Origin: Halorubrum sodomense
GTDB taxonomy: Archaea > Halobacteriota > Halobacteria > Halobacteriales > Haloferacaceae
Direction of reading: 5' to 3'
Length of the DNA stretch: 64,000 nt
Assembly (NCBI RefSeq): GCF_900111935.1
Contig: NZ_FOYN01000002.1
Coordinates: 62,001 to 126,000 of the forward strand
The notes under the pieces are model-generated. The model had not been told where the DNA came from. It ran no database searches and was given only the letters and a program-made list of their open reading frames with translations. Every line of letters begins with the position of its first letter. Within the stretch, counting starts at the first letter, position 1. Made by a program: the position numbers and the translations under genes. Positions 1-64,000 of the stretch are shown here, in pieces.

Positions 1-1
1 C

Positions 2-496
2 GACCGACTGCTCTCGCCGGCCGCCGAGGACGCCTACGAGGCCCTGATCGCGGCCGCGACGCTCGTCACGCCGAACGCCGACGAGGCGGCGGTGCTGACC
101 GACGAGCCGGTCGAGACCCCGGCCGACGCCGAGGCCGCTGGGCGGGAGCTGGTCGCGCTCGGTGCGGACGCGGCGCTGGTGAAGGGCGGCCACCTCGACG
201 GCGGATCGGTCGACGAGGGCGTCGTCGTCGACACGCTCGTTCGCGCAGGGGGTGCGGGAGGGGGCGAGACCGCCCCGACCGTCGACCGCTTCGAGACGCC
301 CCGGATCGACACCGAGGCGACGCACGGCTCCGGCTGCGCGTTATCGAGCGCGATCGCGGCGCGGCTGGCGCGGGGCGAGCCGCTCCGCGAGGCGGTCGCC
401 GCCGCGGTCGAGGGGATGACCGAGGCGGTCCGGCGCGGCTACGACGTGGGCGAGGGGCCGGGCGCGGTCAACCCGACGGCGTCTGGCGGGGAGTGA
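2..496 (+). CDS. thiD: Hydroxymethylpyrimidine/phosphomethylpyrimidine kinase, C-terminal part (5' end outside window)
   Basis: ThiD phosphorylates HMP and HMP-P in thiamine biosynthesis. The open frame enters from the left edge, so only about 164 C-terminal residues are present. Visible ribokinase-fold features are TPNADEAAVL near the start of the fragment and the anion-hole/catalytic segment HGSGCALSSAIAA, equivalent to the usual GTGC motif of ThiD. The protein ends about 55 residues after this motif, so there is no ThiN-type C-terminal fusion as found in some archaea. The GTG inside the frame at 92 is not a credible start because homologous sequence continues upstream of it. Family assignment is firm; the exact substrate is inferred from the family. 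Confidence 0.85.
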   Translation, partial: DRLLSPAAEDAYEALIAAATLVTPNADEAAVLTDEPVETPADAEAAGRELVALGADAALVKGGHLDGGSVDEGVVVDTLVRAGGAGGGETAPTVDRFETPRIDTEATHGSGCALSSAIAARLARGEPLREAVAAAVEGMTEAVRRGYDVGEGPGAVNPTASGGE

Positions 497-686
497 CGGA
501 GACCGGTCGGGACGGCCGTCCGTCTCCGACCGCTATCGAGGCGGACGCCGCCCGAGTTCCGACGGCCCGTCTCGGTCAGTAGTTCGCGCCCGAATCGAGA
601 GGTCCCGAGCGACCGGGACGAGACGGAGTTCGATCCGTGACGTTTCGATACGAAGACATTTCACGGACGACCCGAACAACGTTGCC

Positions 687-1106
687 ATGGAGAGACGACG
701 ATTTCTGCGCGGAATCGGAGGCTGTCTCGCCGCCGTATCCCTCGCCGGCTGTACGGGCGCGTTCGCGGACGGTGATCGGTCTTCCGACTACCCGGGCGGA
801 ACACTCGTGATAACGAATACGGGCGACGGCCCCATGCCGGTCTCGATACGTACGAAACTGGACGAGTACGACGCCTCGCTCGATACCGTCGTCGCCGGCG
901 GAGAGACGGTCGTCCGTCGAGAGTTCGTCAGCGCCCGACGGGGCGACATCGTCTCCCTCGAAGCGCTCCTCGGTGAAACCGGGGAACGACTCAGCTTTCA
1001 GTTCCTTCCCGAAGGCAGCGGCGACAGCCCGCCCGAGGTCGCCGAGCTCACGTTCGAGAACGCCGTCGAGGCGAGCGCGAGTTGGACCGCCACGGGCGGG
1101 ACGTAG
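687..1106 (+). CDS. Small Tat-exported lipoprotein, unknown function
   Basis: 139 residues. The N terminus has a twin-arginine signal (ERRRFLR), a short hydrophobic stretch and a lipobox LAGC with the lipid-accepting Cys at about residue 22. This is the standard haloarchaeal Tat-lipoprotein layout, so the mature protein should be anchored on the outer face of the membrane. The remaining ~115 residues look like a single beta-rich domain (TLVITNTGDGPMPVSIR suggests an immunoglobulin-like edge strand). No enzymatic motif is seen. It stands alone on the plus strand, 190 nt after thiD. Function not recognised. Confidence 0.72.
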   Translation: MERRRFLRGIGGCLAAVSLAGCTGAFADGDRSSDYPGGTLVITNTGDGPMPVSIRTKLDEYDASLDTVVAGGETVVRREFVSARRGDIVSLEALLGETGERLSFQFLPEGSGDSPPEVAELTFENAVEASASWTATGGT

Positions 1107-1350
1107 CCGGGTCCGACTCAGTACGACCTCGTCGCTACTGCGACCATGCGCGGCATCGACTCACTCGACCCGTGATCTCGCGGAGGACTCGGCACTGCGA
1201 TCGTACGCCGCCCGAACGCTTCGTCGCCGAGTACGCGAAACGAGCGATATTCACTCACCGAACGCTCCCTCCCGCGTTCAGAGCCCAGCGGCTCTCTGTC
1301 TCTGCTCCCTTCCGAGCGTCTCGGGGTCCCACGGGCGAGCCGTCCGTCGA

Positions 1351-1380
1351 GCGTCTTGAACGCAAGACGCCGATTATAAG
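1351..1380 (+). promoter_or_regulatory. Perfect 8-bp inverted repeat abutting a TATA box
   Basis: The arms GCGTCTTG (1351-1358) and CAAGACGC (1363-1370) are perfect complements separated by AACG. They are followed at once by the TATA-like GATTATAAG (1372-1380), which lies about 26 nt before the ATG at 1404, so the transcript is probably leaderless. A palindrome touching the BRE/TATA position is where an archaeal repressor or activator would act. The regulator is unknown. Confidence 0.5.
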
Positions 1381-1403
1381 TCTCGACGAGCTCATCGGTG
1401 CGT

Positions 1404-1985
1404 ATGGCCCCCGAACTGTCACGACGGAAGACCCTCCACCTCTCCGGCGCAGCGGTTCTCACCGGACTCGCTGGTTGTAGCGCCCTCAGTTCCGGCGCCC
1501 GGCCACAGATCGCTTCGTCGCTCGGAACGACCGCCTATACGCCAATCATCGATCAGCAGCCAACGCCTGACGGAGGTGTCCCCGCGGTCTGGGGGATGAT
1601 CCTCGCGCATCCGGACGCCGCGCGCAAACTCATCGACTGGGGAGCGCTCACCCCGGCAGACGACGACAGCGCCCCCGGAACGGCGTTCCGAACGTTCGAC
1701 CCGGGTAAGCAGTTCATGTCGGTCATCGTCGGCGTCCTCCCGACGGGTGCGGGGCTCATGGACTACCACGAGAAGGGCGGGAATCCCGTCGAAGACATCG
1801 TTGACGACTTCACCGACCGGTCCGTCTATCAGAACAGGCGGCTCCGATACGACGTCACCTCGTACCAAGCCTTCCCGCCGGACCCGGACACCCCCGAGTA
1901 CCATTACGACTACTCGTTCACCCTCTGGCGTCTGAACGGTGCCGACCGACCGACCGAGATCACCGTTGATTATCACGACGCCTGA
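1404..1985 (+). CDS. Tat-exported lipoprotein, unknown function
   Basis: 193 residues from the ATG at 1404, chosen over the GTG at 1398 because the TATA box at 1372-1380 puts the transcription start at about 1404. The signal is SRRKTLHLSG followed by a lipobox LAGC, so it should be a membrane-anchored extracellular lipoprotein. The mature part is acidic and aromatic (HYDYSFTLWRLNG), with no recognised catalytic motif. It is monocistronic and shares the strand with the preceding lipoprotein but is 298 nt away, with its own promoter and palindrome. Function unknown. Confidence 0.7.
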   Translation: MAPELSRRKTLHLSGAAVLTGLAGCSALSSGARPQIASSLGTTAYTPIIDQQPTPDGGVPAVWGMILAHPDAARKLIDWGALTPADDDSAPGTAFRTFDPGKQFMSVIVGVLPTGAGLMDYHEKGGNPVEDIVDDFTDRSVYQNRRLRYDVTSYQAFPPDPDTPEYHYDYSFTLWRLNGADRPTEITVDYHDA

Positions 1986-2206
1986 GCCGATCCGGTCGTT
2001 CCGCTGACCGCCGTCTCGCGTTGCCGGTCAATCGGTAGGGACGGTCCGTCGACCGGTTCAGAGTCGATTGGAGAGACCACCTCGAAGGCGTTCTGTCGAC
2101 TGAGCCCTCCGTGTTCAGCACCCGATCCCCCTGTCTCCAAGGCGTTCGACGGCACCGAATACCCGACGGCGGATCAGCGAAGTACACCGACGCTGCCGTC
2201 GGTCCG

Positions 2207-3004
2207 TTACAGGTACGCGAGCGGGACCATCAGCGCGACGCCGAGCGCGACGCCGCCGACGAGGACCCGCCTGCCGCCGTGCGGGAGGTCCGCGCCCGTT
2301 TCGAGCGCCTCGGGGACGAACTCCGTGAGGACGAGATAGATCATCGCGCCCGCCGCGAAGCCGAAGCCGTACGGGAGGAACGCGCGGGCGTACCGCACGA
2401 ACGCGAACGCGACGACGGCTCCCACCGGCTGCGGGAGACTGGAGAAGACGGCCCACCACACCATCTTCCACTTCGAGACGCCCATCGACCGCAGCGGGAT
2501 CGAGATGGCCGTCCCCTCGGGGACGTTGTGGATCGAGATGGCGACGGTCATGAACACGGCGAGTAGCGGGACCGCGAAGCCGAACAGCGCGGTGCCGCCC
2601 TCCAAGCCGAGGTCCGCGAAGGAGACGCCGACGGCGATCCCCTCCGGGAAACTGTGGACCGTCAGCACGCCGAGGATCAAGATCAGCTTCTTGAAGTCGG
2701 CCTCCTCGTACTCCCGCGGGTCGATCTCGGCGTCCATCAGCACCTCGTGCGCGAGGACGACGAGGACGACGCCAGCGAGCATCCCGACGCCGATCTCGAC
2801 CGGCGTCCCCTCCGCGAGTCCCTCCCGGACGAGGCCGAACAGCGACGCGGAGAGCATGATCCCCGACGCGAACCCCCAGAGCGCCACGTTCCCGCGGTCG
2901 CTGATCGTCTCGAAAAAGAAGAACGGTACCGCCCCGATCCCGGTCGCCAGCGCCGTGATCAGCCCGGCGACGAAGACGAACCCGACTGCGTCGAGGGCGA
3001 CCAT
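2207..3004 (-). CDS. ZIP-family divalent metal transporter
   Basis: 265 residues, mostly hydrophobic, with about eight predicted membrane helices. Two metal-binding motifs typical of helices 4 and 5 of ZIP permeases are visible: HSFPEG (residues 117-122) and HNVPEG (159-164). An acidic loop lies between about residues 88 and 105. It is expected to import Zn(II) or a related divalent cation across the cytoplasmic membrane; closest in style to ZupT/GufA proteins. It lies 91 nt downstream of the secreted-protein operon on the same strand, so read-through is possible but a functional link is not shown. Confidence 0.88.
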   Translation of the reverse strand: MVALDAVGFVFVAGLITALATGIGAVPFFFFETISDRGNVALWGFASGIMLSASLFGLVREGLAEGTPVEIGVGMLAGVVLVVLAHEVLMDAEIDPREYEEADFKKLILILGVLTVHSFPEGIAVGVSFADLGLEGGTALFGFAVPLLAVFMTVAISIHNVPEGTAISIPLRSMGVSKWKMVWWAVFSSLPQPVGAVVAFAFVRYARAFLPYGFGFAAGAMIYLVLTEFVPEALETGADLPHGGRRVLVGGVALGVALMVPLAYL

Positions 3005-3095
3005 TCGTCGCCTGATCGTACGCCGGTACCGCTCATAACTCCGGCGGGCGCGGTCACCGGCTGAGAACGCCGTCCCGACCCCGCCGTTTACGAGT

Positions 3096-3260
3096 TCACC
3101 CGAGCATCCGAACGAGGCTGGCGAGGAACACGAGGAGCAGCACCGCGACGAGCAGCAACAGCGCGGTGAGTTTCGCTCCGGGGCCGGGCCAACGCCCGTC
3201 GGACCGTGCGCCGTCCCTCCCGGAATGTTCCCGCGGCCGTCTCGGCAAGGTCACGTTCAC
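3096..3260 (-). CDS. 54-residue single-span membrane protein overlapping the upstream gene
   Basis: Starts at a GTG (3258-3260) that overlaps the TGA stop of the sequon-rich protein (3257-3259) as GTGA, the tight overlap expected of translational coupling. Residues 1-30 are basic and polar; residues ~32-48 form one strongly hydrophobic helix (KLTALLLLVAVLLLVFLASL); it ends VRMLG. Other members of this operon are joined by similar 1-4 nt overlaps, which supports it as a real gene. It could be a membrane anchor or accessory subunit of the secretion locus. Too short for a family call; function unknown. Confidence 0.55.
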   Translation of the reverse strand: MNVTLPRRPREHSGRDGARSDGRWPGPGAKLTALLLLVAVLLLVFLASLVRMLG

Positions 3261-3886
3261 GCTCCGTGGCCGGACCGCGACGGATCCGGGGGATGAGGAA
3301 CCGCGACCGCATCGATATCGTTCGCGTCGGGCGCGGTCGAACCCCCGACGGTCGCGTTCCCCGCCGGAGCCGACTCGTTCGTCAGCGTCTCCTCACTCGG
3401 CGGGCTCGACTGTTCCCGCGTCGGATCGGTCGGCGCAGAGTCGTTTTCGTCCGTCTCGGTGTCGTTCGTCGCCGGCGCCGAGTCGTTTTCGTCCGTCGGA
3501 GCCGAGTCGTTCTGTTTCGGGGGCGGTACCGTAGCGTTCTGTTCCGTGGGTGGCACCGTAGCGTTCTGTTTCGGGGGCGGTACCGTAGCGTTCTGTTTCG
3601 GGGGCGGTACCGTAGCGTTCTGTTTCGGGGGCGGTACCGTGGCGTTCCCGACTGTCTCCGTGCCGTTCACCGCTGACGGCGTCCCGTTCTCGACGGGTAC
3701 GGTCGTCACGGCGAACGCGCTTCCGTTTGACCCGCTTACTTCCTTCAGTTCCTCCGGCGTCTCGAACGTCGTCGGCACGTCGACGCTCGCCGAGAGGACC
3801 GCGACCGTGGCCCCGCCGGTGAACGCGACGCCCCACACCAACACGGCGAGCGCGAGGAGCGCGACGAACCCGTGATTTGCCGCCAT
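3257..3886 (-). CDS. Secreted or anchored protein with N-glycosylation-sequon repeats
   Basis: 209 residues. An N-terminal hydrophobic segment (about residues 8-33) acts as signal or anchor. The middle holds five tandem 9-residue units NATVPP(P/T)(K/E)Q, encoded by near-identical 27-nt units at about 3511-3648, followed by acidic units NDSAPTDE/NDSAPATN. I count 14 N-X-S/T sequons in the whole protein, so heavy N-glycosylation of an extended Pro-rich stalk is likely. The start ATG shares one base with the stop of the signal peptidase gene (TGATG). The C terminus is low-complexity. No homologous family recognised; a glycosylated stalk or matrix component is an inference from composition. Confidence 0.72.
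   Translation of the reverse strand: MAANHGFVALLALAVLVWGVAFTGGATVAVLSASVDVPTTFETPEELKEVSGSNGSAFAVTTVPVENGTPSAVNGTETVGNATVPPPKQNATVPPPKQNATVPPPKQNATVPPTEQNATVPPPKQNDSAPTDENDSAPATNDTETDENDSAPTDPTREQSSPPSEETLTNESAPAGNATVGGSTAPDANDIDAVAVPHPPDPSRSGHGA
3511..3648 (-). repeat. Tandem 27-nt coding repeat (five 9-residue units)
   Basis: Five consecutive units encode NATVPPPKQ or the variant NATVPPTEQ (fourth copy). Copies differ at only a few bases, which indicates recent expansion by slippage or recombination. Repeat number is likely to vary between strains. Confidence 0.8.
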
Positions 3887-4905
3887 CAGTCCCCCTCTCC
3901 GGCGGCGTCAGGACGTGCGGTCGGCGTCTGTACCGGTGCCGACTCGTCTGGTTCCACGCGCTCTTCGTCTGTCGCGACGGCTGCCGAGTCCGTCTCGTCG
4001 CCGTCCCGTTCGCTCTCGGAGACCTCGCCGGCGACGGCCGTTTCCGACGCGTCTCTCTCCGGCTCCGCCGCGGCGCTCTGCCCGCTCCGGTCGAGCACGC
4101 CGCTCGCCGGCACCCACATCGCGAGCGCCCCACACAGGAGCGTCGCGGTCGCTACTGCCGCCGCGATCGCGACGGCGCTCCGGAGTTCGAACGCGACGTA
4201 CACCGCGTACGGGGCGAAGACGACGAGTACCGCCGCCGCGCCGCCGACCGCGTCGACCGAGACGCCGCCGGAAGCCCCCGCGGCGTCCGTCGCGGGGGCG
4301 AGCTCGGACTCGGTTGCGAACTCGAACTGCGCCGTCTCGGCGTCCCCTCGGTCCGGATCGCCGGTCGCGGGGGCTGGCGACTTCGACTCGTCGCGACCGC
4401 GGACGATCGACCAGACCTCCGTGACCGCGAGCAGTCCGAAGGGGAGCAGCACCAGCGCCACGAACCCGACCCGCGTGCCCGCGAACTGGATCACGTACCC
4501 GATGTACGGAATCGTCAGCGTCACGACGCCGACGAGGTTCCCGGCCGGGACGAGCCCCGGATCCGGTCCCTCGTTGGCGTCGCCCATCGTCTCGAACGCG
4601 AGCGCGCTCGCCTCGTCGACCACGTCGATCACGCGATGCGTCACCGGCACGTCGCTCGTGCCGCGGACGAACGTGATCACGTCGCCCTCGGCGATCGCGG
4701 CCGGGTCGCGCTCGGCGACGATAACTACGTCGCCCGGCGCGATGGCGGGCGTCATGCTCGCCGTGAGCACGACGAAGCTCTCGTCGGCGCCGACGACCTC
4801 CGGGGCGGCGTACACCGCGAACGGCGCGACGAGCGCGATCAGCAGGACGATCCCGAGTACGTTCGCCGCGCGCTTCGTCCGTGGTGATGTGAGTAGTTGT
4901 GTCAT
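3886..4905 (-). CDS. Type I signal peptidase (archaeal S26B type) with extra C-terminal membrane helices
   Basis: 339 residues. The first helix (~16-35) is followed by the catalytic region: Ser50 in TASMTPAI, His90 in VTHRV and Asp109 in MGDAN, matching the Ser/His/Asp arrangement of archaeal and ER-type signal peptidases. Additional membrane spans lie at ~146-163 and between ~235 and 285, followed by an acidic tail, making it longer than the general haloarchaeal signal peptidase. It sits between two secreted-protein genes with TGATG overlaps on both sides, so it is probably a dedicated processing enzyme for the neighbouring exported proteins, in the way SipW serves TasA in Bacillus. The dedicated role is inferred from context. 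Confidence 0.88.
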   Translation of the reverse strand: MTQLLTSPRTKRAANVLGIVLLIALVAPFAVYAAPEVVGADESFVVLTASMTPAIAPGDVVIVAERDPAAIAEGDVITFVRGTSDVPVTHRVIDVVDEASALAFETMGDANEGPDPGLVPAGNLVGVVTLTIPYIGYVIQFAGTRVGFVALVLLPFGLLAVTEVWSIVRGRDESKSPAPATGDPDRGDAETAQFEFATESELAPATDAAGASGGVSVDAVGGAAAVLVVFAPYAVYVAFELRSAVAIAAAVATATLLCGALAMWVPASGVLDRSGQSAAAEPERDASETAVAGEVSESERDGDETDSAAVATDEERVEPDESAPVQTPTARPDAAGEGD

Positions 4906-6140
4906 CAGTTCGCCTCCGTGCCGTCGTCTCCGCCGCCGTCGCTTCGACCGTCGCCGCCGGCGTTCGCGGATTTGCCGTCGGGCTTCCCGGGCGTTCCGTT
5001 CTCTTTTCGGCCGTTTCCGCCGCCGTCGCCGTTTCCACCGCCGTTACCGGTCCCGCTACTGTCGCCGCCTTCCTCTTCGCCGTCACCGGTGCGGTCGTCG
5101 CCGCCTTCCTCTTCGCCGTTACCGTCGCCGGCGCAGACGCTGATCGTGACGTTGCTGACCCCGTATCGCTTGTCGTTTCCGGGGTTCAGCGGCGCGAACA
5201 CGATCTCACCTGTCTCCGGAGACGCCGGGTCGATCTCGACGGACTCGGGGGTCCGGTCCGGTCCGCCCTTGACCGCCACGGAACACATGTTCGGCCCCGG
5301 ATTTCCGTCGGCGTCCCGAAGCCGGAACGCGACGCCGACGACCTCGCCGTCGTCCTTCGTCTCGACCTCGGTGATCTCGATCTCGTACGATCCCGCGTCC
5401 TCGAGCCGGAGCACGTCGCCCGGCCCGGTCGACCCGCCGAAGTTCGTCTTGCCGAACTCGACGCACTCGGGGCAGTCCAACTCCGTCTCATCGCAGACGA
5501 CATCTGCGAACGGGTTCGCCCCCGGCGCGTTCGCCTCGGCCTCCGAGACGTGGCGACACTGCTCGGCGTACAGCCGGAACGTCAGGTCGGTCGTCTCACC
5601 GCCCACGTCTGGCGAATCAGCCGGCAGGTAGGGAGCCACCTCGACGACGATCGAATCGCCGTCGGGGCCGGCGGCGAGGCAGCCGTCGTCGATTCGCGCC
5701 CCGGTCGCGAGCAGGCGCTCGACCTCGGCGAGGGGCCGGTAGCCGCCCGTCAGCGACGCGCCGTCGACGACGACCTCGACTTCGAGCGCGTCCCCGAGCG
5801 GGTCGTCGTCGTCGGGGCAGCGCGTCGCGAGCCACACCCGCACGGGGTTCGCTGACGCACCGATCTCGAACCGCTCAGGGTCGGGACGGCCGTCGAACGT
5901 CGTCCGGTCGACCGCGAACGGACCGACGGTGACGGTCCCGTCCGTGAGCTCGTCGTTTACGGTCACCCCGACCTCGCCGGCGCCGAAGGCGTTGTTCGCG
6001 AACGTCTCCCGGTCCGCGAGGTACGCGCCCGTGCCGAGGCCGCTCGCCATCCCGACCGCGCCGACGCCGCCGATCCCGGCGAGCAGCCGGCGGCGGCTCA
6101 GTCCGCTCGGGCGCCGTCCCCGGTCGCTTCCGGGAGTCAT
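4905..6140 (-). CDS. TasA/CalY-like secreted protein with SipW-type signal and Gly/acidic tail
   Basis: 411 residues from the ATG at 6140, which overlaps the preceding stop as ATGA; the frame is open further upstream but without homology. The N terminus carries a twin-arginine signal (LSRRRLLAGIGG) followed by GTGAYLADRETFANNAFGAG, the pattern seen just after cleavage in TasA/camelysin proteins. The first domain ends in the locus-wide motif RLYAEQCRH. A second domain with four Cys (CDETELDCPEC) follows, then an ~70-residue tail rich in Gly, Asp and Glu. It probably builds or decorates an extracellular structure. Ends TGATG with the signal peptidase gene. Confidence 0.78.
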   Translation of the reverse strand: MTPGSDRGRRPSGLSRRRLLAGIGGVGAVGMASGLGTGAYLADRETFANNAFGAGEVGVTVNDELTDGTVTVGPFAVDRTTFDGRPDPERFEIGASANPVRVWLATRCPDDDDPLGDALEVEVVVDGASLTGGYRPLAEVERLLATGARIDDGCLAAGPDGDSIVVEVAPYLPADSPDVGGETTDLTFRLYAEQCRHVSEAEANAPGANPFADVVCDETELDCPECVEFGKTNFGGSTGPGDVLRLEDAGSYEIEITEVETKDDGEVVGVAFRLRDADGNPGPNMCSVAVKGGPDRTPESVEIDPASPETGEIVFAPLNPGNDKRYGVSNVTISVCAGDGNGEEEGGDDRTGDGEEEGGDSSGTGNGGGNGDGGGNGRKENGTPGKPDGKSANAGGDGRSDGGGDDGTEAN

Positions 6141-6916
6141 GCGCCGCCTCCGGCCGTGTCGCCTCCCGTCGCGGGGTTCGTCTCGAAGGGGTTCCCCTCG
6201 GAACCGCACTCGTCGGCGACGAACTGTACGAGGAAGTCCACCGCGCCGCCCTGTCCGGCGTTGCCGCCCTCGCCGGTAAACTCCCACTCGAAGGTCAGAC
6301 AGCGCTGCTCACCGGGTCCGAGGCAGCCGTCGCCGAGCAACCCCGGACGCAGCTCGACGCCGTCCGCGAGCGCGGACCCGTCGATGTCCGCGAGCGTCCC
6401 GTCGGCGATCGGCGTCCCGACGCTCGCGAACTCGCCATCTGCGCCGCCGCAGCCGCCGATCCCGAAGATCCCGGTGTCCTGTCGGACCGTGAGCGAGATG
6501 CGCTCCGCGAGCGCTGCGCTCGCGGCGTCGGGGTCGTCGAGCCCGGGGTCGATCTTCAGCCACACGCGGGCGGTGCTCTCGGGGTCTTCCAGTCGGAGGC
6601 CGACGCTCGCCGTGCCGTAGTCGTGCGGCAGTACGTTGTCGACGTCGACGAGCCGGATCCCGGCCGCTCCGATGTCGTCGACCGCGCCGACTGGGCTCGC
6701 ATCGACGGCCGTCCCGTTCTCCGTGCGCCGCCACCCGACGAGCAGATTCACCGGATTCACCCGCGCGTCCGTCTGGGCGTACGTGTAGTCCGTGTACTCG
6801 TCCCAGTTGTCCGTCCCTGTCCGCCGTCCGGAGGCGGCCCCGAGGGTCGCGAAGCCGACGGCTCCGACGCCTGCGAGTGCCTCCCGCCGCGTAAGTCCTG
6901 ATTCCTTCTGTGTCAT
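6137..6916 (-). CDS. Secreted Tat-signal protein of the SipW-type locus
   Basis: 259 residues. Signal LTRREALAGVGAVGF resembles the other four secreted proteins here, but the usual AYFNDTE segment is missing and replaced by a Tyr/Asp-rich stretch (DEYTDYTYAQ). The core pattern is retained: NLLVGWRRTENG early, a VWLKIDPG strand, Cys pairs (GGCGG, GDGCLGPGEQRC), and LTFEWEFTG near the end, corresponding to the EWELP segment of the paralogues. It is the first gene of a tightly overlapping set (ATGA with the next gene). It is expected outside the cell; a diverged TasA-like subunit is the best reading. Confidence 0.7.
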   Translation of the reverse strand: MTQKESGLTRREALAGVGAVGFATLGAASGRRTGTDNWDEYTDYTYAQTDARVNPVNLLVGWRRTENGTAVDASPVGAVDDIGAAGIRLVDVDNVLPHDYGTASVGLRLEDPESTARVWLKIDPGLDDPDAASAALAERISLTVRQDTGIFGIGGCGGADGEFASVGTPIADGTLADIDGSALADGVELRPGLLGDGCLGPGEQRCLTFEWEFTGEGGNAGQGGAVDFLVQFVADECGSEGNPFETNPATGGDTAGGGA

Positions 6917-7132
6917 TGTGTGTCGTCGCGGCTCCGAACGGCCGTGTCGTCGATGTGATCTCTCGTCTCTGCCCTCTCTACCGTCGCCGTAGTCGTATGT
7001 ATACGCGTCATACCTGACCGGTCCGGTGACCGTACCCGGCGGTACGGGCGTCGTGCCCCACCGCAGTCGCCGGATCGGCCCCGCCGTCGATCGGCTTCGA
7101 CCGTCACGTCGCGATGGGTCCGAAACCCCCGA
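6917..7132 (-). promoter_or_regulatory. Promoter region of the downstream secretion operon, with inverted repeat
   Basis: On the minus strand a TATA-like GCGTATACATACG lies at about 6998-7012, upstream of the gene starting at 6916. A perfect 7-bp inverted repeat (CCGTACC at 7030-7036, GGTACGG at 7041-7047, loop CGGC) lies just upstream of it. It could be an operator for this operon or the terminator of the gene ending at 7133; there is no clear T-run. Confidence 0.4.
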
Positions 7133-8842
7133 TCAGGCCGACACCGACGGCCCGGCGCCGTCGTTATGGCGCGCCTGTTCGGTGTAGAAGCCCAGATCGA
7201 AGGCGAGCGTGTCGCCCTGGATCTCGTTGCCCACTTCGAGGGGCAGCTCCCACTCGAGCGCGACGCAGTGCATCACGCCGTCGCCGCGGAACGCCTCGCG
7301 GTCCGGGTCGTCCGCCGGGTCGTTACGCTCGTCGTACGGCGTCGACCGGTTCCCGTCGAGCGGAACGCCGTTCCCGTCGGCGAGCGCCGCGAGGACGTTT
7401 CCGAGCGAGTCGTCCATGATGACCTTCTCCTGTGCGGTCTGTGCCGCGAGGTTGCCGAACACCGTCGGGATGTTGAGCGGATCGCTGACGTCGTTAAAGA
7501 ACGCCGGGTCGCCGCCCGAGCCGCCGGCCGCGCCGGCCATCGCCTGGAGCGTGCTCGCGCTGCCGTCGACGTTGATCGTGTACACGTTCGTTGCGGGATT
7601 CGGCGACGCCGCGCGGGCGTCGGCCGCCGCGCCGGTCGGCGATGAGAACGACGTGCTGCCGTCCCCGTTGAACGACTCGCCGTCGGATAGGACGATGTTC
7701 CGGTACTCGACCCCGCTACGTCCGTTCGCGTCGAGCTCGGCCTGCGCGTCGTCGACGCCCTCGCCGATGTAGGTGCCCGTCGCGATACCGTTCGCGTTCG
7801 CGAACGGATCGGGGTCGCCGTCGCCGTCGCCCGGCGTCGAGGGGCTGGGACCGGTCACCACGTCCGCGAGCTTCTGCCGGAGATCCGTCAGCTGCGCGTC
7901 CACCACGGAGAGGTCGCTCGTCAGGCCCTGGAGGACGCCCGTCCGCGGGACGGAGTCGTCGCTCCCCTCGCCGTCGAAGTACGCGACGCCGACCTGAACG
8001 TCGGACCCCTGCGACTGGAGGTAGCTGACGAACTGGCGGGTGCCGAGCTCGACGAGGTCGATCTTCGTCGTCTCGGCGTAGGTGGTCCCGCCGACCGTGA
8101 CGTCGTCCTCGCTGACGAGGCCGCCGTACTGCTCGTACAGCATCGAGCCCGAAAAGTCGAGCGTCAGCATGATGTCGACCGGCTCCGCGCCGTCGTACAC
8201 GTTGTCGCAGTCCTCGTCGTACCAGAGCCGCGCCTCGATGGCGTCGCCGAGGTCGCCGAGGTTGTCCGGGTCGACGATCTGCTCCGGCTCGGTGGCGGTG
8301 CCGCCGTCACCGTTGACGTCGCTCGCCTGCATCCAGATGTAGCCGGGGTTGTCACAGAGGTGGAGCGAGAAGGTGATCTCGCCGGAGTCGCCGGGCTTCA
8401 CGTCGGTGAGGCGGACCAGCGTCTCCATCTCCTCGCCCGTGACCGGGTCCGTGCCGAAGTCCGCCTCCTCCAGCGGCGGGATGGTTTCGCAGTCCAGCAC
8501 CCGGAGGTTCGCCCCGTTGCTGTCCGGGTCGTCCTCGTCCGGGAAGTCGCTGTACGTGAACACCTCGCCGTCGATCTCGATCGACTGCTCGCCGTCGCCG
8601 TCGTGGTCCGGGTGGGCGCTGACGAACTGATTCCCCTCGCCGAAGTCGTACGTCTGCTGCCAGTCGACGAGGAGGTCGAGCTGGCCCGCGGTGAGGGTGT
8701 TCCCGTCGAACGACTCGGTATCGTTGAAGTACGCCGTGGTGCCGAGGCCCGCGCCCGCGGAGGCCACGCCCACCGCGCCGAGGCCGGCCAGCACCGTTCG
8801 CCGCGACAGTCCGATCGTGTCGATGTCGTCGTTGTCTGTCAT
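7133..8842 (-). CDS. SipW-type secreted protein with a nested von Willebrand A domain
   Basis: 569 residues. Tat signal LSRRTVLAGLG, then GTTAYFNDTESF and LTAGQLDLLVDW, the conserved start of TasA/CalY-like proteins. The motif DVKPGDSGE at ~148-155 and WYDEDCDN at ~207-214 precede a von Willebrand A domain (about 222-460) with the MIDAS signature DFSGS at ~229-233 and SDGES later. After the vWA domain the first domain resumes (LAALADG, WELPLEVGNEI) and ends FYTEQARHND. So the metal-binding adhesion module is inserted within the beta domain. The role is likely surface adhesion or assembly; extracellular location follows from the signal. Confidence 0.82.
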   Translation of the reverse strand: MTDNDDIDTIGLSRRTVLAGLGAVGVASAGAGLGTTAYFNDTESFDGNTLTAGQLDLLVDWQQTYDFGEGNQFVSAHPDHDGDGEQSIEIDGEVFTYSDFPDEDDPDSNGANLRVLDCETIPPLEEADFGTDPVTGEEMETLVRLTDVKPGDSGEITFSLHLCDNPGYIWMQASDVNGDGGTATEPEQIVDPDNLGDLGDAIEARLWYDEDCDNVYDGAEPVDIMLTLDFSGSMLYEQYGGLVSEDDVTVGGTTYAETTKIDLVELGTRQFVSYLQSQGSDVQVGVAYFDGEGSDDSVPRTGVLQGLTSDLSVVDAQLTDLRQKLADVVTGPSPSTPGDGDGDPDPFANANGIATGTYIGEGVDDAQAELDANGRSGVEYRNIVLSDGESFNGDGSTSFSSPTGAAADARAASPNPATNVYTINVDGSASTLQAMAGAAGGSGGDPAFFNDVSDPLNIPTVFGNLAAQTAQEKVIMDDSLGNVLAALADGNGVPLDGNRSTPYDERNDPADDPDREAFRGDGVMHCVALEWELPLEVGNEIQGDTLAFDLGFYTEQARHNDGAGPSVSA

Positions 8843-8968
8843 GAGTGTAATTCCCCGAAGGGAGTCCCACCGACGGGGTCGAACCGTCGCCCCGGCCGCC
8901 CGCGCGGGTCCGGAATGGGTAATGGTCGGTCGGACGGGCGCCGTCGCGCCCGCCGCGTTACGCGCCGA
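8843..8968 (-). promoter_or_regulatory. Leader with UUCG-tetraloop hairpin before the 8842 start
   Basis: On the minus strand the sequence CTCCCTTCGGGGAA (about 8852-8865) can form a UCCC/GGGA stem closed by a UUCG tetraloop, ending about 10 nt before the ATG. The same element, in the same position, precedes the paralogous gene starting at 10417. Conservation between two paralogues suggests an RNA element or a structured ribosome-binding site. Confidence 0.5.
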
Positions 8969-10417
8969 TCAGACGTTGATGACCCCCGACGCGTCGGTGA
9001 CGTTGTCGATGGCCGCGCGGCCGTCGTTCGAGCTGTTCGGCGACGCGACGCCCTCTCCACCGTCGCTGGCGAAGACCTCGCTGAGGACGAACTGGGTCGG
9101 GACGCTCGACAGCGCCGGCAGGCCGCTCGTCCAGTCGATGACGAACGTGTAGGTCAGCTGGTCGGCGCTCTCGAGAGCCACGAAGCCGGGAACGTCCTCC
9201 GCGGCGGTGTCGGTGCGGTTGTTGTTCCCGCCAGTGCCGATGTTGCGCCGGATGTACCCGCCGTCGCCGCTCGCGCCGCTCGTGCTGTTCGCGATGCCTC
9301 CGGACCGGGCGCCGGAGCTCGCGCTACCGTAGCCGAACCGGAAGTCGTCGTTCGGGCTCTCGCCGAGCCCGTCGGTGTCGACGTCGAAGTTGGCCTCGAC
9401 GACGTAGGCGTTCGGGTTGCTCGGCCACTCGCCGAGCCCGGAGTTCCCGCCGCCGTACACGTCGCCGTCCAGCTCCACCTGTACGACCGTGGTCGGGCCG
9501 CTGCTCACCCGCGCGGTGATCCAGCTCCCCGTCGCGTCGCCCTGCCCGTCGCCGTCGCGGTCGACGCCCGGACCGGGGTCGGTGGTCACGACGGTGTCGA
9601 ACTCGACGCAGGGGTTGTGCGCCCCGTCGTTGTGGCGAGCCTGGACCGCGTAGAACTCGAAGTCGAACATGACCGAGTCCGTCTGGATCTCGTTCTCGAC
9701 GCTCGTCGGCACCTCCCATGTGAAGCAGACGCACTGTTCGTCGACGTTCGGTTCGCCGTCGGTGAACGCCTCGGTGACGCCATCGAAGGTGGGGCGATCC
9801 GCGAGCGGCGCGTTCGCGTCACCGTCGCTGGACAGCGGGACGCCGGCTTGGAGCGCGAGCATGACTTCCGCCAGCGACCCGGAGACGATCTCGTCGCCGA
9901 TGACGTTGCCGCCGTCGCCGTCGGGCGTACAGTACGAGACGGTGACCTCCATCGCGTCCGCGAGGTCTCCCGTGTCCGGGGTCTCGTCGTCGTCCATCTC
10001 GGGCTCCGTCATTCCGTTCTCGTCGTTCGCGGTCAGCTCACCGCACATCCACATGTACGCGGGGTTGTCGACGATCGAGAAGCAGAACTCGCCCTCGCCG
10101 GAGTCGCCGGGCTTCAGGTCGGAGACCTGGATGCTGAGGGGCTCGCCCTCGATCTGCTGGCCCTCGATCCCGACGACGTTCCCGTCGACGTAGGTGCCGG
10201 GCTCCGTGGAGTACTGCGCGTAGCTGCCCTGGTCCTCTGAGTAGTCGACGTGGACGAACAGGTCGAGCGAGCCGGCCGTCAGCTCGTTGTTCGCGAACGT
10301 CTCCGTGTCGTTGAAGTACGCCGTGGTGCCGAGGCCCGCGCCCGCGGAGGCCACGCCGACCGCACCGAGTCCGACCAGCATCTTGCGCCGCGATAGTCCG
10401 ATTTTGTCGTCGTTCAT
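8969..10417 (-). CDS. SipW-type secreted protein with long C-terminal extension
   Basis: 482 residues. Signal LSRRKMLVGLG, then GTTAYFNDTETFANNELTAG. The TasA/CalY-like core has LKPGDSGEGEF, CDxNPxY-type strands (VDNPAYMWMCGE), FTWEVPTSVENEI and the closing motif YAVQARHND at about residue 270. It has no vWA domain, so it is the uninterrupted version of its neighbours. A further ~200-residue, Gly/Asn/Asp-rich domain follows (TARVSSG, YVVEANFDVDTD, YTFVIDWTSG) that looks like a separate beta-sandwich; not recognised. It is expected to be exported by Tat, cleaved and assembled outside the cell. Confidence 0.8.
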   Translation of the reverse strand: MNDDKIGLSRRKMLVGLGAVGVASAGAGLGTTAYFNDTETFANNELTAGSLDLFVHVDYSEDQGSYAQYSTEPGTYVDGNVVGIEGQQIEGEPLSIQVSDLKPGDSGEGEFCFSIVDNPAYMWMCGELTANDENGMTEPEMDDDETPDTGDLADAMEVTVSYCTPDGDGGNVIGDEIVSGSLAEVMLALQAGVPLSSDGDANAPLADRPTFDGVTEAFTDGEPNVDEQCVCFTWEVPTSVENEIQTDSVMFDFEFYAVQARHNDGAHNPCVEFDTVVTTDPGPGVDRDGDGQGDATGSWITARVSSGPTTVVQVELDGDVYGGGNSGLGEWPSNPNAYVVEANFDVDTDGLGESPNDDFRFGYGSASSGARSGGIANSTSGASGDGGYIRRNIGTGGNNNRTDTAAEDVPGFVALESADQLTYTFVIDWTSGLPALSSVPTQFVLSEVFASDGGEGVASPNSSNDGRAAIDNVTDASGVINV

Positions 10418-10538
10418 TGTGTATCATCCCCGAAGGGAACTCCCGGCGGCGGTCGCGAACCGCCGCGTCGGCCGCCCGAAGGCGCCGAGCCGGGAACCGG
10501 ACGTGTCTCGTCGTCCGGGGCCGCGTCGCTCCGAGGAG
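10418..10538 (-). promoter_or_regulatory. Leader with UUCG-tetraloop hairpin before the 10417 start
   Basis: The minus strand reads TTCCCTTCGGGGATGATAC then the ATG, giving the same UCCC-UUCG-GGGA hairpin as the leader at 8843-8968. Both leaders also share a GAACCG/CGGCCGCCCG block further from the start codon. The gene starting at 12029 lacks the hairpin and has a plain GGGGGAG ribosome-binding site instead. Confidence 0.5.
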
Positions 10539-12029
10539 CTAGTTCTGACCGCTCACGTTGCCGGTGCCGTTGGGTGCGGGACCGGGGCTGGTGCTGTTCA
10601 CGTCGGTCCCGTTGAACGCCACCTGAGGATTGTCGTTGTGCCGCGACTGCTCGGCGTAGACGGCGAGATCGAAGCTCACGGAGTCGGTCTGGATCTCGTT
10701 GCCGACCTCCGCCGGGAGCGTCCACTCGAAACCGATGCACTGGGTGGTCGCGCCGGGGTACGGCTGCCGACCCTCCACCTGGCGGTCGCCGTCGAGCGCC
10801 TCGCCGTCGGCCAGCTCCGCGAAGACCTCGCTCATCGTGCCGGAGAGGATCTTCTGCTCGCCCGCGAGGACGATCTGGGCGATCTCGGCGTAGACGGTGT
10901 CGAGGTCGGACGGGTCGGGCGCGACGAAAGCGTCGTCGGGAGAGCTGGCGACGCTCTCCAACAGACCGGTGTCTGCGTTCCCGAGCGCGATGGTGAAGAT
11001 GCGGATCCCGTTGTTCTTGGCATCGTTCGCGGCGTTGATCGCGGCGGTGTCGTCAGACTGCCCGTCGCTCAACAGGATCATCACCTTCGACGCGCCCGGC
11101 GTGGCGATGGTGCCGTTGAGGAGTTCGTTCTCGCCCTCGATGATACCGGCGGCGATCGAGGTGCCGCCGCCCGCTGTGTAGTTGTTGATCGCGTTCTGAA
11201 CGGCTTGGTAGTTGGTCGTCAGCTCCTGGTCGGTCGACGCGCCGGAATTGAACGAGATCGCAGCGGCCTCGTCGGGCGACGAGAGGTTGCCGACGAAGCT
11301 GGTCGCGGCCGTCTTCAGCGCCGAGAGCGGTGCGCCGCCCATCGAGCCGGAGACGTCGCTGACTAAGGCGACTTCCAGCTCCTGCTGCTGGCCCGTGCCC
11401 GTGGGCTCGTACACGTTGTCGCAGTCCTCGTCGTACCAGACGCAGACCTCGATTGCGTCGGCGAGATCGCCTTGCCCGGGCGTGTCGTCCTCGTCCGCCT
11501 CGGGCTCGGACTGCCCGTTCTCCGCCTGGGACAGCTCGCCCGCGAGGTAGAGGAACGCGGGGTTGTCACAGATGTGGATGCTGATCGTGACCTCGCCGGA
11601 GTCGCCGGGCTTCACGTCGTCGAGCGTGAACACCGGGATCCCGTCGCCGTTGACGAGGTACTGATCCGCCTCGGGCGAACAGAAGTCGAAGCCGTCCTCC
11701 TCCATGACGAGGTCTTCCCACGCCTGCATGTCCGCGGGGCTGGGCGCCTGATCGAGCAGGTACCGCCCGTCGCCGAGCTCCTCGGCGTCCGGGTAGCCCA
11801 TGGACTGGACGTGCTCCAAGCGGCCGGGACCGCCGAGGTACGTCGACTTGTAGTCCAGTTTCAGGTCCAGCTCGCCCGCGGTGAGCGTGTTGCCCTCGAA
11901 CGACTCGGTATCGTTGAAGTACGCCGTGGTACCGAGTCCCGCGCCCGCGGACGCGACGCCGACCGCGCCGAGGCCCGCGAGCACCTTGCGCCGCGAGAGT
12001 CCGATTGTGTCGTTTGTGTCTTGGCTCAT
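10539..12029 (-). CDS. SipW-type secreted protein with a nested von Willebrand A domain
   Basis: 496 residues from the ATG at 12029, preceded by GGGGGAG on the minus strand; the frame is open upstream but the Tat signal fixes this start. LSRRKVLAGLG is followed by GTTAYFNDTESF and LTAGELDLKLDY. DVKPGDSGE, then WYDEDCDN, then a vWA domain (about 215-390) with MIDAS SDVSGSMGG and LSDGQSDD. The beta domain then resumes (VFAELADGEAL, WTLPAEVGNEI) and ends YAEQSRHND. Domain order is the same as in the protein encoded at 7133-8842. It is the first gene of the minus-strand cluster, divergent from the regulator at 12424. Confidence 0.82.
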   Translation of the reverse strand: MSQDTNDTIGLSRRKVLAGLGAVGVASAGAGLGTTAYFNDTESFEGNTLTAGELDLKLDYKSTYLGGPGRLEHVQSMGYPDAEELGDGRYLLDQAPSPADMQAWEDLVMEEDGFDFCSPEADQYLVNGDGIPVFTLDDVKPGDSGEVTISIHICDNPAFLYLAGELSQAENGQSEPEADEDDTPGQGDLADAIEVCVWYDEDCDNVYEPTGTGQQQELEVALVSDVSGSMGGAPLSALKTAATSFVGNLSSPDEAAAISFNSGASTDQELTTNYQAVQNAINNYTAGGGTSIAAGIIEGENELLNGTIATPGASKVMILLSDGQSDDTAAINAANDAKNNGIRIFTIALGNADTGLLESVASSPDDAFVAPDPSDLDTVYAEIAQIVLAGEQKILSGTMSEVFAELADGEALDGDRQVEGRQPYPGATTQCIGFEWTLPAEVGNEIQTDSVSFDLAVYAEQSRHNDNPQVAFNGTDVNSTSPGPAPNGTGNVSGQN

Positions 12030-12423
12030 GGTTTCTCCCCCGACTCGCCCCCCGTCCGCGATGGGCTGACCGAATCGGTTACTTTCCCCTCCGAGGGACA
12101 CCCACCTAGTTACGCGTTCCCATGTCACCGTCGAACGGACGATTCCAGCAGGTAGAACGTCTCACGGAACCGGTCAACGGTCTCGTTCGACGGACGGTTC
12201 GGTGGTCCTACCGGGAGCGATCTCGCCCGCAGGCGTTCCGTACTGTCGCCACCGAACCCGGTACGAGAACCGTACTCGACGTGTCGGATCCGACAAGCTG
12301 CTCGTACCCTCTTCCCTCGATCGGCCGCTTCCCCGGGTAGCGAGCCCATACATATGACTCGGTCCGACGCAGTGGGTGACAGAACTCGGGCGCCGCCGAG
12401 CGCGGCCGCCCGGAGCCCACTCC
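12030..12423. promoter_or_regulatory. Divergent control region with nested palindromes
   Basis: This 394-bp gene-free stretch separates the secretion cluster from the wHTH regulator. It holds a perfect 14-bp palindrome TGTCGGATCCGACA (12282-12295), flanked by 8-bp arms GGTACGAG (12260-12267) and CTCGTACC (12301-12308), and a further 10-bp inverted pair CCGTCGAACG (12128-12137)/CGTTCGACGG (12184-12193). A TATA-like CATACATATG lies at about 12348-12357 towards the regulator. These look like operator sites. Confidence 0.5.
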
Positions 12424-12954
12424 ATGAAACTCCGAAACGACGTGTTACCGGCCGAACAGGTGTACGCGATCCTCGCGAACGAACGCCGTCGCCGCGCGAT
12501 CGAACAGCTCGGCGCCGTCGGCGGGACGGTCTCGGTCAACGAGCTGTCGACGCTCGTCGCGGGCCGCGAGACGGGCGAGACGCCCCCGCCGAAGCGCTGT
12601 CGCGAGAGCGTGTACACGTCGCTCGTCCAGACGCACCTGCCGAAGCTGGCGGACGCGGGCGTGATAGCGTACGACCGCGAGACGCAGACCATCGAGCTCT
12701 CTCGCCGCGCGCGCGACGTGCGACTCTACACGGAGGTCCTCGCGCCCGGCGGCGCGACGTGGTCGGAACTCTACCGCGCGCTCGCCGTGGGCTCGCTGCT
12801 CGTCGTGCTCGCGGCGCTCCTCGACGTCCCGCTCGTGTCGGCCGTCGACCCGGTCCTCTGGACCAGCCTCGGTCTCGGCGTCTTCGCCGCCGCCAGCGCG
12901 GTCCAGCTGTGGGTCAACCGCTTCTCGGTGCTGCGGCAGCTTCGGCTCCGGTGA
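12424..12954 (+). CDS. Winged-helix regulator with C-terminal membrane helices (DUF7344-like)
   Basis: 176 residues from the ATG at 12424; an upstream GTG at 12376 would add 16 poorly conserved residues. The N-terminal ~100 residues form a winged helix (VYAILANERRRRAIEQL, recognition segment VYTSLVQTHLPKLADAGVIAY). Two hydrophobic helices follow at about 120-160, so it is probably a membrane-tethered DNA-binding protein. A paralogue lies at 14205. It is transcribed divergently from the secreted-protein cluster across a palindrome-rich region, which makes it the obvious candidate regulator of that cluster; this is inference from position. Confidence 0.75.
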   Translation: MKLRNDVLPAEQVYAILANERRRRAIEQLGAVGGTVSVNELSTLVAGRETGETPPPKRCRESVYTSLVQTHLPKLADAGVIAYDRETQTIELSRRARDVRLYTEVLAPGGATWSELYRALAVGSLLVVLAALLDVPLVSAVDPVLWTSLGLGVFAAASAVQLWVNRFSVLRQLRLR

Positions 12955-13020
12955 CTGGGCTCGAAAAACTGACTCCTTCTCCGTCGTACTCCGCTCTCCT
13001 ATCCGAACTGTCGGCCTCCC

Positions 13021-13917
13021 CTACTCGGCGGCGGCCGCGACCGACTCCGGCAGCCGCAGCTCGAACAGCCGCGCGTCGCAGCCGGCGCATCGTCCGGCGA
13101 CCACGTCGTAGCTCGAACAGCAGGACTCGACGACGCGCTCTTCCAGCCCGACTTCGCCGGCGCAGCTCGGGCACTCATCGACGAACAGCCTGAGCGCGCC
13201 GAGCACCGCGCTGCGGTCCGCGAGCGCCAGCGTCGTCCAGTCGTCGCGGGTCACCGTCAGCACGCGGTCGGCCGCGACGTCCGCCCGGAACGCCGCGCGC
13301 GACTCCCAGTGGCCGATCTTCTCGTCGCCCGCGTACGCGAGCCCGACGCCCTCGTACCAGTCGATCGCCAGCTCATCGGTGTCGATCCCGGTGAGCGTCG
13401 CGAGCGCCGCCACGTCGTCGCGGTCGCTTCGGTCCCCGTCGCCGCCAGCGTCCCTCGGCTTGCCCGTCGCCGCCGCCCGCCACGCCGCGGCGAAGTCGGG
13501 CGCGAACGCGAAGTCGTCGCCGGCGGGCGTCTCGACGAGGATGTCGGCGTCAAGCAGGTACGTCTCCGGATCGATCTCACCCGACTGACGGGCGGCTATC
13601 TCCCTTGAACCGGGCGTTTTCCCGAACAGCGCGAGGACCCGCTCCGGGAGGTATCGCTTCGTGAGTTCGGGCGTCCCCGGGACGAGGTAGCCGCGGAGCC
13701 AGATCGCCGCGAGCGCGGCGCCGAACCCGGCCGCGCCGAGGAGCGGCGCGCCGACCGCGGCCACCGCTGCCCCCCCGACCGTCGCGATCCCGACGTTGAC
13801 CGCGGTACAGGGTAGACAGCGGTTCGCGCCGGTGTACTCGGGCCGTCGGAGTCGGTCGACGGCGGCGCGTGCGGGTCGTCGGAGGCGATCGGCGGCCGCG
13901 TTTCGTGACGCGTTCAT
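13021..13917 (-). CDS. Conserved haloarchaeal membrane protein with Cys pairs
   Basis: 298 residues from the ATG at 13917; the frame is open to 14091 but that extension is basic and unlike protein. The N-terminal ~30 residues are basic, then CLPC and two adjacent hydrophobic helices (about 42-82, rich in Gly/Ala). The rest is a soluble acidic domain ending with a zinc-ribbon-like set: CPSC, SCCSS, CAGC. No enzyme motif recognised. It lies between the two paralogous wHTH genes on the opposite strand. Function unknown; the Cys pairs suggest metal binding. Confidence 0.65.
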   Translation of the reverse strand: MNASRNAAADRLRRPARAAVDRLRRPEYTGANRCLPCTAVNVGIATVGGAAVAAVGAPLLGAAGFGAALAAIWLRGYLVPGTPELTKRYLPERVLALFGKTPGSREIAARQSGEIDPETYLLDADILVETPAGDDFAFAPDFAAAWRAAATGKPRDAGGDGDRSDRDDVAALATLTGIDTDELAIDWYEGVGLAYAGDEKIGHWESRAAFRADVAADRVLTVTRDDWTTLALADRSAVLGALRLFVDECPSCAGEVGLEERVVESCCSSYDVVAGRCAGCDARLFELRLPESVAAAAE

Positions 13918-14036
13918 ACCGGTTCGGACGGCGCGTGCCGACCTATGTATGCGCCGCCTACCGCCGCGTGCGTCGCCTCCCGCCGCGAACCTGTTTCGGC
14001 GATCGATAGTTACGGAAAACGACAACAGCGGACGAG

Positions 14037-14048
14037 AATCGCGATTCG
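14037..14048. promoter_or_regulatory. 12-bp palindrome upstream of the second wHTH gene
   Basis: GAATCGCGATTC is a perfect palindrome lying between the divergent genes starting at 13917 and 14205. Possible operator; no regulator assigned. Confidence 0.3.
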
Positions 14049-14152
14049 ACGGACCTACTATCTCAAGAATCCTCATTCGCTCGGTTCTCAAAGCGTTTCC
14101 GTGTACTTCGCGCGTCGATACACGCCGCGATCTACCGCCGACTCATTAATAG

Positions 14153-14163
14153 AAAATTATATG
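14153..14163 (+). promoter_or_regulatory. TATA box for the wHTH gene at 14205
   Basis: AAAATTATATG lies in an unusually AT-rich island (14140-14185) for this genome, predicting transcription from about 14185 and a leader of about 20 nt. Confidence 0.55.
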
Positions 14164-14204
14164 TTGTGTCTAATCAATATGCTCTCAACCCACATGGGCG
14201 AGCC

Positions 14205-14759
14205 ATGACATCACAACTCATCGGATCGGAGGTGCCCTCGCCCGCCGATGAGGACGGTCCGTCGCGCGACGAGGTGTTCACGGCGCTGAGCAACGCGCGG
14301 CGGCGGAACGTGATCGAGTACCTGAACACCAACGGCAGCGAGGCGCGCGTCCGCGACATCGCGGAGCAGCTGGCGGCGTGGGAGAACGGCGTCGAGATCC
14401 CCGAAGTGACGTACAAGCAGCGCAAGCGAGTGTACACGGCGCTTCACCAGTCGCACCTCCCGAAGCTGGCCGCCAGCGGCTTCATCGACTACGAGTCCGA
14501 CCGGGGGTTGGTCTCGCTCACCGAGGAGAGCCGGCAGCTGGAGGTGTACCTGGAGATCGTCTCGGACAACGAGATCCTCTGGAGCGAGTACTACGTCGGG
14601 CTCGCGGTCGTGTGCGGGCTGCTGGCGACGGCGGCGTGGGTCGGCACCGTCCCGTTCGGCGCGGTCTCGGGATACGCGTACGCGGTCCTGTTCGCGCTCG
14701 TGTTCGCTGTCTCCGGGCTCTTCCACCGGTCGTCGACGAAGCGGAACCGACTGGGCTGA
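14205..14759 (+). CDS. Winged-helix regulator with C-terminal membrane helices (DUF7344-like)
   Basis: 184 residues from the ATG at 14205. Same design as the protein at 12424: FTALSNARRRNVIEYL opens the wHTH, VYTALHQSHLPKLAASGFIDY matches the paralogue nearly residue for residue, and two hydrophobic helices occur at about 130-172. A basic tail (STKRNRLG) ends the protein. The in-frame upstream GTG at 14166 is less likely given the promoter at 14153-14163. It probably binds DNA while held at the membrane; target genes unknown. Such proteins are numerous in haloarchaea. Confidence 0.75.
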   Translation: MTSQLIGSEVPSPADEDGPSRDEVFTALSNARRRNVIEYLNTNGSEARVRDIAEQLAAWENGVEIPEVTYKQRKRVYTALHQSHLPKLAASGFIDYESDRGLVSLTEESRQLEVYLEIVSDNEILWSEYYVGLAVVCGLLATAAWVGTVPFGAVSGYAYAVLFALVFAVSGLFHRSSTKRNRLG

Positions 14760-14843
14760 CGACGCATCGGCGCCCCTCCCCGCCCGAACTCACCGCGCGG
14801 ACACCCGCAGGGTTTTAGCCGCGCACGGCGGGAGTACGGACAT

Positions 14844-17642
14844 ATGGCAACGGGGATCGTCGGGGAGTTCCTCGATCTCAAGGCGGAGACGGACGCGGAC
14901 GTCCTCGCGATGCAGTGCGGCGACTTCTACGAGTTCTTCGCGGACGACGCCGAGCTGGTGGCCGACGAGCTCGACCTCTCGATCTCGCAGAAGTCCTCTC
15001 ACGGCTCGTCGTACCCGATGGCCGGCGTGCCGCTCTCGGAGCTGACGCCGTACGTGAACGCCCTGGTCGAACGCGGCTACCGGGTCGCGGTCGCGGACCA
15101 GTACGAGACGGACGGGGGCGACCACGCCCGCGAGATCGTCCGAGTCGTCACTCCCGGGACCGTCCTCGAAACGAGCGACGACGACGCGCGCTACCTCGCG
15201 GCCGTGGTGCGGGACGAAGCGGCCGATTCCGACGCCGACGGCCCTTACGGGCTCGCGCTCGCCGACGTCACCACCGGCCGCTTCCTCGCCACGACGGTCG
15301 ACGACGGGAGCGACCTGCGGGCCGAGCTCTACCGCTTCGACCCGGCGGAGGTCCTCCCGGGCCCCCGGGTCCGAAACGACGACGGCCTGCTCGGGGCGGT
15401 CCGCGAGGACCTCTCGGGACGCGTGACCGCGTTCGACGCGGAGGCGTTCGCGACCGGGCGCGCGCGACACGCGGTTCGCGAGCAGTTCGGCCGCGAGACG
15501 ACCGACAGCGTCGGGCTCGACTCCGAACTCGCGGTCCGCGCCGCGGGCGCGGTCCTCTCGTACGTCGAGGAGACCGGCGCGGGGGTGCTGGCCTCGATGA
15601 CCCGCCTCACCGCGTACGGCGCCGACGACCGGGTCGACGTGGACGCGACCACGCAGCGCAACCTCGAGATCACCGAGACGATGCGGGGCGACGCCGACGG
15701 CTCGCTGTTCGACACCGTCGACCACACCGTCACGGCCGCCGGCGGGCGGCTGCTCCGCGAGTGGCTCACCCGCCCCCGCCGGGACCGCGAGACGCTCGCG
15801 GCCCGACTCGACGCGGTCGAGGCGCTGGCGTCCGCGGCGCTCGCGCGCGATCGGATCCGCGAGGTGCTCGACGACGCGTACGACCTCGAACGGCTCGCGT
15901 CGCGCACGACGAGCGGGAGCGCGGGCGCGCGAGAACTCCTCTCGGTCCGCGACACGCTGGCGCTGCTCCCGGACCTCGCCGACGCGGTGGCGGGGACCCC
16001 CCTCGACGACTCGCCCGCGGCCGCCGTCCTCGACCGCGTCGACCGCGAGCGCGCGGCCGACCTGCGCGAGGAGCTCGCCGAGGCGCTCGCGGAGGACCCG
16101 CCGAAGGCGAAGACCGGCGGCGGGCTGCTGAAGGAGGGGTACGACGAGGAGCTCGACGAGCTGATCGGTCGCCACGAGTCGGTAAAATCGTGGCTCGACG
16201 GCCTCGCGGAGCGCGAGAAGCGGCGACACGGGCTCAGCCACGTCACCGTCGACCGCAACAAGACGGACGGCTACTACATCCAGGTCGGGAAGTCGGTGGC
16301 GGACCGGGTGCCCGAGGGGTACCGCGAGATCAAGACGCTGAAGAACTCGAAGCGGTTCGTCACCGACGAGCTGGCCGAGAAGGAGCGGGAGGTCCTCCGC
16401 CTGGAGGAGGCGCGCGGCGAGCTGGAGTACGAGCTGTTCGAGGCGCTCCGCGAGCGCGTCGCCGAGCGCGCGGAACTGCTCCAGGACGCCGGCCGGGCGA
16501 TCGCGGAACTCGACGCGCTCGCCTCGCTCGCGACCCACGCGGCCCGCCGAGACTGGTCGCGCCCGGAGCTGACGGAGGAGCGCCGGCTCGACGTCGAGGC
16601 CGGGCGCCACCCGGTCGTCGAGGGGACGACCGACTTCGTCCCGAACGACCTCCGGCTCGACGCCGAGCGCGGCTTCCTGATCGTCACCGGGCCGAACATG
16701 AGCGGGAAGTCGACGTACATGCGACAGGCCGCGCTGATCCAGCTGCTCGCGCAGGCCGGCTCGTTCGTCCCCGCCCGCGCGGCCGAGGTGGGGCTCGTCG
16801 ACGGCATCTACACCCGCGTCGGCGCGCTCGACGAACTGGCGCAGGGGCGCTCGACGTTCATGGTCGAGATGCAGGAGCTGTCGAACATCCTTCACTCCGC
16901 CACCGAGGACTCGCTGGTCATCCTCGACGAGGTCGGCCGCGGGACCGCCACCTACGACGGTATCTCCATCGCGTGGGCCGCGACGGAGTACCTCCACAAC
17001 GAGGTCCGGGCGCGTACCCTCTTCGCCACCCACTACCACGAGCTGACGACGCTCGCGGACCACCTCCCCCGCGTCGCGAACGTCCACGTCGCCGTCGACG
17101 AGCGCGACGGCGAGGTGACGTTCCTCCGCACCGTCCGCGACGGGCCGACGAACCGGTCGTACGGCGTCCACGTCGCCGATCTCGCGGGCGTGCCCGACCC
17201 CGTCGTCTCCCGCGCGGACGAGGTCCTCGACCGGCTCCGCGAGGAGAAGGCGATCGAGGCCCGCGGCTCGCGAAGCGCGGGAGACGGCGACGGCACCGGC
17301 TCGGGCGCCGGCGAGGTTCCGGGCGGCGGCGCGGGGGACACGCAGCAGGTCGTGTTCGACCTCTCGTCGGGGTCGTTCGCGGGCGGGGACGGCGACGAGG
17401 GGGCGGCAGGCACTGGCGGCTCGGCCTCCGAGGGGAGTCGAAACGGAGCGGAGAGCGGGTCGATGGCGGCCGGTTCCGGCGAGCGCGCGGAGACCGCAGA
17501 GACCGCGGCGCCCGCCGCCGCCGACCGGCTCGACCCCGAGACCCGCGCCGTGATCGAGGAACTGAGCGACGTCGACGTCGCGGAGACTCCGCCGGTGGAG
17601 CTGCTCTCGCGGGTCCAAGAGTGGCAGGAGCGGCTGGACTGA
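14844..17642 (+). CDS. mutS: DNA mismatch repair protein MutS
   Basis: 932 residues. The mismatch-recognition segment CGDFYEFF near the N terminus carries the Phe-X-Glu that stacks on the mismatch. The core and lever domains follow, and the ATPase has Walker A GPNMSGKST (about 616-624), LDEVGRGTATYDG (Walker B/D loop) and the ATHYHEL switch. A Gly/Ser/Asp-rich linker of about 90 residues separates the ATPase from a conserved C-terminal helical segment. It is of the MutS1 type used in repair. No mutL adjoins it. A TATA-like GGTTTTAG at 14811-14818 predicts a nearly leaderless message. Confidence 0.96.
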   Translation: MATGIVGEFLDLKAETDADVLAMQCGDFYEFFADDAELVADELDLSISQKSSHGSSYPMAGVPLSELTPYVNALVERGYRVAVADQYETDGGDHAREIVRVVTPGTVLETSDDDARYLAAVVRDEAADSDADGPYGLALADVTTGRFLATTVDDGSDLRAELYRFDPAEVLPGPRVRNDDGLLGAVREDLSGRVTAFDAEAFATGRARHAVREQFGRETTDSVGLDSELAVRAAGAVLSYVEETGAGVLASMTRLTAYGADDRVDVDATTQRNLEITETMRGDADGSLFDTVDHTVTAAGGRLLREWLTRPRRDRETLAARLDAVEALASAALARDRIREVLDDAYDLERLASRTTSGSAGARELLSVRDTLALLPDLADAVAGTPLDDSPAAAVLDRVDRERAADLREELAEALAEDPPKAKTGGGLLKEGYDEELDELIGRHESVKSWLDGLAEREKRRHGLSHVTVDRNKTDGYYIQVGKSVADRVPEGYREIKTLKNSKRFVTDELAEKEREVLRLEEARGELEYELFEALRERVAERAELLQDAGRAIAELDALASLATHAARRDWSRPELTEERRLDVEAGRHPVVEGTTDFVPNDLRLDAERGFLIVTGPNMSGKSTYMRQAALIQLLAQAGSFVPARAAEVGLVDGIYTRVGALDELAQGRSTFMVEMQELSNILHSATEDSLVILDEVGRGTATYDGISIAWAATEYLHNEVRARTLFATHYHELTTLADHLPRVANVHVAVDERDGEVTFLRTVRDGPTNRSYGVHVADLAGVPDPVVSRADEVLDRLREEKAIEARGSRSAGDGDGTGSGAGEVPGGGAGDTQQVVFDLSSGSFAGGDGDEGAAGTGGSASEGSRNGAESGSMAAGSGERAETAETAAPAAADRLDPETRAVIEELSDVDVAETPPVELLSRVQEWQERLD

Positions 17643-17713
17643 CCGCGCTGCGAGACGGACGCACGGGCGCGTCTGACGTAAGAACTAATGTCCGACCACG
17701 TCGTGTGGTGTGT

Positions 17714-18064
17714 ATGGGCATCATGAGCAAGATCCTCGGCGGGAGCGGGAATCGTTCCGTCGACGACTACGTCGAGCTCGACACGGACGACTTCGCCGAC
17801 GCGCACGCGGAGACGGGCACACAGGTACACTTCGCGGAGATCGCCGACCAGAGCGACGTCATCCCGATCAAAGACGCCGTCTACGACGGCGACTTCGTCA
17901 TCGCTGACATCACCCGTCACTCCACGTCGGACCGGACGATAGAACGCGTCTACGACGAGCTTCGACAGGTGGTCGAGGAGGTCGACGGCGACATCGTCCA
18001 GAAGGGCGACGACCAGATCATCGTCACGCCGACCGGCGTCAAGGTCTCGCGACAGAAACTGTAG
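17714..18064 (+). CDS. sepF: Cell division protein SepF
   Basis: 116 residues starting MGIMSKILGG, the amphipathic membrane-targeting helix of SepF. The rest matches archaeal SepF: DYVELD linker, IKDAVYDGDFVIADITR, VDGDIVQKGDDQIIVTPTG and a basic end VSRQKL. SepF anchors FtsZ (FtsZ2 in haloarchaea) to the membrane at the division site. The frame is open far upstream through mutS in another phase, which is only a high-GC artefact; the ATG at 17714 is the only start that gives the targeting helix. It follows mutS by 71 nt with a possible own promoter (AAGAACTAATG at about 17680). Confidence 0.9.
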   Translation: MGIMSKILGGSGNRSVDDYVELDTDDFADAHAETGTQVHFAEIADQSDVIPIKDAVYDGDFVIADITRHSTSDRTIERVYDELRQVVEEVDGDIVQKGDDQIIVTPTGVKVSRQKL

Positions 18065-18151
18065 CCGCCGCGTTCCGGCGGTCTCGCTCCGTATATCCTT
18101 CCGTGATCCCGATTTACGCCCCGAATCCGGGCGTACGCGGTCGAACCGTGT

Positions 18152-18160
18152 CATATATGC
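18152..18160 (+). promoter_or_regulatory. TATA box for the SDR gene at 18186
   Basis: CATATATGC lies 26-34 nt before the ATG at 18186, the spacing of a leaderless haloarchaeal promoter. Confidence 0.55.
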
Positions 18161-18185
18161 CGTTCTCTCGCCCACGTAGAGTCGA

Positions 18186-19088
18186 ATGGACGAGCCGGTC
18201 CTGCTGACGGGCGCCGGCGGACGGGTGGGGCAGGCCATCCTCCGCGGCATCGGCGGCGACTACCAGTGGCGGCTCCTCGACCGCGAGCCGCTCCCGGCCG
18301 CGAAGGTTCCCGCCGGCGTCACCGACGCGGACCGATACGTCGCGGACATCACCGACGAGCGCGCCGTCCGCGAGGCGGTCGCCGACGTCGGTGCGGTGAT
18401 CCACCTCGCCGGCGACCCCCGGAAGACGGCGCCGTGGGACTCCGTCCTCCGGAACAACATCGACGGCACGCAGGTCGTGATGCGCGCCGCCGCCGAGGCC
18501 GGCGTCGAGAAGTTCGCGTTCGCCTCCTCGAACCACGCCGTCGGCGGTTACGAGACCGAAGAGCGCACGCCGGACCTGTACCGCCCCGACGACGACTACC
18601 GGCTCGACGGCAGCGAACTCCCCCGCCCCGGCAACCTCTACGGCGTCTCGAAGGCGGCCGGCGAGTCGCTCGGACGCTTCTACCACGACGAGTTCGGGAT
18701 GAGCGTCGTCTGCGTCCGGATCGGCAACCTCACCAGGGACCACCCGCCCCGCGAGTACGAGCGCGGCCAGGCGATGTGGCTCTCGCACCGCGACTGCGCG
18801 CACCTGTTCGACCGCTGTCTCCGGGCCGACTACGGCTACGAGGTCGTGTACGGCATCTCGGACAACGACCGCCGCTACTACTCCATCGAGCGCGCCCGCG
18901 AGGCGCTCGGCTACGACCCCGCCGACAACTCCGCCGACTACACCTTCGAGGGCAAACCCAAGTCCGACCGCGACACCGAGACGAACGGCGGTCGCTACGG
19001 CGAGGACTCGTTCGCGTCGGACGCCGATCGGCCCGCCCCGGAGTCGCCCGCCGAACCCAACTTCCCCGCCGACCCGGACGACGCCTGA
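18186..19088 (+). CDS. azf: NAD-dependent extended SDR, probable glucose-6-phosphate dehydrogenase (Azf type)
   Basis: 300 residues. Rossmann motif TGAGGRVGQA at residues ~8-17, the acidic NAD-selecting region LLDREPL, Ser in FASSNHAVGG and the catalytic YGVSK (Tyr/Lys). Overall pattern (HLAGDPRKTAPWDSV, GQAMWLSHRDCAHLF, GISDNDRRYYS) fits, from memory, the haloarchaeal NAD-dependent glucose-6-phosphate dehydrogenase Azf, related to uronate dehydrogenases. That enzyme opens the oxidative pentose phosphate branch. About 40 acidic C-terminal residues extend beyond the usual length. A uronate dehydrogenase or sugar epimerase is the alternative. Confidence 0.75.
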   Translation: MDEPVLLTGAGGRVGQAILRGIGGDYQWRLLDREPLPAAKVPAGVTDADRYVADITDERAVREAVADVGAVIHLAGDPRKTAPWDSVLRNNIDGTQVVMRAAAEAGVEKFAFASSNHAVGGYETEERTPDLYRPDDDYRLDGSELPRPGNLYGVSKAAGESLGRFYHDEFGMSVVCVRIGNLTRDHPPREYERGQAMWLSHRDCAHLFDRCLRADYGYEVVYGISDNDRRYYSIERAREALGYDPADNSADYTFEGKPKSDRDTETNGGRYGEDSFASDADRPAPESPAEPNFPADPDDA

Positions 19089-19100
19089 TCGGCCCCACGC

Positions 19101-19793
19101 TCAGAACAGCCCGTCGACGTCGCGCCGCTTCCGCGCCTCGCGTTCGACGTGATCGCCCAGCCGCGCGGCCACCTGCGGTCGCGCGTCCGGCGTCCGAAGG
19201 TACGCGAACAGCAGTTCGGCGAACTCGGTCCGTCCCGTCCCGCGCTCCTCGCGAGCGAACTCCGCCGCGGTCGCGAGCACCTGCGGATCGCCCGGTTCGC
19301 CCGCCCTCGCGAGCGCCGGCGCCGCGACCCCGGCCGCGGCGAGCGACAGCCGGCCGAACGCCGGCGTCTCGTCGTCGACCCGGATCCGCGGCGCACTCCC
19401 CGCGTCCGCGTCCGTCGAGGCCGCGGCGAGTTTCTCGGCCCACTCTCGGACGGAGGCCAACGCGACTCCCCGGGAGTCGGAGACGCCCGTCAGCGCGGCG
19501 ACGGCGTCCGCCGCGCGCTCGGCGGCGCCCGAGTCGTCGCCGTCGGCCGCGCGGTGCGTCGCCGTCGCGGCCGCGGCCAGCCCCCGGCGCAGTCGCTCGA
19601 CGTCGTCGGCGTCGCGGTCGCCGTCGCGCTCGGCGTCGCCGTCGTCGTCTGGCGGTCGCCCCCCCGAACCCCAGGCGCCGCTCGCCGCGAGGAAGCGCCC
19701 CTCGTTGAACAGCGCGGCGCCGGCGGTGATCGCGACTGACGCGGACGGCACGTCGCGCTCGTCTCGGTCCGAACCGGAGTCGCGGTCGGTCAC
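19101..19793 (-). CDS. DUF309-like haloarchaeal protein
   Basis: 230 residues. The N-terminal region has AGAALFNEGRFLAASGAW, a variant of the LFN-G-Y-hAHE-W pattern of DUF309, though the His/Glu pair is not conserved here. An acidic linker is followed by helical repeats rich in Ala (EWAEKLAAA, LAAAGVAAPALARAGEPGD) and a basic end KRRDVDGLF. Predicted soluble and all-helical. Convergent with azf, 12 nt apart. Function unknown. Confidence 0.65.
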   Translation of the reverse strand: MTDRDSGSDRDERDVPSASVAITAGAALFNEGRFLAASGAWGSGGRPPDDDGDAERDGDRDADDVERLRRGLAAAATATHRAADGDDSGAAERAADAVAALTGVSDSRGVALASVREWAEKLAAASTDADAGSAPRIRVDDETPAFGRLSLAAAGVAAPALARAGEPGDPQVLATAAEFAREERGTGRTEFAELLFAYLRTPDARPQVAARLGDHVEREARKRRDVDGLF

Positions 19794-19852
19794 GCCTCGC
19801 GGTCGGCGGCGACGAGTGATAAATGGCGAGTTCCGCGACTCCGCGAAGCGGA

Positions 19853-19904
19853 GCGAAACGTCAGCGGCGGGGCGGAGGGCGAAACGTCAGCGGCGGGGCG
19901 GAGG
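19853..19904. repeat. Perfect 26-bp tandem duplication
   Basis: The unit beginning GCGAAACGTCAGCGG occurs at 19853-19878 and again at 19879-19904 without a mismatch, in the short gap between two minus-strand genes. A recent slippage duplication that may move a promoter away from the gene starting at 19793. Confidence 0.85.
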
Positions 19905-19928
19905 CGGTGCTCGCCCGCGGCGGGCCGA

Positions 19929-20207
19929 TCAGGCCTTCCCGACGGCGCCGTCGTCGTCCGGTAGCCGGACGGTTCGATCGACCGCCCTCGGGTACCGGCG
20001 GTGAAGCGCCGCGCCCGCGACGGCACCGCAGAGGGTCGCCAGCGCGACCGCCGCCGCGGTCGGGAACGAGAGGGCGGCGACCGTCAGCACCGGTAGCGCC
20101 GCGAAGGCGACCAGCGCGCCCGGCGACGGGAGGGGATCGGACGGGTGGGGGTTCGCGTACGGATCGGGGTGGACTGTGCGTCTGGAGGGGGATCGGTCTG
20201 CTGTCAT
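19929..20207 (-). CDS. Small membrane protein, two helices
   Basis: 92 residues: a polar, Pro-rich N terminus, two closely spaced hydrophobic helices (about 30-46 and 49-66) and a basic/acidic tail (HRRYPRAVDRTVRLPDDDG). No signal peptide motif or active-site pattern. It is likely an integral membrane protein with both ends on the same side. Codon use and acidity agree with neighbours. Function unknown. Confidence 0.55.
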   Translation of the reverse strand: MTADRSPSRRTVHPDPYANPHPSDPLPSPGALVAFAALPVLTVAALSFPTAAAVALATLCGAVAGAALHRRYPRAVDRTVRLPDDDGAVGKA

Positions 20208-20733
20208 CGTCTGGTAGTGAGTCGTGGCGCGAGGCGTTCGCCTCGCGCTTCGAGCGGATTCGGTCGTCGAAAACGGTACGAGTGGGGCCGTCGCGTCGAG
20301 AGAGGGGAGGCGCGCTCGCTTCGGCGGCGAGTCGGCCGCCCCCGCGTCGAGGTCACGCGGCGACGGTGCCGAGGAGAGCGGCGACCGGCCCGCGGACCCG
20401 TCTCCGGACGCTCCAGCGGGGGGCGAACGTCGGAATGGGGTCGCGGACGGTCATGGATTCGACCCGGTGGCGGGGGACCGACCGGGCGTACGTTCACCGA
20501 ACGACGGAACCGAGTTAATAGTTCCTCGTGTGTGTGGACCAATACCGCGGTCGAAGGGCCGCCGTTTCCGGGTGCTCCACCGTCCGCGGCCCCGTCGGTC
20601 GCTCCCCGCTCCGCTCGCCGTTTGGTGCCTCGAAAAACGTCCTGACGGAGTCCGACGCGAGCGGAGCGAGCGTCGGGCAAGTCAGGACCGAACGCGGCGG
20701 CTCCCGAGCGAAGCGAGGCAGCCGCAAAGTGAG
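20208..20733. other. Gene-free stretch between a small membrane-protein gene and tRNA-Arg
   Basis: All six frames are open in parts but give only Arg/Pro-rich shadow peptides. It contains an AT-rich island around 20511-20525 (GAGTTAATAGTTCC, possibly a minus-strand TATA box) and, at 20638-20650, a 13-nt copy of the 3' end of the nearby tRNA-Arg gene (CGTCCTGACGGAG). Nothing else supported. Confidence 0.5.
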
Positions 20734-20806
20734 CGTCCTGACGGAGATTTGAACTCCGGTCCCTGGCTCCGCAAGCCAAGAGGATAGTCCACTACCCTAC
20801 CAGGAC
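20734..20806 (-). tRNA. tRNA-Arg (anticodon GCG)
   Basis: 73 nt. A 7-bp acceptor stem pairs GTCCTGG with TCAGGAC; the anticodon stem TTGGC/GCCAG closes the loop TTGCGGA (anticodon GCG, codon CGC); the T arm is CGGAG-TTCAAAT-CTCCG. The discriminator base is G and CCA is not encoded. A TATA-like CTTATGTTCC lies upstream on the minus strand at about 20832-20841. Confidence 0.95.
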
Positions 20807-21015
20807 TCATCTCAACGTATCGCGGTGGAACATAAGACGGTTACGGTCCGGCGGTCGCGTGCCTGCGGTCCGCACGCACTCCCGACGCGGATGAACACCT
20901 TTTGTATCGGAGGGCCCCATGAACGCCTATGAGACGCCTTCGAGCCGCGACCGGGACCCGAGTCCGTCGCCTCACCGACCGGGCGGGCTCCGGCGCGACC
21001 CCCCGACAACGGCAA

Positions 21016-21046
21016 CGCTTATCCGCGAACTCACCGACCACGGAGG
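21016..21046 (+). promoter_or_regulatory. Promoter and strong ribosome-binding site of rpa2
   Basis: TATA-like CGCTTATCCG at about 21015-21024 and a consensus GGAGGT at 21042-21047, 6-7 nt before the ATG at 21054. The Shine-Dalgarno decides the start against the longer open frame from 20919. Confidence 0.5.
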
Positions 21047-21053
21047 TACGCGT

Positions 21054-22547
21054 ATGGGAGCCATAGAGGAGGTGTACGAGGACCTCGACACCGATGTCGA
21101 GTTCGAGGAGTTCGAGGCCGCCGTCGAGGACAAGGTCGAGCAGATGGGCGGGCTCGCGGACGAGGAGACCGCAGCGATGCTCATCGCGCACGAGCTGCGC
21201 GACGAGGAGGCAGACACCATCGCCGACATCGAACCGGGGATGAACGAGGTGAAGTTCCTCGGCAAGGTGACCGCGATCGGCGAGGTCCGAACGTTCGAGC
21301 GCGACGACGAGGAGGCCGACGAGGGCCGGGTGTGTAACGTCGACGTCGCCGACGCCTCCGGCTCGGTCCGGGTCGCACTCTGGGACGACATGGCCGCGGC
21401 CGCGGAGGGCGAACTCGAGGTCGGACAGGTGCTCCGGGTCATGGGTCGACCGAAGGAGGGGTACAGCGGCCTCGAAGTGAGCGCGGACAAGGTCGAGCCG
21501 GACGAGGACGCCGAAGTCGACGTGCAGGTGCTCGACACCTACCGCGTCGAGGACCTGACGCTCGGCGCGTCCGACGTGGACCTCGTCGGACAGGTGCTCG
21601 ACACGGACTCGATCCGGACGTTCGACCGCGACGACGGCAGCGAGGGGCGCGTGGCGAACCTCACCGTCGGCGACGAGACGGGCCGCGTGCGCGTCACGCT
21701 CTGGGACGACAAGGCCGACCTCGCCGACGAGTTCGAGCCCGGCGAGGTGGTCGAGGTCGGTGACGGCTACGTCCGCGAGCGCGACGGCGACTTAGAGCTC
21801 CACGTCGGAGACCGCGGCACGGTCGAGCGCGTCGACGAGGACGTCGAGTACGTTCCGGAGACGACCGACATCGCCGACCTGGAGATCGGCGAGACCGTCG
21901 ACATCGGCGGCGGCGTCATCGAGACGGACCCGGTGCGCACCTTCGACCGAGACGACGGCAGCGAGGGACAGGTCAGAAACGTCCGGATCAGAGACGAGAC
22001 GGGCGAGATACGCGTCGCGCTGTGGGGCGACAAGGCCGACCGCGAGATCGACCTGGCCGACCGCGTCGTCTTCACCGACGTCGAGATCCAGGACGGCTGG
22101 CAGGACGACCTTGAGGCGTCTGCGAACTGGCGTTCGACCGTCTCCGTCCTCGACGGCGAGAGCGACGCGGCGGCCGGCGCAGCGAGCGGGGCGTCGGGGT
22201 CCCGTACGGAGGGGAGCGGTGACGCCGCCGACCGCGACGCGAGCGAGACCGGCCTCGGAGCCTTCGCGGAGGACGGGCAGAAGGCGGCCGCCGAGGCCGT
22301 CGCCGGCGAGACGACCGGAGACGACGGGGGCGGTGCGACCGGCGGTGCCGCGGCCGCGACGACGGAGCCGTCGACCGAGGACGTCGAGTTCACCGGCACG
22401 GTCGTCCAGACGGGCGATCCGGTCGTGCTCGACGACGGCCAGCAGACGCGGACCGTCGAGACCGACGCGAGCCTCCGGCTCGGCGAGGAGGTAACCGTTC
22501 GCGGCCCGGAGCGCGACGGCACCATCGACGCCGACGACGTCTTCTGA
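21054..22547 (+). CDS. rpa2: Replication protein A-like ssDNA-binding protein, three OB folds
   Basis: 497 residues from the ATG at 21054. After an acidic N-terminal helix come three OB folds sharing the signature R-T-F-(E/D)RDD...G-(R/Q)V-x-N and ending VRVALWDD, VRVTLWDD and IRVALWGD (about 65-150, 170-255 and 285-365). A Gly/Ala/acidic linker and a small C-terminal beta segment follow. It coats single-stranded DNA in replication and repair. Size, OB count and the neighbouring histone and deacetylase match the haloarchaeal Rpa2 locus as I remember it. The histone gene follows 91 nt downstream. Confidence 0.88.
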   Translation: MGAIEEVYEDLDTDVEFEEFEAAVEDKVEQMGGLADEETAAMLIAHELRDEEADTIADIEPGMNEVKFLGKVTAIGEVRTFERDDEEADEGRVCNVDVADASGSVRVALWDDMAAAAEGELEVGQVLRVMGRPKEGYSGLEVSADKVEPDEDAEVDVQVLDTYRVEDLTLGASDVDLVGQVLDTDSIRTFDRDDGSEGRVANLTVGDETGRVRVTLWDDKADLADEFEPGEVVEVGDGYVRERDGDLELHVGDRGTVERVDEDVEYVPETTDIADLEIGETVDIGGGVIETDPVRTFDRDDGSEGQVRNVRIRDETGEIRVALWGDKADREIDLADRVVFTDVEIQDGWQDDLEASANWRSTVSVLDGESDAAAGAASGASGSRTEGSGDAADRDASETGLGAFAEDGQKAAAEAVAGETTGDDGGGATGGAAAATTEPSTEDVEFTGTVVQTGDPVVLDDGQQTRTVETDASLRLGEEVTVRGPERDGTIDADDVF

Positions 22548-22606
22548 CGCGGGTCTCTCCCGTCCCGATCCGCCCACGGACCCGGCCGCGATGCGGCTAA
22601 CGGAAA

Positions 22607-22616
22607 GCGTTATACG
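22607..22616 (+). promoter_or_regulatory. TATA box for the histone gene
   Basis: GCGTTATACG ends 22 nt before the ATG at 22639, so the histone-deacetylase pair probably has its own leaderless promoter in addition to any read-through from rpa2. Confidence 0.55.
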
Positions 22617-22638
22617 ATACACGGACGCGACTGTGTGT

Positions 22639-23070
22639 ATGAGTGTCGAGTTGCCGTTCGCGCCGGTCGACGGGATCATCCGGCGGAACGCGGGGGAACT
22701 CCGCGTCAGCGCGGACGCCGCCGAGGAGCTCGCGCGACGGATCCAATCGCACGGCGCGGAGCTAGCCATCGACGCGGCCGAGCAGGCGACCGCGGACGGC
22801 CGGAAGACGCTGATGGCCGCGGACTTCGGCGTCGAGCAGGTCGTCAGCCGGGAGGACCTCACGCTACCGGTCGCGCCGATCGACCGGATCGCCCGACTCC
22901 GGATCGACGACCGGTATCGCGTCGGCGTCGACGCGCGCGTCGCGCTGGCCGACATCTTGGAAGACTACGCCGACAACGTCGCGAGCGCGGCCGCGACGCT
23001 GGCCCGACACGCGGACCGGCGAACGGTACAGGCCGAGGACATCGAGACGTACTTCGCCCTCTTCGAGTAG
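22639..23070 (+). CDS. hstA: Archaeal doublet histone
   Basis: 143 residues containing two histone folds in one chain: first FAPVDGIIRRNAGELRVS...ADFGVEQ (about 4-65), second VAPIDRIARL...VQAEDIETYF (about 77-141). Each has the helix-loop-helix pattern with P-x-x-x-I-x-R at the start, so the protein should fold as a pseudodimer, as in other haloarchaea. It is acidic compared with methanogen histones. It binds DNA and may act more as a regulator than a packager in halophiles. Its stop TAG is followed immediately by the ATG of the deacetylase gene (zero gap), so translation of the two is coupled. Confidence 0.93.
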   Translation: MSVELPFAPVDGIIRRNAGELRVSADAAEELARRIQSHGAELAIDAAEQATADGRKTLMAADFGVEQVVSREDLTLPVAPIDRIARLRIDDRYRVGVDARVALADILEDYADNVASAAATLARHADRRTVQAEDIETYFALFE

Positions 23071-24075
23071 ATGCGGTTCGGCTACAGCGAGCGGTGCCTC
23101 GACCACGACACCGGCGAACGACACCCGGAGAACCCGGACCGACTCCGCGCGATCCGCCGCGGCCTCGCGAAGCGGCACGGCGTCGAGTACGCCGAGGCGG
23201 ACCCCGCCGAGAAGGCGGCGGTCACGGCGGTCCACGACCCCGACTACGTCGACGAACTCGAATCGTTCGTGGCGGACGGCGGCGGCAGTTGGGACCCCGA
23301 CACCGTCGCGAGCGAGGGGACCTGGGACGCGGCGCTCACCTCGGCCGGCCTCGCCCAGTGGGCGGCCCGCGAGGCGCTCGACGGGTCGACCGGCCGGCAG
23401 ACGCCGTTCGCTATCGGTCGTCCGCCGGGCCACCACGCCGTCACCGACGACGCGATGGGGTTCTGCTTTTTCAACAACGCCGCGGTCGCGGCCCAGACCG
23501 CCCTCGACGAGGGGCTCGCTGACCGCGTCGCGATCTTCGACTGGGACGTTCACCACGGCAACGGTACGCAGGACATCTTCTACGACCGCGGCGACGTCTT
23601 CTACGCCTCGATCCACGAGGACGGGCTCTACCCGGACACGGGCGCCCTCGACGAGACCGGCGAGGGAGACGGCGAGGAGGCGACCGCGAACCTCCCGCTG
23701 GCGGCCGGCGCCGGCGACGCCGACTACCTGTACGCCGTCGACGAGGGGATCGCACCCGCGGTCGACCGGTTCGACCCCGACCTGCTGATCGTCTCGGCGG
23801 GCTTCGACGCGCACCGCCACGACCCCATCTCGCGGATGCGCGTCTCCTCGGAGGGGTACGCGCTGCTGACCGATCGGATCCGGACGCTCGCGGACGATGT
23901 CGGCGCCGCCGACGCGTACGTCCTCGAGGGTGGCTACGGCCTCGACACGCTCGCCGAAGGGGTCTCGATGGTCCACGAGACGTACGACGGCCGGACCCCC
24001 GTCGACACCGACGAGGAGCCGGACGAGAAGACGGAAACGCTCGTCGACGACCTCCGGTCGGAGCTGGGCCTGTAG
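23071..24075 (+). CDS. Histone deacetylase-family zinc hydrolase
   Basis: 334 residues. Class II HDAC/acetoin-utilisation family: charge-relay histidines in RPPGHHAV (His121, His122), zinc ligands in FDWDVHHGNGT (Asp159, His161) and the third Asp in SAGFDAHRHDP, plus FYASIHE and LEGGYG. All catalytic residues are present, so it should be active on acetyl-lysine or a small acetylated amine. It begins directly after the histone stop codon, which points to acetylated chromatin or other proteins as substrate, but deacetylases of this family also act on polyamines. The haloarchaeal homologue is known as HdaI; I leave the symbol blank. Confidence 0.92.
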   Translation: MRFGYSERCLDHDTGERHPENPDRLRAIRRGLAKRHGVEYAEADPAEKAAVTAVHDPDYVDELESFVADGGGSWDPDTVASEGTWDAALTSAGLAQWAAREALDGSTGRQTPFAIGRPPGHHAVTDDAMGFCFFNNAAVAAQTALDEGLADRVAIFDWDVHHGNGTQDIFYDRGDVFYASIHEDGLYPDTGALDETGEGDGEEATANLPLAAGAGDADYLYAVDEGIAPAVDRFDPDLLIVSAGFDAHRHDPISRMRVSSEGYALLTDRIRTLADDVGAADAYVLEGGYGLDTLAEGVSMVHETYDGRTPVDTDEEPDEKTETLVDDLRSELGL

Positions 24076-24131
24076 TCCGAGCTCCTGACCGGTCGCTGGC
24101 GCTCCTCGCTCGGTGTTGCGGCAGCGAGAGA

Positions 24132-24155
24132 CGCCCGGAGCGGGATTTGAACCCG
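24132..24155 (-). repeat. Truncated tRNA-Asp 3' end (remnant copy)
   Basis: 24 nt are identical to the 3' end of the two intact tRNA-Asp genes, and the similarity extends ~32 nt into the downstream flank (24100-24131 against 24240-24270). The 5' two-thirds of the tRNA are missing. It is a pseudogene fragment or old attachment-site copy. Confidence 0.75.
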
Positions 24156-24200
24156 GAGGACTTCGCTCACTGCGTTCGCTCGTCCTCAGATTCAAATCCC
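24142..24200. repeat. Large imperfect inverted repeat at the tRNA remnant
   Basis: GGGATTTGAA (24142-24151) pairs perfectly with TTCAAATCCC (24191-24200), and GAGGAC (24156-24161) with GTCCTC (24182-24187), leaving a 20-nt loop. The loop holds the 17-mer CGCTCACTGCGTTCGCT, which recurs at 55186-55202. Confidence 0.75.
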
Positions 24201-24270
24201 TCCGTCTGGGTCCGTCGATGTCGGACTCGCTCGTCGCTGCGCTCCTCGTTCGGTGTTGCGACAGCAGAAA

Positions 24271-24343
24271 CGCCCGGAGCGGGATTTGAACCCGCGTCAC
24301 GACCGTGACAGGGTCGTATGATGGGCCACTACACCATCCGGGC
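24271..24343 (-). tRNA. tRNA-Asp (anticodon GTC), copy 1
   Basis: 73 nt. Acceptor stem GCCCGGA/TCCGGGC with discriminator G, anticodon stem CGACC/GGTCG closing loop CTGTCAC (anticodon GTC), T arm GCGGG-TTCAAAT-CCCGC. Identical to the second copy at 24374-24446. Confidence 0.96.
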
Positions 24344-24373
24344 AAACAGGCGACAGCGCCCCGAAACCGGGGA

Positions 24374-24446
24374 CGCCCGGAGCGGGATTTGAACCCGCGT
24401 CACGACCGTGACAGGGTCGTATGATGGGCCACTACACCATCCGGGC
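24374..24446 (-). tRNA. tRNA-Asp (anticodon GTC), copy 2
   Basis: Same 73-nt sequence and cloverleaf as copy 1, 30 nt away on the same strand; upstream of copy 1 in transcription order. The pair is a tandem duplication, probably cotranscribed. Confidence 0.96.
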
Positions 24447-24743
24447 TTGTCGCACCAGTTCGTACCCCTGTCTGGCAGATAAGGCTTGTCATCGCCGTCC
24501 GGAGTGAGGGTCGGTAACAGGGGATTTCGGCTCTCGGATGCCGGCTCCCGGGGACCGGCGGGGTCGACGCGCGAGCGCGTCGTTCGTCCGCTCCGGTATC
24601 CTTTTGTGTTGACCCTGCGTGCGTGTGAGTGTCGAACGCCCCCGTCGGGAGCCGTGCGCGGCGAAACTTGGTAACTCTTATCCCGCTGGCGTATATATGT
24701 TCCTGTAGTATCTCGTGATAGCTTCTTTCAATAACCACCACCC
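24447..24743 (+). promoter_or_regulatory. Upstream region of the RNA polymerase operon
   Basis: 297 bp without a gene. It holds a strong TATA box GTATATATG at 24691-24699, a second TATA-like CTCTTATCCC at about 24676-24685, and an A/T-rich leader before the rpoH ATG at 24744. The rest shows nothing I recognise. Confidence 0.6.
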
Positions 24744-24971
24744 ATGGTAGACGTAAGCCAACACGAACTCGTCCCGGACCACGTGCTCCTCGACGCCGAC
24801 GAGATCGAGGAAGTCCTGGCGGAGTACGACGTGAAGAAAACGAACTTACCGAAGATCAAACGCACGGATCCCGCGCTCTCCGACGAGGCCGAGGTCGGTG
24901 ACGTGGTGAAAATCGTTCGAAACTCCCGCACGACCGACGAGGCGGTCGTCTATCGACTGGTCGTCTCATGA
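24744..24971 (+). CDS. rpoH: DNA-directed RNA polymerase subunit H (Rpo5)
   Basis: 75 residues, the usual size of the archaeal H subunit, equivalent to the C-terminal domain of eukaryotic Rpb5. [10 protein letters not shown] opens the protein and [11 protein letters not shown] plus [12 protein letters not shown] are the conserved core. It assembles next to the downstream DNA jaw. First gene of the RNA polymerase operon; its TGA overlaps the next ATG (ATGA). Confidence 0.96.
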
Positions 24972-26533
24972 ACAGGCAAGACCGACGCGTTGTCTCACGC
25001 GAGTACTTCTCGGACGAACGGCTCGCCGAACACCACTTCCGCTCGTTCAACAACTTCCTGGACCGCGGTATGCAGGAGGTCGTCGACGAGAAGGAGACGA
25101 TCGAGACGGACATCGGCGACAAGGAGGGTCAGGAGCCCGTCTACGTCGAGCTCGGGGACGTGCGGATGGTCACCCCGCGCGTCCGCGAGGCCGACGGCTC
25201 CGAGGAGCTGCTCTACCCCCAGGAGGCGCGGCTCCGCAACATCACCTACTCGGCGCCCGTGTTCATGGAGATGTCCATCGTGCGCGGCGGCGAGGACGAG
25301 CCGGAACAGGTCGTCGACACGACCGAGACGAAGGTCGGCCGGATGCCGATCATGGTCGGCTCGAACAAGTGTAACATGGCGGGCTTCTCCGACGAGGAGC
25401 TCATCGACATCGGCGAGGACCCCGTCGACCCCGGCGGCTACTTCATCGTCAACGGCTCCGAGCGCGTGCTGATGACCTCGGAGGACCTGGCGCCGAACAA
25501 GATCCTCGCGGAGTACGACTCGAAGTACGGCGACGAGATCCAGGTCGCCAAGACGTTCTCCCAGCGCCGCGGGTACCGCGCGCTGGTGCTGTGCGAGCGC
25601 AACCGCGAGGGGCTGCTCGAAGTGTCGTTCCCCTCCGTCTCCGGCTCCATCGACTTCGTGACGCTCGTCCGGGCGCTCGGACTCGAATCCGACGAGGAGA
25701 TCGTCCACCGCGTCTCGGACGACCCCGAGATCGTGAAGTTCATGCTGGAGAATCTGGAGGAGGCCGACGTCCAGACGACCGAGGAGGCCATCGAGACCCT
25801 CGGCGAGCGCGTCGCCTCCGGCCAGGGGAAGAACTACCAGCTCAAGCGGGCGAACTACGTCATCGACCGCTACCTCCTCCCGCACCTCCACGAGGAGGGC
25901 GTCGACGAGGAGGACGTCCGCATCAACAAGGCGTACTACCTCTGCCGGATGGCCGAGGCGTGCTTCGAGCTCGCCTTGGACCGCCGGGAGGCCGACGACA
26001 AGGACCACTACGCGAACAAGCGCCTGAAGGTCTCCGGCGACCTGATGCGCGACCTGTTCCGCACCGCGCTGAACAAGCTGGCGCGCGACGTGAAGTACCA
26101 GCTCGAGCGCGCGAACATGCGGAACCGGCAGCTCACCGTCAACACGGTCGTCCGCTCCGACGTGCTGACCGAGCGGCTCGAACACCCGATCGCGACGGGG
26201 AACTGGGTGGGCGGGCGCTCGGGCGTCTCCCAGCTCGTCGACCGGACGGACTACATGGGCGTGCTCTCGCACCTCCGGCGCCTGCGCTCGCCGCTGTCGC
26301 GGTCGCAGCCGCACTTCGAGGCGCGGGACCTCCACGCGACCCAGTGGGGTCGCATCTGTCCATCCGAGACGCCGGAGGGGCCGAACTGCGGGCTCGTGAA
26401 GAACTTCGCGCAGGCGATGGAGCTCTCACAGACCGTCGAGGACGAACAGGGGCTGAAACGAGAACTGGCGTCGATGGGTGTCGAGGGTATCCCCGGCATC
26501 GAGGGCGTCGAACGACAGACGGCGGACGACTGA
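24968..26533 (+). CDS. rpoB2: DNA-directed RNA polymerase subunit B'' (N-terminal half of Rpo2)
   Basis: 521 residues. Corresponds to the N-terminal part of bacterial beta/eukaryotic Rpb2: lobe and protrusion domains, with [23 protein letters not shown], the fork-region [24 protein letters not shown] near the C terminus. The split between B'' and B' is at the point typical of euryarchaea. Two bases separate its stop from the B' start region. Highly conserved; assignment certain. Confidence 0.97.
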
Positions 26534-26535
26534 TC

Positions 26536-28365
26536 ATGGCACAAGCAGAACGCGAAGCGAAGGTGTACGTCAACGGGAGCCTCGTGGGCACCCACGAGAA
26601 CCCCGACGAGCTCGCCGAACAGATCCGCGAGGCGCGCCGCCGCGGCGACGTCTCGGAAATGGTGAACGTCTCGGTGAAAGACCGGACCCGAGAGGTCATC
26701 GTCAACGCGGACGCGGGGCGGGCGCGGCGCCCGCTCATCGTCGTCGAGAACGGCGAGCCGCTGCTGGGCGACGAGGAGATAGCGGCCGTCGAGCGCGGCG
26801 AGGTCGAGTTCGAGGACCTCGTCGAGCGCGGCTACGTCGAGTTCATCGACGCCGAGGAGGAGGAGGACATCCTCGTCGCCGTCGACGAGGAGGACGTGAC
26901 CGAGGACCACACGCACCTCGAGATCGACCCGCAGCTCGTCTTCGGTATCGGCGCGGGGATGATCCCGTACCCCGAGCACAACGCGAGCCCCCGGATCACG
27001 ATGGGCGCGGGGATGATGAAGCAGTCGCTCGGGCTCCCCTCCGCCAACTACCGGATCCGGCCCGACACGCGTCAGCACCTGCTGCACTACCCGCAGCTGG
27101 CGATGGTGAAGACGCAGACGTCCGACCAGATCAGCTTCGACAAGCGGCCGGCGGCGCAGAACTTCGTCGTCGCCGTGATGTCCTACGAGGGGTTCAACAT
27201 CGAGGACGCGCTGGTGATGAACCAGGGCTCCGTCGACCGCGCGCTCACCCGCTCGCACTTCTTCCGGACCTACGAGGGCGAGGAGCGCCGGTACCCCGGC
27301 GGTCAGGAGGACCGCTTCGAGATTCCGGAACAGGACGTGCGCGGCGCCCGCGGCGAGGACGCGTACACCCATCTCGACGAGGACGGCCTCGTCAACCCCG
27401 AGACGAAGGTGGACGAGTCCTCGGTGCTTTTAGGAAAGACGAGCCCGCCGCGCTTCCTCGAGGAGCCCGACGACATGGGCGGGCTCTCCCCGCAGAAGCG
27501 CCGTGAGACCTCGGTGACGATGCGCTCGGGCGAGTCGGGCGTCGTCGACACCGTGACGCTGATGGAGGGCGAGGACGGCTCCAAGCTCTCGAAGGTGAAG
27601 GTGCGCGACCAGCGCGTCCCCGAGCTGGGCGACAAGTTCGCGTCCCGACACGGACAGAAGGGCGTCGTGGGCCACCTCGCGCCCCAGGAGGACATGCCCT
27701 TCACCGAGGAGGGCGTCGTCCCCGACCTCGTGATGAACCCGCACGCGCTGCCGTCGCGGATGACGGTCGGTCACGTGCTGGAGATGCTCGGGGGCAAGGT
27801 CGGCTCGCTCCGCGGCTCCCGGGTCGACGGCACGCCGTTCCAGGGCGAAGACGAGGAGGAGCTCCGCGACGGACTGGAGGACCACGGCTTCAAGTCCTCC
27901 GGCAAGGAGGTCATGTACTCCGGCGTCACCGGCGAGAAGATCGACGCCGAGATCTTCGTCGGGACGATCTTCTACCACAAGCTGTACCACATGGTGTCGA
28001 ACAAGCTCCACGCCCGCTCGCGCGGGCCGGTCCAGGTGCTCACGCGCCAGCCGACCGAGGGGCGGGCCCGCGAGGGCGGGCTGCGCGTCGGGGAGATGGA
28101 GCGCGACACGATCATCGGCCACGGCGCGTCGATGGTGCTCAACGAGCGGCTGCTCGAGTCGTCCGACGCCGAGACGGTTCACGTCTCCGCGGAGACCGGG
28201 CTCGTCGCCGTCGAGGACCGCGAGCAGCGCCGCGTGTACGACCCGGTCACGGGCGACGAGGACGACATCCACGAGCTGGAGGTCAGCTACGCGTTCAAGC
28301 TGCTGCTCGACGAGATGATCGCCCTCGGCATCCGACCGAAACTCGAACTGGAGGACGCGATTTAG
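26536..28365 (+). CDS. rpoB1: DNA-directed RNA polymerase subunit B' (C-terminal half of Rpo2)
   Basis: 609 residues from the ATG at 26536. The frame is open far upstream inside rpoB'', but homology starts at [14 protein letters not shown]. Conserved hybrid-binding and catalytic surroundings: [37 protein letters not shown] with the lysines that contact the nascent RNA, and [21 protein letters not shown] near the end. The zinc-binding Cys cluster expected near the C terminus in many archaea is not seen, as is common in haloarchaea. Followed at once by rpoA' (ATG directly after the stop). Confidence 0.97.
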
Positions 28366-31299
28366 ATGTCAATGCAAACACCGAAAGTGCTGGGCGGGAT
28401 CGACTTCGGCCTCATGGACCCGGAGACGTACCGGGACATGTCCGCGACGAAGGTGATCACGGCCGACACGTACGACGACGACGGCTACCCGATCGACATG
28501 GGGCTGATGGACCCGCGACTGGGCGTCATCGACCCCGGTCTGGAGTGTCGGACCTGCGGCTCCCACTCCGGCTCCTGTAACGGCCACTTCGGCCACATCG
28601 AACTGGCCGCGCCCGTCATCCACGTGGGCTTCACGAAGCTCATCCGGCGGCTGCTCCGTTCGACGTGCCGCGAGTGCGGCCGGCTCGCCTTGGATGAGGC
28701 GCAGCGCGACGAGTTTCGAGACCGCTACGAGCGCGCGAAGGAGCTCGGCGACGACGAGCACGACGTGCTGAAGGCCGCCGTCCGGCAGGCCCGGAAGGCG
28801 TCGACCTGCCCGTTCTGCGGCGAGCCGCAGGCGGACATCAAACACGAGAAGCCGACCACCTACTACGAGGTCCAGGACGTGCTCTCGGGCGACTACTCCG
28901 AGCGAATCGCGGCCGCGATGCAGCCCGACGAGGAGGCGGACGACCCGGGCACGTCGCCACAGGAGCTCGCCGAGGAGACCGACATCGCCTTAGACCGGAT
29001 CAACGAGATAATGGCCGGCGAGTTCCGCCCGCGCAAGGAGGACCGCCGCGCCATCGAGAAGGCGTTAGATGTCGACCTCACCGAAGAGGACATGAACAAG
29101 CTGATGCCCTCGGACATCCGCGACTGGTTCGAGGACATCCCGGACGAGGACCTCGAGGTCCTCGGCATCGACTCCGAGCACTCCCGCCCGGAGTGGATGA
29201 TCATGACCGTGCTCCCCGTCCCGCCGGTCACCACGCGTCCCTCCATCACGCTCGATAACGGCCAGCGCTCCGAGGACGACCTCACGCACAAGCTGGTCGA
29301 CATCATCCGGATCAACCAGCGGTTCATGGAGAACCGCGAGGCGGGCGCCCCGCAGCTGATCATCGAGGACCTCTGGGAGCTCCTCCAGTACCACGTCACC
29401 ACGTTCGTGGACAACGAAATCAGCGGGACGCCCCCGGCGCGCCACCGCTCCGGTCGCCCCCTCAAGACCCTCAGCCAGCGGCTGAAGGGGAAGGAGGGGC
29501 GCTTCCGCGGCTCGCTTTCGGGGAAGCGCGTCAACTTCTCCGCCCGGACCGTTATCTCGCCGGACCCGACCCTGTCGCTGAACGAGGTCGGCGTCCCGGA
29601 CCGGGTCGCCATGGAGATGACGCAGACGCTCAACGTCACCGAGCGCAACGTCGACGAGGCGCGTCAGTACGTCCGGAACGGCCCCGAGGCCCACCCCGGC
29701 GCGAACTACGTGCGTCGCCCCGACGGGCGCCGGCTGAAGGTGACCGAGAAGAACTGCGAGGAGCTCGCCGAGAAGGTCGAACCCGACTGGGAGGTGAACC
29801 GCCACCTCGTGGACGGCGACATCGTGATCTTCAACCGCCAGCCCTCGCTCCACCGGATGTCCATCATGGCCCACGAGGTCGTGGTGATGCCGTACAAGAC
29901 GTTCCGGCTCAACACCGTCGTCTGTCCGCCGTACAACGCCGACTTCGACGGTGACGAGATGAACATGCACGCGCTACAAAACGAGGAGGCCCGCGCCGAG
30001 GCGCGCGTCCTCATGCGCGTCCAAGAGCAGATCCTCTCGCCCCGCTTCGGCGGGAACATCATCGGTGCGATTCAGGACCACATCTCCGGGACGTACCTGC
30101 TCACCCACTCGAATCCCGAGTTCTCGGAGACGCAGGCGCTGGACCTGCTCCGCGCCACGCGCGTGGACGAGCTGCCCGAGGCCGACGGCGTCGACGACGA
30201 CGGCCGCGAGTTCTGGACCGGCCGGACGCTGTTCTCGGAGCTGCTCCCCGACGACCTCGACCTCTCGTTTACCTCCTCGGCCGGCGACAGCGTCGTCATC
30301 GAGGACGGCCAGCTGATAGAGGGGACCATCGACGAGGACGCGGTCGGCGCGTTCGGCGGCGAGGTGGTCGACACCCTCACCAAGGAGTACGGCGAGACCC
30401 GCGCCCGCGTGTTCATCAACGAGATCGCGTCGCTGGCGATGCGCGCGATCATGAACTTCGGGTTCTCGATCGGGATCGACGACGAGTCGATCCCGCCGGA
30501 GGCCGAAGAGCAGGTCGACGAGGCGATCGAGAGCGCCTACGACCGCGTCCAGGAGCTCATCGAGACGTACGAGGCCGGCGAGCTCGAGTCGCTGCCGGGC
30601 CGCGGCGTCGACGAGACGCTCGAGATGAAGATCATGCAGACGCTCGGGAAGGCCCGCGACTCGGCCGGGGAGATCGCCGACCAGCACTTCGGCGACGACA
30701 ACCCGGCCGTCGTCATGGCCCGCTCCGGCGCACGCGGGTCGATGCTGAACCTCACGCAGATGGCCGGCTCCGTCGGCCAGCAGGCGGTCCGCGGCGAGCG
30801 GATCAACCGCGGCTACGAGGACCGGACGCTCTCCCACTACCGGCCGAACGACCTCTCCTCGGAGGCGCACGGCTTCGTGGAGAACTCCTACCGCGGCGGG
30901 CTCACGCCCCAGGAGTTCTTCTTCCACGCGATGGGCGGCCGCGAGGGGCTCGTCGACACGGCGGTCCGGACCTCCAAGTCCGGCTACCTCCAGCGGCGGC
31001 TCATCAACGCGCTCTCCGAGCTGGAGGCGCAGTACGACGGGACGGTCCGGGACACCTCGGGCCGCATCGTCCAGTTCGAGTTCGGCGAAGACGGCACCTC
31101 GCCCGTGAAAGTATCGTCCGGCGAGCAGGACGGGATCGACGTCGACGGTATCGTCGACCGCGTCGTCGACGCCGAGTTCGCCTCCGACGAGGAGAAGGAG
31201 CGGTTCCTCGGCGAGCGCGAGCCGCCGACGAACCTCTCCGAGCACGCCGGGCCGGGACTTAACAAGGCCGGCGGGCCGGGGGTGGAGTCCGATGACTGA
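28366..31299 (+). CDS. rpoA1: DNA-directed RNA polymerase subunit A' (N-terminal part of Rpo1)
   Basis: 977 residues. Zinc sites [17 protein letters not shown] (clamp), CRECG and CPFCG are intact. The catalytic magnesium loop [12 protein letters not shown] lies at about residues 524-535, and the bridge-helix/trigger-loop region [17 protein letters not shown] follows. An insertion of about 50 acidic residues (190-240) is present after the second zinc site. Overlaps rpoA'' by 8 nt. Certain. Confidence 0.97.
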
Positions 31300-33976
31300 G
31301 TTCGACGGCGTCACCGACGACATGGAGGCGGTCGTGGAGGCGACCGAGCTTCCGCGCCGACTCAAGACGAAGGTGTACGAGGCGATAGACCGGAAGGCCG
31401 AGGAGGCCGGCGGGGTCACCATCGAGCAGGCGACCGACATCGTCGAGGGCGTCGAGAACCGCTACGAGCAGACGCGGGTCGACCCCCTCGACCCGGTCGG
31501 AACGGTCTCGGCGCAGTCGATCGGCGAGCCCGGGACGCAGATGAGCGTCCCGTCCGACGAGCGCGTCGTGGTTCGGCGGAGCGGTACGACCGACGTCGTC
31601 GAGATCGGCCCGCTCGTCGACGAGGTACTGACGTCCCGCGAGTCCCGGTCGGTGGACGACCACGAGGTCGGGCTCGCGCCCGACGGGCTGGAGACGCTCA
31701 GCCTCGACGGCGACGAGGGCGTACGCTGGAAGCCCGTCGAAGAGGTCAGTCGCCACGACGCGCCGGACGAGCTGCTTCGGTTCGAACTCGAGTCCGGTCG
31801 GACGATCCGGGCAACGAAGGCCCACTCGTTCGTCACCCGGCGCGACAACGAGGTCGTCCCGGTCGCCGGCGACGACCTCGAAGCGGGTGACTGGCTCCCG
31901 GTCGTCGGCTCGTACGAGAGCGACGGCGACGACGAGGTCGACCTCCGGGAGTTCCTCCCGGCGACCGACTACTGGTACACGTCGACGCTCGCCGACGGCG
32001 GCGTCGACACCGCTCCGGTCGGGGCGGATCAGCTCCGCAACAAGCGCGACGCGCTCGACGCCGGAGACCTCGACGGGGAGACCGTCTATCCGACCGGCGG
32101 GACGGTCGGTCTCCCGGAACGATTCCCGCTCGACGCGGAGACGGGGTTCTTCGTCGGCGCGTGGCTCGCGGAGGGGTCGCTGACGGACCACTACGTGTCC
32201 GTCTCGAACGTCGACGAGACGTTCCAGGACCGCGTCCGAGCGTTCGCCGATCGGTTCGACCTCTCGGTGAACGAGTACGAGAACGACAGCGGGTTCGCTC
32301 GCGGCTACGACGTTCGCGTGAACGGGACGATCCTCGCCGACTTCCTGCGCGCCGCGTGTACGGAAGACGAGCAGAAGATCGTTCCCGGATTCGCGTACGG
32401 CGCGGACGACGAGTTCGCCCGGGGGCTGCTTAGTGGGTACTTCAGCGGCGACGGCAACGTCGCGGAAAGCGCGGTCCGTTCCAGTTCGACGAGCGACCGG
32501 CTCACCGCGGGAATCGCGCTGCTGCTCGCTCGGTTCGACGTGTACGCGACGCTCGGCGAACAGGACGCGTCGCGGACGCTCCGCGTGCCGAAGAAACACG
32601 TCCAGCGCTTCGCCGACCGGATCGGAATGGTCGGCGAGCGGGGAGACGAACTCGACGCTGCGGCCGCCGAGCTCGACGAGACGGGACCGGACGCCACCGA
32701 TCAGGTTCCGAATTTCGGCGACGCGCTCCGCGAGGTCGCGTCCGACGCCGGCATTCCGAGCCGACAGGTGAACGCGGCGTCGAACCGCCAGCGGATCGGC
32801 CGCTCCCGGCTCCGACGGCTCGTTGACGAGGCGGAGGAGGCCGGCGTCGACTCGGAGGCGTTCGACGAACTCCGCCAGGCGGTCGCCGGCGACGTGGTGT
32901 GGGACCGCATCGAGTCGATCGAAGGCGTATCGACCGAACACGACCACGTGTACGACTTCTCGGTCGAGGGACTGGAGACGTTCACCACGGCGGAGGGCGT
33001 CGTGACACACAACACGATGAACACGTTCCACTACGCTGGCGTCGCAGAGATCGACGTCACGCAGGGGCTCCCCCGGCTCATCGAGCTGGTGGACGCTCGG
33101 AAGACGCCGGACACGCCGATGATGACGGTCCACCTCGACGGCGAGTACGCCACCGACCGCGAGAAGGCCCACGAGGTCGTCTGGTCGATCGAGGCCACGC
33201 GCATCCTCGCGCTCGGTGACGTGTCGACGAACGTCGCGGACATGCTGGTCCGGATCGACCTGAACGACGACACCCTCCTGGAGCGGTGGCCAACCCACTC
33301 CGACCCGACGGAGATCGCCGGGATCATCGCCGAGACGATCGAGGACGCGTTGGGCGTCGACGTCCGGCAGGCCGGCACCGTGATCGAGTTCGGCCCCAAC
33401 GAGCCGAGCTACCGCGAACTGCTCCAGCTCGTCGAGCGGCTCCGGGAGATCGTGTTCAAGGGGATCGAAGAGATCGAGCGCGTCGTCATCCGTAAAGAGG
33501 AGATCGACGGCGACGAGGAGTTCGTCCTCTACACCGAGGGGTCGGCGTTCGGCGACACCCTCGACATCGAGGGGGTCGACGCCTCGCGGACGACGTGTAA
33601 CAACATCCACGAGATCTACCGCAACCTCGGCGTCGAGGCGGCCCGCGAGACGATCATCGACGAGACGAAGAACACGCTCGAAGAGCAGGGGCTCGACGAC
33701 GTGAACGTCCGTCACCTCATGCTCGTGGCCGACATCATGACGAACAACGGCGAGATCGAGTCGATCGGCCGGCACGGAATCTCCGGCAACAAGGACTCGG
33801 TGCTCGCTCGCGCGGCGTTCGAGGTGACGGTCAACCACCTGCTCGACGCCGCGATCCACGGCGAGTACGACGAGCTCGACGGCGTCATCGAGAACGTCAT
33901 CGCCGGCAAGCCCATCTCGATGGGGACCGGCGACGTCGACCTCCGGATGGGGTCGCGCGTCGTGAGCGACGACTGA
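31292..33976 (+). CDS. rpoA2: DNA-directed RNA polymerase subunit A'' precursor interrupted by an intein
   Basis: 894 residues as encoded. The N-extein is residues 1-84, ending SIGEPGTQM in the conserved trigger-loop region; the intein is 85-574; the C-extein (575-894) resumes with [17 protein letters not shown]. Splicing restores the universal [13 protein letters not shown] sequence and gives a subunit of 404 residues, the normal size. The C-extein contains the jaw and the [23 protein letters not shown] segments. Without splicing RNA polymerase could not be assembled properly, so the intein must be active. Stop and next start overlap as TGATG. Confidence 0.96.
31544..33013 (+). mobile_element. 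Intein with LAGLIDADG homing endonuclease, in rpoA''
   Basis: 490 codons in frame. It begins with Ser ([10 protein letters not shown], block A), has block B TKAHSF (TxxH), two LAGLIDADG motifs [10 protein letters not shown] (about residue 285 of the precursor) and [12 protein letters not shown] (about 379), each with its acidic residue, block [16 protein letters not shown] and block G VVTHN followed by Thr as the +1 nucleophile. All splice-junction residues and both endonuclease acids are present, so both splicing and homing could be functional. The insertion is at the catalytic trigger-loop region, a site known to be occupied by inteins in other archaea. Confidence 0.95.
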
Positions 33977-34395
33977 TGTACGTCGAGCTCTCCGACGAGG
34001 CGCGGCGATACATCGGTCGGTTCGACGAGCTGACCGGCGTCGCGCCGACCGACTGCCTCGTGGAGGGCGACCGGCTCGTGTTCGTGGTGCCCGCCGGCGA
34101 GATGGCCGCCGCGATCGGGCAGGCCGGCGAGACCGTCGCGGAGGCCGAGCGCAAGCTCGACAAGTCGATCGAACTGGTCGAGGACGCCGACACCGCGGAG
34201 GCGTTCGTCGCGAGCGCGCTCGCGCCGGCGGCGGTCAACGCCGTCACCATCTCGGAGCAGAACGACCGCGTCGCGTACGTCGAGGTCCCGGAGGCGGACC
34301 GCGGCGTCGCCATCGGCGCGGACGGCGACAACATCGAGACCGCCCGCCGACTCGCGGAGCGGCACTACGACGTCGACGACGTCCAGCTAACCTGA
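33976..34395 (+). CDS. nusA: NusA-like transcription factor (KH domains)
   Basis: 139 residues, the short archaeal NusA with two KH domains and no S1 or N-terminal RNAP-binding domain. KH signatures: MAAAIGQAGETVAEAERKL (GxxG variant) and GVAIGADGDNIETARRLAE. It binds RNA and is thought to influence elongation or termination. Standard location after rpoA''. Starts in the overlap TGATG. Confidence 0.93.
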   Translation: MYVELSDEARRYIGRFDELTGVAPTDCLVEGDRLVFVVPAGEMAAAIGQAGETVAEAERKLDKSIELVEDADTAEAFVASALAPAAVNAVTISEQNDRVAYVEVPEADRGVAIGADGDNIETARRLAERHYDVDDVQLT

Positions 34396-34440
34396 GCCGG
34401 GAACCCGCGCCCTTTTCCCGACGCGCCAGCTCGCTCTCGC

Positions 34441-35253
34441 ATGGACCGAAGACGCTTCCTCGCCGGAGTGGGAGTCGGAGCCGCGGTCGGCGCCGCAGGC
34501 TGCCTCGGCGGCGACGGGTCGGACCGACCGTTCCCCGACGCCGACTGGCGGGCGGCGGACGGCCTCGACGCGGCGACGCTCGCGGAGCGACACGCCGACG
34601 CGCTCGTCGACGCCGGGGGCGCCACGCTCTCCTCGACGGCGGCGACGAGCCACGACGGCGACGCGGAGCCGAGCCCGTGGCTCCCCTCACAGGAGTACGA
34701 GGCCGCCTACGACCTCGAAAACGGGCGCCAGTACGTGCGACAGGAGGTGACCGAGACCGACGAGCCGGACGTCTCGGAGCTGTACGTCGCCGACTGGACG
34801 GCGTTCATCCGCCGGCGCACCGCCGACGGGACGCGGTACGCCCGCCGGTCGACGGACCGGTCGGCGGCGGCGCTCGAGTCGGCGATGCGCTCGGAGGTGG
34901 CGACCGGGATCCGCGTCGAGGAGGAGACCGAGGGCGGCAAGACGGAGTACGAGGGGCTGAATCTGTGGAACCCGGCGAGCGACGGCGAGGGCGAGGTGCG
35001 CGGCGAGCCGACCGCCCGGTTCACCGCCGACGCCTTCGAGGGGGACCGGAACATCCCCGAGACCGTCGAGACGGCGTCGGCGACCGTTCACGTGTACGAG
35101 TCCGGCGTCGTGCCGCGGCTCGTCCAGTCGTGGGCGGGCGACCACGACGGGCAGTCGGCCACCGTCGACGTCGACATCGACTACCTGGACCTCGGCGCGA
35201 CGGTGTCGGAGCCGGCGTGGGTCGAGACGGCGCGCGAGGAGACGAGCGGCTGA
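34441..35253 (+). CDS. Tat-exported lipoprotein inserted in the RNAP/ribosomal operon
   Basis: 270 residues. DRRRFLAGVG Tat signal and lipobox AAGC place it on the outer face of the membrane. The mature part is acidic with alternating beta strands (QYVRQEVTETD, ELYVADWTAFIRRR, TRYARRSTDRS), resembling the two-domain haloarchaeal lipoproteins of the DUF7537 group as I remember them. It lies between nusA and rps12, where most archaea have only information-processing genes. The gap to rps12 is 204 nt and contains a new promoter. Function unknown; no obvious link to transcription. Confidence 0.75.
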   Translation: MDRRRFLAGVGVGAAVGAAGCLGGDGSDRPFPDADWRAADGLDAATLAERHADALVDAGGATLSSTAATSHDGDAEPSPWLPSQEYEAAYDLENGRQYVRQEVTETDEPDVSELYVADWTAFIRRRTADGTRYARRSTDRSAAALESAMRSEVATGIRVEEETEGGKTEYEGLNLWNPASDGEGEVRGEPTARFTADAFEGDRNIPETVETASATVHVYESGVVPRLVQSWAGDHDGQSATVDVDIDYLDLGATVSEPAWVETAREETSG

Positions 35254-35424
35254 CGCTCGAGGCGTCCGACGGGGATCGAACGACCGGCGCTCTCGTCGGC
35301 TTACCGGCTCAGCGGGAGCGAGCGTCCGTCGTTTTCGATCGCGCCTCCGCGTGAAACACTCTCAGATCCGTCGAGAGGTGCCGCTCGGGGGATCTGAGGC
35401 CGTTTCGCGACGGAGAAAGACGAC

Positions 35425-35434
35425 GCTTAAGTAG
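35425..35434 (+). promoter_or_regulatory. TATA box for rps12-rps7
   Basis: GCTTAAGTAG lies 24-33 nt before the rps12 ATG at 35458, consistent with a leaderless transcript and with a promoter separate from that of the RNAP genes. Confidence 0.6.
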
Positions 35435-35457
35435 CTCCGTTCGGAAGTAGGCGTACG

Positions 35458-35886
35458 ATGGCGAACGGCAAGTACGCGGCCCGTAAGCTCAAAAAGGACC
35501 GGCAGAAGCGCCGCTGGTCCGACTCCGAGTACGCTCGGCGCGAGCGCGGGCTCAAAAAGAAGTCCGACCCCCTGGAGGGTGCCCCGCAGGCGCGCGGCAT
35601 CGTCCTCGAGAAGGTCGGCATCGAGGCAAAGCAGCCGAACTCGGCGATCCGAAAGTGCGTCCGGGTTCAGCTCATCAAAAACGGGAAACAGGTCACCGCG
35701 TTCTGTCCCGGTGACGGCGCGATCTCCTTCATCGACGAGCACGACGAGGTCACGATCGCCGGGATCGGCGGCGCGAAGGGTCGCGCGATGGGCGACCTCT
35801 CCGGCGTCAACTACAAGGTCGAGAAGGTCAACGGCGTGTCGATGATCGAACTGGTTCGCGGCAACGCGGAGAAACCGGTCAGATGA
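35458..35886 (+). CDS. rps12: 30S ribosomal protein S12 (uS12)
   Basis: 142 residues of archaeal/eukaryotic S12 type. The basic N terminus is followed by [26 protein letters not shown] with the Lys/Pro-containing PNSAIRKC loop that reaches the decoding centre, and [20 protein letters not shown]. Usual length. Overlaps rps7 by 4 nt (ATGA). Confidence 0.98.
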
Positions 35887-36536
35887 GCGGCGAGGAGACC
35901 GAGGCGCCGTCCGAGGAGGACGTCGCCGCCGACGAGCCGGACCCTGACGCGCCCGCCTCCAGCGAGGCCGCCAACGAGAACGCCAAGCTGTTCGGCGTCT
36001 GGGACGTCACCGAGATCGCCTACGAGGACCCGTCGACGAAGCGCTACATGACCGTGACGCCCATCGCGCACACGATGGGCCGCCACGCGTCCAAGCAGTT
36101 CAAGAAGTCGGAGATCTCGCTGGTCGAACGCCTCATCAACCGTCTGATGCAGACGGACGAGAACACGGGGAAGAAACAGCAGGCGACCCGGATCGTCCGC
36201 GACGCGTTCGACATCGTCCACGAGCGGACCGAGGAGAACCCGGCGCAGATCCTCGTGACGGCCGTCGAGAACGCCGCGCCCCGCGAGGAGACCGTCCGCC
36301 TGAAGTACGGCGGCATCTCCGTCCCGAAGGCGGTCGACGTCGCCCCGCAGCGCCGCGTCGACCAGGCGCTGCTCTTCATTTCGGACGCCGTCGCCAGCGC
36401 GACGTACAAGTCGACGACCTCGGCCGCCGAGGCGCTCGCGAACGAGCTCGTCGCCGCGGCCGACTACGACGCCGAGGGCTCCTACTCCATCTCGCAGAAG
36501 GAGGAGCGCGAACGCGTCGCCGCCGCGGCCCGCTAA
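35883..36536 (+). CDS. rps7: 30S ribosomal protein S7 (uS7)
   Basis: 217 residues. An acidic ~35-residue N-terminal extension typical of halophiles precedes the S7 core: [54 protein letters not shown]. It binds the 3' major domain of 16S rRNA. In many archaea EF-2 follows; here the next gene is a convergent aconitase, so the operon ends here. Confidence 0.98.
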
Positions 36537-36563
36537 CCCCGTCCCGACCGACGGTCGCTTTCT

Positions 36564-36582
36564 CTCTCCCCGAGAGCTTTTT
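36564..36582 (+). terminator. Terminator of the rps12-rps7 transcript
   Basis: CTCTC-CCC-GAGAG hairpin (36564-36576) followed by CTTTTT, 28 nt after the rps7 stop. Confidence 0.55.
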
Positions 36583-36677
36583 CGCGACGCTCACCGACCG
36601 GTCCGTCCCGATCGGGTCGCCGTCGCGGGTCTCACCGCGAGCGGTGACCCCAGTCCCGTCGATACGGGTCGCTCGCG

Positions 36678-36700
36678 GCGGGAAAAAACGAAAAATCGGG
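36678..36700 (-). terminator. T-rich terminator of the aconitase gene
   Basis: On the minus strand two T-runs (TTTTT and TTTTTT around a CG) occur about 30 nt after the aconitase stop. Archaeal terminators often need only such T-runs. Confidence 0.5.
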
Positions 36701-36726
36701 GTCGATCGGTCGCGTCGACCGCGGGT

Positions 36727-38712
36727 TCAGTCGTCGGCCGGCGCCGCGCCGGAGCCGTCGTCGACGTGCTGCTGTTTGACCCACGAGAGCTTGCCGCCCG
36801 CCGAGAGGATGTCGCGCTCGCGCTCGGAGGCGTCCAGGTCGGCGGTGAACTCCCACTCGCCGTTGACGCTCACGGTGAACTCCTCCTGGCCGGAGGAGAC
36901 GCCCGCGGGCACGTCGTCCAGGATCTCGAGGTCGTCGCCCTGGTCGATCCGCTCGTACGTCTCCTCGTCGATCGCCAGCGGGACGATCCCGAAGTTGAAG
37001 AGGTTCGCCTTGTGGATGCGGGCGAAGCTCTGCGCGAAGACCGCCTCGATGCCGAGGTACATCGGACAGAGCGCGGCGTGTTCGCGCGAGGAGCCCTGGC
37101 CGTAGTTCTCGCCGGCCACGAGGACGCCGCCGTCGGCAGCGAGCGCGCGCTCGGCGAACGTGTCGTCGACGCGCGAGAGCGTGAACTCGGAGAGCTTCTC
37201 GATGTTCGAGCGGAACTTCAGGATGTCCGCCGTCGCCGGGATGATGTGGTCGGTGGTGATGTTGTCCTTCATCTTGAGAAGGGCCTCACCGCCGTCCACG
37301 TCGATGTCGTCTTTGAGCGGCACGTCGCCGATGTTCGGGCCCTTGACGAGGCCGTCGTCGATCGCCTCGTCGGGCGAGATGATGTCGGAGTCGGACCGGC
37401 CCATGCCGGGACCGTACTTCGTCCCCATCTCGAGGCCGGGCGCCTCGAGGTCGCCGAGCTCGTCCGCGAGGTCGCGCGGGTCGACGATCTCGCCGGTGAT
37501 GGCCGCCGCGGTGGCGACCTCGGGCGAGCAGAGGAAGACGGAGTCGTCCTCGATGCCGGAGCGACCCTCGAAGTTGCGGTTGAAGGTGCGCAGCGAGACG
37601 GAGTCGGACGCGGGCACGTGGCCGATGCCGATGCACGCGCCGCAGGTCGCCTCGGAGAAGTTGACGCCGGCCGCCATCATCTCCGCGGTCCAGCCCTCTC
37701 GGGCCAGCATCTCGGACGCCTGCTTGGACCCGGGCGCGACGATCATCTCGGTCCCCTTGGAGACCTCGCGGCCCTCCAGCATCTTCGCGCTGGGGAGGAT
37801 GTCCTCGTAAGCGCCGTTGGTACAGGAGCCGACGATGACCTGCTCGACGTCGGTGCCCTCGTACTCGCTGACGGGGGCGACGTTGTCGGGCATCGATGGC
37901 GCGGCCACGAGCGGTTCGAGCTCGCCGAGGTCGACCTCGATCGTCTCCGCGTACTCCGCGTCGTCGTCGGGCTGGAGGTCGACGTACTCCTCCTCGCGGT
38001 CCTGGCGCGCGAGCCAGTCTCTCGTTTTCTCGTCGGTCGCGAAGATCGAGGAGGTGGCGCCGAGCTCGGTGCCGAGGTTCGTGATCGTGGTCCGCTCCGG
38101 GATCGAGAGCTTCTCGGCGCCGGGGCCGGTGTACTCGAAGATCTTGCCGACGCCGCCCTTGACGGTCAGCTCGCCGAGCAGGTGGAGCGCCACGTCCTTG
38201 GCGGTCGCCCACTCGGGGAGCTCGCCCTCGAGGTGGACGTTGACGACTTCCGGCATCTCGACGTAGTAGGGGCCGCCGCCCATGGCGACGGCGATGTCGA
38301 GGCCGCCGGCGCCGATCGCGAGCTCGCCGAGACCGCCGGGGGTCGGCGTGTGCGAGTCGGAGCCGAGCAGCGTCTTGCCGGGTGCCGCGAAGTTCTCCTT
38401 GTGGACCTGGTGGCAGATGCCGTTGCCGGGCCGAGAGAAGTAGGCGCCGTACGTGCCGGCCGCAGAGCGGAGGAAGCGGTGGTCGTCGGTGTTCTTGAAG
38501 TCGAACTGGTACGTCTGGTGGTCGCAGTACTGCGCGGCCAGCTCCGTCTGGACCTCGTCCAGATCGAGCGCCTCGAACTGGAGCCACACCATCGTCCCCG
38601 TGGTGTCCTGCGTCAGCACCTGGTCGATATCGATGCCGATCTCCTCGCCGGGCGTCAGCTCGCCCTCGACGAGATGGTCATCGAGGATCTTCTCCGTAAT
38701 CGTTTGTCCCAT
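36727..38712 (-). CDS. acnA: Aconitate hydratase
   Basis: 661 residues from the ATG at 38712. A [4Fe-4S] dehydratase: cluster cysteines in GSCTNG and in ATCGACIG, substrate-loop segments GSDSHTPTPGGLGELAIG and GQGSSREHAA. Size and order (domains 1-3, linker, swivelling domain 4) fit the mitochondrial-type aconitase found in haloarchaea, not the longer AcnA/IRP or AcnB. It interconverts citrate and isocitrate in the TCA cycle. TATA box close upstream, so probably leaderless. The symbol acnA is the common haloarchaeal usage. Confidence 0.94.
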   Translation of the reverse strand: MGQTITEKILDDHLVEGELTPGEEIGIDIDQVLTQDTTGTMVWLQFEALDLDEVQTELAAQYCDHQTYQFDFKNTDDHRFLRSAAGTYGAYFSRPGNGICHQVHKENFAAPGKTLLGSDSHTPTPGGLGELAIGAGGLDIAVAMGGGPYYVEMPEVVNVHLEGELPEWATAKDVALHLLGELTVKGGVGKIFEYTGPGAEKLSIPERTTITNLGTELGATSSIFATDEKTRDWLARQDREEEYVDLQPDDDAEYAETIEVDLGELEPLVAAPSMPDNVAPVSEYEGTDVEQVIVGSCTNGAYEDILPSAKMLEGREVSKGTEMIVAPGSKQASEMLAREGWTAEMMAAGVNFSEATCGACIGIGHVPASDSVSLRTFNRNFEGRSGIEDDSVFLCSPEVATAAAITGEIVDPRDLADELGDLEAPGLEMGTKYGPGMGRSDSDIISPDEAIDDGLVKGPNIGDVPLKDDIDVDGGEALLKMKDNITTDHIIPATADILKFRSNIEKLSEFTLSRVDDTFAERALAADGGVLVAGENYGQGSSREHAALCPMYLGIEAVFAQSFARIHKANLFNFGIVPLAIDEETYERIDQGDDLEILDDVPAGVSSGQEEFTVSVNGEWEFTADLDASERERDILSAGGKLSWVKQQHVDDGSGAAPADD

Positions 38713-38736
38713 ATCACGCGGAGATGGCTCTCCCGT

Positions 38737-38747
38737 GAATATAAAAC
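38737..38747 (-). promoter_or_regulatory. TATA box of the aconitase gene
   Basis: Minus strand GTTTTATATTC, 25-35 nt upstream of the ATG at 38712; a clear haloarchaeal promoter. Confidence 0.65.
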
Positions 38748-38873
38748 CCGCGAGTTTCACGAAGATCGACCGTGTTAGATCCCGTGATCCAGCAACATTC
38801 GCTGCGATCTCGACGTGACACCACGCACCGTGAAATGCGTAGCCGTTCCGAGTATTTTAGGTCATTAAACGTC

Positions 38874-38899
38874 TGAAACGGCGTAAATCGACCGTTTCA
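38874..38899. promoter_or_regulatory. Inverted repeat between acnA and the dUTPase-like gene
   Basis: TGAAACGG (38874-38881) and CCGTTTCA (38892-38899) are perfect complements with a 10-bp spacer, about 90 nt upstream of the plus-strand start at 38988. A spacing of one helical turn between arms suits a dimeric DNA-binding protein. Confidence 0.4.
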
Positions 38900-38987
38900 A
38901 CGGTCCCGGCGAGACCGGCCGCTTCCGGTCCGATCGGCGCGGCGCGCGTCCGACACCGTTTAGCGTCGCCCGCGGTTCCGGACGCCC

Positions 38988-39461
38988 ATGTTCGACTCGG
39001 GAGCCGCGGTCACGGCGGCGCTGGAGGCGGCCGGCGCCGACCTCGACGACGCGCAGCGACAGCCGAACGGCGTCGACCTCACCGTCGACGCGGTGTTCGC
39101 ACAGACCGAACCGGGCCGGCTCGGGCGCGACGGGAAGCGCGTGGGCGAGCGCCGGGAGCTGGAGCCCAGAGGCGACTGCTACCGGCTCGAACGCGGGAGC
39201 TACGTCGTGCGGTACGGCGAACCGGTTCGGATCCCGGCGGGCCGGATCGGGTTCGTCCTCCCGCGCTCGACGCTGCTGCGGAACGCCTGTACCCTCGACA
39301 CCGCGGTGTGGGACGCGGGCTACGAGGGCGTCGGGGAGGGACGGCTCGACGTGGGGCACCCGATCGAGATCGAACCGGGCGCGCGGATCGCGCAGCTCGT
39401 CCTCGCCGAGGCCGACCACGAGGGGACGTACGACGGCGCGTACCAAGAAGAGAATCTCTGA
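38988..39461 (+). CDS. dCTP deaminase/dUTPase-family protein
   Basis: 157 residues. Trimeric dUTPase fold: GVDLTVDAVF early, PRSTLLRNACTLDTAVWDAGYEG (the PRSS-like substrate loop plus Asp-x-Gly-Tyr), EPGARIAQLVLAE, and a C-terminal Gly/acidic arm. The PRS motif and A-x-D-A-G-Y suit a dUTP diphosphatase or dCTP deaminase; the family cannot be split confidently by eye. It keeps dUTP low. Monocistronic. Confidence 0.8.
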   Translation: MFDSGAAVTAALEAAGADLDDAQRQPNGVDLTVDAVFAQTEPGRLGRDGKRVGERRELEPRGDCYRLERGSYVVRYGEPVRIPAGRIGFVLPRSTLLRNACTLDTAVWDAGYEGVGEGRLDVGHPIEIEPGARIAQLVLAEADHEGTYDGAYQEENL

Positions 39462-39515
39462 GCGGCGGTGCGGGCCGGCCGCGCTCGGGAGAGCGATCGA
39501 GGGGCGGCGGGTCGC

Positions 39516-39890
39516 CTACGCCCCGTCCCAGTCGCCGCCGACGCGGTCGATCCCCATCATGTCCTCGCCGGCGTGTTCGGTGAAGACGACCTTACAGTTC
39601 GGCTCGGGGACGCCGAGCGCCTCGACGGCCCGCCCCATCACCGCCAGCGCGAACGCGCGCTTGTACTCGAACGGGCGTCCCCCGCGGATCTCGGCGTCGA
39701 GGAACAGGAGCGGCCCCTCGACCGCCCGGCCGATCGCCATCGCCGAGGGGTCGTATTCGGCGATCGTCACCGCGACGTGGCCGGCCGTCGTCTCCATCTC
39801 CTCGGTGTACCGCTCGGTGACGAACGCGACGAACGACTCCCGTTCCGCCGGCGACAGCGACAGCGTCGTCGCGAACTGTAACAGCGGCAT
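39516..39890 (-). CDS. Tautomerase-superfamily (MIF/4-OT-like) protein
   Basis: 124 residues. Begins Met-Pro, so Pro1 after Met removal can serve as the catalytic N-terminal base of the tautomerase superfamily. The length of ~120 residues with a repeated beta-alpha-beta pattern (MPLLQFATTLSLS..., then FEYKRAFALAVMGRAVEALG and NCKVVFTEH) fits the MIF/CHMI-like single chain. The substrate is unknown. Confidence 0.65.
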   Translation of the reverse strand: MPLLQFATTLSLSPAERESFVAFVTERYTEEMETTAGHVAVTIAEYDPSAMAIGRAVEGPLLFLDAEIRGGRPFEYKRAFALAVMGRAVEALGVPEPNCKVVFTEHAGEDMMGIDRVGGDWDGA

Positions 39891-40231
39891 ACCCGCGACT
39901 CGGTCCGAAAGGACTTCGCACTGTCGGCCGCGCGGGCGTGACGCGTCGAACCGCGGCGACGCGAGCGAGTCGCTCGGCGAGTAAAGGAACGAACGGCGCG
40001 CCCGTGCCGGGAAAAGGTGGCACGAGCGCGTCGTTCTGTAGGTCCCCGCTGACGCTTCGGCCCTCCAAGCGAAGCGTCACCTGAAACAAGCGGTGGTAAC
40101 CACTTAAGGGTGCCGGGGGCGGCAGATCTGTGGTATTAGTTTCCGGCAATCCGTTCACAACAGCTCGCTAATTAGAACACCGAAACCGCACGACAGCGTC
40201 TACTCCGGACGGTCAGAGGGGTTCGTCCGCG
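39891..40231. promoter_or_regulatory. Intergenic region with 10-bp inverted repeat
   Basis: TGACGCTTCG (40050-40059) and CGAAGCGTCA (40070-40079) are perfect complements around a 10-nt loop. A TATA-like CACTTAAGG lies at 40101-40110 and an AT-rich island at 40165-40180 (GCTAATTAGAAC). Both neighbours are on the minus strand, so the hairpin could end the monooxygenase transcript or regulate the tautomerase gene. Confidence 0.4.
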
Positions 40232-41596
40232 CTACTGCCGGGCGGGGTGGTCCGCCCGGAGTCCCGTCTGTCCCTCGCCGAGGAGCCGCTCCCGGAGGGT
40301 CTCGCCCGGGGGTTCGGCGTCCGCCTCCGGGACGAGGCCGCGCTCGCGCAGTTCCGGCACGACGAGATCGACGAAGTCGACGAGCGAGTCGGGGCGGACG
40401 ACCTCCTTGACGTTGAAGCCGTGGACGCCGACCTCCTCGTGCCAGCGCCGGAGTTCGTCGGCCACGTGTTCGGGAGTCCCGACGATCTTCGGCGAGGTGG
40501 TGCCGAGCCCGCAGAACTCCGCGACCTCGCGGACCGTCCACTCGCGGTCGGGCTGGGCCTTCGTGAACGCGTTCATCGTTCCCTGGATCGCGTCCGTCTC
40601 GATGTGTTCGACCTTCCGGTCGGGGTCGAGTTCGGACAGGTCCATGTCGAGGAATCCGGACAGCAGCGCGAGCGTCGCCTCGACGTCCACGTGCCGCTTG
40701 TACTCCTCGTACTTCGCCTCCGCGAGCGCCTGCGTCTCCCCGACGACCGGGACCACGCCGATGAAGAATCGGAGGCTCTCCGGGTCGCGGCCGGCGTCGG
40801 CCGCGCGGGACTTCACGTCGTCCATGTACTCGACGACGCCCTCCTCGGTCGGCTGGCTGGCGAAGACCGCCTCGGCGTTGCGCGCGGCGAACGACCGCCC
40901 GTAGTCGGAGGAGCCCGCCTGGTAAACGACGGGCGTGCGCTGGGGCGACGGCTCGCAGCCGTGCGGCCCCGGCACCGAGAAGTGGTCGCCCTCGTGGTCG
41001 ATCGCGTGTACCTTCTCCGGATCGCTGTACCGGCCGGCCTCGCGGTCGACCTCGACCGCGCCGTCCTCCCAGGAGTCCTCCCACAGCGCGTAACAGACGT
41101 CGAGGAACTCGTCGGCGCGGTCGTACCGGGTCTCCTTGTCCATCCGCTCGTCGAGGCCGAGGTTCGCCGCGGCCGACTCCAGGTAGGAGGTGACGACGTT
41201 GATCGCGATCCGGCCGTCGGTGAGGTGATCGAGCGTCGAGAACTCCCGCGCGAGCTGGTAGGGGTGGTTGTACGTCGTCGAGCGCGTCACCGCGAACCCG
41301 AGGTCGTCGGTGACCTCGGCCATCGCGGGCACGACGAGCTGCGGATCGTTCGCGGGCGTCTGGACCGCCCGCTCGACGGCGACCTCCCGGTCGTCGCCGT
41401 ACACGTCGTAGACCCCGCGCACGTCCGCGAAGAACACGGCGTCGAAGCCGCCGCGCTCGGCGGTCCGCGCGACCTCCGTCCAGTACCCGCGGTCGGCGTA
41501 GTCCGCCGACCGGTCGCCGGGGAACCGCCACGACCCGGGCGAGACGTGCTCGACCGAGGCCATGGTGAAGAGGTTGAGGTGTAGGTGATCGGACAC
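40232..41596 (-). CDS. LLM-class flavin-dependent monooxygenase (NtaA/SnaA/DszA type)
   Basis: 454 residues, the length of the NtaA/SnaA/DszA branch rather than bacterial luciferase proper. LNLFTMASVEHVSPGSWRFP opens the TIM barrel; TTYNHPYQLAREFSTLDHLTDGRIAINVVTS is the family hallmark; QAGSSDYGRSFAARNAEAVF is the flavin-phosphate region. It uses reduced FMN supplied by a partner reductase to oxygenate a sulphur- or nitrogen-containing substrate such as a sulphonate or chelator. No reductase or sulphur genes adjoin, so the substrate cannot be named. Confidence 0.88.
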   Translation of the reverse strand: MSDHLHLNLFTMASVEHVSPGSWRFPGDRSADYADRGYWTEVARTAERGGFDAVFFADVRGVYDVYGDDREVAVERAVQTPANDPQLVVPAMAEVTDDLGFAVTRSTTYNHPYQLAREFSTLDHLTDGRIAINVVTSYLESAAANLGLDERMDKETRYDRADEFLDVCYALWEDSWEDGAVEVDREAGRYSDPEKVHAIDHEGDHFSVPGPHGCEPSPQRTPVVYQAGSSDYGRSFAARNAEAVFASQPTEEGVVEYMDDVKSRAADAGRDPESLRFFIGVVPVVGETQALAEAKYEEYKRHVDVEATLALLSGFLDMDLSELDPDRKVEHIETDAIQGTMNAFTKAQPDREWTVREVAEFCGLGTTSPKIVGTPEHVADELRRWHEEVGVHGFNVKEVVRPDSLVDFVDLVVPELRERGLVPEADAEPPGETLRERLLGEGQTGLRADHPARQ

Positions 41597-41723
41597 GGTC
41601 CCGCGTACGCGCTCCGGGGTAATACGGGCACAGGAAGTGGCGGCACTTGTCGCGGTCGCGGACGGGGCGGCCCGCTCGACGGGGACTGCGGCCGCCGCCG
41701 CACTCGGCTCGGCGGGGGTCGCC

Positions 41724-42131
41724 CTACGCCGAGACCGACTCCGGCGAGGAGACGTACGCGGCGAAGTCGGAGGTGGTGATGATACCGATCGGCGCGTCGC
41801 CGTCGACGACCGGCACGTGGTGGAAGCCGTGTTCGAGCATCGTCGCGGCGACCGCCGACACGTCGTCCTGCGCGCCCGCCGTGATCGGGTCGGCGGTCAT
41901 GTACCGCTCGACGGTCGTCTCCGCCTTCGGCTGGCTCTTCGCGACGATGTCGACGAAGTCCGTCGAGGTTAAGATTCCGACGAGGTCGCCGTCGCCGTCG
42001 ACGACCAGCACCGAGCTGATGTCGTTCTCCAGCAGCACGGCGGCCGCGTCCTCGACCAGCGTGTCCGGCGTCACCGTGTGGAGGTCCGTCGACATCAGCC
42101 GCGCCACGAAGACGTCTTCGATCTCGTCCAT
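41724..42131 (-). CDS. CBS-pair protein
   Basis: 135 residues consisting of two CBS domains only (VARLMSTDLHTVTPDTLVEDAA... and VERYMTADPITAGAQDDVSAVA...), each ending in the typical LVGILTSTDFVDIV or PIGIITTSDFAAYV. It senses adenosine nucleotides or similar ligands. No output domain, so it must act through a partner. TATA/start normal. Confidence 0.9.
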   Translation of the reverse strand: MDEIEDVFVARLMSTDLHTVTPDTLVEDAAAVLLENDISSVLVVDGDGDLVGILTSTDFVDIVAKSQPKAETTVERYMTADPITAGAQDDVSAVAATMLEHGFHHVPVVDGDAPIGIITTSDFAAYVSSPESVSA

Positions 42132-42165
42132 ACCGGAAAGACCCGCTCTCGCCGTATAAGCGTTC

Positions 42166-43122
42166 TCACAGGTATCGCGAGAGCCCGGACTGCCGGCGCG
42201 GGCCGTCCCCGTCGGGCGCGGCGACCCACGCGGTCCGCTCGTCTCGGAGGCCCCCCCTGTCCGCGTCCGGCGGGTCGGCGGGCTCGAAGGCGGGACAGCC
42301 GCTCCCGCACTCTCGGCCGGGGTCGACCACGCGGTCGAACTGCGCGCATCGCGGACGCCCGTCTGCGGTCGCCTCGCCGTGCGCGCACGCCGGCGGCTCG
42401 GGGCGCCACCCCTTCCCGTACGCGCGCTCCGCGATCCGGCGCCGCTTGCGCGCCTTCGCCGCCGGGTCGACGAGCGCGACGTCCGTGCGGGAGGGGCGCT
42501 CCGCGCGTATCTCGACGCCGGGCGCGTCCGGGTCGAGCGGCGTCGGCTCGCGGACCACCTCGCGCTCGCTCGTCTCCGGATCGAACCGCCAGACTCCGAC
42601 CGCGTCGGGGATCCGATTGAGGTGCGCGCGGGTGACGTAGGAGGCGGTCGCGAGGACGACGCGGTCGAAGAGGCCGAGCGCGACGTCGTACCGTAGCTGC
42701 GCCTCCAGGTCGCCCGGCGTCCCGAGGTCGGGCTTGTTCTCGATCGCGGTGACCTCGCCGACCCAGTCGTCCGGGTAGCGCGCGGTCGCGCGCACGACCT
42801 CCCGCCCGTTCCGCCGCTCGCGTTCGAGGTAGCCGACCTCGGCCGCGCGGTCGACGACGGCGGCGGCCCGGTCTGCGGGGAGGTCGAACGCGTCGGCGAC
42901 GGGGACGGCCTCGCCGGGCCCGACGGGGGCCTCGATGGCCGGGTCGGGGATGCGCTCGGCGCTGATCGCGGCGCGGTCGTCGAAGTCAGGGCCGGGAGAC
43001 AGCAGACAGACGTCGACGATGCGCGCCCCCGGCGTCTCGACGCCCGCGCCGAGCTGGCGGGCGACGACGCGGTCGGGGGATTCGAGCGCGGCGCAAAGCG
43101 CCAGCTCGAACCGGTACTCCAT
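42166..43122 (-). CDS. Conserved haloarchaeal protein with nuclease-like core (DUF5787-like)
   Basis: 318 residues from the ATG at 43122 (the frame is open upstream but basic). FELALCAALESPDRVVARQLGAG starts it. A wHTH-like segment (about 75-115) precedes AIENKPDLGTPGDLEAQLRYDVALGLFDRVVLAT, which resembles a PD-(D/E)xK nuclease core with the ENK in place of D/E-x-K. Four Cys near the C terminus (PPACAHGE, RCAQFDRV, GRECGSGCPAF) may bind zinc or iron. Possibly a DNA-acting enzyme; the biochemical role is unproven. Confidence 0.65.
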   Translation of the reverse strand: MEYRFELALCAALESPDRVVARQLGAGVETPGARIVDVCLLSPGPDFDDRAAISAERIPDPAIEAPVGPGEAVPVADAFDLPADRAAAVVDRAAEVGYLERERRNGREVVRATARYPDDWVGEVTAIENKPDLGTPGDLEAQLRYDVALGLFDRVVLATASYVTRAHLNRIPDAVGVWRFDPETSEREVVREPTPLDPDAPGVEIRAERPSRTDVALVDPAAKARKRRRIAERAYGKGWRPEPPACAHGEATADGRPRCAQFDRVVDPGRECGSGCPAFEPADPPDADRGGLRDERTAWVAAPDGDGPRRQSGLSRYL

Positions 43123-43243
43123 GTGTGCGGCAGGGGCGCCGCGGGCTAAAGCGCGTCGGCGGTCGCCCTCCCGACCGTCCGCCGATACCGATGCGCCTTC
43201 CCCCGGTCGAAACCGGTATTCCCCGCCGGCCCCTACGGCGACC

Positions 43244-43627
43244 ATGCGCCGGGTCACCCGGAACCTCCTCGTCGCCATCGCCCTGGTCGTCGTCGCGCTG
43301 CTCGCGCTCGGGGCGCTCCCGAGCTACCTCGGGAGCGGCGACCCCTACTACCTCACCGTCGAGCCGATCGAGACGAACGGTACCGCCGCCGACGTGAACA
43401 ACGTCTCCGACCGGCGGTACCCGTACCTGATCGGCGCGATAGAGAGCGCGGACGGGCGCTCTGAGGGGTACCAGACGGGCCCGTACGGGCTGAAGGAGTC
43501 GTTCACGCACACGCCGTTCGACGAGGTCGACGCGCTCACCCGACAGGTGCCCGAGGCCGCGACGGAGACCGGCGTGCGGGTGCGCCGCGACGGCCAGACG
43601 TACCACGCGGAGGTCGTCCGTCCGTGA
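43244..43627 (+). CDS. Membrane-anchored hypothetical protein
   Basis: 127 residues. A single N-terminal helix (LLVAIALVVVALLALGALP) and a small soluble domain with DPYYLTVEPIETNGT and RRYPYLIGAIESADGR. No signal-peptidase or lipobox motif, so it is probably an uncleaved anchor. It overlaps the NUDIX gene by 4 nt (GTGA), implying co-translation. Function unknown. Confidence 0.72.
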   Translation: MRRVTRNLLVAIALVVVALLALGALPSYLGSGDPYYLTVEPIETNGTAADVNNVSDRRYPYLIGAIESADGRSEGYQTGPYGLKESFTHTPFDEVDALTRQVPEAATETGVRVRRDGQTYHAEVVRP

Positions 43628-44271
43628 CGGGCGAAGCCGGCGGCGACGACGCGGGCGACGGCCCCGGTGACCCCGACGCGCCGGCCACCGACCTCCGCGA
43701 TCTCCCGGCGTTCTCGGACGGCCGCAACCACTCACTGCCGGGCGAGCCCGAGTGGCCGGTCCGCGAGGTCGTCGTCGAGTACGACGAGGGGTGGTTCGTC
43801 GGCGGCTACGACCGCGTCGAGCAGCCCGACGGGACGGAGAAGCGGTACTACTGGGCGGAGCTGTCGCCGGCGACGGTGATCGTCGCGGTCGCGGACGACC
43901 GAGTCCTGTTCGTCGAGCAGTACCGTCCCACCGTGCGGAACACGCAGCTGGAGCTCCCCGCGGGGATCGTCGAATCGGGCGAGTCGTACACCGAAGCGGG
44001 CGCGCGGGAGCTCGCCGAGGAGACCGGCTTCGAGCCGTCGTCGACGTCGCTGCTGCAGGAGGTGTGGTGTTCGACCGGCGTGTTACGCCACGAGCGCGGC
44101 TACGTGTTCGCCGAGGGGTTGGAGCCGGTCGACGTCGACCACGACAGCAACGAGTTCCTCGCTCCCCGGGCGGTCCCGGTCGACGAGGCGCTGGCGGTCG
44201 CGCGGGAACCCCCGACGAACGACGCCACGCTGGAGGGGTTGCTGTTGGCCAGAGAGGACGGGCTGCTGTAG
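43624..44271 (+). CDS. NUDIX hydrolase, ADP-ribose pyrophosphatase-like
   Basis: 215 residues from a GTG that overlaps the previous stop. The Nudix box G-IVESG-E-SYTEAGA-REL-A-EETGF is complete (Gx5Ex7REUxEExGU). Upstream strands (YYWAELSPATVIVAVADDRVLFVEQYRPTV) resemble ADP-ribose/NDP-sugar pyrophosphatases. It cleaves a nucleoside diphosphate linked to another group. nadE follows 69 nt downstream, which fits NAD-related housekeeping. Confidence 0.9.
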   Translation: MTGEAGGDDAGDGPGDPDAPATDLRDLPAFSDGRNHSLPGEPEWPVREVVVEYDEGWFVGGYDRVEQPDGTEKRYYWAELSPATVIVAVADDRVLFVEQYRPTVRNTQLELPAGIVESGESYTEAGARELAEETGFEPSSTSLLQEVWCSTGVLRHERGYVFAEGLEPVDVDHDSNEFLAPRAVPVDEALAVAREPPTNDATLEGLLLAREDGLL

Positions 44272-44340
44272 AACCCGACGCGCGTCCAGTTCCCGGAACC
44301 GACGGGGAGATATTTGTCCTCTCGGTCCCTGAACCCGTCT

Positions 44341-45174
44341 ATGAGCCGGACCTCGGAGCAGTCGGTGTTGCTGTCGGACGACCCCCCGCTCGACCTCCGC
44401 CTCTCGGACGAGGAGCTGGAGGCGACCCGCGAGCGCATCGTCTCGTTCATCCGCGACGTCGTCGACGACGCGGGCGCCGAGGGCGCGGTCCTCGGCCTCT
44501 CGGGCGGCATCGACTCGACGCTCACCGCGCACCTCGCGGTCGAGGCGCTCGGCGAGGAGGGCCTCCACGGGCTCACGATGCCCTCGGCGGTGAACGACGC
44601 GGACGTGATGAGCGACGCCGAGCGCGTCGCCGAGGACCTCGGCATCGAGTACGACGTGGTCGAGATCCAGCCGATCGCGGAGGCGTTCTTCGACGCCGTC
44701 CCGGAGGCGGCGGACGACCGCACCGCCGCGGGCAACGTCTACGTCCGCACCCGCGCCGTGCTGAACTACTTCGTCGCCAACGCCGAGGACCGCGTCGTCC
44801 TCGGCACCGGCAACCGCGCGGAGGCGATGACGGGCTACTACACGAAGTACGGCGACCAGGCGGTGGACTGCAACCCGATCGGCAACCTCTACAAACAGCA
44901 GGTGCGCCAGCTGGCCGCGCACGTCGGCGTTCCCCGCGACCTCGTGATGCAGGAGCCGACCGCGGGCATGTGGGAGGGACAGACCGACGCCGAGGAGATG
45001 GGCCTCGACTACGACACCGTCGACGCGATCTTAGCGGTCCACGTCGACGGCGGGCTCTCGCGGACGGCGACGGTCCGGGAACTCGACGTGCCCAAGGCGG
45101 CCGTCGACCGCGTCGTCGACCTCAACGAGCGCAGCGCCCACAAGCGGGCGATGCCGCCGGCGCCGGAGCGGTAG
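44341..45174 (+). CDS. nadE: NH3-dependent NAD synthetase
   Basis: 277 residues. LGLSGGIDST is the ATP-pyrophosphatase P-loop; NVYVRTRAVLNYFVAN and GTGNRAEAMTGYYTKYGD are NadE hallmarks; LPKE-type loop replaced by PTAGMWEGQTDAEEMGLDYDTVD. No glutaminase domain, so it uses free ammonia. Start at ATG 44341 rather than at the in-frame codon nine residues upstream. Confidence 0.95.
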   Translation: MSRTSEQSVLLSDDPPLDLRLSDEELEATRERIVSFIRDVVDDAGAEGAVLGLSGGIDSTLTAHLAVEALGEEGLHGLTMPSAVNDADVMSDAERVAEDLGIEYDVVEIQPIAEAFFDAVPEAADDRTAAGNVYVRTRAVLNYFVANAEDRVVLGTGNRAEAMTGYYTKYGDQAVDCNPIGNLYKQQVRQLAAHVGVPRDLVMQEPTAGMWEGQTDAEEMGLDYDTVDAILAVHVDGGLSRTATVRELDVPKAAVDRVVDLNERSAHKRAMPPAPER

Positions 45175-45227
45175 GGAAAGGGGGAACCGAGCGAGGGGGA
45201 GGGCGGAACCGAGCGGTCAGCGGGGGA

Positions 45228-45377
45228 TCAGGCGTCCTGCGCCCGTTCCTTCGCGACCTCCGCGATCCCGGCGTTCGCCGAGCAGTTCGGACACGCGTGT
45301 ACCCGCCCCCGGTCGTCCCCGAACACCTGGACGAACCGCTCGGAGACGTGCGCCTCGCAGTGTTCACACGTCGACAT
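45228..45377 (-). CDS. 49-residue zinc-ribbon protein
   Basis: Starts MSTCEHCEAHVSERF and carries a second pair CPNC 24 residues later, so two Cx2C knuckles can hold one zinc. Small proteins of this design (DUF7563-like) are common in haloarchaea and usually lack known partners. It runs opposite to nadE; 53 nt separate the two stops. The start ATG has no in-frame alternative nearby. Confidence 0.75.
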   Translation of the reverse strand: MSTCEHCEAHVSERFVQVFGDDRGRVHACPNCSANAGIAEVAKERAQDA

Positions 45378-45596
45378 AGTGGCGTACGGTATCGTGGGTC
45401 ATCTTCGACACACGTTCACTCGGTGCTCCGCCCTCAAGAGCGCTTTTCAAACTCCGTTCCAAATCGGACCCAAATTGGGGGACGGGAGTCGGAAACTGAC
45501 GACACCACGGGATCGAAAAAAGGGGTCCGTGAGCGACCGAGAACCGAGCGCGCCGGACCGACGGCCCGGCTCGAAACGCCCGCCGAGGCCCGGCGG

Positions 45597-46709
45597 TCAG
45601 AACTCCCGCATGGCTTCGAGCACGCCGTGTGCGGTTCCGTCGTCGATGACCTCGCGGGCGGCGTCGAGGCCGGCCTCGATGGAGTCCGCGTCGCCGCCGG
45701 CGTAGATCCGGAGCGCGGCGTTGACCGCGACCGCGTCCGCGAAGGCGCCGTCGCGCTCGCCGGCCAGCACCGCCTCCGTTATCTCTGCGGAGTCGGCCGC
45801 GACGTCGTCGACCGCGAGGTCGTCCTCCTCGAGGTCCATCCCGTACTCCGCCGTCTCGATCTCGAAGTCGTCGAAGGAGGCGCCCTCACTGCCGACATCC
45901 TCGGCGTCGCCCTCGCCGTCGCTCCCGTCCGCGGCGTCCCACTCGGCGACCTTCGTGTAGCCGGGGCGCACGTCGTCGTACCCCTCCATGCCCTGGAACA
46001 TCAGGACGCGGTCGAGGTCGTGGAACTCGCTCTCGACGAACGTGTCGACCACCTTCTTCGCGAACGCGAGGTGGTAGAAGGAGCCGAGGTGGACGGAGGC
46101 GCCGGCGGGGTTCGCCAGCGTCTCGACGGTGTTGACGAACGTCCGAACGCCCATCATGTCGCGGCGGTCGAAGAGGTCGTCGACGGCGGGGTTGAAGGCG
46201 GGCTGGTAGTAGAAGCCGAAGCCGGTCTCGTCGACCATGTCGGCGGAGTCCGCGGGCGTCAGCTCGGTGTGGACGCCGAGCTCGTCTAAGACGTGCTTGT
46301 ACGCGTCCTGCTTCTGGGTCGGCACGCGGTCGCCGGAGTGGACGACGATCGGCGTGCCCGCGGCGGCCGCGACGGCGCCCGCCGCGACGCCCAAGATCGC
46401 GGTCCGCCCCTTCCCGTCGTAGTTGGCGCCGCAGTCGACGGGGTCGGCGTCGGGCTCCGCGTACTCGACGCGCTCGCACATGACGTCGACGTACGCTCCG
46501 AGCTCCTCCGGCGTGTTCCGCTTCCAGCGGTTCGCGAGCCAGAACGCCCCGAGCGTCGTCGGGTCCGGCTCGTCCGCGAGAACCCGCTCGAACGCCTCGG
46601 TCGCCTGCGCGCGCGTCAGGTCGTCGGCCGACTTGTGGCCGGAGCCGCAGACCTCGGTCATCAGCCGCTTGAGGGGCCACTCGCCGAACTCCTGGGTCGC
46701 CTGAGCCAT
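45597..46709 (-). CDS. Anthranilate phosphoribosyltransferase-like protein (TrpD2 type)
   Basis: 370 residues from the ATG at 46709. The N-terminal helical domain (EWPLKRLMTEVCGSGHKSADDLTRAQATEAFERVL) and the phosphoribosyl-transferase fold with CGANYDGKGRTAILGVAAG are present. The canonical TrpD motifs GTGGD and the anthranilate-binding residues are altered, and an acidic low-complexity insert occurs near residues 265-290. So it belongs with divergent TrpD2/YbiB proteins rather than tryptophan synthesis. No other trp genes are nearby. Start chosen by homology. Confidence 0.75.
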   Translation of the reverse strand: MAQATQEFGEWPLKRLMTEVCGSGHKSADDLTRAQATEAFERVLADEPDPTTLGAFWLANRWKRNTPEELGAYVDVMCERVEYAEPDADPVDCGANYDGKGRTAILGVAAGAVAAAAGTPIVVHSGDRVPTQKQDAYKHVLDELGVHTELTPADSADMVDETGFGFYYQPAFNPAVDDLFDRRDMMGVRTFVNTVETLANPAGASVHLGSFYHLAFAKKVVDTFVESEFHDLDRVLMFQGMEGYDDVRPGYTKVAEWDAADGSDGEGDAEDVGSEGASFDDFEIETAEYGMDLEEDDLAVDDVAADSAEITEAVLAGERDGAFADAVAVNAALRIYAGGDADSIEAGLDAAREVIDDGTAHGVLEAMREF

Positions 46710-47028
46710 ACCCTCTCTTCGGGTCCTCGGACGAAAAGTCCCCCGTTCGTCTCCCGCCCGCCGGGAACGAATCGAGCCGATGGCCGGTCGCTCTACGCGC
46801 GACCGAGGCGACGCGCGACCGAGGCGACGCGCGCGAGCGGCGAGGCCGGGTTGTAGCGTCAATCTCGCCGGATCCGTGGCACTTGTTCACAATCAATAAC
46901 TCCACGATCGTTCGTTTCTCAGACAAAAGAAAATATGTTCCACCTGTTCTATCCTCTTTTGATCCTGTATTAGGCTCTAAACAGCGTTAGAGTTATATGT
47001 ATGTCCATCTACTGGCTCATTGTACCCG
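46710..47028 (+). promoter_or_regulatory. AT-rich gene-free region with promoter
   Basis: The stretch 46880-47000 is far richer in A and T than its surroundings. It holds TATA-like AGTTATATG at 46991-46999, placed for the small gene starting at 47029, and possible minus-strand promoter sequence for the TrpD2-like gene. No other structure recognised. Confidence 0.5.
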
Positions 47029-47187
47029 ATGACGTCCAAATCCGTCGCCACCGCGCTCACGCTGTATCGTTCCCGCACCCTGACGCTCGAACAGGCCGCG
47101 ACCGTCGGCGGCTGCTCGACGACGCAGCTGGAAGAGAGCGCCCAGGCGTTCGCCCCGGCGCCGGGCGAGGCCCCCGCCGACGACTGA
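47029..47187 (+). CDS. 52-residue helix-turn-helix-like protein (DUF7317-like)
   Basis: SVATALTLYRSRTLTLEQAATVGGCSTTQLEESAQ reads as the short HTH found in many haloarchaeal DUF7317-type proteins, followed by a Pro/Ala/acidic tail. The TATA box at 46991-46999 is about 30 nt before the ATG. A longer open frame from 47001 runs in another phase and has no protein character. Likely a small DNA-binding protein; target unknown. Confidence 0.65.
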   Translation: MTSKSVATALTLYRSRTLTLEQAATVGGCSTTQLEESAQAFAPAPGEAPADD

Positions 47188-47272
47188 CGCGCGCGGCCCC
47201 GTCGACGACTAGTCCCGCTGACGCTCGGCAGCCTCCGAAACCCGTACGTACGCCCGCCCCCTAACCGGCGTA

Positions 47273-48355
47273 ATGAGTCCGGACGCCGACTGGCGGGCCG
47301 ACGTCGACGCGGTCGACGCCGCCCTCATCGACGAGTACCAGAGCGGCTTCCCCGTCGAGGAGCGCCCGTTCGAGCGGGTCGCCCGCGACGTCGCGGCCGA
47401 AACTGGAACCGACGTCGACGCCGACGAGGTCCTCGACCGCGTCCGCGACCTCCGCGAGCGCGGGGTGTTCCGACGGTTCGGTGCGGTGCTCAACCCGCCG
47501 GTCATCGGTTCCTCGACGCTGGCGGCGGTGCGCGCGCCCGAGGACCGGTTCGACGAGGTCGCGGAGGTCATCAACGGCTACCGGCAGGTGAACCACAACT
47601 ACCGCCGCGACCACGAGTGGAACCAGTGGTTCGTCGTCACCGCCGGCTCCCGGGAGACGCGCGACGCGATCCTCGCGGAGATCGAGGAGCGAACCGGCTG
47701 CGAGGTGCTGGCGCTCCCGATGCTCACGGACTACTACATCGACCTCGAGTTCCCCGTGGTCAACGCGGATCGATTCGCGCGGGAGTCGCTCGAAGAGACG
47801 GACGTCTCCGCCACCCGAATCTCCGAGAGCGCGCGCGGCGACCTCTCGCCCCTCGAAGCCGACCTCCTCCTCGCGATCCAGGACGGCTTCCCGCTGTCCG
47901 CGACACCCTACGCCGACGTGGCGAGCGAGATCACCGCGAACGGGTCCGGCGTCGACCCGACCGTCGACGAGGTCCTCGCGGCGGTCGAGCGCCTGCTCGC
48001 GGACGGCTGTATCAAGCGGATCGGCTGTATCGTCAACCACGTCGTCACCGGGTTCACGAACAACTGTATGGTGGTCTGGGACGTGCCCGACGACGAGCTG
48101 GACGAGCGCGGCGAGGCGGTCGGGAGCCTCCCGTACGTCACCCTCTGTTACCACCGGCCGCGTCGGCCCGATCAGGACTGGGAGTACAACCTGTTCACGA
48201 TGATCCACGGCCGCGAGGCCGAGGCGGTCGACGCGAAGATCGACGAGCTGGCGGCCGACCACCTCCCGTTCGACCACGAGCGGCTCCACTCGACGGCGAC
48301 GCTGAAACAGACCGGCGCGCGCTACGAGGACCTGGTCGCGGACGAGGCCGAGTGA
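47273..48355 (+). CDS. Fused siroheme decarboxylase AhbA-AhbB (Lrp/AsnC fold)
   Basis: 360 residues made of two Lrp-like halves, each with a wHTH and an AsnC-type domain. The first has VFRRFGAVLNPPVIG and VNHNYRRDHEWNQWFVV; the second has IKRIGCIVNHVVTGF and LPYVTLCYHRPRRPDQDWEYNLFTMIHG. These histidine/arginine motifs are those of siroheme decarboxylase subunits rather than of transcription factors. It removes two carboxylates from siroheme to make 12,18-didecarboxysiroheme in the archaeal haem pathway. Often annotated as an Lrp regulator; that is the alternative. Confidence 0.85.
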   Translation: MSPDADWRADVDAVDAALIDEYQSGFPVEERPFERVARDVAAETGTDVDADEVLDRVRDLRERGVFRRFGAVLNPPVIGSSTLAAVRAPEDRFDEVAEVINGYRQVNHNYRRDHEWNQWFVVTAGSRETRDAILAEIEERTGCEVLALPMLTDYYIDLEFPVVNADRFARESLEETDVSATRISESARGDLSPLEADLLLAIQDGFPLSATPYADVASEITANGSGVDPTVDEVLAAVERLLADGCIKRIGCIVNHVVTGFTNNCMVVWDVPDDELDERGEAVGSLPYVTLCYHRPRRPDQDWEYNLFTMIHGREAEAVDAKIDELAADHLPFDHERLHSTATLKQTGARYEDLVADEAE

Positions 48356-48425
48356 CCGCCGGGAGCGACCCGACTCGCCCGCGCGAACGGGCGGGTTTTT
48401 GCCCCGCCCGTCGGAACCCTCTCGC

Positions 48426-49232
48426 ATGGCAGACGCCTTCGATCGACTCGGGTACGGGACGTACAAGCTGGCCGACGGCGAGGAGTGCGTCTCGGGGGTC
48501 GCACACGCGATCGAGACGGGGTACCGCCACGTCGACACCGCGCAGGGGTACGACAACGAGGCGTCCGTGTCGGCGGGGATCGACCGCACCGACGTCGACC
48601 GCGAGGACCTGTTCGTCGCGACGAAGCTCTCGACGGACAACCTCTCGTACGCCGACGCGACCGCGACCGCGCGGGTGAGCCGCGACCGGCTCGGCGTCGA
48701 CTCGATCGACCTGCTGTACGTCCACTGGCCGATCAACAGCTACGACCCCGAAGGGACGCTGTCCGCGCTCGACGACCTCGTCGACGACGGCGTGATAGAC
48801 CGGATCGGGCTCTCGAACTTCCGGCCCGACCAGCTCGACGAGGCGATCGACCGCCTCGACCACGACGTGTTCGCCCACCAGGTCGAGTGTCACCCCCTGC
48901 TCCAACAGGAGACGCTCCGCGAGCGCGCGGTCGAGCACGACCACTGGCTCGTCGCCTACTCGCCGATCGCGCGCAACCGCGTCGCCGAGGTCGACGCCCT
49001 CAGAGAGATCGCCGCGAGCCACGACGTGACCCCGGCGCAGGTGAGCCTCGCGTGGCTGCTCTCGAAGGAGCGCGTCGCGCCGATCCCGAAGGCGGCCGAC
49101 TTCGGGCACGTTCAGGACAACTGGGCCGCCCGCGAGATCGACCTGACCGACGACCAGATCGCCCGGATCGACGCGCTCGACCGCGGCGAGCGGATCGTCG
49201 ACTTCGAGGAGGCGCCGTGGAACCGGGCCTGA
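48426..49232 (+). CDS. Aldo/keto reductase
   Basis: 268 residues. The AKR tetrad is visible: Asp and Tyr in HVDTAQGYDNE, Lys in VATKLS and His in YVHWPI. PIPKAADFGHVQDNW is the NADP-binding end region. A (beta/alpha)8 oxidoreductase using NAD(P)H on aldehydes or ketones; substrate unknown. Own start 70 nt after the previous stop. An ATG is taken at 48426, the upstream in-frame codons being non-conserved. Confidence 0.92.
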   Translation: MADAFDRLGYGTYKLADGEECVSGVAHAIETGYRHVDTAQGYDNEASVSAGIDRTDVDREDLFVATKLSTDNLSYADATATARVSRDRLGVDSIDLLYVHWPINSYDPEGTLSALDDLVDDGVIDRIGLSNFRPDQLDEAIDRLDHDVFAHQVECHPLLQQETLRERAVEHDHWLVAYSPIARNRVAEVDALREIAASHDVTPAQVSLAWLLSKERVAPIPKAADFGHVQDNWAAREIDLTDDQIARIDALDRGERIVDFEEAPWNRA

Positions 49233-49305
49233 TATCCGGAGGGCTCAATACCGGTATTGTCCCCTCATAGTCGGTTTAACGGGGCTCCGGCGCGAGTGAT
49301 CGACC

Positions 49306-49536
49306 GTGTCGGAACCGAACCCCCAGACCGACGCTCGTCCCGCTGGCGAGGCCGGTCCCGCCGACCCGGACCTCGACCCGGAGGGCGAGTCCGGCCCCCG
49401 CGACCGCCCGGCCCTCCTCACGGCCACGCCCGACGCTGACGCGGTGTACGACAAGATCCGGACGCTCGCCGTCCTCGCCGGCTTCCTCGGCCTCCTCGTG
49501 ACGCTGATCGCGGTGGAGCTGCTCGTCCGGATCTGA
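49306..49536 (+). CDS. Small C-terminal-anchored membrane protein
   Basis: 76 residues from a GTG. An acidic Pro-rich N-terminal part (about 45 residues), then a single C-terminal helix (LAVLAGFLGLLVTLIAVELLV) ending RI, the design of tail-anchored proteins. No family recognised beyond this. Function unknown. Confidence 0.55.
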   Translation: MSEPNPQTDARPAGEAGPADPDLDPEGESGPRDRPALLTATPDADAVYDKIRTLAVLAGFLGLLVTLIAVELLVRI

Positions 49537-49689
49537 GCCGGACCCGCTGTCCGAAGCTGAGTCGCCCCCGCCGCCGGACCGAAACTGAACGCGAGATCCC
49601 CCCGATCCGTCGTCGGATCCGTCCTCCCCGCGGGTTTCACTTCCGCTTTCGGGCGGGTTTTTAAACGGTGCGGGCACGACGGTTCCGGT

Positions 49690-50097
49690 ATGGCCCAGTC
49701 CACGTTCGACGACGACGACCTGTTCGGCGAGGCGGCCGAGGAGACCCGCGCGGAGGTCGAAGAACACCTCGCGGCGGCGCGCGAGCAGCTCCCCGACCCG
49801 GACGCGGTGTGGGAGACGGACGCGGACAACGTCCTCGGCGCGCTCAACGGGCTGAAGTCCGCCCTCGACGCCGGCGACGCGACCGACAGCGTGCGCTCGG
49901 CCAAGAAGGCGTACGTCCTCGGCGAGCGCGCGGACGCCTTCGAGGACGCCGAGGACCTGAAGACCGAGATCGAGGAGCTGGAATCGCTCGTCGCCGACAT
50001 CGAGAGCGCCGCCGAGGAGGTGGCCTCGCTCACCGGTACCGTCCCCGCGATCCGCGGCGCGCTCCAGGACGCGGCGAGCGACGACGGGGACGAGTAG
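49690..50097 (+). CDS. Acidic coiled-coil protein (DUF5790-like)
   Basis: 135 residues, strongly acidic and helical. VWETDADNVLGALNGLKSALD and SVRSAKKAYVLGERADAF are the conserved haloarchaeal signature; the second half (LKTEIEELESLVADIESAAEEVASL) is a coiled coil. No catalytic motif. Usually annotated DUF5790; function unknown. Confidence 0.75.
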   Translation: MAQSTFDDDDLFGEAAEETRAEVEEHLAAAREQLPDPDAVWETDADNVLGALNGLKSALDAGDATDSVRSAKKAYVLGERADAFEDAEDLKTEIEELESLVADIESAAEEVASLTGTVPAIRGALQDAASDDGDE

Positions 50098-50114
50098 TCC
50101 CCCGCCGCGCCCTC

Positions 50115-50912
50115 TCACCCGGCGTCCCGGTCGACGACTGCCGCCGCCAGTTCCGCCAGCGCGTCGCTCGCGCGGTCGAGCAGGACCTCGCCCCGCCCCG
50201 CGTCGCCCGCCCGCGGGTCCCCGACGACGCCGTTGTCGGTGAACTCGTCGGAGTCGTGGGCGAGGTTCACGCCGGAGACCCACTCGCCCCACCGGTCTGC
50301 GGCGCCCGCGCTCGCCTCGTCGATCCGCTCTTCGCGGACCAGGTCCGGGTTCGTCGCGCGCAACAGCGCCGTCTCCAGCGGCCCGGCGTGCCCCATGTCG
50401 CTCGCGTGGTCGCCCGTGGCGTCGAACCACGTGAACCCGACGCCGTACCCCTCGTGTGCGTCGTCGCGGGAGAACCGGCGGGCGACCTCCGCGAGCGCCT
50501 CGACGTTCCCGCCGTGTCCGTTGACGAACACGACGCGGTCGATCCCGTGGGCGACCAGCGACTCGGCGGACTCCCGGACGTACGCGCGGAACGTCTCCGG
50601 AGAGACCCACATCGTCCCGTCGAACGCGCGGTGCTCCTCGGCGACGCCGACGGGTATCGGCGGGGCGACCGCGACTTCCCCCGGCGACGCGTCGCCGCCG
50701 CCGTCGCCGCTCGCGTCGGCCGTGTCGCTCGCGGAACTCGCATCCCCGTTCTCGTACGCGTCGGCACCGGCCTCGGCGACCGCGACGGCGTTCAGCGTGT
50801 CGGTCCCGAGCGGCGCGTGCGGCCCGTGCTGTTCCGTGCTGCCCACCGGGAGGAACGCGACGTCGACGTCGGCGTCGCGCACGTCGGTCCAGGTGACCTC
50901 GCTGAGGCGCAT
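50115..50912 (-). CDS. Creatininase/ArfB-family amidohydrolase
   Basis: 265 residues from the ATG at 50912. Metal-binding motifs GSTEQHGPHAPLGTDTLNA (Glu/His/Asp) and VNGHGGN are complete. The family includes creatininase, the mycofactocin protease MftE and the archaeal deformylase ArfB used in riboflavin/F420 synthesis; haloarchaeal members are usually assigned to ArfB but no linked gene confirms it here. An acidic low-complexity insert (ASSASDTADASGDGGGDAS) lies after the first motif. Start at the ATG just before the homology. Confidence 0.82.
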   Translation of the reverse strand: MRLSEVTWTDVRDADVDVAFLPVGSTEQHGPHAPLGTDTLNAVAVAEAGADAYENGDASSASDTADASGDGGGDASPGEVAVAPPIPVGVAEEHRAFDGTMWVSPETFRAYVRESAESLVAHGIDRVVFVNGHGGNVEALAEVARRFSRDDAHEGYGVGFTWFDATGDHASDMGHAGPLETALLRATNPDLVREERIDEASAGAADRWGEWVSGVNLAHDSDEFTDNGVVGDPRAGDAGRGEVLLDRASDALAELAAAVVDRDAG

Positions 50913-51047
50913 ACTCGCACCTCGGCGCGCGGCGTCGTATAGGCGGCGGTCGTCGCCGCCTCCCGCGACCGGTCGTCCGCTCGCGGACGGGGTTCGTCGC
51001 CCGGACGCGCCCGGGGTATTATCACGGTCCCCGTGGATCGCGGCCGT

Positions 51048-51359
51048 ATGAGCAGCGACAACACGGACCGCGAGACGGAGGCGCACGATCCGGCTCCCCC
51101 CGTGACGTTCGGTCCGCTGAAGCGGGCGCTCCGCGAACACCGGTACCCGGTGACGACGGCGGAACTGATAGAGCAGTACGGCGCCGCGGAACTCGAGACG
51201 CCGACGGCGACCGAGCGGCTCGACGACGTCCTCGAAGGGTGCGAGCGGACGCAGTTCCGGAAGCCGTCGGAAGTCCGCGGAGCGATCCTCGACGCGCTCG
51301 GCTACGACGACGCGTCCCCGGAGGCGGCCGGAGAGGAGTGGACCCGACTCCCGCGGTGA
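51048..51359 (+). CDS. Small haloarchaeal protein (DUF5789/DUF2795-like)
   Basis: 103 residues from the ATG at 51048. LKRALREHRYPVTTAELIEQYG and LEGCERTQFRKPSEVRGAILDALG are the conserved parts of a small helical domain often found as a standalone protein in haloarchaea. Acidic ends. Not enzymatic by motif. Function unknown. Confidence 0.72.
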   Translation: MSSDNTDRETEAHDPAPPVTFGPLKRALREHRYPVTTAELIEQYGAAELETPTATERLDDVLEGCERTQFRKPSEVRGAILDALGYDDASPEAAGEEWTRLPR

Positions 51360-51407
51360 CGCCGCGGCGGGGTCCCGGCGCCGTCCCGCTCGGCAGCGCG
51401 GTCCCGA

Positions 51408-53354
51408 TCAGTCGTCGTCGCTCTCGGCTTCCTCGACGATCCGAGCGGTGCGCTCCTGCGCGCGGTCGATGAACTCCTGCGGGAGCTCGTCTATCTCGCC
51501 GGCCTGAACGCCCCAGAGGTGCGCGTACAGCCCGTCGTTCTCGAGCAGCTCGTCGTGCGTACCGCGCTCGGCGATCCTCCCGCCCTCCAACACGAGGATC
51601 GTGTCCGCGTCCTTGATAGTCGAGAGCCGGTGGGCGATCGCGAACGTCGTCCGGTCCGCGGTGAGCCGGTCGAGCGAGCGCTGGATCAGCATCTCCGTCT
51701 CCGTGTCGACGTCGGAGGTCGCCTCGTCGAGGATGAGGATGTCCGGGTCCTTCAGCACGGCCCGCGCGATGGTGACGCGCTGGCGCTGGCCGCCGGAGAG
51801 CTTCACGCCGCGCTCGCCCACCATCGTGTCGTAGCCGTCCGGGAGGTTCTCGATGAAGTCGTGGGCCTCGGCGGCCTCGGCGGCCTCGCGGACCTCCTCG
51901 TCGGTCGCGTCGAAGGTGCCGTACGTGATGTTCTCGCGGACGGTGCCGTAGAACAGGTACGACGACTGCCCGACGTAGCCGATCGACCGGCGGAGCGATC
52001 TGAGCGTCACGTCGCTGACGTTCTGTCCGTCGATCTCGATCGCGCCCTCGTCCACGTCGTACATCCGGAGCAGCAGCTTGAGTACCGTGGACTTCCCGGC
52101 GCCGGTCGGCCCCACGAGGGCGAGCGTCTCTCCGCCCTCGACCGAGAAGTCGACGTTCTCGATGATCGTCTCCTCGTCGTAGCCGAAGGAGACGTCGTCG
52201 TACACCACGTCGCCGTTGCCGACCGTGAGGTCCTCGGCGCCCGGGTCCTCGGCGAGCCGCGAGGGCTCGTCCATCAGTCCGAAGATCCGCGCGGAGGAGG
52301 CGCGGGCGCGCTGGTACATGTTGATGATCTGCCCGAACTGCGCCATCGGCCAGATGAACCGCTGGGTGTAGAGGATGAAGACGACGAACATCCCGACCGA
52401 GAGCTCGCCCGTGAACGGTCCCGGCGGCGTCTCCTGGAACACCCAGAGGCCGCCGACGATGAACGTGAGCACGAAGCCGATGCCGGCGAGCACGCGGAGC
52501 GCCGGGAAGAACTTGATCCGGGTGGTGATCGCGTCCCAGTTGGCGTCGAAGTAGTCCATCGAGACGTCGTCGACGCGGTCGGACTCGTACCGCTCCGTGT
52601 TCGACGACTTGATCACCTGAATGCCGCCGAGGTTGTTCTCCAGCCGGGAGTTCATCTTCCCGACCGACGAGCGCACCTCGGCGTACTTCGGCTGGATGAT
52701 CCTGATGAACAGGAAGGTGAATCCGCCGATGATCGGGACCGGCAGCAGCGCGACTAAGGCGAGCTGCCAGTTGATCCAGAACAGCAGGACGCCGATGCCG
52801 AGCACCATCACCGACAGGCGGAACAGGGAGTTCATCCCGTCGTTCAGGAACCGTTCGAGCCGGTTCACGTCGTTCGAGAGGATGGACATCATCTCCCCGG
52901 TCTGCTTGTCCGAGAAGAACTCCATGTTGAGCCGCTGCATCTTGTCGTAGGTGTCCGTCCGCACGTCGTGCTGGATGTTCTGCGCGAAGGCGTTGAACCC
53001 CCAGTTGCGGATCCAGTGGAACCCCGCCCCGAGACCGAACGCCGTTCCGATGACGGCGATGGTGAACCAGAACTGCGCCGCCTGCTCCGTCGGGAGCCAC
53101 GCGTCCGGCAGCAGTACGAGCGGGATCTGCTCGCTGAACAGGGCGTCCTCGTAGAACACGGCGTCGATGGCGATCCCGAGCATGAGCGGCGGCAGGAGGT
53201 CGAGCAGCCGCGCGAAGATGCTCGCGAACACTCCCACCGTCACCTGCGGGACGTAGTCGCGGCCGTATTCGACGAACAGCCGCTTCATCGGATTCTCGAT
53301 CTTGTCCCGCTGCTCCTCGAACGGATCGTCTTCCTCCCATTCGACGCCACTCAT
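51408..53354 (-). CDS. ABC exporter, fused membrane and ATPase domains
   Basis: 648 residues from the ATG at 53354. Six membrane helices occupy about residues 30-345; the ATPase follows with Walker A GPTGAGKST, signature LSGGQRQR, Walker B ILILDEATSDVD and switch His in IAHRLST. One chain is half an exporter, so it should homodimerise. Related to lipid/multidrug exporters (MsbA/LmrA type). The substrate is unknown. The acidic C-terminal tail ends EEAESDDD. Confidence 0.95.
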   Translation of the reverse strand: MSGVEWEEDDPFEEQRDKIENPMKRLFVEYGRDYVPQVTVGVFASIFARLLDLLPPLMLGIAIDAVFYEDALFSEQIPLVLLPDAWLPTEQAAQFWFTIAVIGTAFGLGAGFHWIRNWGFNAFAQNIQHDVRTDTYDKMQRLNMEFFSDKQTGEMMSILSNDVNRLERFLNDGMNSLFRLSVMVLGIGVLLFWINWQLALVALLPVPIIGGFTFLFIRIIQPKYAEVRSSVGKMNSRLENNLGGIQVIKSSNTERYESDRVDDVSMDYFDANWDAITTRIKFFPALRVLAGIGFVLTFIVGGLWVFQETPPGPFTGELSVGMFVVFILYTQRFIWPMAQFGQIINMYQRARASSARIFGLMDEPSRLAEDPGAEDLTVGNGDVVYDDVSFGYDEETIIENVDFSVEGGETLALVGPTGAGKSTVLKLLLRMYDVDEGAIEIDGQNVSDVTLRSLRRSIGYVGQSSYLFYGTVRENITYGTFDATDEEVREAAEAAEAHDFIENLPDGYDTMVGERGVKLSGGQRQRVTIARAVLKDPDILILDEATSDVDTETEMLIQRSLDRLTADRTTFAIAHRLSTIKDADTILVLEGGRIAERGTHDELLENDGLYAHLWGVQAGEIDELPQEFIDRAQERTARIVEEAESDDD

Positions 53355-53593
53355 CACACGTTCGTATCGGGCAGGGCGGCAAATAGGTTTCCTTCGAACC
53401 GAAATACATCGGCAGAAAACGCCGGTAACGACCCGGCGTTCGGGTGGTTTCGTCCTCGATGCCCCCGACCGACGGCGCGGCCACCCCGGTCCCTCCGGTC
53501 TCCGCCCGGCGCGCGACGCTTTTGGACGCGGTCGGCGGCGGCCTCGAACACGCGACCGCTCGACGGCCTCGAACCCGCGACCGCTCGACGAAC

Positions 53594-53872
53594 TCAGAGT
53601 TCGCGTCGCTCGACCTCGGAGTCGATTCCGGCCTCGTCGAGGTCCTCCCGGATGCGTCGGCGGAGCGGATCCGGCACGTCGTCGCGTGGCACCGGGACCG
53701 CCGTTCCGCCCTCGTCGTCGTCGGTCGGGACGGACCAGTAGAGGACGCGGGGCGTCTCGGCGTAGAACTCCACCGCGAACCGGTCGCGGCCGCCCTCGTA
53801 GTGGACGCGGGCGGCCGCGCCCTCCGCGCGCCACCCCTCCTGTCTGACCAAGGCGGCGATCGGATCTCGCAT
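53594..53872 (-). CDS. Small haloarchaeal hypothetical protein
   Basis: 92 residues from the ATG at 53872. DPIAALVRQEGW then GRDRFAVEFYAETPRVLYWSVPTDDDEG, ending in a helical acidic segment. Divergent from RNase Z, 118 nt apart. The frame is open far upstream through the RNase Z gene, but that is antisense shadow. A conserved small protein by composition; function unknown. Confidence 0.65.
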   Translation of the reverse strand: MRDPIAALVRQEGWRAEGAAARVHYEGGRDRFAVEFYAETPRVLYWSVPTDDDEGGTAVPVPRDDVPDPLRRRIREDLDEAGIDSEVERREL

Positions 53873-53990
53873 GGCCGCGCTCGGGGGCGCGGACACATGT
53901 GGGTGTCGGCCGCGGGCCGGTCCCGGACGGCGTCTTCCGTCCGTCCCTCGCATCGACACCGGTTTACAACCGCCGCCCCGACGACTCGCC

Positions 53991-54920
53991 ATGTCTCTTC
54001 GCGTCACGTTCCTCGGGACGGGCGGCGCCGTCCCGACCGTCGAGCGCGCGGCGAGCGCCGTCTTCGTCAACCGCGAGGGCGACCGCTTCCTCTTCGACTG
54101 CGGCGAGGGCACCCAGCGCGAGATGATGCGCAGCGGCACGGGGTTCGCCGTCGACCGCGTGTTCGTCTCGCACCTCCACGGCGACCACGTCCTCGGGATC
54201 CCCGGCCTCGTCCAGACGCTCGGATTCAACGACCGTACCGACCCGCTGACGGTCCACTGCCCGCCGGGAACCGGCGACCACCTCCGCGACCTGGTCCACG
54301 CGGCCGGGCACGACCCGGCGTTCCCGGTCCGGATCGAACCGGTCTCCCCCGGCGAGGTCGCGTACGACGCCGACGAGTACGCGGTGCGCGCCTTCGAGAC
54401 CGAACACCGAACGGTATCGCAGGGGTACGTCCTGGAGGAGGACGACCGACCCGGACGGTTCGACCGCCCGAAGGCGGAGGAGCTCGGCGTCCCCGTCGGT
54501 CCGAAGTTCGGCCGGCTCCACGAGGGCGAGCCGGTCGAGGCCGAGGACGGGACGATCGTCGAGCCGGAGCAGGTCGTCGGCCCGCCGCGTCCGGGCCGCA
54601 AGCTGGTGTATACCGCGGACACGCGGCCGCGAGAGACCACTGTCGAGGCCGCGGAGGACGCCGACCTGCTCATCCACGACGCCACCTTCGCCGACGACAT
54701 GGCCGACCGCGCCCGCGACACGGCCCACTCGACCGGCCGCGAGGCGGGGTCGATAGCGGCCCGTGCGAACGCGAAGCGGCTCGCCTTGGTCCACATCTCC
54801 TCGCGCTACGCGGCCGACGCGCGGCCGATCCGCCGCGACGCCCGCGAGGCGTTCGACGGCGAGTGTCTCCTGCCCGACGACGGCGACCTGATCGAGGTGC
54901 CGTTCCCCGACGCGGACTGA
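53991..54920 (+). CDS. rnz: Ribonuclease Z (tRNA 3' processing)
   Basis: 309 residues from the ATG at 53991. Metallo-beta-lactamase fold: FLGTGGAVPT, the zinc motif SHLHGDHVLGIPG, then EHRTVSQGYVLEE, YTADTRP and IHDATF with later zinc ligands, and the closing HISSRY. Cuts the 3' trailer from pre-tRNA, needed because the tRNA genes here do not encode CCA. Usual length for archaeal RNase Z. Confidence 0.96.
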   Translation: MSLRVTFLGTGGAVPTVERAASAVFVNREGDRFLFDCGEGTQREMMRSGTGFAVDRVFVSHLHGDHVLGIPGLVQTLGFNDRTDPLTVHCPPGTGDHLRDLVHAAGHDPAFPVRIEPVSPGEVAYDADEYAVRAFETEHRTVSQGYVLEEDDRPGRFDRPKAEELGVPVGPKFGRLHEGEPVEAEDGTIVEPEQVVGPPRPGRKLVYTADTRPRETTVEAAEDADLLIHDATFADDMADRARDTAHSTGREAGSIAARANAKRLALVHISSRYAADARPIRRDAREAFDGECLLPDDGDLIEVPFPDAD

Positions 54921-55650
54921 GACGGTCGCGGCTCGGGCATCGATTCCACAGTTGCGTCCGCCGAAGCCCCAGTCGCTCGGCTGTACGATACCGTTTCTGC
55001 TTATAAACACCCACTCGACACGAACACTGCCGAAGCCCCAGTCGCGACGGCTCGCGCGGCTCGCTTCAGTCCTCGTCGCTCGCTTCGCTCGCTCCTGCGG
55101 TCCTTGCTTCGCCGTGCTTCGCCCTCGCGACTGCCCCTTCGAGTCCCGCCCGACGGCGACCGCACCACCGGAAGACGGTCCTGCTCGCTCACTGCGTTCG
55201 CTGCGCGGGCTGCGACTTCCGTACTCCCGCTCGCTCCCTCCGGTCGCTCGCGGGACCGCACCTCACGCCTCCCCAGCCTCGTCGCTCGCTCGGGCTCCCT
55301 TCGGTCGCCGTTCGCTCGCGACTCCCTCGCACGCGCTCCTCGCGCCTTTAAAAAGCGCTCGTCGGCACGCGCCACCGCCCCGTCTCGTCCCCTCGTCGGC
55401 TCCTCGTTTCATGCGGCTACGATCCATGTGATCGTTCCACTCGAAACGAAGCCCGCGTGTGGCTGACGAGCGTCTGACGCGAGCGAAGTCGTTTCGTCGA
55501 CCGATCTCCGCGAATCGAAAGAACACCACGTAGAGCTCCTCGAGCGGGCGTTTCGTTCCACTTTCACCGCGGTCACGAGCGTTTTAATACGGTGAGGAAC
55601 CAACCGTCGTACGCCTCCCACCGAAACAAGACCGGAGGCGGAGACACCCC
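54921..55650. repeat. 730-bp gene-free, low-complexity repeat-like region
   Basis: Two identical 16-mers CCGAAGCCCCAGTCGC (54961-54976 and 55030-55045) flank a TATA-like GCTTATAAAC (54999-55008). From 55045 to 55340 one strand is rich in CGCTCGCTTCGCTC-type words, including the 17-mer that also occurs at 24164-24180, giving an extreme purine/pyrimidine strand bias. Frames are open only as Arg/Ser/Glu-rich shadows. Near 55585 the word GCGTTTTAATACGG is the probable TATA box of rpa3. It looks like degenerate repeat DNA; a structured RNA is not excluded. Confidence 0.5.
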
Positions 55651-56577
55651 ATGAGCGAACTGCGACAGGAAGCGGAAGCGATAGCGGAACAGTTCTCGGA
55701 CCACACCGACGTCGACCCCGACGACGTCGAGGAGCGGCTTGCGACGCTCGTCGACGAGTACCGCGTGCCGCTCGACGAGGCGAGCCGGAGCGTCACCAAC
55801 AGCTACCTCGAAGACGCCGGCATGGAGCGCGACGAGCTCGGCCGCGGCGGCAGCGAGGAGGTCCTCGTCAACGACATCGACGAGGACGAACAGTGGGTCG
55901 ACCTGCGAGTGAAGCTGGTCGACCTCTGGGAGCCGCGCAGCGACTCCATCTCCCAGGTCGGCCTGCTCGGGGACGAGTCGGGCACGATCAAGTTTGTCGC
56001 CTTCGAGACCTCAGACCTCCCCGAGCTGACGGAGGGGCAGGCGTACGAGCTCTCGAACGTCGTCACCGACGAGTACGAGGGGAGCTACTCGGTGAAGCTC
56101 AACCGGACGACCGGTATCACCGAGATCGACGAGGCGATCGAGGTCGGCGACGACGCCGACACCGTGGAGGGCGCCCTCGTGGACATCCAGTCCGGGTCCG
56201 GGCTGATCAAGCGCTGCCCCGAGGACGACTGTACGCGCGTCCTCCAGAACGGGCGCTGCTCGGAACACGGCCAGGTCGAGGGCGAGTTCGACCTCCGGAT
56301 CAAGGGCGTCCTCGACGACGGCGAGACCGTTACCGAGGTCATCTTCGACCGCGAGGCCACCGAGGACCTCACCGGGATGACCCTCGAGGAGGCCAAGGAC
56401 ATGGCGATGGACGCGCTCGACACCACCGTCGTCGCCGAGGAGATGGGCGAGGACGTGCTCGGGCGCTACTACCGCGTCACCGGCCCCACCTTCGGCCGGT
56501 ACGTCCTGGTCGACGAGATGGAGGACCCCGGGACGGTCGACGTTGAAAGCGCGCTGATCGAAGCGAGGTCGATCTGA
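55651..56577 (+). CDS. rpa3: Replication protein A-like ssDNA-binding protein with zinc finger
   Basis: 308 residues. An acidic helical N-terminal domain, an OB fold (about 75-165; DLRVKLVDLWEPRSDSISQVGLLGDES...IKFVAFE) and a second OB-like domain containing a zinc finger with Cys189, Cys194, Cys203 and His206. Length, single zinc site and the following COG3390 gene match haloarchaeal Rpa3 and its partner as I remember them. Binds single-stranded DNA in repair and replication. Stop and next start are one base apart. Confidence 0.88.
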   Translation: MSELRQEAEAIAEQFSDHTDVDPDDVEERLATLVDEYRVPLDEASRSVTNSYLEDAGMERDELGRGGSEEVLVNDIDEDEQWVDLRVKLVDLWEPRSDSISQVGLLGDESGTIKFVAFETSDLPELTEGQAYELSNVVTDEYEGSYSVKLNRTTGITEIDEAIEVGDDADTVEGALVDIQSGSGLIKRCPEDDCTRVLQNGRCSEHGQVEGEFDLRIKGVLDDGETVTEVIFDREATEDLTGMTLEEAKDMAMDALDTTVVAEEMGEDVLGRYYRVTGPTFGRYVLVDEMEDPGTVDVESALIEARSI

Positions 56578-56578
56578 T

Positions 56579-57247
56579 ATGAGCGGGTCAGCCCCCACCC
56601 GAGAGGTCGCCCGGCGCGTGTTCGCCACCGAGTTCAACGACGCCGGCTACACGTTCACCGAGTCCGACGACGAGCGCGCTCCCGTCTACGCGCTGCTGCC
56701 GACGGGCGAGTCCTCGAACCGCGTGTTCTTCGTGGGCACGCTCACGGAGAAGGAGGACGTCGGCGACGACAGCGAGTACTGGCGCGGCCGCATCGTCGAC
56801 CCGACGGGCACGTTCTTCGTGTACGCCGGCCAGTACCAGCCGGAAGCCGCTTCCAAGCTCCGGGACCTGGAGCCCCCGGCGTACGTCGCAGTCGTGGGGA
56901 AACCCCGGACCTACGAGACCGACGACGGCACGGTCCGGGTCTCCGTCCGCCCCGAGTCGATCACCGAGGTCGACGCCGCCACCCGCGACCGCTGGGTCGC
57001 GGAGACCGCCCGCCGCACCGTCGAGCGCGTCGCCGCGTTCGACGACGAGGGCAACGAGTACGCGCGCATGGCCCGCGAGGAGTACGACCTGGACCCCCAG
57101 ACGTACAAGGCCGCCGCGCTGTCGGCGTTGGAGGACCTCGACGAGAGCGACGACGAGCTCGCGGGCGACGGGTCGGCGGACGGCGACCCCCCGTCCGACG
57201 ACGCCACCTCCGACGAGACGGATCCGGCGGGAGCGCCGGAGCCCTGA
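56579..57247 (+). CDS. rpap3: RPA-associated protein (COG3390)
   Basis: 222 residues. An OB-fold-like core (APVYALLPTGESSNRVFFVGTLTEKEDVGDDSEYWRGRIVDPTGTFFVYAGQY), then VSVRPESITEVD and a helical C-terminal region, ending in an acidic low-complexity tail. The family forms operons and complexes with RPA subunits. One base after rpa3, so translationally coupled. The last residues (GAPEP) fall in a 26-bp tandem duplication. Confidence 0.88.
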   Translation: MSGSAPTREVARRVFATEFNDAGYTFTESDDERAPVYALLPTGESSNRVFFVGTLTEKEDVGDDSEYWRGRIVDPTGTFFVYAGQYQPEAASKLRDLEPPAYVAVVGKPRTYETDDGTVRVSVRPESITEVDAATRDRWVAETARRTVERVAAFDDEGNEYARMAREEYDLDPQTYKAAALSALEDLDESDDELAGDGSADGDPPSDDATSDETDPAGAPEP

Positions 57248-57280
57248 CGCGGTCGGGAGCGCCGGAGCCCTGACGCGGTC
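57229..57280. repeat. Perfect 26-bp tandem duplication across the rpap3 stop
   Basis: The unit beginning GGGAGCGCCGGAGCCCTGACG occurs at 57229-57254 and 57255-57280 with no mismatch; the stop TGA (57245-57247) lies in the first copy and is repeated in the second. Same unit length as the duplication at 19853-19904 but unrelated sequence. Confidence 0.85.
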
Positions 57281-57333
57281 GGGACGCTCCGACCCGTCGA
57301 ACGGGGCGTTCGGCCTTGCGACCGTCTGACAAA

Positions 57334-57345
57334 CACTTAAGTAAT
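57334..57345 (+). promoter_or_regulatory. TATA box for the RHH gene
   Basis: CACTTAAGTAAT lies about 23-34 nt before the ATG at 57368, giving a leaderless transcript. Almost the same as the rps12 promoter word. Confidence 0.6.
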
Positions 57346-57367
57346 CCGCGGAACGAACGGTCCGGTG

Positions 57368-57766
57368 ATGGGCAATAAGAACAAGACGATCTCGTTCCGC
57401 GTCAACGAGGACGCGTTCGAGACGCTCCGCGACATCGCCGAGGAGCGGGACATCTCGCTGTCGGCGGTGTTCCGCGACTACGTGGATATGCTCGTTGCCC
57501 ACGACGGTCAGGTCCGAGTCGTTCCGGAGAGCGGACCGGGCGGCGCCGGCGACGAGTCGTTCCCCCCGAAGATCGAGGTCCCGAAGAGCTTCGTCCGCGA
57601 GCACGAGCGGCTGGAACTCGAGGCCGAACACCTCCGCGAGCAGCTCGAAGAGCACAAGCGGTACGTCAACTACCTCCGCGAACAGCTGGAGGACGGCGAC
57701 GACGAGGTGATCCAGCTCGAGGACCTCGACGGCGAGCCGGACAAGCCCTCCTTCCGACTCGGATAG
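57368..57766 (+). CDS. Ribbon-helix-helix DNA-binding protein with coiled coil
   Basis: 132 residues from the ATG at 57368 (a GTG one codon upstream is less likely). KTISFRVNEDAFETLRDIAEERDISLSAVFRDYVD is a complete MetJ/Arc-type RHH; residues ~83-115 (LELEAEHLREQLEEHKRYVNYLREQLE) form a coiled coil that may dimerise or bind a partner. It is longer than stand-alone RHH regulators such as CdrS and could resemble the 'long' partner type. Target genes unknown; possibly the next operon. Confidence 0.85.
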   Translation: MGNKNKTISFRVNEDAFETLRDIAEERDISLSAVFRDYVDMLVAHDGQVRVVPESGPGGAGDESFPPKIEVPKSFVREHERLELEAEHLREQLEEHKRYVNYLREQLEDGDDEVIQLEDLDGEPDKPSFRLG

Positions 57767-58088
57767 CGCCTCGAACGCCCCGATTTCGTCGTTCTACGCC
57801 CGCCCGCCGAGCCGCGGTGCCGCGGATCGCGGTTCATGCTCCCCGCTTCCCGGAGACGAACCGTCGCGCGAAAACCTTCCTGTTCGTTCGTTACTGACCC
57901 TCGAAACGCCCATCCTGACGAAAATATTGCCGAACTGCTCGGAGATTGTTCAGAAACGTTCGATTCTCTCCCCGTCTGATGGACGGTTTCTCAGCGCGGA
58001 GCCGCTATTTCTGCGCATACTAAATTATTTACGAAAACGATATTACCCGGGCGGTGGACGGATCGCACATGCGAAGGTGGGTCCGACC
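57767..58088 (+). promoter_or_regulatory. Upstream region of the 2-oxoacid dehydrogenase operon
   Basis: 322 bp without a gene. The AT-rich TAAATTATTTA at 58021-58031 is the promoter; the island from 57925 to 58050 is AT-rich overall. A short inverted pair CCGTC/GACGG occurs near 57973-57987. No other element recognised. Confidence 0.5.
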
Positions 58089-59192
58089 GTGAGCGTATTC
58101 GACAGGGCGTACGACGATACGGTTCGCGTCCTCGACGAGGACGGGGACGTCGTCGGCGACGTTCCCGACCTCGACGACGAGTCGCTCGTCGAGATGTACA
58201 GGCACATGCGGCTGGCGCGTCACTTCGACGGCCGCGCGGTGAGCCTCCAACGGCAGGGACGGATGGGGACGTACCCCCCGCTCTCCGGGCAGGAGGGCGC
58301 CCAGATCGGGTCGGCGTACGCGCTCGACGCGGACGATTGGATGGTTCCGTCGTACCGCGAGCACGGCGCCGCCTTAGTACACGGGCTCCCGCTGAAACAG
58401 ACGCTGCTCTACTGGATGGGCCACGAGGACGGCAACAACGCGCCGCCCGACGTCAACGTGTTCCCCGTCGCCGTCCCCATCGCGTCGCAGGTGCCCCACG
58501 CGACGGGCGCCGCGTGGGCCTCGAAGCTCCGCGGCGAGGACGACGCGTTCATCTGTTACTTCGGGGACGGCGCGACGAGCGAGGGGGACTTCCACGAGGG
58601 AGTCAACTTCGCCGGCGTGTTCGACACGCCGACCGTCTTCTTCTGTAACAACAACCAGTGGGCCATCTCCGTCCCCCGCGAGCGGCAGACGCGGAGCGCG
58701 ACGCTGGCGCAGAAGGCGGAGGCGTACGGTATCGACGGCGTTCAGGTCGACGGGATGGACCCGCTGGCGGTGTACAGCGTCACGACGGCCGCGGTAGAGA
58801 AGGCGCGCGACCCCGACGCCGACCGGCCGCGGCCGACGCTCATCGAGGCGGTCCAGTACCGGTTCGGCGCGCACACGACCGCCGACGACCCGACCGTCTA
58901 CCGCGACGACGAGGAGGTCGAGCGCTGGAAGCGGAAGGACCCGATCGACCGGCTGGAGTCGTACCTCCGCGACGAGGGGGTCCTCGACGAGGAGCGCGTC
59001 GCCGAGATCGAGTCGTCGGTCGAGGCGCAGGTCGCGGACGCGATAGACGCCGCGGAGTCGATGGCGCGTCCCGACCCGCGGGAGCTGTTCGAACACGTCT
59101 ACGCGGAGCTTCCGCCCGAACTGGAACGACAGTACGAGGAGTTCGCCGCGCTGCGAGACGAACGCGGCGACGCCGCGTTTCTGGAGGACTGA
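58089..59192 (+). CDS. pdhA: 2-oxoacid dehydrogenase E1 component, alpha subunit
   Basis: 367 residues from the GTG at 58089; the frame is open to 57927 but the homology starts at SVFDRAYDDTVRVLDEDG. Thiamine diphosphate motif GDGATSEGDFHEG...NNNQWAIS and the phosphorylation-loop-like HTTADDPTVYRDDEEVERW are present. It decarboxylates a 2-oxo acid and acylates the E2 lipoyl arm. The real substrate is not fixed by sequence: haloarchaeal complexes of this type may act on pyruvate or branched-chain acids, and pyruvate itself is mostly oxidised by the ferredoxin enzyme in these organisms. Confidence 0.92.
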   Translation: MSVFDRAYDDTVRVLDEDGDVVGDVPDLDDESLVEMYRHMRLARHFDGRAVSLQRQGRMGTYPPLSGQEGAQIGSAYALDADDWMVPSYREHGAALVHGLPLKQTLLYWMGHEDGNNAPPDVNVFPVAVPIASQVPHATGAAWASKLRGEDDAFICYFGDGATSEGDFHEGVNFAGVFDTPTVFFCNNNQWAISVPRERQTRSATLAQKAEAYGIDGVQVDGMDPLAVYSVTTAAVEKARDPDADRPRPTLIEAVQYRFGAHTTADDPTVYRDDEEVERWKRKDPIDRLESYLRDEGVLDEERVAEIESSVEAQVADAIDAAESMARPDPRELFEHVYAELPPELERQYEEFAALRDERGDAAFLED

Positions 59193-60179
59193 ATGACCGA
59201 CACACAGAACCTCACGCTGGTACAGGCCGTCCGAGACGGATTGCACGCCGAACTGCGCGAGGACGACGACGTGGTCGTGATGGGCCAAGACGTCGGCAAG
59301 AACGGCGGCGTCTTCCGCGCGACCGAGGGGCTGTTCGACGAGTTCGGCGGCGACCGAGTGATCGACACGCCGCTCGCCGAGTCCGGGATCGTCGGCACCG
59401 CGGTCGGGATGGCCGCGATGGGGATGCGACCGGTCCCGGAGATCCAGTTCTCCGGGTTCATGTACCCCGGCTTCGACCAGATCGTCTCGCACATGGCGCG
59501 GTTCCGAACCCGCAGCCGCGGGCGGTTCACGCTCCCGATGACGCTGCGGGCCCCCTACGGCGGCGGCATCCGCGCGCCGGAGCACCACTCCGAGTCGAAG
59601 GAGGCGTTCTACGCCCACGAGGCGGGGCTGAAGGTGGTGATCCCCTCGACGCCGTACGAGGCGAAAGGATTACTCGCGGCGTCGATCCGCGACCCCGACC
59701 CGGTGATCTTCCTCGAGCCGAAGCTGATCTACCGGGCGTTCCGCGAGGAGGTCCCCGAGGAGCCGTACACGGTTCCCATCGGGGAGGCGGCCACGCGCCG
59801 CGAGGGGGACGACGTCGCCGTGTTCACCTACGGTGCGATGACCCGCCCCACGCTGGAGGCCGCCGAGACGCTCGGCGAGGAGGGGATCGAGTGCGAGGTC
59901 GTCGACCTCCGGACGATATCGCCGCTCGACCGCGAGGCGATAGTCGAGGCGTTCGAGAAGACGGGCCGCGGGGTCGTCGTCCACGAGGCGCCGAAGACCG
60001 GTGGGCTCGCGGGCGAGATCACGGCGATCCTCCAGGAGGAGGCGCTGCTGTACCAGGAGGCGCCGATCGGCCGCGTCACCGGGTTCGACGTGCCGTACCC
60101 GCTGTACGCGCTGGAGGACTACTACCTCCCGTCGGCGGCGCGCATCGAGGACGGAATCCTGGAGGCGGTCGAGTTTTAA
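59193..60179 (+). CDS. pdhB: 2-oxoacid dehydrogenase E1 component, beta subunit
   Basis: 328 residues, ATG directly after the E1alpha stop. NLTLVQAVRDGLHAELREDDDVVVMGQDVGKNGGVFRATEGL, TPLAESGIVGTAVGMAAMGMRPV and the C-terminal transketolase-like region EVVDLRTISPLD are standard. Forms the alpha2beta2 E1 with the previous product. Confidence 0.95.
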   Translation: MTDTQNLTLVQAVRDGLHAELREDDDVVVMGQDVGKNGGVFRATEGLFDEFGGDRVIDTPLAESGIVGTAVGMAAMGMRPVPEIQFSGFMYPGFDQIVSHMARFRTRSRGRFTLPMTLRAPYGGGIRAPEHHSESKEAFYAHEAGLKVVIPSTPYEAKGLLAASIRDPDPVIFLEPKLIYRAFREEVPEEPYTVPIGEAATRREGDDVAVFTYGAMTRPTLEAAETLGEEGIECEVVDLRTISPLDREAIVEAFEKTGRGVVVHEAPKTGGLAGEITAILQEEALLYQEAPIGRVTGFDVPYPLYALEDYYLPSAARIEDGILEAVEF

Positions 60180-60180
60180 G

Positions 60181-60270
60181 ATGACCGCCGGAGATACACC
60201 TATGACCGATGCGAGCCGAAACGTGACCGCCGAGCGTCGACGCGCGACCGTCGAGGAGGGCGATCGATGA
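60181..60270 (+). CDS. Possible 29-residue leader or linker ORF between E1beta and E2
   Basis: An ATG one base after the pdhB stop opens 29 codons rich in Asp/Glu/Arg (MTAGDTPMTDASRN...VEEGDR) that end in a TGA overlapping the pdhC start (ATGA). It may only be a translational bridge between the two genes. No homology recognised; low confidence as a protein. Confidence 0.3.
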   Translation: MTAGDTPMTDASRNVTAERRRATVEEGDR

Positions 60271-61937
60271 CGATCAAGGAGTTCAAGCTCCCCGACGTCG
60301 GCGAGGGCGTCGCGGAGGGCGAACTGGTCTCGTGGCTGGTCGCGCCCGGCGACCGCGTCGAGGAGGACCAGCCCGTCGCCGAGGTCGAGACCGACAAGGC
60401 GCTCGTCGAGGTGCCGTCGAGCTACGACGGGACCGTCGAGGAGCTGTTCGCCGAGGAGGGGGAGATGGTCCCCGTCGGCGACGTGATCATCTCGTTCCGC
60501 GTGGACGAGGAGGGCGATGCCGAGGCGGGCGCCAGCGACGACGCCGACTCGGCCGCAGCGTCCGATTCCGAGCCGGACGCGACCGCAGACGAGGCGGACG
60601 CGAGCGCGGGCGACACCGCCCCGGACGCGGAACCCGCCGCAGAGTCCGAACCTGACACGCCCTCCGGACGAACCTTCGCGCCGCCGTCGGCCCGCCGGCT
60701 CGCCCGCGAGCTGGGCGTCGACGTCGCCGCGGTCGACGGGAGCGGTCCCGGCGGTCGCGTGACCGAGGCCGACGTGCGGGCGCACGCCGAGGGCGGGGCC
60801 GCCGCGAGCGGCGGGGGCTCCGACGGCGACGCGCCGACGCCGCGGCCCGCGCCGACCGACACCGGATCGGGCGAGCGGAAGTCCGCGGTCAGCAAGCGGG
60901 GCTCCGCCGACTCCGCGGCCGGCGCTGGCGGCGATGCCCCCGAGCCGGCGGGCCGTGAGACGACGCTCGCGACGCCCGCGACGCGGAAGGTCGCGCGCGA
61001 GCGCGACGTGGACCTCGACGACGTGCCGACCGACGAGACCCGCGACGGCGAGGCGTTCGTCACGGCCGAGGCCGTGAACGCCTACGCGGACGCGCTGGAG
61101 TCGCCGGCAGAGCCGACGGCGGAGCCGGAACCGGTCGACGCGGAGCCGGCCGACGCGGAGGCGACCCCGGAGCCCGCCGCGACGGCCGCGGCCGCCGCCT
61201 CGGGGACCGCGTCGACCGAGCGCGACGGCGACGAGACGGTCCCTTACCGCGGCGTCAGGCGCACTATCGGGAAGCAGATGGAGCGGTCGAAGTTCACGGC
61301 GCCGCACGTCACCCACCACGACACCGCCGAGGTCGACGCGCTCGTGGAGGCCCGCGAGGAGCTGAAGCCGAAGGCCGAGGCGAGGGGCGTGAAGCTCACC
61401 TACATGCCGTTCGTGATGAAGGCCATCGTCGCCGGGCTGAAGGCGCATCCGTACCTCAACAGCGAGCTCCGCGAGGACGAGGAGGAGATCGTGTTGAGGC
61501 GCGAGTACAACCTCGGGATCGCGGTCGCGACCGACGCCGGCCTGATGGTCCCCGTCGTCGACGACGTCGACGAGAAGGGGCTCTTCGAGCTGGCCGACGA
61601 GGTGAACGACCTCGCCGCCCGCGCCCGCGAGCGGAAGCTGAAGCCCGACGAGATGAAGGGCGGCACGTTCACCATCACCAACTTCGGCGCCATCGGCGGC
61701 GAGTACGCCACGCCGATCATCAACTACCCCGAGACCGCGATCTTGGGGCTCGGCGCCATCGAGGAGCGCCCCGTCGTGCGCGAGGGGGCCGACGGGGACA
61801 GTGAGGTCGTCCCCGCGCCGACGCTGCCGCTCTCGCTGTCGATCGACCACCGGGTCGTCGACGGCGCGATCGCGGCCGAGTTCGCGAACACCGTCATGGA
61901 ACAGCTTGAACACCCGCTGTTGCTACTCACCGAATAA
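60267..61937 (+). CDS. pdhC: 2-oxoacid dehydrogenase E2 component (lipoyl acyltransferase)
   Basis: 556 residues. One lipoyl domain with the lipoylated Lys44 in ETDKALVEV, a long acidic/Ala linker, a peripheral-subunit-binding domain (PPSARRLARELGVDVAAV) and a second PSBD-like segment (ATPATRKVARERDVDLDDV) that lacks the GTGxGGR loop. The catalytic acyltransferase ends with DHRVVDG (His528, Asp532). Forms the core to which E1 and E3 bind. The second PSBD-like domain is unusual. Confidence 0.94.
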   Translation: MTIKEFKLPDVGEGVAEGELVSWLVAPGDRVEEDQPVAEVETDKALVEVPSSYDGTVEELFAEEGEMVPVGDVIISFRVDEEGDAEAGASDDADSAAASDSEPDATADEADASAGDTAPDAEPAAESEPDTPSGRTFAPPSARRLARELGVDVAAVDGSGPGGRVTEADVRAHAEGGAAASGGGSDGDAPTPRPAPTDTGSGERKSAVSKRGSADSAAGAGGDAPEPAGRETTLATPATRKVARERDVDLDDVPTDETRDGEAFVTAEAVNAYADALESPAEPTAEPEPVDAEPADAEATPEPAATAAAAASGTASTERDGDETVPYRGVRRTIGKQMERSKFTAPHVTHHDTAEVDALVEAREELKPKAEARGVKLTYMPFVMKAIVAGLKAHPYLNSELREDEEEIVLRREYNLGIAVATDAGLMVPVVDDVDEKGLFELADEVNDLAARARERKLKPDEMKGGTFTITNFGAIGGEYATPIINYPETAILGLGAIEERPVVREGADGDSEVVPAPTLPLSLSIDHRVVDGAIAAEFANTVMEQLEHPLLLLTE

Positions 61938-63364
61938 TGGTCGTCGGAGACGTCACCACGGGAACGGAGGTACTGGTCATCGGCGCGGGGCCGGGCGGCT
62001 ACGTCGCCGCCATCCGCGCCGCACAGAAGGGGCTCGACACGACGCTGGTCGAGAAGGACGCCTACGGGGGCGCCTGTCTCAACCGCGGCTGTATCCCCTC
62101 GAAGGCGCTGATCACCGGCAGCGGGCTCGCCCACGAGGCGGGCAACGCGGAGTTCATGGGCGTCCACGCGGACCCCGCCGTCGACATGGGAAAGATGGTC
62201 GAGTGGAAAGACGGCGTCGTCGACGGGCTGACGAGCGGCGTCGAGAAGCTCTGTAAGGCGAACGGCGTGAACCTGGTCGCCGGGACCGCCTCGTTCACCG
62301 GCGAGAACACCGTCCGCGTCGCACACGGCGGCGAGGGGCAGGGCTCCGAGACGCTCTCGTTCGAACACGCGGTCGTCGCGACCGGCTCGCGGCCGGTCCA
62401 GATCCCCGGCTTCGACTTCGCCGAGGACCACGTCTGGAGCTCCGCCGAGGCGCTCGACGCCGAGACCGTTCCGGACCGGCTCGGGGTCGTCGGCGGCGGC
62501 TACATCGGGATGGAGCTGGCGACCACCTACGCGAAGCTCGGCGCCGACGTGACGGTCGTCGAGATGCTCGACGACATCCTCGACCCCTACGAGGACGACG
62601 TGAAGCGGATCGTCCGCAAGCGCGCCGAGGAGCTGGGCGTCGAGTTCCACTTCGGCGAGGGCGCGAGCGAGTGGTCGGAGGCGCCGGACGGCGGCTACCT
62701 GCTCCACACGGAGACGGAGGCGGGAGATGAGTCGACGTACGGCGTCGATAGGATCCTCGTCGCGGTCGGCCGCCAGCCCGTTACCGACGGGCTCGACCCG
62801 GGTGCGGCCGGGATCGAGACGGACGACCGCGGCTTCGTCGAGACGGACGACCGCACCCGCACGGCGGTCGAACACATTCACGCCGTCGGTGACGTCGCGG
62901 GCGATCCGATGCTCGCGCACGCGGCCTCGAACGAGGGGATCGTCGCCGCCGAGGTGATCGCGGGCGAACCGGCCGCCCTCGACCGGCAGGCCGTTCCGGC
63001 CGCGGTGTTCACGGACCCCGAGATCGGCACGGTCGGGATGACCGAGGCCGACGCCGAGGACGCCGGATTCGACCCCGTCGTCGGGCAGATGCCGTTCAAC
63101 GCCTCCGGGCGGGCGATGACGACCGGCCACACCGAGGGGTTCGTCCGGATCGTCGCCGACGAGGAGGCCGGATTCGTGCTCGGCGCGCAGATCGTCGGCC
63201 CCGAGGCGTCGGAGCTGATCGCCGAGGTCGCGCTCGCGATCGAGATGGGCGCGACGCTCGAGGACGTGGCCGCCACCGTCCACACCCACCCGACGCTCGC
63301 GGAGGCCGTGATGGAGGCCGCCGAGAACGCGCGCGGACAGGCCATACACACGCTGAACCGCTGA
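61937..63364 (+). CDS. lpdA: Dihydrolipoamide dehydrogenase (E3)
   Basis: 475 residues. FAD motif VIGAGPGGYVAA, redox pair Cys47/Cys52 in GGACLNRGCIPSK, NAD motif GVVGGGYIGMELA, and active-site His/Glu in HTHPTLAE. Reoxidises the lipoyl group of E2 and makes NADH. The start shares its A with the E2 stop (TAATG). Standard length. Confidence 0.97.
   Translation: MVVGDVTTGTEVLVIGAGPGGYVAAIRAAQKGLDTTLVEKDAYGGACLNRGCIPSKALITGSGLAHEAGNAEFMGVHADPAVDMGKMVEWKDGVVDGLTSGVEKLCKANGVNLVAGTASFTGENTVRVAHGGEGQGSETLSFEHAVVATGSRPVQIPGFDFAEDHVWSSAEALDAETVPDRLGVVGGGYIGMELATTYAKLGADVTVVEMLDDILDPYEDDVKRIVRKRAEELGVEFHFGEGASEWSEAPDGGYLLHTETEAGDESTYGVDRILVAVGRQPVTDGLDPGAAGIETDDRGFVETDDRTRTAVEHIHAVGDVAGDPMLAHAASNEGIVAAEVIAGEPAALDRQAVPAAVFTDPEIGTVGMTEADAEDAGFDPVVGQMPFNASGRAMTTGHTEGFVRIVADEEAGFVLGAQIVGPEASELIAEVALAIEMGATLEDVAATVHTHPTLAEAVMEAAENARGQAIHTLNR

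Positions 63365-64000
<636 letters not shown>

Follow-up and report, generated by a model that had tools for sequence, protein, structure and literature searches.

The locus analysed here is the haloarchaeal hstA-hdaI operon, as in Haloferax volcanii, in which a doublet histone gene is followed directly by the gene of a zinc-dependent deacetylase. It lies in the window, the whole stretch of 64,000 nucleotides of Halorubrum sodomense DNA that was analysed; the source genome is haloarchaeal, 3.03 Mb in size and 99.76% complete. With moderate confidence we read the enzyme as a general lysine deacetylase that is co-expressed with the histone, and lysine 56 (K56) of the histone as one likely target. 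The observations at the base of this reading are the gene layout, the orthology, the promoter motif, the intact active site and the invariance of K56. The histone-deacetylase arrangement was partly known before. Already in print for H. volcanii, as far as the accessible parts of the reports go, are the overlap and cotranscription of hstA (HVO_0520) with the class II-like deacetylase gene hdaI (HVO_0522) and the proposal of 2010, made from this overlap and cotranscription, that the histone is an HdaI substrate (PMC2946573), as well as the essentiality of hdaI (PMC2946573, PMC6267482, PMC3017900). New are the invariance of K56, the counts of histones in which it is the sole lysine, the clean loss of the deacetylase in one genus and the 68 of 145 genomes in which no Sir2 was found.

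The window carries rpa2, the doublet histone gene and the deacetylase gene in one run on the forward strand (21054-24075):

21054..22547, + strand: rpa2, the upstream neighbour, coding for a 497-aa protein of repeated OB folds that binds single-stranded DNA
22639..23070, + strand: doublet histone, a 143-aa chain that holds two histone folds
23071..24075, + strand: 334-aa lysine deacetylase, zinc-dependent and a member of PF00850, probable orthologue of HdaI (HVO_0522)

Profile searches identified Rpa2 as an NF005551 equivalog (E 1.9e-237), the histone as PF00808 in two stretches (E 1.3e-23) and also as NF043032, and the deacetylase as PF00850 (E 6.9e-86; 288.7 bits against a cut-off of 27.9; profile positions 1-296 of 298); among the NCBIfam models none fitted the deacetylase. 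The histone stop codon TAG occupies 23068-23070 and the deacetylase ATG starts at 23071, leaving a gap of 0 nt, and 91 nt separate the end of rpa2 (22547) from the start codon of the histone (22639). The initial annotation had described both the direct junction and the 91-nt spacing on the same strand, and our coordinates and strand agree. While the genes overlap in H. volcanii, they abut without overlap in the window. A GGAGGT stretch precedes the start of rpa2 itself; farther upstream, a tRNA-Arg gene (anticodon gcg, 20733-20806) lies on the opposite strand.

We retrieved the loci of 145 haloarchaeal genomes from 58 genera and measured the gaps. All 145 encode a PF00850 enzyme as well as a doublet histone, and in 141 the histone is followed by the orthologous deacetylase on the same strand with a gap of at most 24 nt. 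The gap lies between -4 and +7 nt in 138 genomes, with 0 and -4 as the commonest values (32 each), and is 605 nt in one (G130). Three genomes lack a deacetylase beside the histone, two from one genus (G001 and G007) and one from another (G020). The pair is likewise present, at gaps of -4 to +6 nt, in all 17 named loci, which include Haloquadratum, Natrialba, Halogranum and Halopenitus. Its surroundings are far less stable: within the retrieved flanks the downstream rpo genes of the window (rpoH, rpoB'') were found in none of these 17 loci, mutS also occurs in none, and the other two upstream genes of the window occur in two and four. The pair is thus conserved beyond a chance layout. That it is kept while both flanks rearrange suggests more than passive inheritance, and passive synteny alone is weakened as an explanation of the link.

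The pair seems to be expressed from a promoter of its own:

22601..22614, + strand: putative promoter for leaderless transcription of the histone gene, with BRE and TATA box (CGGAAAG ... TTATA) at -38 to -25 relative to the start codon

Column conservation across 144 histone upstream sequences gives A at 0.89-0.94 for -35 to -33 and T/T/A at 0.90-0.92 for -29 to -27, with a BRE-like consensus CGAAA from -38 to -33 and a TATA-like one, TTAA, from -29 to -26. BRE/TATA spacing of this kind is expected for a leaderless transcript that starts at the ATG. This conserved histone promoter argues for histone and deacetylase as the working unit, with rpa2 as a neighbour. Only 6 of 141 loci (G092 left out) have a ribosome-binding-like sequence ahead of the deacetylase, and its rarity makes translation of the deacetylase by termination-reinitiation likely.

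In a tree of 88 deacetylase sequences the linked clade comprises 58 rows (SH-aLRT 99), namely 56 linked enzymes and two late paralogues. Its place in this clade and its position right after the histone mark the window's enzyme as a probable HdaI orthologue. A divergent, unlinked type of deacetylase falls outside the linked clade; it is the sole PF00850 enzyme of the three exceptional genomes and occurs as a second copy in G089 and G092 (L002, L003, L005, L011, L150). Two genomes of one genus, G090 and G033, have a second deacetylase (L142, L143) that groups inside the linked clade next to another family, a placement suggestive of horizontal transfer.

Downstream of the deacetylase, a convergent cca gene (tRNA nucleotidyltransferase; identified by eye, not by profile) follows in 116 of 142 linked loci. 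Convergent cca stands right after the histone in G001 and G007, from which the deacetylase has thus dropped out cleanly. Among 20 loci retrieved outside the class, cca adjoins the deacetylase in 12, in five of which no histone stands near the enzyme among the matches listed. By listed coordinates, a same-strand histone stands 0.8-4.4 kb upstream of the deacetylase in at least 7 of the 129 genomes from outside the class. Since cca and a histone occur near the deacetylase outside the class, the neighbourhood probably predates the haloarchaea, and the tight histone-deacetylase operon is probably a haloarchaeal feature. One outside-class cluster (L163-L168; names by eye) contains a leucyl-tRNA synthetase-like gene, a PRTase, a PIN-like gene and a single-fold histone, and continues with thiI-like, thi4-like, deacetylase, cca and ligT-like genes. 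We found no match for a deacetylase with a cca neighbour in the open-licence literature. In all 15 genomes of the window's genus, cca was not found downstream of the deacetylase within the retrieved stretch; in the window (24075-24744) tRNA-Asp genes and the rpo operon occupy its usual place. The stretch from the deacetylase to the tandem pair of tRNA-Asp genes contains a 25-nt exact copy (24131-24155) of the 3' end of a tRNA-Asp gene (24270-24344), perhaps a scar left by an integrated element.

The deacetylase has retained its complete active site, for which the following codons can be given:

23431..23436, + strand: catalytic histidine pair H121-H122, invariant in 142/142 linked enzymes
23545..23553, + strand: zinc ligands D159 and H161, within codons 159-161, invariant in 142/142 linked enzymes
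23806..23808, + strand: zinc ligand D246, invariant in 142/142 linked enzymes
23935..23937, + strand: catalytic Y289, invariant in 142/142 linked enzymes

Together with D157 and D77 these residues are all present, each in every one of the 142 linked enzymes, so that the claim of the initial annotation that no catalytic residue is missing holds for the whole linked set. The roles of the catalytic residues and of D77, presumably substrate-binding, were assigned after HDAC8. The structure model of the enzyme (pLDDT 95.2) is matched best by HDAC6, plant HDA15 and bacterial HDAH/Kdac1 (Z 47-49, rmsd 1.7-2.0), with about 325-330 residues aligned at 30-38% identity. Fold and full catalytic set are common to these enzymes, HDAC6 being of class IIb, and to the window's enzyme. 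In contrast to them, the window's enzyme is short and of a single domain, has no extra domains and carries clade-specific residues at its rim. These rim residues, R17, W74, E183, I253 and R255, are identical in all 142 linked enzymes and variable among the other deacetylases of the set. Such a clade-specific invariant rim may reflect a substrate or partner that is fixed.

Profile searches of the source genome returned one PF00850 gene, and a Sir2 gene was not found there, unlike in H. volcanii, which has one. Across the class, Sir2 is present in 77 of the 145 genomes and was not found in the other 68, the window's included, so that the linked enzyme would often be the main deacetylase. By genus, all sampled species lack Sir2 in 22 genera, all have it in 32, and four genera are mixed. 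Sir2 is also missing from the three genomes without a linked deacetylase. In about 65 genomes, where further PF00850 copies are possible, the linked enzyme thus appears to be the main deacetylase of both families. Given that no Sir2 was found in the source genome, the linked enzyme probably serves the whole acetylome there.

The histone model (pLDDT 95.7) shows two histone folds, with helices at 7-18, 25-52, 60-63 and 78-86, 97-124, 132-142, and its best structural match is 1f1e, the doublet histone of Methanopyrus kandleri. Like haloarchaeal histones in general, it has no tail. In having two folds, an acidic chain, the RxTxxxxD motif and one copy per genome it resembles the haloarchaeal doublet histones HpyA/HstA (cluster 3). 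The window's histone contains a single lysine:

22804..22806, + strand: codon of K56, sole lysine of the window's histone, in the motif R55-K56-T57-xxxx-D62 of fold 1

The structure model places K56 in the L2 loop, at a position that we take to be equivalent to K79 of eukaryotic H4. The initial annotation had expected the modification target within the fold, and K56 fits this expectation. Its position is lysine in 145 of 145 haloarchaeal histones; in 39, the window's included, it is the sole lysine, while the other 106 have at least two. Lysine is rare in haloarchaeal histones, at 1.65% of the residues, and of 38 invariant columns K56 alone is a lysine. The corresponding motif of fold 2 is R127-R128-T129..D134; here position 128, the equivalent of K56, is arginine in 144 histones and lysine in one, and the R, T and D of the motif are invariant in 145/145.

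The invariance of K56 cannot be taken as proof of acetylation. As a control we inspected 37 histone loci outside the class (35 genomes; 30 best-scoring matches, so that the sample leans towards the consensus), and the K56 position is lysine in 35 and arginine in two. A published account assigns DNA binding to the arginine or lysine at this position of the RKTxxxxD motif (PMC11390915). Because lysine is usual at this place outside the class and the position is held to bind DNA, the invariance needs no acetylation.

In the mechanism that we favour, the histone would be transcribed from its own leaderless promoter with the deacetylase as second cistron, and translation of the latter would be coupled to the stop codon of the histone. 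The product would be a class II-like zinc-dependent lysine deacetylase that presumably acts on many proteins and that, in the source genome, may be the sole deacetylase of both families. The co-made histone would be one of its targets; removal of the acetyl group from K56 would restore the positive charge where the L2 loop contacts DNA, and might thereby restore DNA binding. Against this reading stand the scarcity of haloarchaeal HstA/HpyA, for which excerpts of the published work give 32 bound sites and under 1% of the genome (PMC10128011), and the retention of K56 in the three genomes without a linked enzyme. A search of the open-licence literature, as far as its texts were accessible, returned no report of haloarchaeal histone acetylation, and the accessible main text of the H. 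volcanii acetylome study mentions "histone" five times and never names the organism's own histone as a target (PMC10294847). The closest likeness in outline is the Alba-Pat-Sir2 system of Sulfolobus, in which, according to the available portions of two papers, a chromatin protein is deacetylated at a lysine that contacts DNA (PMC7226565, PMC6267482). There, however, the chromatin protein is unrelated and the enzyme NAD-dependent, and acetylation has been reported in that system and not in this one.

It is possible, and we consider it tentatively, that the vital targets of the enzyme lie elsewhere, in metabolic enzymes, Cdc6 or other acetylated proteins, and that the histone is an old neighbour with shared expression. 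Acetylated glycerol kinase and Cdc6 have been reported in Haloferax in the accessible parts of two publications (PMC12853182, PMC7226565). The genomes without Sir2 would fit such a role, and cca would be the stable old neighbour within and outside the class. Genetics also fits: hdaI is essential in H. volcanii, while strains without hstA are viable, with impaired growth (PMC10128011). Thus, the histone is not simply the vital target, and it can be at most one target unless acetylated histone is toxic. The suggestion of the initial annotation that the histone may be the substrate is reasonable in itself, but as sole target the histone is countered by this contrast, by the lysine that is usual at the K56 position outside the class, and by the source genome, in which no Sir2 was found. 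Against a mere neighbourhood stands the tight gap in 138 of 145 genomes, which survives the rearrangement of both flanks.

If acetylated histone were toxic, the enzyme would be essential though the histone is dispensable, and reversal of K56 acetylation could be its main function. Such dedication would suit a near-universal operon, an invariant K56 that is often the only lysine and faces arginine in fold 2, and a rim that is conserved as if the substrate were fixed. Yet it would leave the Sir2-less genomes without a general deacetylase; the three genomes that retain K56 without a linked enzyme and the low abundance of the histone in the published excerpts (PMC10128011) argue in the same direction, and we regard a dedicated histone eraser as quite unlikely.

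Another chromatin protein as the target, namely the abundant face-to-face histone (HVO_0196 in Haloferax) with its conserved DNA-binding lysines, we consider very unlikely. Its gene ranks within the top 2% by expression in three of four data sets, and the protein has a conserved lysine, K11 (PMC11390915).

To our knowledge, no genomic link connects the face-to-face histone with the deacetylase. Rpa2 had been named as a possible substrate by the initial annotation, which placed its gene in one run with the pair. Its adjacency stands: rpa2 lies within 400 nt upstream of the histone in 132 of 145 genomes (38-364 nt). It is farther upstream in four and absent from the retrieved flank in nine, some of these flanks reaching only ~1 kb beyond the histone, and 12 of these 13 genomes retain the histone-deacetylase pair. 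A single unit would leave no promoter between rpa2 and the histone, and a conserved motif is found there; together with the 13 genomes this led us to reject one operon of all three genes, although transcriptional read-through from rpa2 into the histone may occur. The Rpa2 lysines K27, K71 and K327 are retained in 111 of 112 complete sequences, but with a separate promoter for the pair and the pair intact where rpa2 is displaced or not found nearby, Rpa2 as the target is highly improbable. A small-molecule substrate such as an acetylpolyamine is barely credible: PF00850 does include acetylpolyamine amidohydrolases and HDAC10, which are among the PDB matches, and two bacterial xenobiotic amide hydrolases are among the best structural matches, but protein deacetylases form the majority of these, and the gatekeeper, a Glu in the polyamine deacetylase HDAC10, is Ile253 in all 142 linked enzymes.

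Archaeal histones may be regulated by acetylation, and a nearly universal operon whose histone often has a single, invariant lysine reduces this question to a one-residue experiment. The contrast of an essential deacetylase and a dispensable histone offers a clean genetic test; in the accessible open-licence literature we did not find the two combined in this way. The pair thus makes control by histone acetylation easy to test outside eukaryotes, and the linked enzyme is marked as the main deacetylase of many haloarchaea. We think it unlikely, though worth stating, that the pair is a minimal chromatin eraser operon in which the one lysine that matters, K56, is switched by a co-translated deacetylase. 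If this were true, core-fold acetylation at a DNA contact would be older than tail acetylation.
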